From Candidatus Cottocaccamicrobium excrementipullorum (lineage in GTDB: Bacteria; Bacillota; Clostridia; Lachnospirales; Lachnospiraceae): 33,205 nucleotides of DNA. Positions 1-33,205 of the stretch are shown piece after piece; positions within the stretch are counted from its first letter, which is position 1, and every line of letters starts with the position of its first letter. Made by a program: the position numbers and the translations under genes. The notes below the pieces were generated by a model that saw only the letters and a list, made by a program, of their open reading frames with translations, was not told the DNA's origin and searched no databases. Where the stretch lies: the NCBI GenBank assembly GCA_018713255.1, contig DVFL01000030.1, positions 1 to 33,205 on the forward strand, read 5' to 3'.

Positions 1-27
1 AACACGGGCTTTGCGAGTACCTGCCAT
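1..27 (-). CDS. N-terminal edge of a gene leaving the window
   Basis: Only nine codons are visible, reading MAGTRKARV on the minus strand. The ATG is at 27-25, with a good Shine-Dalgarno GGAGG at 39-35. The basic N-terminus and the inverted repeat just upstream fit a mobile-element or regulatory protein, but the family cannot be told from nine residues. Confidence 0.45.
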
Positions 28-39
28 GACCTATCCTCC

Positions 40-83
40 ATAATTGTAGTGAAATAGTCTAAATATCTATCGACTACAATTAT
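40..83. promoter_or_regulatory. 11-bp perfect inverted repeat between divergent genes
   Basis: ATAATTGTAGT at 40-50 is repeated inverted as ACTACAATTAT at 73-83, with a 22-nt spacer. The spacer holds a second small pair, ATAG 54-57 and CTAT 67-70. The minus-strand reading of 79-84 is TATAAT, so the right arm overlaps a possible -10 for the gene leaving the window. It could be an operator or a recombinase binding site; the sequence does not decide between them. Confidence 0.5.
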
Positions 84-120
84 AGGCAAAACTCGAGGAT
101 TAGGAAATCCGCAGGAATAT

Positions 121-303
121 TTGGCGCTTACAAAAAAGCAACCTGATATAAATATCCCCCAGCATGAAATAGAAGCCCTTGCCCGCTGTCTGCTTCCAGA
201 AATTCAAAAATTCTTTGAAAGCTCGGAGGGGCAGGAAGAATTTGAAGAATGGAAAGCTCAGAGAGCAAAGGAAGCAGAAGCAAAAAAGGAAAGGAGCGTA
301 TGA
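121..303 (+). CDS. small charged protein, probably mobile-element associated
   Basis: A 60-aa protein with a TTG start at 121, preceded closely by CAGGA (112-116). The C-terminal half is a run of Glu, Lys and Ala typical of a charged helix; the middle (IPQHEIEALARCLLPEIQKF) should be helical. The frame stays open upstream to 58, so the start is uncertain. I recall similar short proteins beside recombinase genes in clostridial conjugative elements, but cannot verify this here. It ends right before a hairpin terminator. No function is assigned. Confidence 0.5.
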   Translation: MALTKKQPDINIPQHEIEALARCLLPEIQKFFESSEGQEEFEEWKAQRAKEAEAKKERSV

Positions 304-342
304 CAAAAGCGGCGGCATCATTCACGATACCGCCGCTTTAAT
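304..342. terminator. bidirectional hairpin terminator, copy 1
   Basis: Perfect 10-bp stem: AAAGCGGCGG at 306-315 and CCGCCGCTTT at 330-339, with a 14-nt loop. It lies between two converging genes. A near copy occurs at 1635-1674 with the same loop except one base. Confidence 0.75.
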
Positions 343-352
343 TGCTTATAGA

Positions 353-1123
353 TCATAAAATTGTTCCAACAAATTGAACTAATGTAGCAATAGCCGCTCC
401 AAATTGTGCAGTCCCATTGATAGCTTGTAATCCTTTCAGCGCTGTTTTAATGAACCCCTTTCGAGGACTTGCACTTTGTACCTCAGCTCGAATTACTTCA
501 ACACTGTCACTTATTTGTTCCTGCTCTTCTTGTGTAATATCAGTAGGCATGTGCTTCATAATATCAGAGATAATGCTTTCTAATTGAGAAACATTAATGC
601 CATTGCTTTGAGTTGCATGAACTGTTGCGTTATCATTTGCTACATTCACTTGTGCCACGCCACCACTTACATTAATCATAAATTTTTTATCCTCATCATA
701 TCCCATCTGAATGCCTATTTCCGTAAGATACCCTTCAATATAATTGACAAAAGGAAGTACTATTCGATTACAAAATTCTTTTACAGCATCATTCGCTTCC
801 CTTGCATAACGAAAAGCCATATCATGGTAAAAGCTATGATAATTCTCTACAGCATATTTCAAATATTGATATGTATAGGAGATTTCCTCTTGCTTTGTAT
901 CGCCCATTGATGAGAAGCAAGTCCCGCTTTCAACCGGCTCAAAATCGTCTGGATTAACATATTGCTTTATGTATTCTGATATAATTTCATTTTCGTCAAT
1001 ATAAGCCATAAATTTCTTCAATAAAGCCATTCCCGTTTGATGATTGCATGTAATCAAACGGTTAGCAATTGTTCTAAATTCCATGGAAATTATTTTCAAC
1101 TGTTTTTTATCAATGTTCTTCAT
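353..1123 (-). CDS. unknown protein with hydrophobic C-terminal helix (candidate defence effector)
   Basis: A 256-aa protein I cannot place in a named family. Residues 1-145 look mainly helical and charged. Residues about 150-175 form a Gly/Val/Asn/Thr-rich stretch (VSGGVAQVNVANDNATVHAT), likely beta. A helical region follows, ending in a hydrophobic segment of about 22 residues at the extreme C-terminus (AQFGAAIATLVQFVGTIL) that could insert in a membrane. Its start overlaps the end of the upstream zinc-ribbon gene by 14 nt, so translation is probably coupled; its own SD is weak (AAGG). Base composition is clearly AT-richer than the chromosome to the right, suggesting transfer. A two-gene defence or toxin-like role is inference from context only. 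Confidence 0.75.
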   Translation of the reverse strand: MKNIDKKQLKIISMEFRTIANRLITCNHQTGMALLKKFMAYIDENEIISEYIKQYVNPDDFEPVESGTCFSSMGDTKQEEISYTYQYLKYAVENYHSFYHDMAFRYAREANDAVKEFCNRIVLPFVNYIEGYLTEIGIQMGYDEDKKFMINVSGGVAQVNVANDNATVHATQSNGINVSQLESIISDIMKHMPTDITQEEQEQISDSVEVIRAEVQSASPRKGFIKTALKGLQAINGTAQFGAAIATLVQFVGTIL

Positions 1124-1565
1124 ACCTTACCCCACAAAACGGGCAATAACTCCCGCACATTTTATAAATTGGTTTGATTTTTGCTTCTCGCTTGCAGCAA
1201 GGATATTCCTCAACTTCCAAAGCTTCTATTCCATACTTAATAGGATATTCTTCTTCATGCTGTGGCTTTTTACCTGCCTTGAACGAGATAAATGAGCCTT
1301 TGAATTTCTTCTCCCACTTTTTCATCTCGTTATATATTAGATCATTTGCGTAATTCTTTGTCTTTTTTAACGCAAGCTCTATCACATCATCGGTAAAATA
1401 ATTTTCCGCTTTTAGACCACAACTTGGACACCATATTTCAATAACATCTTCTGCATGATAATCCTCTGGTTTTATTTTAAAAAATTCCCCGCATAGAGGA
1501 CATTGCATTAAAACAAATCCTTGATCGTCAGCAGGTATTGATACTTCACCAATTATAGTACTCAT
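1110..1565 (-). CDS. zinc-ribbon (TFIIB-type) protein
   Basis: A 151-aa protein with three Cys pairs that look like zinc knuckles: CPLCGEFF near residue 22, CPSCG near residue 46, and C-terminal CCKRE with CPFCG near residues 122-145. The middle third is Lys-rich and probably helical. The start is ATG with AGGAGG five bases upstream (1571-1577). A TATAAT box at 1596-1591 provides a promoter. Short proteins of this type occur in Firmicutes accessory regions; the partner gene downstream overlaps it by 14 nt. It may bind nucleic acid or stabilise its partner. No signal peptide or membrane segment is seen. Confidence 0.75.
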   Translation of the reverse strand: MSTIIGEVSIPADDQGFVLMQCPLCGEFFKIKPEDYHAEDVIEIWCPSCGLKAENYFTDDVIELALKKTKNYANDLIYNEMKKWEKKFKGSFISFKAGKKPQHEEEYPIKYGIEALEVEEYPCCKREAKIKPIYKMCGSYCPFCGVRYEEH

Positions 1566-1590
1566 ACATTACCTCCTGCCTATATCTTGT

Positions 1591-1596
1591 ATTATA
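1591..1596 (-). promoter_or_regulatory. -10 box for the zinc-ribbon operon
   Basis: The minus strand reads TATAAT here, 25 nt before the start codon. The matching -35 is poor, so the promoter is weak or needs help. Confidence 0.5.
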
Positions 1597-1634
1597 GCGG
1601 AGCTTTTCATAAAAATCCACTCTTATTTTTGAGT

Positions 1635-1674
1635 GACAAAATCGGCGGCATCACTCACGATACCGCCGATTTTG
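1635..1674. terminator. hairpin, copy 2 of the 304-342 element
   Basis: Perfect 11-bp stem AAAATCGGCGG (1638-1648) with CCGCCGATTTT (1663-1673). The 14-nt loop differs from copy 1 by one base. Where copy 1 has a G-C pair, this copy has T-A: a compensated change that keeps the stem. Confidence 0.7.
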
Positions 1675-1694
1675 CTTTAGCACTTAAGATATAC

Positions 1695-1738
1695 TAAAAA
1701 TCCGAAGCCGTCCCCGATTGGAACCGGGTTCGGATTAT
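1695..1738 (-). terminator. terminator of tRNA-Leu
   Basis: On the minus strand AATCCGAA (1736-1729) pairs with TTCGGATT (1706-1699) and runs into T residues, just after the tRNA 3' end. Confidence 0.7.
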
Positions 1739-1745
1739 CATTATC

Positions 1746-1828
1746 TGGTGCGGCTAACAGGACTCGAACCTGCACGGTCTCCCAGCGGCACCTAAAACCG
1801 CCGCGTCTGCCAATTCCGCCATAGCCGC
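1746..1828 (-). tRNA. tRNA-Leu (anticodon UAG)
   Basis: Class II tRNA with long variable arm. The acceptor GCGGCTA begins at 1828 and the encoded CCA is at 1748-1746. The anticodon loop TTTAGGT gives TAG, decoding CUA. The 3' end faces the accessory block at 1-1740, the usual orientation for integration into a tRNA gene. Confidence 0.95.
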
Positions 1829-1841
1829 AGACTCAAAGTTG

Positions 1842-1870
1842 ATTATACTGAACAACTCTTCTTCTGTCAA
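1842..1870 (-). promoter_or_regulatory. promoter of tRNA-Leu
   Basis: Consensus TTGACA (1870-1865), 17-nt spacer and TATAAT (1847-1842) on the minus strand. Confidence 0.9.
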
Positions 1871-2022
1871 GAATAAGACCACGCTTCTTGTCTTGAAATT
1901 TTTTTCTCAGGTTTCCCAGGAATGGTTTTTTTCTTGCTCATTCTGCGGTATAATCGTTTTAGACAGATCTGCCTGATCCGTCCCGGCACCTGTGATTTTT
2001 CTTCCAGAAAAGGAGGAGTCTT

Positions 2023-2163
2023 ATGGAAATAGTGGAAACGATTTTAGGAATCGGCGCCATTGTAGGAACAATGGGGATTATAACCGCAGTAATGTGCCTG
2101 AGAGGAAAGGCGTGGTATGATTTTACCCGGCGTGCTGCCAAAAAAGACCAGGATCAAACTTAA
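2023..2163 (+). CDS. 46-aa single-span membrane protein
   Basis: The ATG at 2023 is preceded by AGGAGG (2011-2016) at six bases, a strong start. The product begins MEIVETILGIGAIVG. It has one hydrophobic span (residues about 7-26, rich in Gly and Ile), then a positively charged cytoplasmic tail with KAWYDFTRRAAKK. A TATAAT lies at 1949-1954, though the -35 is poor. A terminator follows directly. The gene stands alone between tRNA-Leu and larC. Its function is unknown. Confidence 0.7.
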   Translation: MEIVETILGIGAIVGTMGIITAVMCLRGKAWYDFTRRAAKKDQDQT

Positions 2164-2174
2164 GCCTTAAGCGA

Positions 2175-2220
2175 AAAAGGTTCTGCCCCAGAGACATTCT
2201 CTTTGGCAGAACCCTTTTTC
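2175..2220. terminator. bidirectional terminator
   Basis: GGTTCTGCC (2179-2187) pairs with GGCAGAACC (2205-2213), flanked by A-run and T-run. It serves the small membrane gene and the converging lar operon. Confidence 0.85.
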
Positions 2221-2223
2221 TTC

Positions 2224-3519
2224 TTAAGACAGTCTTCTGCGAATCTCCTCCAGACTTAATCCGGTTCTCCGGCTGATTTCAGCCAGATCCTCATACTCAT
2301 ATTTTTCCCGATGAATCATTCTTCCCGAGGCCATCATTCCTTCTGAAACTTTCTTTCTTACTTTTCCCCAGGACGTATCCTGAATTTCTTCTTTTCGGGA
2401 AAGAACCGATCTAGTACAGGAAACTGCCCTGATTCCTAAGGTTGTGGTATGAGCAAACAAAATCTCTTCCATTCTCTCCTTATCTTCCGTTCGGCAAAGG
2501 CAGGTCAGCAAAATCCCTGGGCGGCTTTTTTTCATGCCGATAGCCGTGGTATAAGCGTCCAGAGCTCCTTCCTGCATCAAAAGCTCCAGCACAAATCCAA
2601 TATCCTCTCCCCGCATATCGTCTACATTGCAGCGCAGCTCCTGGATATGGCCCTCCTGATTAGCCTTCTCCTCTTCTTCCCCCAAAAATGCCCGGATACA
2701 ATTCGCCATGCCAAAATCCTTTTTCCCCATTCCATAGCCGATTCCCCGAGTAATCATCAACGGCATAGGACCGAATTCAGAGACAAAATGCTTAAGAATA
2801 GCAGCTCCCGTAGGGGTGCAGAACTCCCCGTCTATATTTCCTGCGTAATAAGGAATCCCCTGGAGAAGCAGGGCAGTGGCCGGCGCAGGCACCGGCAGGA
2901 TTCCATGGGCGCAGTGCACATGACCTCTTCCAGCGTGAACCGGCGATGCCAGAATTCGGTCCGCATGAAGCTGCTCCAGCAGATAACAAAATCCCGTCAC
3001 ATCCGCCACTGCATCCAGCGTCCCCACTTCATGAAAATGAATGTCCTCCACGCTCCGTCCGTGAACCTGACTCTCCGCCTGAGCAATGAGCTGATAAACC
3101 GCCATGGCCTGTTCCTTCACCCAGGAAGAGGCATTCAGGCCCTGGATAACCTCCGAAATCTCCTTCATTCCTGCATGATAGTGGTGATGATGGCCGTGGT
3201 GGTGATCATGGCCGTGATCATCATCGTGATGGTGATGGCAGCCGCCCTCCTGATCATCAGCGTCACCATGATCATGCCCGTGACCATCCTGATGCACATC
3301 CATACTCTCCTCTTCCTGCCCGCAAACCAGGACCTGCATATGCGTCCCTGTAATTCCGCATTTTTCCGCCTTCTGGGCTCTAAATTCAATTCCTGGAATC
3401 CCCAGATGATTAAGCCCTTCAAGAGCCTTATCCCGGTCAGAACAAAGCTCAAACAATGCCGCCGTCAGCATATCTCCGGCGGCTCCCATGCCGCAGTCTA
3501 AATATATGGTATTTTTCAT
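2224..3519 (-). CDS. larC: LarC, nickel insertase for the nickel-pincer cofactor
   Basis: A 431-aa LarC (former DUF111) that, in the characterised pathway, uses CTP to insert Ni into pyridinium-3,5-bisthiocarboxylic acid mononucleotide. The N-terminus LDCGMGAAGDML is the family hallmark. Residues about 76-115 form a His/Asp-rich, presumably nickel-binding stretch (HHHHDDDHGHDHHHGHHHHYH in part). DIHFHEVGTLDAVADVTG follows. The N- and C-terminal parts are in one frame, unlike Lactobacillus plantarum, where larC1 and larC2 are joined by ribosomal frameshifting. It is the last gene of larE-larB-larC, 40 nt after larB, and ends at a strong terminator. Confidence 0.93.
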   Translation of the reverse strand: MKNTIYLDCGMGAAGDMLTAALFELCSDRDKALEGLNHLGIPGIEFRAQKAEKCGITGTHMQVLVCGQEEESMDVHQDGHGHDHGDADDQEGGCHHHHDDDHGHDHHHGHHHHYHAGMKEISEVIQGLNASSWVKEQAMAVYQLIAQAESQVHGRSVEDIHFHEVGTLDAVADVTGFCYLLEQLHADRILASPVHAGRGHVHCAHGILPVPAPATALLLQGIPYYAGNIDGEFCTPTGAAILKHFVSEFGPMPLMITRGIGYGMGKKDFGMANCIRAFLGEEEEKANQEGHIQELRCNVDDMRGEDIGFVLELLMQEGALDAYTTAIGMKKSRPGILLTCLCRTEDKERMEEILFAHTTTLGIRAVSCTRSVLSRKEEIQDTSWGKVRKKVSEGMMASGRMIHREKYEYEDLAEISRRTGLSLEEIRRRLS

Positions 3520-3559
3520 TTTCCCGTCTCCTTAATGCTGCCCCTTTCTCCCCGGCAGT

Positions 3560-4309
3560 TTATTTTCCATGATTGATCATACTGGCCAGATATCCTGCCC
3601 CGAATCCATTGTCAATGTTGACCACGCTGACTCCGCTGGCACAGGAATTTAACATGGACAAAAGGGCGGACAAGCCAGAAAATGACGCTCCGTATCCTAC
3701 ACTGGTAGGCACTCCGATCACAGGACAGTCTGCAAGCCCGCCAATTACGCTGGCCAAAGCTCCTTCCATGCCGGCAATCGCAATAATTACCTGTGCACTC
3801 ATAATATCATCCATGTGGGCCAGCAGCCGGTGGAGACCTGCTACTCCCACATCATAAAGCCGGACTACCTGATTGCCCAGGGCTTCCGCAGTCAATGCCG
3901 CTTCTTCCGCCACCGGCATATCACTGGTTCCCCCTGTAGCCACCACCACAGTCCCTCTTCCATCAGGCTCAGGCATCTGCCCCATAATGCCAATCCGTCC
4001 CATTTCATCATACCGAAGAGCATGAACCTTCTGAATTTCCTCTGCCTTTTCTGGAGAAAGGCGAGTCACCAGCACCGTCTTTTGGCCGTGGCGCTCCATC
4101 GCTGACAAAATTCCGATAATCTGCTTTGCCGTCTTTCCCGCGCCGTAAATCACTTCAGCGGCTCCTTGACGCAGAGCCCGATGATGATCCAGCTTGGCGT
4201 AGCCAAGATCCTCAAATGGCTGTTCCTTAAGCTTCAGTACAGCTTCCTCCACGGGCATTTCTCCACGGGATACCCGAGTCAACATTTCCCGAATCTCCTG
4301 TTGTTCCAT
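3560..4309 (-). CDS. larB: LarB, P2CMN synthase (carboxylase/hydrolase)
   Basis: A 249-aa protein of the LarB family. Its C-terminal half is related to PurE/NCAIR mutase. LarB carboxylates nicotinic acid adenine dinucleotide and releases AMP, giving pyridinium-3,5-biscarboxylic acid mononucleotide. Visible family features are AEVIYGAGKT near residue 53, VATGGTSDMPVAEEA near 124, and IAGMEGALASVIGGL with CPVIGVPTSVGYGAS near 178-210. The gene starts 3 nt after the larE stop with an SD (GGAG) inside the larE end, so the two are translated as a unit. Confidence 0.93.
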   Translation of the reverse strand: MEQQEIREMLTRVSRGEMPVEEAVLKLKEQPFEDLGYAKLDHHRALRQGAAEVIYGAGKTAKQIIGILSAMERHGQKTVLVTRLSPEKAEEIQKVHALRYDEMGRIGIMGQMPEPDGRGTVVVATGGTSDMPVAEEAALTAEALGNQVVRLYDVGVAGLHRLLAHMDDIMSAQVIIAIAGMEGALASVIGGLADCPVIGVPTSVGYGASFSGLSALLSMLNSCASGVSVVNIDNGFGAGYLASMINHGK

Positions 4310-4312
4310 TTT

Positions 4313-5077
4313 CTATCGCTCCTTTAAATCCAATAATACCGCCAGAAAATTGCCCTCCAGGGCTTCTCTGATTTCTTTTCGCCGCGCAACCGCCATCTCC
4401 ATCTCATCCGGAGGCAGCTGGATTCTGGCTGCTCCCTGAAACAGACGGATGCGAAAATCCGAGAATCCCATCTGGGCCAGAGCCTTTTCTCCCTCTTCGA
4501 TTTTCCTAAGTTTTTCCGCTGTAATTCTCTCTCCTGCAGGAATTCTGGTAGCCAGACATGCATAAGCCGGCTTATTCCAGGTAAACAGCCCTGCTTCCCT
4601 GGAAGCTTCCCGGATCTCAGCTTTCGTCAGACCGCACTCCCGAAGAGGGGAGCGGACAAAAAGTTCTTTGATCGCCCGCATTCCCGGCCTGTCCCCGGCA
4701 TCATCAGAAGCATTCGTGCCGTCTAGAAGCAGCGAATACCCTTCCCTGCCCGCCGCTTCACGAAGGGCGCCAAACAACGCCTTCTTGCAGTAATAACAGC
4801 GGTCTGGCGGATTCGATGCTGCCTGTTCTACCTTTAGAACATCGAACTCCACCACCTGCAGGCTGACTCCCAGTTCCTTTGCCAGCCGCTTCCCATCTTC
4901 AAGCTCAAATTCCGGCTGAAAGGGAGTTTTCACAAAAAACGGCTGTATCTTTGCTCCCGCCCTGCACCCGGCATATAAAAGATAAGCAGAATCTACACCG
5001 CCGGAAAATCCCAGCGCTGCTTTAGGATTTTCCTGAAAAAAACCATTCAGCAATTCTATTTTTTCTTCTCTGCCCAT
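4313..5077 (-). CDS. larE: LarE, sulfur transferase for the nickel-pincer cofactor
   Basis: A PP-loop ATP pyrophosphatase of the LarE family that adenylates P2CMN carboxylates and replaces oxygen with sulfur. The motif SGGVDS is near residue 26. Three Cys stand out: RCYYC near 94 and 97, and AYACLATRIP near 174. The last corresponds to the sacrificial Cys of L. plantarum LarE, while three such Cys are found in LarE forms reported to carry a [4Fe-4S] cluster. I chose ATG 5077 (254 aa) because GGAGG (5086-5082) precedes it; the upstream ATG at 5098 has no SD and would add seven residues. Confidence 0.92.
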   Translation of the reverse strand: MGREEKIELLNGFFQENPKAALGFSGGVDSAYLLYAGCRAGAKIQPFFVKTPFQPEFELEDGKRLAKELGVSLQVVEFDVLKVEQAASNPPDRCYYCKKALFGALREAAGREGYSLLLDGTNASDDAGDRPGMRAIKELFVRSPLRECGLTKAEIREASREAGLFTWNKPAYACLATRIPAGERITAEKLRKIEEGEKALAQMGFSDFRIRLFQGAARIQLPPDEMEMAVARRKEIREALEGNFLAVLLDLKER

Positions 5078-5102
5078 TTTTCCTCCATCTTCTTTCATTA
5101 AA

Positions 5103-5256
5103 CTGCCGGCAGGCCCTGCTTAGGCAGAGACCCGGCGGCAAAAAGGCGCCATGAAGGCACACTTCACCTTTCTCCTTAAGAAGCGTTGCCTTCATGGCGC
5201 TGTTTTCTTCTCTTTCGGTCTGCTTGGGCAGACTCTTCCGGCTTAAACCGGACATA
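5103..5256 (-). promoter_or_regulatory. structured leader of the lar operon with internal terminator
   Basis: Between the probable transcription start and larE the RNA can form four hairpins. These are CCGG/CCGG near 5252-5239, GTCTGC-CCAA-GCAGAC near 5233-5218, a 14-bp perfect stem (GCGCCATGAAGGCA 5200-5187 with TGCCTTCATGGCGC 5159-5146, 27-nt loop) followed by CTTTTT, and a GC-rich hairpin at about 5139-5103. The third is an intrinsic terminator inside the 5' UTR, so attenuation is likely. I do not recognise the class; it does not look like the NiCo riboswitch. Confidence 0.6.
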
Positions 5257-5262
5257 TTATTT

Positions 5263-5291
5263 ATTTTACAATTCCTTCTTTTCTCTGTCAA
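5263..5291 (-). promoter_or_regulatory. promoter of the larEBC operon
   Basis: TTGACA (5291-5286), 17-nt spacer and TAAAAT (5268-5263) on the minus strand, about 190 nt before larE. Confidence 0.85.
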
Positions 5292-5400
5292 CCACCTTAA
5301 AGCATACTTAAGCCTGATTCCCCTTCTCTTTTGTTTCTGCTTCGTTTTCCTCCCAGATTTTCTGCAGTTTAACCAGGCCAAAATTTTTTTCAAAAAACAC

Positions 5401-5429
5401 TAGACAAATTCATTTATCTGTGATAATAT
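5401..5429 (+). promoter_or_regulatory. promoter of tRNA-Glu
   Basis: TAGACA (5401-5406), 17-nt spacer, TAATAT (5424-5429). Confidence 0.75.
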
Positions 5430-5446
5430 ATACAAGCATTCGATAA

Positions 5447-5518
5447 GGCCTGTTGGTCAAGCGGTCAAGACGACGCCCTCTCACGGCGTAAACCCGGGTT
5501 CGATTCCCGGACAGGTCA
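5447..5518 (+). tRNA. tRNA-Glu (anticodon CUC)
   Basis: Acceptor GGCCTGT pairs with ACAGGTC. The anticodon loop CTCTCAC gives CTC, decoding GAG. CCA is not encoded. Confidence 0.93.
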
Positions 5519-5521
5519 TTT

Positions 5522-5558
5522 AAAAACCTTTGCTGTTTTACAGCAGAGGTTTTTTATT
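5522..5558 (+). terminator. terminator after tRNA-Glu
   Basis: AAAACCTTTGCTGT pairs with ACAGCAGAGGTTTT around a short T loop, followed by a T-run. Confidence 0.85.
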
Positions 5559-5560
5559 TT

Positions 5561-5785
5561 TATGATACCAGAGCCAAAAGGTCGAAAATCCGACACAAGC
5601 TTCTTGCAAGAGGATTTTCGATCTTGGAAGCCGCCAAAAACATAAATAAGCAGCTATTTTTCGCGGAAAAAAGAGCGGATTATAAATGTTTTTGAGGCTT
5701 GTGAGAGTGCGAAGCACGAAAACAAGCCGGTACCATAGGGGGCAAAAGACCTTTTGACCCCAACTTCATTTTTGAGCGGCATCAA
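5561..5785. repeat. structured intergenic repeat element
   Basis: No gene is seen in this stretch, but it is dense in inverted repeats. GGTCGAAAATCC (5580-5591) pairs with GGATTTTCGATC (5612-5623). CAAAAACAT (5635-5643) pairs with ATGTTTTTG (5696-5704), with AAGCC/GGCTT extending the stem. GTGCGAAGCAC forms a mini-hairpin near 5717. GGGGGCAAAAG pairs with CTTTTGACCCC near 5738-5761. The ends carry related words (ATGATACC, GGTACCAT). The look is that of a dispersed non-coding repeat or structured RNA; copies elsewhere cannot be checked here. Confidence 0.55.
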
Positions 5786-5789
5786 TAAA

Positions 5790-5826
5790 TAAATACAGCC
5801 CAGGCTCTTTTCCTGGGCTGCACATT
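5790..5826 (-). terminator. terminator of the DeoR-family gene
   Basis: CAGCCCAGG (5820-5812 on minus) pairs with CCTGGGCTG (5804-5796), then an ATTTATTT run. Confidence 0.85.
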
Positions 5827-5831
5827 TTCAC

Positions 5832-6602
5832 TTATTCAATGATTAATCCTGCTTCCCGGTACTCTTGCCATACCGTCTGCGAAAGCGCGTTGTCTGTCAC
5901 TAAACGATCCACATCCTTCAGCTCAAGAAGCTTAGCCTGAGAGCGCTTGCCCAGCTTACTGGAATCCATCACTGCGATCACCTCTTTGGCATGCTCGGCC
6001 AACACTCGTACGATTCCCATTTCTGAAAACCGGCAATCCGTAAACCCATCTGCACAATTCACCGCACCAATGGAAAGAAATGCTGTATCCGGATAATACT
6101 GGGCAAACAATCTCTCACAGTCAGCTCCGCAGGCAGAGCGTTCTGCCGGATCAATTTCACCGCCTACCGCAATCAGACGGATGTTCGTATTCTCCATCAG
6201 CAGATTCAGCGCCGCCAGATTATTGCTCACCACCGTAAACCGATCTTTTCTTCCCGCCAGTTCCTGTGCCAGAATCACATTTGTCGTCCCCGAATTCAAC
6301 GCCACCACCGAGCCGGTTTTAACATACTTGGCGGCTTTTCTCGCCGCTTCTCTCTTCTTCTCACTGTTCGCAATCTCTCTGCCGGCAAATCGGGACAGCA
6401 CATCAACTACTGCCGGCAGGCAGGCTCCTCCTCTGATACAGCGGACCAGCCCCCTCTCCTCCATTGATTTTAAATCTCTCCGAATCGTATCGTCAGAAAC
6501 ATGGAGAAGTTCTGTAAGATCACTGATTTTCACCATGGACTGCAGTTCCAGCTGCCGTAAAATCAGCTTTACTCTCTCCGCATATAACATACGGATTTCC
6601 AT
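5832..6602 (-). CDS. DeoR/GlpR-family transcriptional regulator
   Basis: A 256-aa regulator with an N-terminal winged helix (residues about 8-60, ISDLTELLHVSDDTIRRDLK and a following RGGA wing) and a C-terminal DeoR sensor domain related to ribose-5-phosphate isomerase. The sensor includes ALNSGTTNVILAQEL near 100, VVSNNLAALNLL near 124 and the family end VMDSSKLGKRS near 215. Such proteins usually repress sugar or nucleoside genes and bind a phosphorylated sugar. Here the gene is alone, between a repeat and a tRNA cluster, so the target is unknown. ATG 6602 has AGGAAAGG just upstream; ATG at codon 5 is an alternative. Confidence 0.88.
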   Translation of the reverse strand: MEIRMLYAERVKLILRQLELQSMVKISDLTELLHVSDDTIRRDLKSMEERGLVRCIRGGACLPAVVDVLSRFAGREIANSEKKREAARKAAKYVKTGSVVALNSGTTNVILAQELAGRKDRFTVVSNNLAALNLLMENTNIRLIAVGGEIDPAERSACGADCERLFAQYYPDTAFLSIGAVNCADGFTDCRFSEMGIVRVLAEHAKEVIAVMDSSKLGKRSQAKLLELKDVDRLVTDNALSQTVWQEYREAGLIIE

Positions 6603-6743
6603 CCTTTCCTGTTTTCTCTTTTCTCCGTCAATTTCTGTTCTGTCTGGGAAATAGTAAGATCACGGTCTGATTTGCTGCCTTGCCAAAGAGAGAAAGAAAT
6701 CTCTCTGAAACTAGATTCAATTCTCAAGCAAACCGCTAAGAAA

Positions 6744-6815
6744 CTGGGCCAGCTGGATTCGAACCAGCGAGTGCAGGAGTCAAAGTCCTGTGCCTTACCG
6801 CTTGGCGATGGCCCA
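6744..6815 (-). tRNA. tRNA-Gln (anticodon UUG)
   Basis: Acceptor TGGGCCA/TGGCCCA, discriminator G; anticodon loop CTTTGAC gives TTG. Last of three tRNAs in a row. Confidence 0.94.
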
Positions 6816-6862
6816 TTGAATTTTTAAAAAACCGCCAAGCACTCCGCTTAACGGTTTTCCAG

Positions 6863-6937
6863 GGTGGGTATAGGGATTCGAACCCTAGGCCTCCAGAGCC
6901 ACAATCTGGCGCGCTAACCAACTGCGCTATACCCACC
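6863..6937 (-). tRNA. tRNA-His (anticodon GUG)
   Basis: Acceptor GTGGGTA/TACCCAC with the extra G at -1 paired to discriminator C, the His identity mark. The loop TTGTGGC gives GTG. Its G34 is one of the positions queuosine normally occupies, which links it to the salvage genes at 16065-18354. Confidence 0.94.
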
Positions 6938-6976
6938 ATAACTTATTCATTTCACCAATCTTATGAGACTGGCAAA

Positions 6977-7050
<74 letters not shown>

Positions 7051-7084
7051 ACACGCCGCGCCATCACGCGGCTGACATTGATAT

Positions 7085-7113
7085 ACTATACAATAAATAT
7101 CAAATAATGTCAA
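7085..7113 (-). promoter_or_regulatory. promoter of the Arg-His-Gln tRNA cluster
   Basis: TTGACA (7113-7108), 17-nt spacer, TATAGT (7090-7085). It begins 10 bases after the MATE stop codon. Confidence 0.88.
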
Positions 7114-7122
7114 GTATATTTT

Positions 7123-8490
7123 TTATTTTTTTTGCGAATAAATCAGCCAGCCGCCTTTCCAATAATAAAGCATAATGGCAGCACTGGTAATGATCCAGGT
7201 TGCCGGGTAACCAATCATCAGCATGCTCATGGTTCCCTTTGTCAAAGCAACCACTCCCGTCCAAATTACGCGAAGAAGGCATACTCCAACTGCTGTAATG
7301 ACCATAGGGATAAAACTCTGGCCGCAGCCCCGGATACCGCCTGCGTATATTTCTGTACAAACGTAGGTAACATAAAATGGCGTCAGCTCCCGCAAAAGGC
7401 TTCCCCCAATCCCGATTACTTCCGGGTCTGAAGTGAACCAGCCCATTAACCCCGGGGCGAAGAACACAAAGCCAAGAGAAAACAGTACCGCTGAAACGGC
7501 AGCCATAGCCGCGCACACATGCATCCCGCGCTTAACCCGGTCCCATTTTCCGGCGCCAAAATTCTGCCCGCAGAAAGTGGTAATCGCCATGCCGAAGGAT
7601 GTCATGGTCATCCAAAAAAATCCATCAATTTTCTCATAAGCCGACAAAGCGGCTACGGTGTTGGTTCCGTATGTGTTGACCTGAATCTGCATAATCAGAT
7701 TGGCCACAGAATACATGTCAGACTGAATTCCGGAGGGGATGCCGATATAAAAAATCCGTTTCAGAATTCCGCCGTCCATCCGAAGCTCCTTAATGCTCAT
7801 CCGAAATAGTTTTCCAGGATCAAAGAGCCGCCACAGCACCAGGAGAGCACTAATCAGCTGGGCAACCGTAGTGGCCCATGCTGCTCCGGCTACTCCCCAG
7901 TGGAATACTGTAATAAATACCAGATCCAGCACAATATTTACCCCACAGGCCGCCACCAAAAAATAAAGAGGACTCCGGCTGTCTCCAGTAGCCCGGATAA
8001 TTCCCGCTCCCACATTATAAATGCAGCAGGGCACATAACCTACAGAATAAATCACGATGTATATCGATGCCAGTTCCAGTACATCCTTCGGGGTTCCAAT
8101 CCACGCAAGAACCAAGGGAGACAGCCAGATGCCAAGAACCGTAAACAAGATTCCCACCAGCACAGAAAGCACCAGGGCCGTATGAATAACCTGACGGAAC
8201 GCATCCCGCTTTCCTGCGCCGTAAGCGTGGGAAGCGGCAACTGCCGCGCCATTGGAAATTCCCATAAACAAATAAATGATCAGATTAATCAGCATATAGG
8301 TAGAGCCACCCACCGCGCCTAACGCAGCCTTTCCCAGATACTTTCCCACAATCACCGCATCCACGGTATTATACAGCTGCTGAAACAGGGAGCCGATCAG
8401 AATAGGGAAGAAAAAAAGCAGCAGCTGTACTGCGATATTCCCTTCTGTAATAGGATTTACCGCCCTCTCCTGTGCATTCTGCCCAGACAT
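7123..8490 (-). CDS. MATE-family multidrug/Na+ antiporter
   Basis: A 455-aa integral membrane protein with about 12 hydrophobic spans in two halves, typical MATE length. The N-half motif PILIGSLFQQLYNTVDAVIV near residue 30 and GGIRGCGQSFIPMVIT near residue 400 are usual MATE signatures. It would export cationic compounds in exchange for Na+ or H+; the substrate is unknown. I start at ATG 8490, which has AAGGAAGG six bases upstream. The same frame stays open back through tRNA-Pro to 8751, but that extension is not a protein. It lies 120 nt after tRNA-Pro with no separate clear promoter. Confidence 0.9.
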   Translation of the reverse strand: MSGQNAQERAVNPITEGNIAVQLLLFFFPILIGSLFQQLYNTVDAVIVGKYLGKAALGAVGGSTYMLINLIIYLFMGISNGAAVAASHAYGAGKRDAFRQVIHTALVLSVLVGILFTVLGIWLSPLVLAWIGTPKDVLELASIYIVIYSVGYVPCCIYNVGAGIIRATGDSRSPLYFLVAACGVNIVLDLVFITVFHWGVAGAAWATTVAQLISALLVLWRLFDPGKLFRMSIKELRMDGGILKRIFYIGIPSGIQSDMYSVANLIMQIQVNTYGTNTVAALSAYEKIDGFFWMTMTSFGMAITTFCGQNFGAGKWDRVKRGMHVCAAMAAVSAVLFSLGFVFFAPGLMGWFTSDPEVIGIGGSLLRELTPFYVTYVCTEIYAGGIRGCGQSFIPMVITAVGVCLLRVIWTGVVALTKGTMSMLMIGYPATWIITSAAIMLYYWKGGWLIYSQKK

Positions 8491-8612
8491 CTTTTTCCTT
8501 CCTTTCTTTAAGCGGCAGTGCAGACTTCGTACTTCCTCCAGACATAATGCCGTCTCAATCTCTGCGCTGTCCCATTTTTTGTAAATTTTCCTTTCTTTTG
8601 GGCGCAAAAAAA

Positions 8613-8687
8613 TCGGGGTGACAGGATTCGAACCTGCGGCCTCCTGGTCCCAAACCAGGCGCTCTAGCCAAGCTGAGCCACACCCCG
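8613..8687 (-). tRNA. tRNA-Pro (anticodon UGG)
   Basis: Acceptor CGGGGTG/CACCCCG, discriminator A; loop TTTGGGA gives TGG. A T-run follows. Confidence 0.94.
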
Positions 8688-8697
8688 AGACGCGTTT

Positions 8698-8726
8698 ATT
8701 ATAGCTTACACACGCCAGAAAGTCAA
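8698..8726 (-). promoter_or_regulatory. promoter of tRNA-Pro
   Basis: TTGACT (8726-8721), 17-nt spacer, TATAAT (8703-8698). Confidence 0.88.
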
Positions 8727-8747
8727 CAGCTTCCAAAGGAATTCTCT

Positions 8748-9236
8748 TCAATCCAGATAATGCTCCATAAAATGAGCGTTTCCCTCCTCGTCCAGCTCCA
8801 TAATCATATAAGAAGGTTTACGCCCCTCTTGTCTAGGGTAGGAAAGGCTTCCTGGATTCAGCACAATAATTCCCTGGGAATCATCAAAGTAAGGCCTGTG
8901 AGTATGCCCGAACATGGCAATATCAAATCCCCGCTCCTTTGCATCTTCCACAAGCTGCTCTGTCCCCAGAGAAACATTATAATAATGTCCATGGGTGAGA
9001 AGAACCTTATATTTTCCTATCTGAATTTCCCGCTCTCTATCCAGTGCAGAGAAAAAATCATTATTGCCCCGCACCATCTGCATCTCGCATTCTGGATTCA
9101 CCCATTCAGGAATATACTGTTCGCTTCCCTCCACATCTCCCAGATGAATCAACATATCCAAGGGAAGATTGTCATTAATCACTTTCTTTAAATTGTCATC
9201 TCGCCTGTGGGTATCGCTTACAATCAAGATTTTCAT
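8748..9236 (-). CDS. YfcE/MJ0936-type metallophosphoesterase
   Basis: A 162-aa calcineurin-like phosphodiesterase. Metal ligands are visible in order: SDTH (D8, H10), HLGD (D34), RGNND, THGH and FGHTHRP. Small proteins of this type hydrolyse phosphodiester bonds in vitro; the natural substrate is often unknown. Its ATG overlaps the stop of the pyrophosphatase gene by 4 nt (ATGA), so it is translationally coupled and is the last gene of the five-gene operon from 13091. It is a distant paralogue of the first gene of that operon. Confidence 0.9.
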   Translation of the reverse strand: MKILIVSDTHRRDDNLKKVINDNLPLDMLIHLGDVEGSEQYIPEWVNPECEMQMVRGNNDFFSALDREREIQIGKYKVLLTHGHYYNVSLGTEQLVEDAKERGFDIAMFGHTHRPYFDDSQGIIVLNPGSLSYPRQEGRKPSYMIMELDEEGNAHFMEHYLD

Positions 9237-9904
9237 GCTTTATCCTCCCTCCCCTCCCTGGAGTTCTGACCTTCCTGGTGCGCCTGCTCCTCCGCCGGCT
9301 GCTTTGACAGCCATTGGTTTCTCAGCTTTTCCTTCATCGCCTCCAGAGCCTTTCCCCTGTGGCTGATTTGGTTTTTCTGCTCAATCGTCAGCTGGGCGCT
9401 GGTTTTGTGAAACTCAGGAATGTACAAAATCGGGTCATAACCAAAGCCTTCCTCTCCTGCCGGCTCTCTGGCAATCAATCCTTCCATCGCCGCCTCGGTG
9501 TGAAGCACCTGTCCATCTGGAAGCACCGCTGCAATATTGCAGACAAAGCGGGCGCTGCGCTGACTCCCCTCTGCCTTCTCAAGCCGGTTAATGATCGCCT
9601 GGTTTTTTATGGCATAGGAAGTATCTTCCCCCAAATAGCGGGCAGAATAAATTCCCGGCTCTCCTCCCAGATAATCCACCACCAGGCCAGAATCGTCGGC
9701 CAGAACAATTCCGCCTGTCTGCTTCCACACAGCCTCTGCCTTGATCTGGGCATTTTCCCCAAAGGTCTTTCCATCCTCACAGATCTCCAACTCCACTCCC
9801 GCTTCCTTCATGGATAAGATCTCCAATCCAAGATCCCCAAGAATCAGACGGATTTCCCGCATTTTCCCTGCATTACCTGTTGCAAAAATGATTTTATCCT
9901 TCAT
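9233..9904 (-). CDS. rdgB: XTP/dITP diphosphatase (RdgB/HAM1 family)
   Basis: A nucleotide house-cleaning enzyme that hydrolyses XTP and (d)ITP to monophosphates. Motifs are ATGNAGKMREI (8-18), ADDSGLVVDYLGGEPGIYSARY near 69-90, GFGYDPI near 153, and NQISHRGKAL near 178. At 223 aa it is longer than the usual ~200; the extra is a polar Gln/Glu/Lys-rich C-terminal tail. It lies 32 nt after the papain-like lipoprotein gene and overlaps the next phosphoesterase by 4 nt. Confidence 0.94.
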   Translation of the reverse strand: MKDKIIFATGNAGKMREIRLILGDLGLEILSMKEAGVELEICEDGKTFGENAQIKAEAVWKQTGGIVLADDSGLVVDYLGGEPGIYSARYLGEDTSYAIKNQAIINRLEKAEGSQRSARFVCNIAAVLPDGQVLHTEAAMEGLIAREPAGEEGFGYDPILYIPEFHKTSAQLTIEQKNQISHRGKALEAMKEKLRNQWLSKQPAEEQAHQEGQNSREGREDKA

Positions 9905-9936
9905 ACATAATCTCCCATTCCATCTTTCCGCAGAAC

Positions 9937-11358
9937 TTATTCCCCCACTGTATACGCTTTAAGGCAGAGATTGCACTGCTGCATTTTTTCCGCGCTGACC
10001 CAAGTCTTTCCATCCTGACTTAAATATCCGTGTCCATCCTGCAAGTCTACCTTTCCTTTCATCTCTGGAGCCTGGTATTCTATCGCCACCGGATGGACAG
10101 CCTTGGGCGTGTGGATATTGACAATCATCCAAAACTTTTCTCCTGGAGCAAGGGAAATTTCCTGGGGAAGGGGCACCGTATAAAATCCTGCATCTGTAAA
10201 CGTCCCTGATGCCGCCGGTTTATCCAGGGAAAACTCTTCTGGATCTTCCGCCCCGGTTTCCACATAAAGTTCATACGAGGTCCCCGGCATCGTAGCATAA
10301 AATCCCGCTCCTTTCAGCTGCTCTTTGCCTCTGGCCTCATATCGGTTCGCAAACCAGGCATCTTCGTTTCCGTAGCCCAGCTGTCCAATCCATCCGCACA
10401 GATCCGACTGATAAATACCGGTATACTCTTGAGGATCTGTAATTCCGGAATAAACTACGTTGACCTGACCGATATTCGTATCATAGTAGGATACGTAAAA
10501 GCAGCCTTCCTCTCCAAATCCCGTTCCCCAACTGTTCAGGCAAATAAAGGCTCCATCGCCCTCAGGCGGGGTGCTGAACTTTTCCTTGGGATAATGATCG
10601 TCCCACCCGATAATAACCACATTATGATTCGCTTTTTCCTCTCCCGGATAATAATAACTGCAGTTTTCCTGATGATAATATGGATCGGTGCTCTCATCAT
10701 TTTGAAGAGTGGTGTACAAAGAACTCTGTACGCCGCCGGACTGATAAACAGCTTCTTTAATTCTCTGGTAATCCTTATTCTCCAAAAGACGGATCTCCTG
10801 CACATGCTTCACTGGAGAAAGGCCTTCCGGCGATTGTCCATCTCCGTAGGGATCGTCCTCTTCTCGCACAGGCCCCTGCCATGCCAGCAGATAGGCCATG
10901 GACATGGCATACTGACCGCCTTCCTCCTGACTGAGGGAAAAGCTGTTCATCCTGGACATATGATCCGCCGAGAACTTCCAGTTCTCCTGAGGAAGAAGTG
11001 CAGACTCCATGGCCATCAAAGAAGCGAAGGCCCAGCAAGTTCCCAAATCCCCTTGGTCCCCTGCCTCTGGGAGCTTGCCCAGCTCCCGATAATCGTACCG
11101 CTCCGGAAGCTCAATGCCTGAGGAAATTACATCAGGTGAAGTTTCCTTCTCCTCCCCTGACGGATGCTGGATCATCTCTTCTTCTGCAGCCCGGCTGGTT
11201 TCCTCAACCGCTGCCCGGGTGTATTTTGGTTCCTCTTCTGCCACGATTCCACATCCCGTCAAGAAAAGGCTGATGCCGGCTGCTGCCGCTCCCCACCGAA
11301 GCGCCTTATTCAGCCGGCTCTCTCTTCCCCCCTGTTTTTTCCTTTCGGATCTATTCAC
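9937..11358 (-). CDS. papain-like (C1) peptidase lipoprotein with lectin-like C-terminus
   Basis: A 473-aa exported protein. A basic N-terminus and hydrophobic stretch end in a lipobox LTGC (C36), so it should be a surface lipoprotein. A Glu/Thr-rich linker follows. The C1A peptidase domain spans about 88-295: DQGDLGTCWAFAS with catalytic C108 and oxyanion Q102, NHNVVIIGWDD with H245, and CLNSWGTGFGEEG with N275. Residues about 310-470 resemble the lectin-like domain often attached to clostridial C1 proteases. The start is GTG 11358 with AGGAG seven bases upstream, and its GTGA overlaps the stop of the methyltransferase gene. A surface protease coupled to rRNA and nucleotide housekeeping genes is unexpected. 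Confidence 0.9.
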   Translation of the reverse strand: MNRSERKKQGGRESRLNKALRWGAAAAGISLFLTGCGIVAEEEPKYTRAAVEETSRAAEEEMIQHPSGEEKETSPDVISSGIELPERYDYRELGKLPEAGDQGDLGTCWAFASLMAMESALLPQENWKFSADHMSRMNSFSLSQEEGGQYAMSMAYLLAWQGPVREEDDPYGDGQSPEGLSPVKHVQEIRLLENKDYQRIKEAVYQSGGVQSSLYTTLQNDESTDPYYHQENCSYYYPGEEKANHNVVIIGWDDHYPKEKFSTPPEGDGAFICLNSWGTGFGEEGCFYVSYYDTNIGQVNVVYSGITDPQEYTGIYQSDLCGWIGQLGYGNEDAWFANRYEARGKEQLKGAGFYATMPGTSYELYVETGAEDPEEFSLDKPAASGTFTDAGFYTVPLPQEISLAPGEKFWMIVNIHTPKAVHPVAIEYQAPEMKGKVDLQDGHGYLSQDGKTWVSAEKMQQCNLCLKAYTVGE

Positions 11359-12518
11359 TCCGCCTCTCCTGTCTTTCTTCTGGGAGGCTTTGGCCCAAGG
11401 AACTGATAAAAATACGTTTTCATCATGCCATTGTAAATTTTTCGGTTCCTGTCTGCCTTCCGCCCCATATACCGCTCTGCCTCTTCATAAGAGGTAATCA
11501 CATATGCCGACCAGGAATCCAGTTTTTTAAACTGTTCTCCCAACTCCCGGTAAATTCCCGGCAGGCTGGCTTTTTCTTCCAGGCGCTCTCCATAAGGCGG
11601 ATTTGTAATCAAGAATCCGTACTTCTTTGGATGGCTGAGTTCCTTTACCGGGCGCTGCTGGAAATGAATCATATGATCAACCCCCGCCTGACGGGCGTTC
11701 TGCCTGGCGGCTTTAATGATCTCCCCATCGATGTCATATCCCTGAATGTCGGTCTCCGCCTGACGGTTCACCAGATCCTCCGCCTCATCTACAGCATCGT
11801 ACCACAGCTTTCTGGGAATCAGATTTTTCCAGTCTTCTGACAGAAAAGATCGGTTCATTCCCGGCGCCATATTCGCCGCCATCATAGCCGCTTCAATGGG
11901 AAAGGTTCCGCTTCCGCAAAAAGGGTCCACCAAAATTCGGTCTGCTCTCCACGGCGTCAGCATAATCAACGCCGCCGCCAGCGTTTCTGTAATAGGAGCC
12001 TTGCTGGTCAATGTCCGGTATCCCCGCTTATGAAGAGATTCTCCTGTGGTATCAATTCCCACTGTCACTATATCCTTATACAGAAATACCCGAAGAGGAT
12101 AGCTGCTTCCTGTTTCACTGAACCAGCTGATTCCATAACGTCCCTTCAGCCGTTCCACCATAGCCTTTTTCATAATCGACTGAATATCAGAGGGGCTGAA
12201 CAGCCGGCTTTTCACCGAAGAAGCCTTGGCCACCCAAAACTTTCCATCCTGAGGAATATAATTCTCCCATGGAATATTTCTCGTCCCCTGAAACAATTCT
12301 TCAAAGGTCTCCGCCTTAAAGCTTCCTACCTTTAGCAGCACCCTCTCTGTGGTCCGCAAAAACATATTTGCCCGGCAGATCCCATCGGCATCCGCCAGAA
12401 AAGTGACTCTTCCGTCCTCCACCTGAACTACATCATAGCCCAGATCAAGAATTTCTTTTTTCAGCACCGCTTCCAATCCGAAATGGCACGGCGCCAGCAG
12501 TTCATATACGTTCTTCAT
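11355..12518 (-). CDS. THUMP-domain 23S rRNA guanine-N2 methyltransferase (RlmL-like)
   Basis: A 387-aa SAM-dependent RNA methyltransferase of the RlmL N-terminal/YpsC type. A THUMP RNA-binding domain occupies roughly residues 55-165. The Rossmann methyltransferase follows, with VDPFCGSGTFPIEAA (motif I, 197-211) and the catalytic TNPPYGERL near 305-313. By family, it modifies a guanine N2 in 23S rRNA. It lies 15 nt after the phosphodiesterase gene, with a modest SD (GAGGA). E. coli RlmL has a second RlmK domain; this protein lacks it, as is usual in Firmicutes. Confidence 0.92.
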   Translation of the reverse strand: MKNVYELLAPCHFGLEAVLKKEILDLGYDVVQVEDGRVTFLADADGICRANMFLRTTERVLLKVGSFKAETFEELFQGTRNIPWENYIPQDGKFWVAKASSVKSRLFSPSDIQSIMKKAMVERLKGRYGISWFSETGSSYPLRVFLYKDIVTVGIDTTGESLHKRGYRTLTSKAPITETLAAALIMLTPWRADRILVDPFCGSGTFPIEAAMMAANMAPGMNRSFLSEDWKNLIPRKLWYDAVDEAEDLVNRQAETDIQGYDIDGEIIKAARQNARQAGVDHMIHFQQRPVKELSHPKKYGFLITNPPYGERLEEKASLPGIYRELGEQFKKLDSWSAYVITSYEEAERYMGRKADRNRKIYNGMMKTYFYQFLGPKPPRRKTGEAE

Positions 12519-12533
12519 CTCGTCCTCGCGCTT

Positions 12534-13091
12534 CTACAGCGTAATTTCTTTTACAATTTCATCCTGGAAGGTAAAAATCCGAAATACATTTTCCTCCAGC
12601 AGTGCATAAGTAGGCGGATTTCCCTCTTTCGGAATGGATGTGGAACCTGGGTTCAGCACAGTGATCTTTCCGATTCCTTCTGCCTCCACCTGCTCCGCCT
12701 TCAGAACATGGGTGTGACCGTGAATGAGAATATCTCCCTCCTGCACCGGCGGAAGATGATCCTGGTTAAACACATGGCCGTGCGTTGCATAGAAAGTTCT
12801 TCCATTAAACGATAAAAGGGCGTAATCCGCCAGAATCGGGAACTGCAGCACCATCTGGTCAACTTCTGTATCACAATTTCCCCGCACCGCATAAATTCGG
12901 CTGCGCAGAGGATTCAGCATGGCAATCACCTCTTTGGGGGCATATTCCTTAGGCAAATCATTTCTGGGCCCGTGATACAAAATATCTCCCAGCAGAACCA
13001 GACGTTCCGCCTTGCTGCGCTCAAATGCCTCCAGCATTTTTCTGCAGTAATAAGCAGAACCATGTATATCTGATGCAAACATAATCTTCAT
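12534..13091 (-). CDS. yfcE: YfcE-family phosphodiesterase
   Basis: A 185-aa metallophosphoesterase with the full metal set: SDIHGS (D8, H10), LLGDILYHGPRN near 34, RGNCD near 70, ATHGH near 103 and IHGHTHV near 124. The YHGPRN signature separates YfcE proper from the shorter MJ0936 group. The E. coli homologue cleaves model phosphodiesters with Mn; the physiological substrate is unclear. It is the first gene of the operon running to 8748, with SD AAGGAG and a strong promoter 60 nt upstream. Confidence 0.92.
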   Translation of the reverse strand: MKIMFASDIHGSAYYCRKMLEAFERSKAERLVLLGDILYHGPRNDLPKEYAPKEVIAMLNPLRSRIYAVRGNCDTEVDQMVLQFPILADYALLSFNGRTFYATHGHVFNQDHLPPVQEGDILIHGHTHVLKAEQVEAEGIGKITVLNPGSTSIPKEGNPPTYALLEENVFRIFTFQDEIVKEITL

Positions 13092-13127
13092 GGCGTTTCT
13101 CCTTTATCCAACGTTCATTATCACTAT

Positions 13128-13155
13128 ATTATAGCTTTCTTTGAGCATCTGTCAA
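13128..13155 (-). promoter_or_regulatory. promoter of the yfcE-rlmL-C1-rdgB operon
   Basis: TTGACA (13155-13150), 16-nt spacer, TATAAT (13133-13128). The -35 includes the stop codon of the rhodanese gene. Confidence 0.85.
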
Positions 13156-13472
13156 TGAGGATTCTGGCTCACAGGACCATATTTGCCCCGGTAATACTGG
13201 ATTCCGCTGCCCAGACTGGCCGCATGGAATCCCCGTTTTCCCCAGTCTCTGGCCGCCCTCATGCTTTTCCCTCCATGTGTGCAGTAAAACACCAAAAACC
13301 TTCCTGCATAAGGCATTAACCGGTCCCGGCACAGCTCTTCTTCCGGAATATTCACCGCTCCGGCCAAATGACCTGCTCCATATTCTTCAGGGCTTCGAAG
13401 ATCAATCATCACCAAATCCTGGCCCTGGTCCAGCATCTGTTCCAGTCTTGGAATAGAGATGACAGCAAACAT
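13152..13472 (-). CDS. single-domain rhodanese-like protein
   Basis: A 106-aa rhodanese fold: IDLRSPEEYGAGHLAGAVNIP (23-43) is the CH2A-like signature. The active-site loop is FYCTHGGKSMRAA with C64 as the persulfide-forming residue. The loop C-T-H-G-G-K-S differs from the usual CxxGxR. It would move sulfur or act as a redox/sulfur relay in the cytoplasm. The gene lies 88 nt after the rubredoxin-GltB-like gene, with a modest SD (GGTGGAG). Its last codons overlap the next operon's promoter. Confidence 0.88.
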   Translation of the reverse strand: MFAVISIPRLEQMLDQGQDLVMIDLRSPEEYGAGHLAGAVNIPEEELCRDRLMPYAGRFLVFYCTHGGKSMRAARDWGKRGFHAASLGSGIQYYRGKYGPVSQNPH

Positions 13473-13560
13473 ACTCCACCTGTCCTTTGTGTTTCTTATT
13501 GATAGAGTATGCAGCTGTCCAATATCGGGAACGCAGCAGGGCCCAAACCGTCCCCCGCCA

Positions 13561-14970
13561 TCAGGCGTGGGGGATATTGGTAAACTGGGAAATCTCCTGG
13601 TTTATGGTGCACAAATCCTCTGTACTCAGTTCATGGATATCCTGATGCCCGGTAATCCGTCCGAAGGTTTTTAACTCTTCATTGGAACATCTGAGAAAAT
13701 TGGCAACCCGGCAAGCTGCCGCCTCCACGTTAAGCCTTGAACGCAGAGCAGGATTCTGGGTGGCGGCTCCCACCGGGCAATATCCTGAGCCGCATATTCT
13801 GTACTGCTGACAGGCGGCAGCCACCATGGCGGCGGAGGCAATCGCCACCGCATCAGCCCCCATTGCCAGCGCCTTGGCAAAATCCGAAGAAACACGCAGA
13901 CCTCCAGTAATCACCAGAGAAATATCTGAATGCACCGAATCCAGATATTTTCTGGCCCGGTAAAGAGCAAACACCGTAGGCAGACTGGTAGAATCTCTCA
14001 CCAAAGCAGGAGATGCGCCTGTGGCTCCGCCCCGTCCATCAATGGTAACAAAATCAGGCTCTGCATAAACGCAAATCTTCAGATCCCGCTCAACATGCCC
14101 TGCCGCAATTTTGATTCCCACAGGTCTTCCTTCACTTCTCTGCCGCAGCTCATCCACCAGCGCCTTCAAATCCTCCCTGCTGCAAATGCCGGGGATCCGG
14201 GACGGGCTGATAATATCTTGCCCCGCCTTCTTGCCCCGGACTGCGGCAATCTCTTCCGTCACCTTGCTTCCTGGGAGATGACCTCCCATTCCCGGCTTGG
14301 TTCCTTGTCCGATCTTAATTTCAATGGCATCAGCCTGCCGAAGATTTTCATCGGTCACACTATAGCGGTTTGGCACATATTCGAAAATATATCGGTAGGC
14401 CGCCGCTCTTTCTTCTGGAAGAATCCCTCCCTCTCCGCTGCACATGGCAGTTTTGGCCATGGCGCTTCCTTTGGCCAAAGCCACCTTCATCTCTCTGGAC
14501 AGCGCGCCGAAGGACATATGAGAAATATACACCGGGCTTTCCAGAATCATAGGCTTTTTCGCCTGTTTTCCAATCACTGTAACGGTGGAAACCGGCGCAT
14601 CTTCATCCAGGGGCATGGGATCCAGCTGAGCGCCTAGAATTAAAATATCATCCCAGCCGGGCATGGGCATTTTCGTTCCCATGGCATCAATAATGCTGTT
14701 TCCGGTTACCGCCATTTCATGAATTTCTTCCATATACCGGTATCCTGCATTCCGATTTTTGGTTTCCTCCGGATAAGAAAGGTCTGCAGACCCTGAGGCA
14801 ATGCTCCGAACCGCTTCCGTCTTTATCCCCTCTTCCTGCCCCTTCTTTTCCAGAGGGAGGAAATTAGAAACCGGCTGGCCGCACAGCGGACATTCTGTTA
14901 TCTCCCTTAACCGCCTTCCTTCTTTCTCTTCATCAAACACATAACCGCACACCCTACATTTGTAAATCAC
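13561..14970 (-). CDS. rubredoxin-like / FMN glutamate-synthase-like oxidoreductase
   Basis: A 469-aa protein. Residues 1-32 hold a rubredoxin-like knuckle (C5xxC8, C27xxC30). Residues about 75-440 match the FMN-binding synthase domain of the glutamate synthase large subunit: SFGALSREMK near 153, EIKIGQGTKPGMGGHLPG near 217, DGRGGATGASP near 311 and VITGGLRV near 353. The C387-x5-C393-x4-C398 pattern matches the [3Fe-4S] ligands. There is no glutaminase domain and no GltD neighbour, so true glutamate synthase activity is doubtful; it may be a stand-alone redox enzyme. The start is GTG 14970 with AGGAGG ahead. Confidence 0.9.
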   Translation of the reverse strand: MIYKCRVCGYVFDEEKEGRRLREITECPLCGQPVSNFLPLEKKGQEEGIKTEAVRSIASGSADLSYPEETKNRNAGYRYMEEIHEMAVTGNSIIDAMGTKMPMPGWDDILILGAQLDPMPLDEDAPVSTVTVIGKQAKKPMILESPVYISHMSFGALSREMKVALAKGSAMAKTAMCSGEGGILPEERAAAYRYIFEYVPNRYSVTDENLRQADAIEIKIGQGTKPGMGGHLPGSKVTEEIAAVRGKKAGQDIISPSRIPGICSREDLKALVDELRQRSEGRPVGIKIAAGHVERDLKICVYAEPDFVTIDGRGGATGASPALVRDSTSLPTVFALYRARKYLDSVHSDISLVITGGLRVSSDFAKALAMGADAVAIASAAMVAAACQQYRICGSGYCPVGAATQNPALRSRLNVEAAACRVANFLRCSNEELKTFGRITGHQDIHELSTEDLCTINQEISQFTNIPHA

Positions 14971-15016
14971 ACTGCCTCCTCCTTTCCTGAATACAGGTTC
15001 TTCTCCTTTATCCCCT

Positions 15017-15045
15017 TTGACACAGGCCGGTTCAGCTACTATAAT
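15017..15045 (+). promoter_or_regulatory. promoter of the SpoU methyltransferase gene
   Basis: TTGACA (15017-15022), 17-nt spacer, TATAAT (15040-15045): a full consensus. Confidence 0.9.
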
Positions 15046-15085
15046 AACAACAGCCTATCATGTATTACCTTAAAGGAGAATTTTC

Positions 15086-15925
15086 ATGGCCAATATTATT
15101 GAAATTACAGATCTTAACGCCCCGGAGCTGGAGATCTACGCCAGCCTGAATGAACATCAGCTGCTGCACTATCATGAACCGGATCAGGGACTGTTTATTG
15201 CCGAAAGCCCCAAGGTGATTGACCGGGCCCTAGACGCAGGATATGTGCCGGTTTCCATGCTTCTTGAACGGAAACATATCCATACTCAAGCCAGAGAGCT
15301 GATCTGCCGCTGCGGCAATATTCCGATCTACACCGCCGACTTTTCTGTACTCACCCAGCTTACCGGCTTTAACCTTACCCGAGGCGTCCTGTGCGCCATG
15401 CGTCGCTCTTCCCTTCCTGGTCCGGAAGAACTCTGCTCTAAAGCCCGCAGGATCGCCATTCTGGAAAATATCATGAATCCTACCAACGTGGGAGCCATTT
15501 TTCGTTCTGCCGCGGCATTGAATATGGATGCTGTTCTTCTGACGCCAGGCTGCAGCGATCCCCTCTACCGCCGTTCCATCCGAGTGAGCATGGGCACCGT
15601 TTTCCAGATCCCCTGGACATGGGTAAAGAAAGACAATGACGAATCTTTTCTCTGGCCTGAGGACGGCATCACTCTCCTGCACCATCTCGGCTTTAAAACC
15701 GCTGCCATGGCATTAAGCGACCAGTCCGTCCCCATCGATGATTCCCGGCTAACCAACGAAGAAAAGCTTGCGGTGATTCTCGGTTCCGAAGGCGATGGCC
15801 TCTCTCCTGCCACCTTGTCCCGCTGTGATTATGTAGTGCGCATTCCCATGTCCCACGGCGTTGATTCCCTGAATGTAGCTGCCGCCAGCGCAGTTGCCTT
15901 CTGGCAGCTTGGCCGTCAAACCTAA
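15086..15925 (+). CDS. TrmH/SpoU-family RNA 2'-O-methyltransferase
   Basis: A 279-aa SPOUT enzyme. An N-terminal substrate-binding part (about 1-110) is followed by the knotted domain with the three SpoU motifs: ENIMNPTNVGAIFRSA (127-142), ILGSEGDGLS (231-240) and IPMSHGVDSLNVAAASAV (253-270). It methylates ribose 2'-OH in rRNA or tRNA; which position cannot be told. It has a strong own promoter and SD (AAAGGAG) and is the only plus-strand gene of this section, ending against a hairpin shared with the converging queuosine operon. Confidence 0.92.
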   Translation: MANIIEITDLNAPELEIYASLNEHQLLHYHEPDQGLFIAESPKVIDRALDAGYVPVSMLLERKHIHTQARELICRCGNIPIYTADFSVLTQLTGFNLTRGVLCAMRRSSLPGPEELCSKARRIAILENIMNPTNVGAIFRSAAALNMDAVLLTPGCSDPLYRRSIRVSMGTVFQIPWTWVKKDNDESFLWPEDGITLLHHLGFKTAAMALSDQSVPIDDSRLTNEEKLAVILGSEGDGLSPATLSRCDYVVRIPMSHGVDSLNVAAASAVAFWQLGRQT

Positions 15926-15954
15926 ACATTACTGCTTTTATTGTATCATAGAAC

Positions 15955-16010
15955 AAAAGGGCTGTCACATCATTTGATTTCTTCAAACGTCAATGTGACA
16001 ACCCTGATAA
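15955..16010 (-). terminator. terminator of the queuosine salvage operon
   Basis: AGGGTTGTCACAT (16005-15993 on minus) pairs with ATGTGACAGCCCT (15970-15958) with one mismatch, then TTTT. The loop has an inner TTTGA/TCAAA stem. Confidence 0.8.
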
Positions 16011-16064
16011 AATACATCCTAATGGTTTAATCTATGGCAAATGCTTTTCTGTTCAGTCCAGTTT

Positions 16065-16757
16065 TCATCCCACTCCGAAATCTGTAATTTCATACAATAC
16101 TTCTACTTCAGGATCATCCAGAAGCCATTTGTACTCTTCCATGAACCATTTAACCAGTTCTTCATCTCTCTTGATGGGAGTAGTATTGTTATTGTAAACA
16201 TTCACGGTTCCATGGCGGAAATATTTTTTCAGCATGGAAATATCGTTTCGGATCATCTCCTTAGTCTGACCCTGGATTCCCACCATCAGACAAATGGAAT
16301 CAAAATACTCCGCAGCCTCCTGAGGCGTTTTAAACTCTGCATGCTTGTTCAAAACCTTCTCGCGAAAATCATAATCAAAGGTTTCCACTCCCATCTTGTA
16401 GGTTACAGGAATGCCAAAAAACTGCCTCATTTCCTCCAGCCGATGTCGATAAATCCAATGGCTTTCAAAAATCAGCCGCTGAATGGAAAGCCGCCTCACC
16501 GTCTGCCGGATATCCTCCAGAGTTTCCTTGGGAAGCTCAAAGCAGCTTCCGGAATTAATCACTTCCAGCACTCCGAATTCCCCTGTAACCTGGGAAATCA
16601 CCTGCCGGTTCTCCTTAACCATTTCTTCCTCATCTCTTCCATTGTCCTCAATGTAATCACAGAACGCACATTTTCCCCAGGCACAAGGAAAGGCTCTGAG
16701 AAGAAGAATTTCTCGTTGATTTTTATCTGTAATCCGGCTATATCGTTCCATGGCCAT
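16065..16757 (-). CDS. queL: radical SAM queuine lyase (QueL-like)
   Basis: A 230-aa small radical SAM protein. The cluster motif is C25-AWGK-C30-AF-C33 (CX4CX2C), as in the published subgroup that turns queuine into preQ1. Other conserved-looking parts are INSGSCFELP near 67 and MGVETFDYDFREKVLNK near 121. It would feed preQ1 to tRNA-guanine transglycosylase. The identity rests on motif, size and context: an ECF S component and a nucleosidase behind a preQ1 riboswitch. It overlaps the S-component gene by 20 nt. The SD GGGAGGAG precedes ATG 16757. Confidence 0.85.
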   Translation of the reverse strand: MAMERYSRITDKNQREILLLRAFPCAWGKCAFCDYIEDNGRDEEEMVKENRQVISQVTGEFGVLEVINSGSCFELPKETLEDIRQTVRRLSIQRLIFESHWIYRHRLEEMRQFFGIPVTYKMGVETFDYDFREKVLNKHAEFKTPQEAAEYFDSICLMVGIQGQTKEMIRNDISMLKKYFRHGTVNVYNNNTTPIKRDEELVKWFMEEYKWLLDDPEVEVLYEITDFGVG

Positions 16758-17325
16758 TTACTCCTCCCTTAAGTTTCTGACGCAGCTGGCTTCCCATCAG
16801 ATTTACCACCGCAGCTGCTGCAGCTGCTGAAATACACCGGTCCAGATAATCCGTTAAAATCTGCACCGCGAAAATGCTTCCCGTAAGTCCCAATGGTGTC
16901 CTGGCTAAAAGCTGCACCAGAACCGTGGAACCAGAAGAAGTCACGCCGCCAAAAAGAGCTGCATTAATCAAAGAACTGACTGCCGTTCCTGGAATAGTAA
17001 TAACGGCTGCCGCCCATATCAGTTTCCATCTTCCCATGGATCTTCGGTAAAAAACCAGTCCGCTCATGAAACCAGTGATCATGCCCACAGGAGCAAAATA
17101 CAGAGAATAAATATCCACGGTCATTCCCATAAAGACGCCGCTGAGAAGATTAGGAATCATTCCATACCAGGGTCCCAGCACCGCCCCGATTAAAATCGTT
17201 CCGATGCTGTCCAGATAAATTGGAAGCCGGAGAAGCAATGCAATCTGCCCTCCCGCAATATTCACCGCAACTGCCATGGCTACCAGGCAGAGCTGGTAGA
17301 CGTTCATTTTCCCTCTCTCTTTCAT
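16738..17325 (-). CDS. qrtT: ECF transporter S component, queuosine-precursor type (QrtT-like)
   Basis: A 195-aa membrane protein with about six hydrophobic spans. The N-terminal part (VNIAGGQIALLLRLPIYLDS near 20-40) looks like an S component that binds substrate and docks to a shared EcfAAT module, which is not encoded here. In Clostridioides difficile a QrtT S component imports queuine/queuosine precursors; position between the nucleosidase and radical SAM genes supports that substrate. ATG 17325 has AGGAGG upstream and lies 36 nt after the nucleosidase stop. Substrate assignment is by context. Confidence 0.85.
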   Translation of the reverse strand: MKERGKMNVYQLCLVAMAVAVNIAGGQIALLLRLPIYLDSIGTILIGAVLGPWYGMIPNLLSGVFMGMTVDIYSLYFAPVGMITGFMSGLVFYRRSMGRWKLIWAAAVITIPGTAVSSLINAALFGGVTSSGSTVLVQLLARTPLGLTGSIFAVQILTDYLDRCISAAAAAAVVNLMGSQLRQKLKGGVNGHGTI

Positions 17326-17361
17326 CTTTTCCTCCTGATTTTTCCTTTCCTGCTCCCGTAC

Positions 17362-18354
17362 TTACCCCTGCACCAAAGTCTCCAGCAAAGAAAGCTCTTC
17401 CTTATTCCACTGTCCTCCGTCCTTTTTCTTCAGCACTCGAGATAAAAAGAAATACATAAATTCTTTCGGATCTGTCTCTATGAGAACATGGCTGTTGGGT
17501 GCTTTCTTCCAAAAATTCATGGAATCCACCACCGTCTGCCCTCTGCAGATCCCCTCAGTTTCCACCGCCGTATAGCTGTCAAAACCGCAGCAGAAGGAAT
17601 GGTCCACCAGATACGCCGCCGCCAGCGGATCATTGATCACGCAGCCGATGATTCCTTCATATTCCCAGTGAAAATCCAGATAAAATCCCGTGATTTTTCG
17701 AATAAACGCCCCGGTCTCTGGATCAAGCCGCTCCATGTAAGACAGCAGATTCGGCGTGAGAACGATCCTGCGAGTCACATCCAGACCAATCATATGGATC
17801 TTCCTTCCGGCCTGGGCAAACTGCTCATAACAAAAAGCCGCAGCCTCAGGGTCGCACCAGTAATTGTACTCTGCTACCGGAGAACAGTTCCCATGGCTTT
17901 TAAAGCTTCCCCCCATGGAAACCAGCTCTTCCACCTGATCAATCAAATCAGGACGCCGTTTAAACAGCCGTGCCAGATTCGTCATGGGTCCCAAGGCAAG
18001 AATGGACATCTTTTCCCTTTCCAAGGATTCCTCCAGAAAATCTACGGCATGTTTTTCCGGGAATTCTCCTGGGACGGCAGGAAGAAAACTCTCCCCTAAA
18101 CCGTCCCGCCCATGAGTGTCCATGGCATCCACGTAAGGTTTGCTCAGGGGAACCTTTTCCCCAATATAAATCGGAATATCCATCCGATTCATCTGCTTTA
18201 ACACCTTTCTGGCATTTTCCCCGCCCATCTGAGCGGGCACATTTCCCGAAACGGTGGTAATTCCTGCGATTTCAAGCTCCGGAGAAGAAATCGCCAGCAT
18301 CAACGCAAGAGAGTCATCAATTCCCGGATCGCAGTCTATCAATATTTTTCCCAT
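17362..18354 (-). CDS. queK: queuosine nucleosidase (QueK-like, IunH superfamily)
   Basis: A 330-aa nucleoside hydrolase. The Ca-binding Asp cluster is at the N-terminus (DCDPGIDDSLALML, D7-D14), with ALGPMTNLARL near 121, and a late NDPLAAAYLVD supplies another Asp ligand. IunH proteins cleave ribonucleosides to base and ribose. In the queuosine salvage pathway QueK releases queuine from queuosine. It is the first gene of the operon. AGGAGGT (18361-18367) precedes ATG 18354, behind a preQ1-I riboswitch. Ordinary inosine/uridine hydrolase activity cannot be excluded from motifs alone. Confidence 0.86.
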   Translation of the reverse strand: MGKILIDCDPGIDDSLALMLAISSPELEIAGITTVSGNVPAQMGGENARKVLKQMNRMDIPIYIGEKVPLSKPYVDAMDTHGRDGLGESFLPAVPGEFPEKHAVDFLEESLEREKMSILALGPMTNLARLFKRRPDLIDQVEELVSMGGSFKSHGNCSPVAEYNYWCDPEAAAFCYEQFAQAGRKIHMIGLDVTRRIVLTPNLLSYMERLDPETGAFIRKITGFYLDFHWEYEGIIGCVINDPLAAAYLVDHSFCCGFDSYTAVETEGICRGQTVVDSMNFWKKAPNSHVLIETDPKEFMYFFLSRVLKKKDGGQWNKEELSLLETLVQG

Positions 18355-18403
18355 AAAAAAACCTCCTGTTTACTCAGCCCTTGTTCAGCAAAAAATCCTC
18401 GCC

Positions 18404-18432
18404 AAAAAGGGCATCGTCCTGCAGGAGATGCC
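18404..18432 (-). terminator. riboswitch terminator upstream of queK
   Basis: GGCATC (18432-18427) pairs with GATGCC (18415-18410), with an inner TCC-TGCA-GGA stem, followed by CTTTTT. Confidence 0.8.
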
Positions 18433-18439
18433 GATACAG

Positions 18440-18474
18440 CCTAGTTTTTTATACTGGGAGGATTTCGAACCAGT
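18440..18474 (-). ncRNA. preQ1-I riboswitch aptamer
   Basis: Minus-strand RNA: P1 5' strand CTGG (18473-18470), a C/U-rich loop, P1 3' strand CCAG (18457-18454), then the A-rich tail TATAAAAAACTAGG (18453-18440) that makes the H-type pseudoknot. This closely resembles known preQ1-I aptamers such as the B. subtilis queC leader (tail ATAAAAAACTAA). It is followed by an intrinsic terminator, so high preQ1 should switch the salvage operon off. Confidence 0.88.
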
Positions 18475-18490
18475 CTATGAAACTTTATGT

Positions 18491-18519
18491 AGTATAACAG
18501 AGAAAGAAAACCAATGCAA
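18491..18519 (-). promoter_or_regulatory. promoter of queK-qrtT-queL
   Basis: TTGCAT (18519-18514), 17-nt spacer, TATACT (18496-18491), placing the start just before the preQ1 aptamer. Confidence 0.8.
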
Positions 18520-18538
18520 CTAATTTTTTATTCTCCAG

Positions 18539-18584
18539 CAAAACAGCCCCGCCCATGAACCGAATCATGGCGGGGCCTGTTTTC
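18539..18584 (-). terminator. terminator of the nucleoside operon
   Basis: AAACAG-CCCCGCCCATGA pairs with TCATGGCGGGG-CCTGTTT with a small bulge; T-rich on the minus side. Confidence 0.85.
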
Positions 18585-19541
18585 TTATTTTAAAAATCTT
18601 GCCTCCCAGGCATATTCCTGAAGAGTTTCCATCTCCTGGTCCGTAAACTGGAAGGTCCGTTTTACCAGCTCCAGCTCCTTGCAAAGGTTAGTATCGGAAA
18701 CAGTCATATTATCCGAATTTACCGTCACCCGCACTCCTGCATCGAACAGACGGCGAATGGGATGATCCTTGATGGAAGGCACGGCTTTAATCTGAAAATT
18801 ACTGGTAACGCAGATTTCCAGCGTTACTCCTTCCTTCGCCAGCGTTTCCATCAGCTGCGGGTCGGAAGCGGCTGCAATACCGTGGCCAATCCGCTTGGCG
18901 CCGTAAGAAAGAGCGGTGCGGATACTGTCCGGTCCGGCGGCTTCCCCTGCATGAATCGTCACAGGAAGATCGTATTCTCTGGCTCTGGCAAATACGGCTG
19001 CAAAATTTTCCGTAGGGTATAACGACTCTGCCCCTGCCAGATCCAGGGCACAGACCACATCTCCTAAATACTTTCTGGCAGTTTCCACCGTATCCATATT
19101 CAAGTCCTGATTATCTGCTTTCCGCATACAGCACAAAATCAGTCCCACCTGAATCTCCGGATACTGCTGCATCCCCCTCTTTGCCCCCCGGATAGCCGCT
19201 TCCACTGCCTGATCCTGAGTAAGCCCCTTTTGAAGAGACTGCTGAGGCGCAAACCGGATTTCTGCGTAGACAACTCCCTCTTTGGCAAGATCCTCCACCA
19301 GCTCAAAGGTTACCCGCTCCAAAGCGCTTTCCTCCTGAAGAACCAGAAGAGGAAGATCGAACCGTGCCAGACATTCCTGCAGATTCGGACAATCCTCAGG
19401 TACCTTCATCTTAAAAGCAAGCTCCTGAAGATCCTTGGCCGGAAGGTCAATTTTTTGTTCTTTTGCCAGCTCCCAAACCGTCTCCGGGCGCAGAGAGCCG
19501 TCCAGATGTAAATGCAATTCTGCTAATTTCTGCAACTTCAT
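18585..19541 (-). CDS. add: adenosine deaminase
   Basis: A 318-aa zinc TIM-barrel deaminase that converts adenosine and deoxyadenosine to inosine forms. Catalytic features are visible: ELHLHLDGSL (H10, H12), TIHAGEA (H197, E200), RIGHG (H220) and VNSDN (D277). Length is slightly short for the family. It is the last gene of the uptake operon, 27 nt after the second permease, with GGAGG close to the ATG. This fits an operon that imports purine nucleosides and starts their breakdown. Confidence 0.94.
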   Translation of the reverse strand: MKLQKLAELHLHLDGSLRPETVWELAKEQKIDLPAKDLQELAFKMKVPEDCPNLQECLARFDLPLLVLQEESALERVTFELVEDLAKEGVVYAEIRFAPQQSLQKGLTQDQAVEAAIRGAKRGMQQYPEIQVGLILCCMRKADNQDLNMDTVETARKYLGDVVCALDLAGAESLYPTENFAAVFARAREYDLPVTIHAGEAAGPDSIRTALSYGAKRIGHGIAAASDPQLMETLAKEGVTLEICVTSNFQIKAVPSIKDHPIRRLFDAGVRVTVNSDNMTVSDTNLCKELELVKRTFQFTDQEMETLQEYAWEARFLK

Positions 19542-19568
19542 TTTCCTCCATGAGCTTCCATAAACGCT

Positions 19569-20525
19569 TTAGCCTTTTTTCTTTCCTGCTGCCTGAAGCT
19601 GTTTTTTCTTTCTTCTCTGCTCCACCATAAAGCAGTAAATGGTATAAGCAATTACAATAATCAGATAAGGCATCAGCTGGATAAACTGCAGGGGAATGGG
19701 AGAAGACTGAAGATAGTTAGCCATACTCTGGCAGAAACCAAAGAGCAGAGAAGCTAACATTCCTACTACTGCATTTCCCGCTGCAATAGCCTGAGTCGCC
19801 AGAGCAATGTAGCCTCGTCCAGCTGTCATTCCAGAAGAGAACAGTCCCACATAACCCATGGATAGGAAGGCACCTGCCATTCCGGTTAAGACGCCGCTGA
19901 TGCTTAAAGCAATGTATTTTACCCGCTTCACCGGAATTCCTACAGATTCCGCTGCATCAGGAGACTCTCCCACGGCACGGATATGCATGCCCAGACGAGT
20001 ATATTTAAACATATACCAGATTACCGCCACAAGAATCAGCCCTGCGTAAGTCAAAATATGATGGCCGGACAGAACCGCTCCAATCACCGGAATATCCTTA
20101 ACGAAAGGAATAGTTACACTGGGCAGAGTAAGGGAAGGCAGGGATGTGGAAGCGCCCTTCTCTCCCGTCACCAGATAAAGGACAAATATGGTTCCTCCTG
20201 AAGCAAAGGTATTCAGGGCAATTCCAGAAATAACGGAATTGGAATTCAGCTTTAAAACAAAGTAGGCCAGAATATTGCTGACTACAAAGCCGGCAAAAAC
20301 CGCTCCTAAAAATCCGATCAAAGCGCTCTGGGTGAAGGCGCTGACCACCACTCCCACGAAAGCGGAAATCAACATAGTTCCCTCAAGAGCAATGTTATTC
20401 GTTCCCGCCCGGGATGCTACCATGGCTCCCAACGTGGTAAGAAGCACCGGCGTCGCGCTCCGGAACATGGCAAAATAAAATTCCGGCAGACTTAAGGTTC
20501 TTAAAATGTCCTGCAGTACTCCCAT
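19569..20525 (-). CDS. nupQ: nucleoside ABC transporter permease (NupQ/YufQ-like)
   Basis: A 318-aa membrane subunit with about 8-10 spans and the family loop TRLGMHIRAVGESPDAAESVGIPV near residues 180-203, which contacts the ATPase. ASRAGTNNIALEGTMLISAF near 40 is typical of BMP-type permeases. It pairs with the preceding permease. ATG 20525 has GGGGAGG ahead, only 3 nt after the neighbour's stop. Basic Lys-rich C-terminus. Confidence 0.92.
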   Translation of the reverse strand: MGVLQDILRTLSLPEFYFAMFRSATPVLLTTLGAMVASRAGTNNIALEGTMLISAFVGVVVSAFTQSALIGFLGAVFAGFVVSNILAYFVLKLNSNSVISGIALNTFASGGTIFVLYLVTGEKGASTSLPSLTLPSVTIPFVKDIPVIGAVLSGHHILTYAGLILVAVIWYMFKYTRLGMHIRAVGESPDAAESVGIPVKRVKYIALSISGVLTGMAGAFLSMGYVGLFSSGMTAGRGYIALATQAIAAGNAVVGMLASLLFGFCQSMANYLQSSPIPLQFIQLMPYLIIVIAYTIYCFMVEQRRKKKQLQAAGKKKG

Positions 20526-20528
20526 TCT

Positions 20529-21575
20529 CTACACCTCCCCGCCAAGAGCTTTTTTCGCTTCCTGGCGCTGCTTCCAGCCGGCCATAAAGCGCTCTGCCGT
20601 AACAAACAAAATCAATACCGCCTGAATAATGGACACCAGCTCATTCTGCACATCAGAACGGCGGGACATTAAATCTGCGCCGACTCGGATGTAAGCTAAG
20701 AAGAAGGCGGCAAAAGGCACCATCTTGGGATTGTTCCCTGACAAAATAGCAATAATTACGCCGTCCCAAGCATAGGAAGGGGAATCCTGCCAGTTAAATC
20801 TCTGGTACATGCCCATCTGTTCCACAGCGCCTCCCAATCCGGCTACTGCGCCGGCCACTACCTGAGTCAGAATAATCACCCGGCTGGTGTTAATGCCGGA
20901 ATATTTGGCAAACTGAGGATTGCTTCCAGATACCCGGATTTCATAGCCGAATTTCGTTTTAAACACCAGAAGATACAGTAAAATCACCACTGCAATGGCA
21001 ATCAAGTAGCCTGCATGGAAATTGGTTCCGCTGAGAATGCCAGGCAAAACCGCTGTGGACGCATACTTTCTTGAAGCAAACGCTCCGGCCTCCCGGTCTG
21101 CCAGGAATTTCGTAATGGTATAAATTCCAAGGTAATAAAATACGTAATTCAGCATCAAAGAAGTTACCAGCTCATTGGTGTGGAAATACACCTTAAGCAG
21201 AGCCGGAATGCTTCCAATCAATCCGCCTACAGCAGCTGCCGCAATCATAATCACCACCGGATGAACCCCGGCAGGAAGGGCGATTTCAATGGCAATAGCA
21301 GCGGTAACCACGCCGCCAATATAAAGACAGGCGTCGGAAATCATGGAAAAGTTTCCTGATTTAAACACCAGTCCCAGCGCAAGACCTGTAAAAATCAGAG
21401 GAACGCTGCTGGAAAACACCTCGAAGAAATGGCGTTTAGACTGGAGAGGACCAATAAACAAATTGAAAATTGCCGTTCCCGGCTCTTCACTTACCGCCAG
21501 AATAATGGCTATAGACAGCGCCATGGCAATAGCAAATGCGCACAGCAGACGGATGGCCGTAAACTTTTTACTCAC
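20529..21575 (-). CDS. nupP: nucleoside ABC transporter permease (NupP/YufP-like)
   Basis: The larger permease of the pair, about 348 aa, with hydrophobic spans through most of its length and the coupling stretch GYEIRVSGSNPQFAKYSGINTS near 208-229. I place the start at GTG 21575 because AGGAGG lies 8 bases upstream. A GTG at 21584 would overlap that SD and is unlikely. It overlaps the ATPase gene by 8 nt, indicating coupled translation. Confidence 0.9.
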   Translation of the reverse strand: MSKKFTAIRLLCAFAIAMALSIAIILAVSEEPGTAIFNLFIGPLQSKRHFFEVFSSSVPLIFTGLALGLVFKSGNFSMISDACLYIGGVVTAAIAIEIALPAGVHPVVIMIAAAAVGGLIGSIPALLKVYFHTNELVTSLMLNYVFYYLGIYTITKFLADREAGAFASRKYASTAVLPGILSGTNFHAGYLIAIAVVILLYLLVFKTKFGYEIRVSGSNPQFAKYSGINTSRVIILTQVVAGAVAGLGGAVEQMGMYQRFNWQDSPSYAWDGVIIAILSGNNPKMVPFAAFFLAYIRVGADLMSRRSDVQNELVSIIQAVLILFVTAERFMAGWKQRQEAKKALGGEV

Positions 21576-23124
21576 GGTACGCACCTCCTATTCTCTCTTT
21601 GGAATCTTCTTTTACGCCCAGCATATAAAGACCCAGTTCATTTTCTGATGTACTCTTCACATCATCAATATAGCCCACAATCCGGCCTTCATGCATGACT
21701 AAAATAGCATCACTAAGAGAAAGAATCTCGCTTAAATCTGCAGATACCAGAAGAATTGCCTTCTGCTGGCTGCGCATTTCCACGATTTTCTTCCGAATAA
21801 ACTCAATGGCGCCAACATCGATTCCTCGGGTGGGCTGATTCATAATCAGCAGATCCGGCTCATAATCAAATTCCCGGCCCACAATTAATTTCTGCACATT
21901 TCCTCCCGACAGCTCGGACACCGTCTGTTTTGAGTTATCGTATTTCACCAGGAATTCCTTCAGAATCCGATTGGTAAACTCACTGACTTTCTTCCCATCA
22001 ATCAGGCCATGAGATTTCAGCCGATCAGTATAGTACACTTTGGAAATCGTGTTGTCTTCCAGAGAAAGTTTAGGCGCGGATCCATACCTCATCCGGTCTT
22101 CCGATACGTGGGAGATCCCTGCTTCCTGACGGGTCCGCACCGAAGCCCGGGTAATATCCTGTCCCTTTAAGGTGATGGTTCCATGCTGCGGTCTTAAAGT
22201 CCCCACAATGGCTTCTACCAGCTCTGACTGACCGTTTCCATCGATTCCGGCAATGCCAAGAATCTGTCCCTGGTGAATGGAGAAGGATACATGGTCCAGT
22301 CTGGTTTTCCCGAAAGAATCTGCGTAAATCAAATCTTTCACGGAAAAGATATTCTTGCCGTATTTTGCCTCTTCCTTCTCAATGTCCAGGCTCACATCTC
22401 TGCCTACCATCAGCCGGGAAATTTCCTGTTCATCCAGATCGGAAATTTCATAGGTTCCCATGGTCTTTCCATCCCGGAGAATAGTCATCCGGTTGCATAA
22501 TGCTTTTACTTCGTTCAGCTTATGAGAAATAAAAATAATAGTATGGCCATTTTCCCGCAGAAGCTTCAGCTGCTCAAATAACTCCTCTGTCTCCTGGGGA
22601 GTCAGCACCGCCGTCGGCTCATCCAGAATCAGAATGTGAGCTCCCCGGTAAAGGGCCTTTAAAATTTCCAGTTTCTGACGCATGGCCAGGGAAATATCCT
22701 CAACTTTCTCCTGGGCCTCCACCTTCAGATTATACTTATCTGATAATTCCTTTGTAATCCGGACTGCTTCTTTGCGGTCTACCTTTAAGGCGTTTCCCGT
22801 TTCTGCTCCCAGAATCAGATTTTCCGCCACCGTCATGGACGGCACCTGCATGAAATGCTGGTGAACCATTCCCAGACCAGCTGCAATGGCGTCACTTGAG
22901 GAAGAAAAATGCACTTCCTTTCCTTCCACGAAAATCTGTCCTTCTGTGGGTGCAAGCATTCCGAAAAGCATCTTCATCAGCGTAGATTTTCCTGCGCCGT
23001 TTTCTCCTACCAGCGCATGGATTTCTCCTCTTCTGATCTCGAGATTGACATTGTGGTTCGCCACAACGCCGCCGGGATATACTTTAGTAATATTCCGGGC
23101 TTCCAGGACATTTCCCTGCTCCAT
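21568..23124 (-). CDS. nupO: nucleoside ABC transporter ATPase, double domain (NupO/YufO-like)
   Basis: A 518-aa protein with two fused ABC domains. The first has Walker A GENGAGKST (41-49) and Walker B LILDEPTAVLT near 167; its signature is degenerate (ISLAMRQKLEI). The second has a degenerate Walker A (GIDGNGQSELVEA) but a good signature LSGGNVQKLIVGRE. This asymmetry, giving one competent composite site, is normal for the family. SD GGAGG sits 8 bases before ATG 23124. A hairpin separates it from the binding-protein gene. Confidence 0.93.
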   Translation of the reverse strand: MEQGNVLEARNITKVYPGGVVANHNVNLEIRRGEIHALVGENGAGKSTLMKMLFGMLAPTEGQIFVEGKEVHFSSSSDAIAAGLGMVHQHFMQVPSMTVAENLILGAETGNALKVDRKEAVRITKELSDKYNLKVEAQEKVEDISLAMRQKLEILKALYRGAHILILDEPTAVLTPQETEELFEQLKLLRENGHTIIFISHKLNEVKALCNRMTILRDGKTMGTYEISDLDEQEISRLMVGRDVSLDIEKEEAKYGKNIFSVKDLIYADSFGKTRLDHVSFSIHQGQILGIAGIDGNGQSELVEAIVGTLRPQHGTITLKGQDITRASVRTRQEAGISHVSEDRMRYGSAPKLSLEDNTISKVYYTDRLKSHGLIDGKKVSEFTNRILKEFLVKYDNSKQTVSELSGGNVQKLIVGREFDYEPDLLIMNQPTRGIDVGAIEFIRKKIVEMRSQQKAILLVSADLSEILSLSDAILVMHEGRIVGYIDDVKSTSENELGLYMLGVKEDSKERIGGAYRE

Positions 23125-23147
23125 AAGTTATCCTCCATCGTTAAGAG

Positions 23148-23178
23148 AAAATCTCCTGCCATGACAGCAGGAGATTTT
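23148..23178 (-). terminator. partial terminator between bmp lipoprotein and ATPase genes
   Basis: AAAATCTCCTGC pairs perfectly with GCAGGAGATTTT (12 bp, 7-nt loop), ending in TTTT on the minus strand. A second hairpin (GCCGCC/GGCGGC) lies at about 23248-23276. They probably lower expression of the membrane parts relative to the binding protein. Confidence 0.7.
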
Positions 23179-23299
23179 GCCGGTTTCTTTTTCGTTACGG
23201 TGAAAGTCTGCCGCCGAATCAACAACATAAATTCAGAGATTCCAAATGCGCCGCCAACCGTTCATCGGCGGCTGCGCACTGGCTGTCGGCACATGATCA

Positions 23300-24484
23300 T
23301 TACTGTGCACTGTCAATGATTTCGTTTAAGGTTGCTTCATCCATACCGTAAGCGGTATTTACCTCAATCTCACCGGAGATAATCTTATCTTTTGCATCAT
23401 TCACAGCCTGCTGAATCTCTTCCGGAACGATAGACTGATAGATTTCATTGTCGGCAAGTCCAACTACTCCGTCTTCCAGACCCAGAACCTGATATTCACC
23501 ATAAGGAAGTTCTCCTGCCAGATCTTTCTTCACTGCATCTACAAGGCTGTCGCCAACATTTTTAATCGCGGAAGAAACGATATAATTTGCTTCCTCCTGT
23601 CCCTCATAAGCAAGCGCCTGATCAGAGTCAACACCAATTACATACCTCTGGCTCTCTGCCGCAGCTTCGATTACACCTACAGAGGCAGGTCCAGCTGCTA
23701 CGAATACACAATCTGCGCCGGAAGAATACTGGGTTAACGCCAGCTCTTTTGCCGTTGCAGAGTCAACATAGGAACCTACATAAGAAACCATTACTTTGAT
23801 GTCCGGATTTACAAACTGAGCGCCCTGGATATACCCTACTGCAGAGTCATTAATTACCACAGCAGTATCTCTTGCGCCTACAAAACCAATCACCGCATCA
23901 TCGTTGGCATATTCCACATCAGAAGTGGTCAGGCTGGCAGCCAGAACACCTGCGAGGAAAGCACACTCATTCTGCTTATAGCTCATGGAATATACATTGC
24001 TTAAATCGCCCAGGCTGTAATCCACATCGGTATCAAAGATAATATAACGCTTCTCCGGGAATTCCTGAGCAACCTGCTCGGTAATTTCCTTCATATCCCA
24101 CAGACCAGTAATAATAATGTCTGCATCAGACTCGGAGGCATCCAGCATGGAGCCTTCAAATTTGGTCTTGTCGTTGCCCATCTCGATCATCTGAACTTCT
24201 ACCTGATCGCCCATTTCATTCATCAGGCGCTCCATTCCAGCCTGAGCAGAATCGTTAAATGCCTTATCGCCGAAAGAACCGGTAACCAGAAGAGCGATCT
24301 TTACCTTCTCGCCAGTGGATTCCTCTCCCTGAGTTTCCTCAGCAGCATCTCCTCCTGCTGCTTCCTCGCCGGCAGTCTCTCCTGCAGCAGTAGTGGTTCC
24401 GCTGCTGCTGCTTCCTGAACAGCCAAACAGCATAGAAGCTGCCATTGCCATTACTACAGCACCAGTTAACACTTTTTTCTTCAT
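23300..24484 (-). CDS. BMP-family nucleoside-binding lipoprotein
   Basis: A 394-aa substrate-binding protein. Signal peptide with lipobox LFGC (C22), then a Ser/Gly/Thr/Glu-rich linker to about residue 60, then the BMP/PnrA domain. VKIALLVTGSFGDKAFNDSA near 61-80 and IGFVGARDTAVVINDSAVGY near 200 are typical; an Asp early in the domain binds the ribose. It feeds the NupOPQ importer. The ATG overlaps the amidohydrolase stop by 4 nt. Confidence 0.93.
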   Translation of the reverse strand: MKKKVLTGAVVMAMAASMLFGCSGSSSSGTTTAAGETAGEEAAGGDAAEETQGEESTGEKVKIALLVTGSFGDKAFNDSAQAGMERLMNEMGDQVEVQMIEMGNDKTKFEGSMLDASESDADIIITGLWDMKEITEQVAQEFPEKRYIIFDTDVDYSLGDLSNVYSMSYKQNECAFLAGVLAASLTTSDVEYANDDAVIGFVGARDTAVVINDSAVGYIQGAQFVNPDIKVMVSYVGSYVDSATAKELALTQYSSGADCVFVAAGPASVGVIEAAAESQRYVIGVDSDQALAYEGQEEANYIVSSAIKNVGDSLVDAVKKDLAGELPYGEYQVLGLEDGVVGLADNEIYQSIVPEEIQQAVNDAKDKIISGEIEVNTAYGMDEATLNEIIDSAQ

Positions 24485-25803
24485 AATACATCTTTCTCCT
24501 TCTTATAAATGGTTGATTTATTTAAACTATCAAGAGTATCAAGATAGTCTTTCTTGCTTAATACCGGCTTGAAGGCCTTCTTGATTTTCCAGGCAGCAGC
24601 GCCGCCCTCTGCCAAAAGTTCCTCTATGGTGTCTGCAAAATAATGCGCGGGAACACAGTATGCCTGCTCCGGATCCGCCGTCTTAAAATCTTTCCCATGG
24701 GTGCTTCCCGAAAATCCAGCCACGCCGATTTCCACCGTAGGCCACATCAGGGAAATATCCCCCATGTCTCCAGAGGCAAATCCATGAGTCCCCTGGGCAA
24801 TCATTTCTGGCTCCATATAGTCCAAAATATGTTTCTTTACCAGTTCCGTAAGATTTTCGTCCTGGTGAAGAGGGAAATATCCCGGAGTATCCTGGATTTC
24901 CAGATCACAGCCAATGGCCAATGCTCCGGCTCTCAGGGCCCGGTTTACCTTTTCGCTGGTTTCAAAAATCGCTTTTACCGTTTTAGCTCTGACGTACATT
25001 TCCAGCTGAGTTCTGGAAGGAATGGTATTCACCGTCTGTCCGCCTTCCTGCATAATAAAATGCACCCGGATGGCATCTTCCGCCCGGAAAGTTTCCCGCA
25101 GGAAGTTGATTCCCGTCATGGCCAGATTCGCTGCATTCAGCGCATTGATTCCATCCTCTGGATTAGCCCCTGCATGAGCCGCCTTTCCCGTGAAAATGGC
25201 GCGTTTTTGAATAAATCCATTCAGTCCTGCACCAATCTCTGCATGATATCTGGTCATATCCAGACCCATGGCATGGCAGGACAGCATAATATCAATGTCG
25301 TCGAACACCCCTGTGGTAATCATCTCCTGTTTGCCCGAGGGATGATGAAGCTTGCCTTCTGCAATCAGCTTCTTTCGGTAATCCATATCGCAGAATTCCT
25401 CTCCTGGAGTTACCAGCAAAGTCACCTTGCCGCAGAGATCGTTAAGCATTCCGGATTCTTTGATTGCAAGAAACAGACTCATCATCACGCCCAGCTGGGC
25501 ATAATGGCCGCAGGTGTGAGCTGCATAATCGCCTTCATGAGCAAAGGGGTGACCTAATGTGGGGACAGCATCAAACTCCGCGATCAGGCCAATATTAGGC
25601 CCCGGCTTTCCTGAATCCAGGCAGGCTCTGATGCCGGTATAAGCCACATCTTCATGAGGAATCCCTGCTCCGTCCAAGACCTCGATAGCCTTGCCCCGGC
25701 TGCGGAATTCCTTAAAGCCCAGTTCTGGATGACGATAAATATCTTCGCTCATCTCAATCATCCGGGGTAGAATTTCATTTAATTTTTCATGAACCGGTTT
25801 CAT
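24481..25803 (-). CDS. M20-family amidohydrolase
   Basis: A 440-aa zinc hydrolase of the AbgB/hippurate hydrolase type. Metal-site features are EFDAVPTLGHPFAH near 75-88, HTCGHYAQLG near 96-105 and TPGEEFCDM near 133, with a late GFASGDMGDIS. A dimerisation/lid insertion covers about 200-320 (FTGKAAHAGANPEDGINAL). It would remove an acyl or amino group from an amide substrate. It is the first gene of an operon otherwise devoted to nucleoside import and adenosine deamination, so the natural substrate may be a modified nucleoside or an N-acyl compound; that is inference. SD GGAGGAGG precedes ATG 25803. Confidence 0.9.
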   Translation of the reverse strand: MKPVHEKLNEILPRMIEMSEDIYRHPELGFKEFRSRGKAIEVLDGAGIPHEDVAYTGIRACLDSGKPGPNIGLIAEFDAVPTLGHPFAHEGDYAAHTCGHYAQLGVMMSLFLAIKESGMLNDLCGKVTLLVTPGEEFCDMDYRKKLIAEGKLHHPSGKQEMITTGVFDDIDIMLSCHAMGLDMTRYHAEIGAGLNGFIQKRAIFTGKAAHAGANPEDGINALNAANLAMTGINFLRETFRAEDAIRVHFIMQEGGQTVNTIPSRTQLEMYVRAKTVKAIFETSEKVNRALRAGALAIGCDLEIQDTPGYFPLHQDENLTELVKKHILDYMEPEMIAQGTHGFASGDMGDISLMWPTVEIGVAGFSGSTHGKDFKTADPEQAYCVPAHYFADTIEELLAEGGAAAWKIKKAFKPVLSKKDYLDTLDSLNKSTIYKKEKDVL

Positions 25804-25841
25804 GGATTTCCTCCTCCAAGAATAAAGAATTAATACTTACT

Positions 25842-25871
25842 ATCTTACTCGTAACTGGCAGGAACTGTCAA
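25842..25871 (-). promoter_or_regulatory. promoter of the amidohydrolase-nup-add operon
   Basis: TTGACA (25871-25866), 18-nt spacer, TAAGAT (25847-25842). Leader is only about 30 nt, so no room for a purine riboswitch. Confidence 0.7.
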
Positions 25872-26075
25872 GAAAAATGTCAATTTTGAAAAAACTGAAC
25901 AGATATTGTCCTCTTATTGTCGTTTTTTGCTGCGTTCTCCGCGATGTTTTTACTGTGTATTTTACTGTATTTTTCAATGTTTATTATACTGCAAAACCGG
26001 CGGAATTAACAGGGCAAATCCTGATTATCCGGTTAATCCCCTCTAGGGCTTTCGTGTTTTTTCGTTTTTTTGATG
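25872..26075. other. AT-rich intergenic spacer without a gene
   Basis: T-rich DNA between two divergent promoters. An open frame exists on plus but has no SD and is not gene-like. Words related to TTATCCGGTTAAT near 26025 recur in the T-box leader (ACCGGATAATCCGGT, 26331-26345), but no known operator is recognised. Confidence 0.4.
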
Positions 26076-26103
26076 TTGACATTCTGAAATTTTGCGCTAT
26101 AAT
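26076..26103 (+). promoter_or_regulatory. promoter of the T-box/cstA transcript
   Basis: TTGACA (26076-26081), 16-nt spacer, TATAAT (26098-26103). Confidence 0.9.
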
Positions 26104-26109
26104 GAAGCA

Positions 26110-26424
26110 CAAAATTAAGAACCATGAATGCGAAGAACAGGACAAGACTTCCCAGGCAGATCTGTTTTCAGAGAGTTCCCAGTTGGTGGAAGGGAACAGC
26201 AGAGCCAGGACGGCCATCCCCTGCGAGCAGTCGGAGCGAAATCAGACAGTAGTTCCGGCCGGAATCCTCCGTTATCAGGAAACCTGTTAATCCGGCAAAT
26301 CAACATGCAGACCGGACGACGGGACTGAGGGACCGGATAATCCGGTAAAAGAAGTGGTAACGCGGAGAAAGCTTTTTCGTCTTCTGACAGAGACAATCTG
26401 TCAGAAGGCGATTTTTTATTTTTC
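26110..26424 (+). ncRNA. T-box leader with intrinsic terminator
   Basis: The ~310-nt leader has the landmarks of a tRNA-sensing T-box. The Stem I base is GCGAAGAACAGG, closed by CCTGCGAGC (26129-26229). The distal part is AGAGAG-TTCCC...GTTGGTGGAA-GGGAA (26170-26197). The antiterminator has AGAAG (26350-26354), bulge TGGTAACGCG and CTTCT (26381-26385). The competing terminator is CTTCTGACAG/CTGTCAGAAG (26381-26407) with a T-run. TGGT would pair with an uncharged ACCA tail, so the tRNA should have discriminator A. The specifier codon could not be fixed; GCC in GGCCATCC is one candidate. Confidence 0.82.
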
Positions 26425-26562
26425 CCATTTCTTCTGCCGCCCCAATGGCCAGAAGCTGTGCTTCTTCCAGCCTTCTCTTCCAACGTTCAGACTGTACAAA
26501 TAAAATGCCCGACCGGCATTTCATATAGATTATTTACTGCAGTTTAAGGAGGATGAAAAATC

Positions 26563-28260
26563 ATGAACACACTTGTAATCGTACTGATCGCCGCCGTATG
26601 CCTGGTGGCAGCTTACGTATTGTACGGAAGATGGCTGGCCAATAAATGGGGGATTGATCCCAAGGCAAAAACGCCTGCCATTGTCCATAACGACGGGCAG
26701 GATTACGTTCCCACAGACGGATGGACCGTATTCGCCCATCAATTTTCCTCGATTGCCGGAGCCGGGCCGGTTACCGGCGCCATCCAGGCCGCAGCCTTCG
26801 GCTGGCTTCCAGTTCTTCTCTGGATCATTCTTGGCGGCATCTTTTTCGGCGCAGTCACAGACTTCGGCGCTCTTTATGCCAGCGTAAAAAACGACGGCAA
26901 GTCCATGGGACTTCTGATTGAACAATATATTGGAAAAACCGGCCGGAAACTGTTTTTAGGTTTCTGCTGGCTGTTTACTCTGATTGTCATGGCTGCCTTT
27001 GCCGATATGGTAGCAGATACCTTTAATGCTTATGTAGTAACTGATGGCGTAAGCACTCTCTCCGAAAGCGCCACGGTGAACGGTGCAGCCGGAAGTATTT
27101 CTTTGTTCTTTATCCTTTTTGCGGCAGTATTCGGAGTAATTCAGCACAAAATGAAATTCACCGGCTGGAAAGAAGCGGCCGCCGGGCTTTTGTTTACAGT
27201 GCTGGCTTTTATCTGCGGCATGAATCTTCCCGTGCTTTTAGGCAAAGAAACCTGGGTGTATATCGCCTTTATCTACATTTTCCTGGCGGCGGTTCTTCCT
27301 ATGTGGTTTGTGATGCAGCCAAGAGATTACATGTCCACCTTCATGTTTATCGGCATGATCGCCGGCGCTGTGCTGGGACTGATTTTCGCACACCCTGCCA
27401 TGAATCTCCGGCCCTTCACCGGATTTAGGAATGAAAATCTGGGAACTCTTTTCCCCATTCTCTTTGTCACGGTAGCCTGCGGCGCTGTGTCCGGCTTCCA
27501 CAGCCTGGTGTCCTCCGGCACTTCCTCCAAAACCATTTCCAATGAAAAGGACATGCTGAAAGTCGGCTACGGCGCCATGGTTCTGGAAAGCCTTCTGGCG
27601 GTAATCGCCCTGTGCGTAGCCGGCGCCGCAGCCAGTGCTGACGGAACCGCCGCCGTGGGAACGCCTTTCCAGATCTTTTCCTCTGGAGTGGCAGGCTTCC
27701 TGGAAATGTTCGGCATTCCCGTATATGTAGCCCAGAGCTTTATGACCATGTGCGTCTCCGCCCTGGCCTTCACCACCCTGGACTCCGTGGCCAGAATCGG
27801 CCGTATGTCCTTCCAGGAGCTGTTCAGCGTAGACAACATGGACCAGGCTGAAGGATGGAGAAAACTGTTCTGCAACAAGTACTTCTCCACGCTGATTACC
27901 CTGCTCTTCGGATACATTTTAACTCAGGTAGGCTACTCCAATATCTGGCCCCTGTTCGGAAGCGCCAATCAGCTGTTAAGCGCACTGGTATTAATTACTC
28001 TCTGCGTCTTCTTAAAAGTGACAGGAAGAGAAATGCGGACTCTGGTGCCTCCCTTTGTGATCATGCTGGTGGTTACCTTCACCGCCCTGGTACAGCGGTT
28101 CATTTCCCTGGTAAGCGCTTTTTCGGCGGGCACCGGCACCTTTATGGTAGAAGGCCTTCAGCTGATTGTCGCTGTGCTGCTGATGATTCTTGGAGTAACC
28201 ATTGTGGTGACTTCCGGTAAAGAGCTGATCAGCAAGAAAGCCGGCCAGCAGCTCCGCTAA
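26563..28260 (+). CDS. cstA: CstA-family transporter (carbon starvation/peptide-pyruvate type)
   Basis: A 565-aa membrane protein with about 16 hydrophobic spans. Family stretches are FAHQFSSIAGAGPVTGAIQA near 58-77, FGAVTDFGALYASVKNDGKS near 95-114, VSGFHSLVSSGTSSKTISNE near 310-329, and FTTLDSVARIGRMSFQEL near 410. E. coli relatives transport pyruvate (BtsT, CstA) or assist peptide use. SD AGGAGG is at 26548-26553. The T-box leader upstream ties its expression to an uncharged tRNA, so an amino acid or peptide substrate is likely here. Confidence 0.92.
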   Translation: MNTLVIVLIAAVCLVAAYVLYGRWLANKWGIDPKAKTPAIVHNDGQDYVPTDGWTVFAHQFSSIAGAGPVTGAIQAAAFGWLPVLLWIILGGIFFGAVTDFGALYASVKNDGKSMGLLIEQYIGKTGRKLFLGFCWLFTLIVMAAFADMVADTFNAYVVTDGVSTLSESATVNGAAGSISLFFILFAAVFGVIQHKMKFTGWKEAAAGLLFTVLAFICGMNLPVLLGKETWVYIAFIYIFLAAVLPMWFVMQPRDYMSTFMFIGMIAGAVLGLIFAHPAMNLRPFTGFRNENLGTLFPILFVTVACGAVSGFHSLVSSGTSSKTISNEKDMLKVGYGAMVLESLLAVIALCVAGAAASADGTAAVGTPFQIFSSGVAGFLEMFGIPVYVAQSFMTMCVSALAFTTLDSVARIGRMSFQELFSVDNMDQAEGWRKLFCNKYFSTLITLLFGYILTQVGYSNIWPLFGSANQLLSALVLITLCVFLKVTGREMRTLVPPFVIMLVVTFTALVQRFISLVSAFSAGTGTFMVEGLQLIVAVLLMILGVTIVVTSGKELISKKAGQQLR

Positions 28261-28292
28261 CGAAAGAATTTGTCATTCCGCTTTTATTGCAT

Positions 28293-28357
28293 AAAAAATC
28301 CTCGGCATCGATTATTTGATGTAATCCATCTTCTAATCTGTGCTGAGGATTTTTCTT
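28293..28357. terminator. bidirectional terminator
   Basis: AAAAATCCTCGGCA near 28294-28306 pairs with TGCTGAGGATTTTT (28341-28354) between converging cstA and AEC transporter genes. Confidence 0.85.
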
Positions 28358-28363
28358 TCCTTG

Positions 28364-29287
28364 CTATCCAAGCACCTGCATCATAATCACGCACAACATT
28401 GGAATCGTAAACAAAGACAACAATGTAGACAGGAAAACCACTCCGGCGGCAAAGCTGGAATCTCCATCGTATGTAGCAGCCAGAATGGCAGTAGTGGCCG
28501 CCGCCGGCATCCCGGCTAAAACTACGGATACTTCGGTCACCAGCTGTCCGATTCCCGCCAGCATACAGCCAGCCAGGACAATTAACGGAAAAATAATCAG
28601 CCTTACCAGGCAAAACCAAAGATTTTCTTTTTTCAGCAGATCACTTTTATGGGTTTCCGCAAGAATATTGCCTATGGTAACCATGGACACTGCGGTAGTA
28701 CAATTGCTGGAAGTGCGAATCGCCTGCTCCAATCCAGAGGGGAGAGAGAACTGGCCAATCATCAGGATCAGTCCGATGATCACAGCAATGATACAGGGAT
28801 GGGTACAAATCTTCTTTAAAACATTTTTTCCCCTTGCTCCAGTAAAACAGGTTATCCCTGCAGACCACATGACAATCCGCTGGGGGATCAAATAGATAGA
28901 GGCATATAGGAGACCCTGGACCCCATACAGGCCTTCTGCAATAGGATTTCCCATAAATCCTGCATTTGAAGCGATCGTTCCATATTTCAAAACTGCAAGT
29001 TTTCCAGGATCTTTTTTAGAATAGAAAAGCTGTCCTGCCACTGATGCAAAAATTTGTATACATACTGATACCAAAAGAATAATCATACAGTCCCATAGAA
29101 TGCTTCGATTAAATTCAATCATAAAAGAAGCAATAATATTACAGGGCAGGACGAAATTAATCAATAACCCCGACAAACCCTTTCTGGCATCTGCGGGGAT
29201 AATTTTCATCTTCGTCAGGAGATATCCCGCCATCATTAAAAAAAAGATCGTAATTTGAAGATCAAGTAACGTATTCATGTCAACCAT
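28364..29287 (-). CDS. AEC-family transporter
   Basis: A 307-aa auxin-efflux-carrier-type permease with 8-10 spans. Typical features are LINFVLPCNIIASF near 43, IASNAGFMGNPIAEGLYG near 105-122 and the C-half LAGMPAAATTAIL near 256. Bacterial members export or exchange malate and other organic acids or amino acids; the substrate is not evident. ATG 29287 has GGAGG six bases upstream; ATG at codon 4 is an alternative. A single gene with its own terminator. Confidence 0.9.
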   Translation of the reverse strand: MVDMNTLLDLQITIFFLMMAGYLLTKMKIIPADARKGLSGLLINFVLPCNIIASFMIEFNRSILWDCMIILLVSVCIQIFASVAGQLFYSKKDPGKLAVLKYGTIASNAGFMGNPIAEGLYGVQGLLYASIYLIPQRIVMWSAGITCFTGARGKNVLKKICTHPCIIAVIIGLILMIGQFSLPSGLEQAIRTSSNCTTAVSMVTIGNILAETHKSDLLKKENLWFCLVRLIIFPLIVLAGCMLAGIGQLVTEVSVVLAGMPAAATTAILAATYDGDSSFAAGVVFLSTLLSLFTIPMLCVIMMQVLG

Positions 29288-29373
29288 ATTCTGCCTCCAT
29301 TCTGCTCTCCATCTTTTCTCGTTTCAGTAACCTCCAGAGCCGTTTTTTGCTTCAGGTTATCGTTAATGTACTG

Positions 29374-29404
29374 GGGGAAACGCCCATGCTACCGCTTTCC
29401 CCCA
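29374..29404 (-). terminator. hairpin at the end of the small toxin-like gene
   Basis: GGGGGAAA (29404-29397 on minus) pairs with TTTCCCCC (29381-29374). The stop codon lies inside the loop. A second stem, TAACCT/AGGTTA, follows at about 29328-29359. Confidence 0.6.
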
Positions 29405-29478
29405 AAAATAGTATAACATAAGCCCACAAGAGATACGATCAGCAGGCAAAACTGGATTAAATCCGCATAGGTCACCAT
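29389..29478 (-). CDS. 29-aa holin-like toxin peptide
   Basis: A very short ORF starting MVTYADLIQFCLLIVSLVGL and ending in the basic GGKR. It has one hydrophobic span (residues about 6-25). GAGGAGGAG (29492-29484) is an excellent SD six bases upstream. Length, start MxTYxxL, single span and Lys/Arg end match the putative holin-like toxin family of type I toxin-antitoxin systems. The gene is followed by strong hairpins, as in those systems. No antisense antitoxin RNA was located with confidence. It begins 29 nt after the HTH protein gene and may be on the same transcript. Confidence 0.75.
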   Translation of the reverse strand: MVTYADLIQFCLLIVSLVGLCYTIFGGKR

Positions 29479-29507
29479 ATCCGCTCCTCCTCATTCAGCT
29501 TCCGTCC

Positions 29508-30929
29508 TTACCTTATCCTTCGATACGCCAGCACCGCGTCCTGATCAATACTGCGTATTTTCCAGCCGCATTCCAGAAAACTTTTCACCTTCTGACTCTC
29601 CCTTTCCCAGTTCATCAGGCAGATAGCCAGCCTGCAGTTCTTCGCCGGAATTCCTTCAACGACAAAATCAAAAAACTTCAGAAAAACAGTTAAATCCCGA
29701 AGCTGTTCCGCTTCCATATCCTCCATATACAAAATAGAAGATTCAAAAGCCGCCTCCTCCGGCAGGTCAAGTTCTTTTAAGATCTCCTCTTTTATCCCTT
29801 CATTTTCATTGCTTACCGCCAAATAAGCGCTGATCATGTCCGCCGATATACTGTCGCAAAGTTCCGCCGCCGAGTGATACTCACAGTCTTTATCCATAAA
29901 ATCTGTTTCCGCAGGAATCACAATGCCATGTTTCAAGACAGCAATCTTATCTTGTCTGGACTCTCCATTCTCTTCTTCTCCATCATCCCAGCGGAGCAGC
30001 TCTGCTGAAAACCCCCAGATCAACATCCCATCCTCATCATAAAACCAATTTGATGTGCTGATTTCCAGATTATTTTCCTTTAGTGTCCTCAATGCTTTCT
30101 GATACATTTCATATTTGTCCTCTGTCATAATTTCCCCCTGATAAAGATAAGCTCTTCGTTCTTTCGCCGGTTCAAACATAATATCCTGCCGCAGTTCGTT
30201 AGCCTGAACTGAGGGCTCTGAAATCAGCGCCAGTTCCAATTTTTCCCGTTCTTTCGTATTCATCTGCCGTTTATCATAAACTTTACCCTGTTTATTTCGC
30301 AGAATCAGATCAAACATTCCTTTATTCTCGTCATTCTGCATCATCACCAGTTCGAAGCATTTCTTTAAAAATGGAAATTCTGTTTTCAAATTCTCAGGAA
30401 GATACTCCCAGGAAAAAAACACAGGCTCATATCCTCTTTTCGGCCTGTCCGCCAGTTCGGGAATCAGCCAGTCCCGCCCCGCCTTGACCGCACTGCGCAG
30501 CTTCCCTCTTCGAATCCACTGTCTTACCGCAGTTACCGTCACATCATACTTCTCCGCATACTCCTCAACAGTAAGATAATCGCACTTCACTTCCGCAAGA
30601 ACAATATGATCAGAGGATTCCATGGATGTCATTTTCCCCTCTTCATCGCACTCCACTCCATCGCAGTGTCCAAGAATCAGAACAATCCCGTCAGGTTTCC
30701 AGGAATACTGATAGAACCAGTCAGATGATTGAATATCCGGAAAGCACATGTGATTCAGACAATGCCAGAATTTATTCAGCAGCTTCATCATGATCTTCCG
30801 CTTATTCTCAGACCAACCTTCCTCCTGAGATCTTTCACAATATTCTCTGTATTTCTCCAGAGATTCCAGCACATCATCTTTGGTCAGCAGATTTTGATTG
30901 ATATATGCAAGCTTTTCCGGATAGTCCAC
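29508..30929 (-). CDS. HTH-domain protein of unknown function
   Basis: A 473-aa protein, family not recognised. Residues about 115-165 form an excisionase/MerR-like DNA-binding helix-turn-helix (YLTVEEYAEKYDVTVTAVRQ, then RRGKLRSAVKAGRDWLIP). The N-terminal part is helical with Cys and Trp residues; the C-terminal 300 residues are acidic and mixed alpha/beta with no recognised motif. I place the start at GTG 30929, with AGGAGG seven bases upstream; a longer frame to 30986 would begin inside the -10 box. A palindrome at the transcription start suggests control, perhaps by itself. Confidence 0.78.
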   Translation of the reverse strand: MDYPEKLAYINQNLLTKDDVLESLEKYREYCERSQEEGWSENKRKIMMKLLNKFWHCLNHMCFPDIQSSDWFYQYSWKPDGIVLILGHCDGVECDEEGKMTSMESSDHIVLAEVKCDYLTVEEYAEKYDVTVTAVRQWIRRGKLRSAVKAGRDWLIPELADRPKRGYEPVFFSWEYLPENLKTEFPFLKKCFELVMMQNDENKGMFDLILRNKQGKVYDKRQMNTKEREKLELALISEPSVQANELRQDIMFEPAKERRAYLYQGEIMTEDKYEMYQKALRTLKENNLEISTSNWFYDEDGMLIWGFSAELLRWDDGEEENGESRQDKIAVLKHGIVIPAETDFMDKDCEYHSAAELCDSISADMISAYLAVSNENEGIKEEILKELDLPEEAAFESSILYMEDMEAEQLRDLTVFLKFFDFVVEGIPAKNCRLAICLMNWERESQKVKSFLECGWKIRSIDQDAVLAYRRIR

Positions 30930-30946
30930 TTTAGCGCCTCCTTTTT

Positions 30947-30961
30947 GTATTGTTTCAATAC
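30947..30961. promoter_or_regulatory. operator-like palindrome at the transcription start
   Basis: GTATTG-TTT-CAATAC, perfect 6-bp arms, between the -10 box and the SD of the HTH gene. Confidence 0.55.
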
Positions 30962-30965
30962 GTTT

Positions 30966-30994
30966 ATTATATAAGATACGATACATTTTGTAAA
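30966..30994 (-). promoter_or_regulatory. promoter of the HTH protein gene
   Basis: TTTACA (30994-30989), 17-nt spacer, TATAAT (30971-30966). Confidence 0.88.
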
Positions 30995-31063
30995 TAGACT
31001 AATTTCTTAATTTTACTAGACGCCGCTGAGAAACATCGGCGAAGTTTATGACGATAAAACCAT

Positions 31064-31117
31064 AAAAAAGGGAGAAAGACTGCAGTTCTTTTGAACCACA
31101 GCCTCTCTCCCTTTTTC
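31064..31117 (-). terminator. terminator of the kinase gene
   Basis: AAAAAGGGAGA (31116-31106 on minus) pairs with TCTCCCTTTTT (31075-31065); inner GTTC/GAAC stem. Confidence 0.85.
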
Positions 31118-31162
31118 TGCCAGGCCTTGGCTGCCGATATTTACCATATTTTCAACAATTTT

Positions 31163-31759
31163 TCATATATTCTCTCTCTCTTTCTCAATCTTTTTCATCA
31201 GCGCATCTATCTTCACCTTATCAAAATCTGTTGTGTCCACGAGAATATGAGGCCCGTTGGCAGTAAAGCTGTCCATTCCCCTTGTGGTAATTCCCTTCAC
31301 ATAGCTCTCGTAGGAAATGATTTTTACCTCTCTGCCTGGTGTATCTTCCGGATAGCAGTCATTCACAACATGTCCCCGATGTCTGTCCGGGCTGCTATTT
31401 CTTTCCACAAAGCGCTGATATATTTTCCGATAATCGCCTGTCAAAGTTACAGTAATCGCCGTATAGGCATACTGCTGAAGAATATTCATCAACGGTTCTT
31501 TCGAATCATTTTCAAAATTATTTTCCAAAATAAATGGCAGATTATTTTTCATCAGCTGAGCAGCCATATAATACATAATGTTCATACTGGCAACGCCCAG
31601 CTTCACCTTTTCCCCTCTGGAATGAAATCCAATGTCATCGTACATTAATTCCTTAATCTTATCCTTTGAAATCACAGGAATCCCAAAATATTCCGATAAC
31701 CGCTGCGCCATTGTACTCTTCCCTGCAGCAGGGATTCCGGTAACTAAAATACAGTACAT
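31163..31759 (-). CDS. P-loop (zeta-toxin-like) kinase
   Basis: About 198 aa. Walker A GIPAAGKST lies near residue 8, SKDKIKELMYD near 31 and a LID-like region with RNSSPDRHRGH near 120. The shape is that of AAA_33/zeta-type small-molecule or nucleotide-sugar kinases; no antitoxin gene is adjacent, so a toxin role is not supported. I start at ATG 31759, with GGAGG seven bases upstream; the GTG at 31765 is too close to the SD. Upstream DNA is decayed. Confidence 0.85.
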   Translation of the reverse strand: MYCILVTGIPAAGKSTMAQRLSEYFGIPVISKDKIKELMYDDIGFHSRGEKVKLGVASMNIMYYMAAQLMKNNLPFILENNFENDSKEPLMNILQQYAYTAITVTLTGDYRKIYQRFVERNSSPDRHRGHVVNDCYPEDTPGREVKIISYESYVKGITTRGMDSFTANGPHILVDTTDFDKVKIDALMKKIEKERENI

Positions 31760-31789
31760 ATTCACCCCTCCAATATGGTAACCGAAATA

Positions 31790-32133
31790 TCATCCATTTT
31801 TCCTGCCGTTTTCCCCTCCAGCCCAAGAAAAATCCCTGAATAAACCTGCGTCCTTCATCTGAAATCTTATCACAAAACTGTACTTCAATCATCTGCACGC
31901 TTTTATTCATTCAAATTATCTCGGCTTCTGCATTCATGACTAGGGAATGATCCACAGACCTGTACCGCCTGGCAGTAATAAATCCAATTATCTTTCCTAG
32001 CTTCTTTTTCATGCAAATGAAATCCGGCACTTTCCACTGGAATATTACTATCATATGCAATCATTATATTGTGAATATCATTAATCTGATTATCATAGAA
32101 GATATTCTGCCCTGTTCTCTTCTCCGCCAACAA
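31790..32133 (-). pseudogene. decayed gene fragments, part GNAT-like
   Basis: Open stretches in different frames follow each other without SDs. One frame holds IAYDSNIPVESAGFHLHEKE, and another, running to a stop just before 31910, holds KLGKIIGFITARRYRSV. Both look like the beta-2/beta-3 part of GNAT acetyltransferases. A further frame, MNKSVQMIEVQFCDKISDEG, breaks and continues out of frame toward KMDDISVTILEG, which ends at the kinase SD. I read this as frameshifted remnants, not working genes. Confidence 0.45.
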
Positions 32134-32188
32134 GTTCGTTCAAAAAGCAGGCAAAGCCACAACGGGCAATTCCTAATTCTCGTTTCAT
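32093..32188 (-). pseudogene. truncated DUF3795-like start
   Basis: ATG 32188 with SD GGGGGAT opens MKRELGIARCGFACFL, close to the usual N-terminus of DUF3795 zinc-binding proteins (MKRELGIAxCGLACxxC). After about 16 residues the similarity is lost and the frame ends at 31 aa, well short of the family length and without the later Cys cluster. Confidence 0.55.
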
Positions 32189-32243
32189 AAAGCATCCCCC
32201 TAATTCCAACCATTGTTTTCAGAACATCACAGCATGCTGAACG

Positions 32244-32411
32244 CTAAAACTCATACATACCTCGTTCCATGTACTGAAACCATTCACCAGAAATTGCAGC
32301 AATAGCGTTGCTTTCCAATGAAATAATTTTATCATACACTATCCCGCTTTTCCAGCAAAAGCACTGATGGTTTAATTTTATCTTTTTATTCACTTTATCA
32401 TTTCTGATCAC
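32244..32411 (-). CDS. 55-aa hypothetical or remnant ORF
   Basis: GTG 32411 to TAG 32244. Contains CFCWKSGIVYDKII and ends EWFQYMERGMYEF. The SD is weak and no family is recognised. It overlaps nothing, but its neighbours are remnants, so it may be one too. Confidence 0.25.
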   Translation of the reverse strand: MIRNDKVNKKIKLNHQCFCWKSGIVYDKIISLESNAIAAISGEWFQYMERGMYEF

Positions 32412-32417
32412 CTTTCG

Positions 32418-32446
32418 TTGTCATATAATTTGGAGCGTGATACAAT
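32418..32446 (+). promoter_or_regulatory. promoter of the GNAT gene
   Basis: TTGTCA (32418-32423), 17-nt spacer, TACAAT (32441-32446). Confidence 0.75.
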
Positions 32447-32481
32447 GTAGAAAACACAATCGTTTTTATTAGGAGAGATTA

Positions 32482-32970
32482 ATGGAATATACAATACGGA
32501 AAATGTCAGTGGAAGAATATTCACTGCTGAATGATTTTCTATATGAGGCGATTTTTCTCCCAGACGGTGCAGTACCGCCGCCGAAAAATATTATTGCTTC
32601 TCCCGAATTGCAGATTTATGTTGATCACTTTGGACGATTAAAAGATGATTTTGCATTGGCTGCAGAAGTGGAGGGAAAAATTGTTGGTGCTGTATGGGTA
32701 CGCATAATGAACGATTATGGACATATTGATGATGAAACTCCCTCCCTTGCCATCTCCCTATACAAAGAATATCGAGGGAAAGGAATCGGGACCGCTATGA
32801 TGAAAGAAATGCTGTCTTTATTGAAAACGCACGGTTATAAACGCGTTTCGCTTTCCGTTCAAAAGGCTAATTATGCAGCTGAAATGTATCAGAAACTAGG
32901 ATTTGCAATGGTAAAAGAAAACGGAGATGAATGGGTTATGCTCTGGCAAGCCTGTGAAAGGTCTCTGTAA
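32482..32970 (+). CDS. GNAT-family N-acetyltransferase
   Basis: A 162-aa single-domain acetyltransferase that moves an acetyl group from acetyl-CoA to an amine. Motif A is clear: YKEYRGKGIGTAMMKEML near 93-110, with the pyrophosphate-binding RGKGIG. The C-terminal YAAEMYQKLGFAMV near 131 is the usual motif B. The substrate is unknown. SD AGGAGAG precedes ATG 32482. The last codons lie in one copy of a direct repeat. Confidence 0.9.
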   Translation: MEYTIRKMSVEEYSLLNDFLYEAIFLPDGAVPPPKNIIASPELQIYVDHFGRLKDDFALAAEVEGKIVGAVWVRIMNDYGHIDDETPSLAISLYKEYRGKGIGTAMMKEMLSLLKTHGYKRVSLSVQKANYAAEMYQKLGFAMVKENGDEWVMLWQACERSL

Positions 32971-33125
32971 TTACAGATCTTCTATGATAATTGTTTAGCA
33001 CGATATATCCCCCATGCCCCCTTTCATCGGCAATTTTATCTGCTCAGCAAATCGGAATTTTTAATACAGATTAAGCGAGCCTGTGAAAAAAACTCTGTAA
33101 TTACAGATCTTCTATGATAATTGTT
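32949..33125. repeat. 33-bp direct repeat pair with internal palindrome
   Basis: A 33-bp core beginning CTCTGTAATTACAGATCT and ending GATAATTGTT is identical at 32963-32995 and 33093-33125. A shorter upstream part (AGCCTGTGAAA) is also shared at 32949 and 33078. The core contains the perfect palindrome CTGTAATTACAG. The first copy includes the GNAT stop codon. Confidence 0.85.
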
Positions 33126-33126
33126 G

Positions 33127-33160
33127 GGCTGAAAGCTAATCTGAGAGCTTTCAGCCTTTG
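33127..33160 (+). terminator. terminator after the GNAT gene
   Basis: GGCTGAAAGCT (33127-33137) pairs with AGCTTTCAGCC (33146-33156); the T-run is short. Confidence 0.7.
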
Positions 33161-33205
33161 GTTTATATATAACAGCACATGCTGAGCATGTCAAGTACGA
33201 GCGGG

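Follow-up and report, generated by a model that had tools for sequence, protein, structure and literature searches.

We asked whether three adjacent minus-strand genes in the window (the whole stretch of DNA analyzed, 33,205 nucleotides from Candidatus Cottocaccamicrobium excrementipullorum) form a complete operon for queuosine salvage. The original prediction was that a nucleosidase, an ECF transporter S component and a radical SAM protein of about 230 aa make up a queK-qrtT-queL cassette with a preQ1 riboswitch in its leader. All three open reading frames were found at the predicted place on the minus strand, and the riboswitch was confirmed by an Rfam match above the gathering threshold, just outside the range originally given. 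Assignment to the queuosine salvage pathway was supported by the similarity of QueL to the solved protein 6p78, by the riboswitch, and by the salvage-only gene content of the genome. We conclude with high confidence that the cassette represents the Clostridioides difficile type of queuosine/queuine salvage operon, under regulation by preQ1; no evidence contradicting this reading was found in the analysis.

Layout of the cassette

The minus strand of the window carries, in the order of transcription, the following elements:

18435-18479, minus strand: preQ1-I riboswitch aptamer (RF00522, 45.0 bits against a gathering threshold of 39, full model 1-45)
17362-18354, minus strand: queK, candidate hydrolase of queuosine, 330 aa (position in the cassette; match to IU_nuc_hydro, PF01156, above cut-off with E = 1.3e-88)
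16738-17325, minus strand: qrtT, candidate S component of an ECF transporter, 195 aa (weak model matches below cut-off; position in the operon)
16065-16757, minus strand: queL, queuine lyase candidate, 230 aa, radical SAM protein with CX4CX2C (homology to 6p78)

The E value of the RF00522 match was 3.5e-6 over the whole window. Comparison with 6p78 places the probable start of queL at an internal ATG at 16751 (MERYS...); the 3' end of qrtT overlaps the queL open reading frame by 20 bases, or by 14 if queL starts at 16751.

Genes for an adenosine deaminase, a BMP-type lipoprotein and an ABC transporter (the last two named by eye) lie directly upstream on the minus strand (18585-24484), and are probably a purine nucleoside uptake operon. 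Because a hairpin at about 18585-18540, recognized by eye and in part found computationally, lies between the adenosine deaminase gene and the aptamer, the cassette is probably a transcription unit of its own. Farther away in the window, larE (TIGR00268, over cut-off) stands beside likely larB and larC genes, named by eye, in a probable nickel-pincer cofactor operon (2224-5098, minus strand). The plus strand has a Clostridiales-1 RNA (5563-5735) and a T-box leader (26124-26387) ahead of a gene for a CstA-like carbon starvation protein, also named by eye.

QueL and its solved relative

The original prediction counted itself refuted if the closest characterized relatives act on other substrates, which is not the case for QueL. 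The sole solved relative detected by phmmer at E up to 0.01 was PDB entry 6p78, 'Queuine lyase', which we take to come from C. spiroforme. It matched QueL over residues 1-229 (E = 5.7e-82) with 127 of 229 residues identical (55.5%). Both proteins have the CX4CX2C motif and a C-terminal TDFGVG, and no notable difference was seen between them at the sequence level. The cluster motif of the window protein reads CAWGKCAFC, and CX4CX2C was kept without exception in a comparison of 86 QueL sequences, which came from the window, 6p78, four distant relatives and 80 loci. The Pfam Radical_SAM model matched QueL below its cut-off (24.9 of 29.5 bits).

QueK and QrtT

The best solved relatives of QueK, from 31 sequences found with an E limit of 0.001, were generic RihA-type nucleosidases. 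Fifty-two QueK rows were available; two were dropped for short matches (loci L016 and L027, where the queK match was partial), and DxDPGxDD was present in 49 of the 50 used, the window counted among them. In the QueK tree, the window belonged to a well-supported group whose 15 rows come from Blautia and neighboring genera. As to a clade of cassette QueK apart from RihC and the genome's own paralogs, the tree gave the outgroups no firm place: their end branches were 2.8-10 changes per column long, and E. coli RihC joined the cassette rows at an open fork.

No curated ECF S-component model, among those that matched, scored above its cut-off for QrtT: PF12822 gave E = 3.8e-6 (27.5 of 30.7 bits), and NF045596, 'CD3073 family', gave E = 6.6e-24 (84.5 of 180 bits). 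The name QrtT is that of a candidate, based on position in the operon and on the published operon. Three CbiQ-type T components are encoded in the genome and could serve an ECF module.

Gene content of the genome

The genome assembly (3.37 Mb in 42 contigs, 96.1% complete) was searched for the remaining genes of the pathway, since a salvage role predicted tgt, queA and queG or queH without the de novo genes queD, queE, queC and queF. The genes tgt (TIGR00430) and queA (TIGR00113) were present and passed the NCBIfam equivalog cut-offs. Also present was queH (PF02677, E = 4.4e-71), in a stretch with no NCBIfam hit. QueF (PF14489), PTPS/QueD (PF01242) and the transporter family QPTR (PF02592) gave no match in the genome at E up to 0.001.

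Two matches to QueC (PF06508), of 23 bits (profile 1-43) and 20.6 bits (2-64 of 210), looked like de novo synthesis, and both were counted by the tool as over the 22-bit cut-off. They were rejected: the genes are those for MnmA (TIGR00420, 365.8 bits) and LarE (TIGR00268, 241 bits). The sole QueE model used, the Clostridium-type TIGR03963, gave four hits of 20.3-37.4 bits, where the cut-off is 260.1. Hits of this size carry no meaning, because all 14 control genomes also gave hits, none of them over the cut-off. Two of the four places, the best two, were inspected and were named by eye as MoaA-like and pyruvate-formate-lyase-activase-like open reading frames.

Because the assembly is 96.1% complete and in 42 contigs, these absences are not absolute. 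The content of the genome fits the variant 'QueA, QueG/QueH, qTGT', which the accessible part of one survey assigns to 601 of 2,228 gut genomes (PMC6593275). Judged from its genes, the bacterium appears unable to make queuosine, a building block of tRNA, on its own.

Conservation of the cassette among relatives

Relatives of QueL were collected in one scan of genome contigs, from which the best 80 of 115 were kept; the nearest among these were from Blautia and other Lachnospiraceae. With tblastn at E 1e-5, queK-qrtT-queL occurred in order in 51 of the 80. This repetition means that a chance arrangement is of no concern. At one of these loci (L033), about 1.6 kb separates queK from qrtT. Nine relatives gave matches for qrtT and queL but none for queK, and 20 had queL alone within the stretch examined, by a search that does not catch QueT-type transporters. 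With 29 of 80 relatives lacking queK and 20 of 80 lacking a qrtT match in the stretch examined, queL also occurs outside the full cassette.

Three of the 51 loci with the full cassette were cut near the leader, and each of the other 48 had the preQ1 aptamer pattern or an Rfam hit. The pattern was found 45-640 nt ahead of queK in 43 (one of these, L006, was also scanned with Rfam and was positive); the other five had RF00522 matches of 39.2-50 bits, of which two exceeded 39 only narrowly. Six of the nine qrtT-queL loci had the aptamer pattern, and the other three had neither pattern nor Rfam hit. Among the 20 loci with queL alone, two were cut and the other 18 had no aptamer pattern; seven of these 18 were scanned with Rfam and gave no preQ1 hit.

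We also examined 120 genomes drawn from the family, that of the window included. Eleven had queL, at 66-100% identity in seven and 43-46% in four; a second member of the window's genus that was in the draw was without queL. QueF matched at E < 1e-30 in 34 of the 120, and queL and QueF occurred together in one (G013), where about three were expected by chance. These are too few genomes to conclude that the two genes are anti-correlated. A further 40 genomes had weak QueF matches only (E 1.6e-7 to 7.2e-4, profile 1-61), which are probably kin of GTP cyclohydrolase. Such matches occurred in three of the seven genomes with a close queL (G088, G108 and G113; two over the Pfam cut-off) and in three of the four with a distant one.

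Several relatives have other arrangements. Three of the four fetched loci with distant QueLs (43-46% identity) were inspected, and in all three (L096, L097 and L099) queL directly adjoins a gene for QPTR (PF02592). At L096 (3730-5118, from G013, which also has QueF) a single reading frame carries first a metallo-beta-lactamase-fold domain (PF13483, E = 2.1e-7) and then the distant QueL (43-44% identity), next to the QPTR/COG1738 transporter. QPTR is divergently placed at L083, where QueL is 57% identical, and QueT (PF06177) comes right after queL at L057. From these neighbors and QrtT, QueL pairs with three transporter families.

Alternative activities for the nucleosidase and the radical SAM protein

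If the nucleosidase were a general purine/pyrimidine nucleoside hydrolase that merely sits in the operon, only qrtT and queL would be specific for queuosine. Such an enzyme would suit the RihA/IunH-type character of the solved relatives of the 330-aa protein, the adenosine deaminase, lipoprotein and transporter genes directly upstream, and the nine relatives that have qrtT and queL with no match to queK. We consider it quite unlikely, however, for queK leads the genes that follow the preQ1 aptamer and keeps its place in the ordered cassette of 51 relatives; moreover, the genome has two further IU_nuc_hydro genes elsewhere, and the hairpin at about 18585-18540 separates queK from the adenosine deaminase gene.

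Less probable still is a radical SAM protein whose substrate would be a different 7-deazaguanine, like that of the archaeosine enzyme RaSEA. The RaSEA model TIGR01210 does match QueL weakly (E = 1e-14), but its 54.5 bits are far below the cut-off of 212.15, whereas the queuine lyase 6p78 matches from end to end, and tgt, queA, queH and the preQ1 switch all fit queuine.

TIGR01210 also matched two of the distant QueLs below its cut-off. On sequence grounds, QueL and RaSEA, both radical SAM proteins of 7-deazaguanine chemistry, may share descent; a limited literature search found no publication that treats the two together.

Structure of the leader

Three further elements were recognized in the leader:

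18491-18519, minus strand: probable sigma-A-type promoter, TTGCAT - 17 nt - TATACT, recognized by eye immediately upstream of the aptamer
18404-18432, minus strand: terminator-like hairpin downstream of the aptamer, with CTTTTT behind it (-12.8 kcal/mol for the window sequence)
18361-18429, minus strand: possible anti-Shine-Dalgarno helix, with its 5' arm (about 18429-18422) inside the terminator-like hairpin and its 3' arm over AGGAGG

The consensus scan did not list the promoter, whose -35 element matches at three of six positions. AGGAGG, at 18367-18362, is the Shine-Dalgarno sequence of queK.

The window leader was aligned with 13 close leaders in which the aptamer is 84-89 nt from queK. 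A hairpin with a T run was predicted in all 14 (-4.3 to -12.8 kcal/mol). Its stem was paired in 94.6% of 112 cells and showed no covariation above shuffles in the 14 leaders. Besides the aptamer hairpin, RNAalifold proposed a helix that joins the queK Shine-Dalgarno sequence to the terminator-like hairpin, as well as additional pairs at the expense of the A-rich tail of the aptamer.

The anti-Shine-Dalgarno helix, scored on the same alignment that had proposed it, was paired in 94.2% of 154 cells, against 48-64% for control helices slid along the leader. Columns 68-70, which hold the three outermost pairs toward the 3' side of the left arm, account for eight of the nine unpaired cells. Both partners had changed in five of the 11 pairs, a count that 17 of 500 shuffles reached, and in three of these five the double change was seen only in L006 and L007, which are near-identical rows and count as one event. 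The covariation score was 0.443 compared with 0.246 for shuffles that ignore kinship, none of which (0 of 500) was as high. This possible helix is conserved, with some compensatory changes, in the 14 close leaders. A possible anti-aptamer helix between the aptamer CCUCC and a downstream GGAGGAU was paired in 90.5% of cells; none of its pairs was changed on both sides in the 14 leaders, and one was broken in six of them.

These features suggest a model that we put forward tentatively, at somewhat less than even confidence, in which the leader would be a two-level switch. The 5' arm and loop of the terminator-like hairpin would pair with the queK Shine-Dalgarno sequence about 60 nt further on, so that one short stretch might block either transcription early or translation late. 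A possible CCUCC/GGAGGAU helix, crossing the anti-Shine-Dalgarno one, might represent the ON state. Because more distant cassettes have longer and different leaders, this plan would hold for this branch at most. The accessible part of a review of preQ1 riboswitches presents the terminator and Shine-Dalgarno platforms as separate mechanisms (PMC11625349). A limited literature search found no published description of a leader of this kind, which is weak evidence of novelty. The analysis provides a testable model for a possible regulation of salvage in this branch.

Proposed pathway

The cassette suggests the following route. QrtT, with an ECF energizing module encoded elsewhere, would import queuosine, queuine and/or preQ1. 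QueK, to judge from its family and its place, would remove the ribose of queuosine to give queuine, and QueL, a close homolog of the solved queuine lyase, would convert queuine to preQ1. Tgt would then insert preQ1 into tRNA, and QueA and QueH, whose genes are present, would complete queuosine. High preQ1 would be expected from the known riboswitch class to turn the operon off through the preQ1-I aptamer; termination, occlusion of the ribosome-binding site of queK, or both would be the most likely means.

This route suggests that a Lachnospiraceae-type gut bacterium would depend on queuosine, queuine or preQ1 from outside, which fits published maps of gut queuosine users as given in the accessible parts of two reports (PMC11130926; PMC6593275). 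Competition with the host and the microbiota for queuine, also part of the original prediction, is plausible.

Comparison with known systems

The primary paper on the C. difficile queK-qrtT-queL operon is reportedly that of Yuan et al. 2019 in PNAS. C. difficile has the same three genes ('CD1682, 84') with a preQ1-I riboswitch and the same roles, according to the accessible text of PMC11477304, and its queK and queL enable queuosine salvage by E. coli (PMC11570991, also available in part). The portion of a 2024 survey that was accessible states that most species of the large intestine are without queDECF and carry queKL and transporters instead (PMC11130926). The gene content and riboswitch class described in these partial sources for C. 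difficile are as found here, and C. difficile is described as unable to make preQ1, as this bacterium appears to be; the species is different, and the likeness is drawn from the published description.

The locus of Blautia caecimuris DSM 29492 (L006) could be compared with the window directly. Its QueK, QrtT and QueL are 75%, 68% and 85% identical to those of the window, its riboswitch matches RF00522 at 45 bits, and its leader has the same plan, with the anti-Shine-Dalgarno pairing partly changed on both sides. An operon of this type has already been published, and the cassette of the window is a further, complete and ordinary example, whose value is that of an added data point and not of a new principle.
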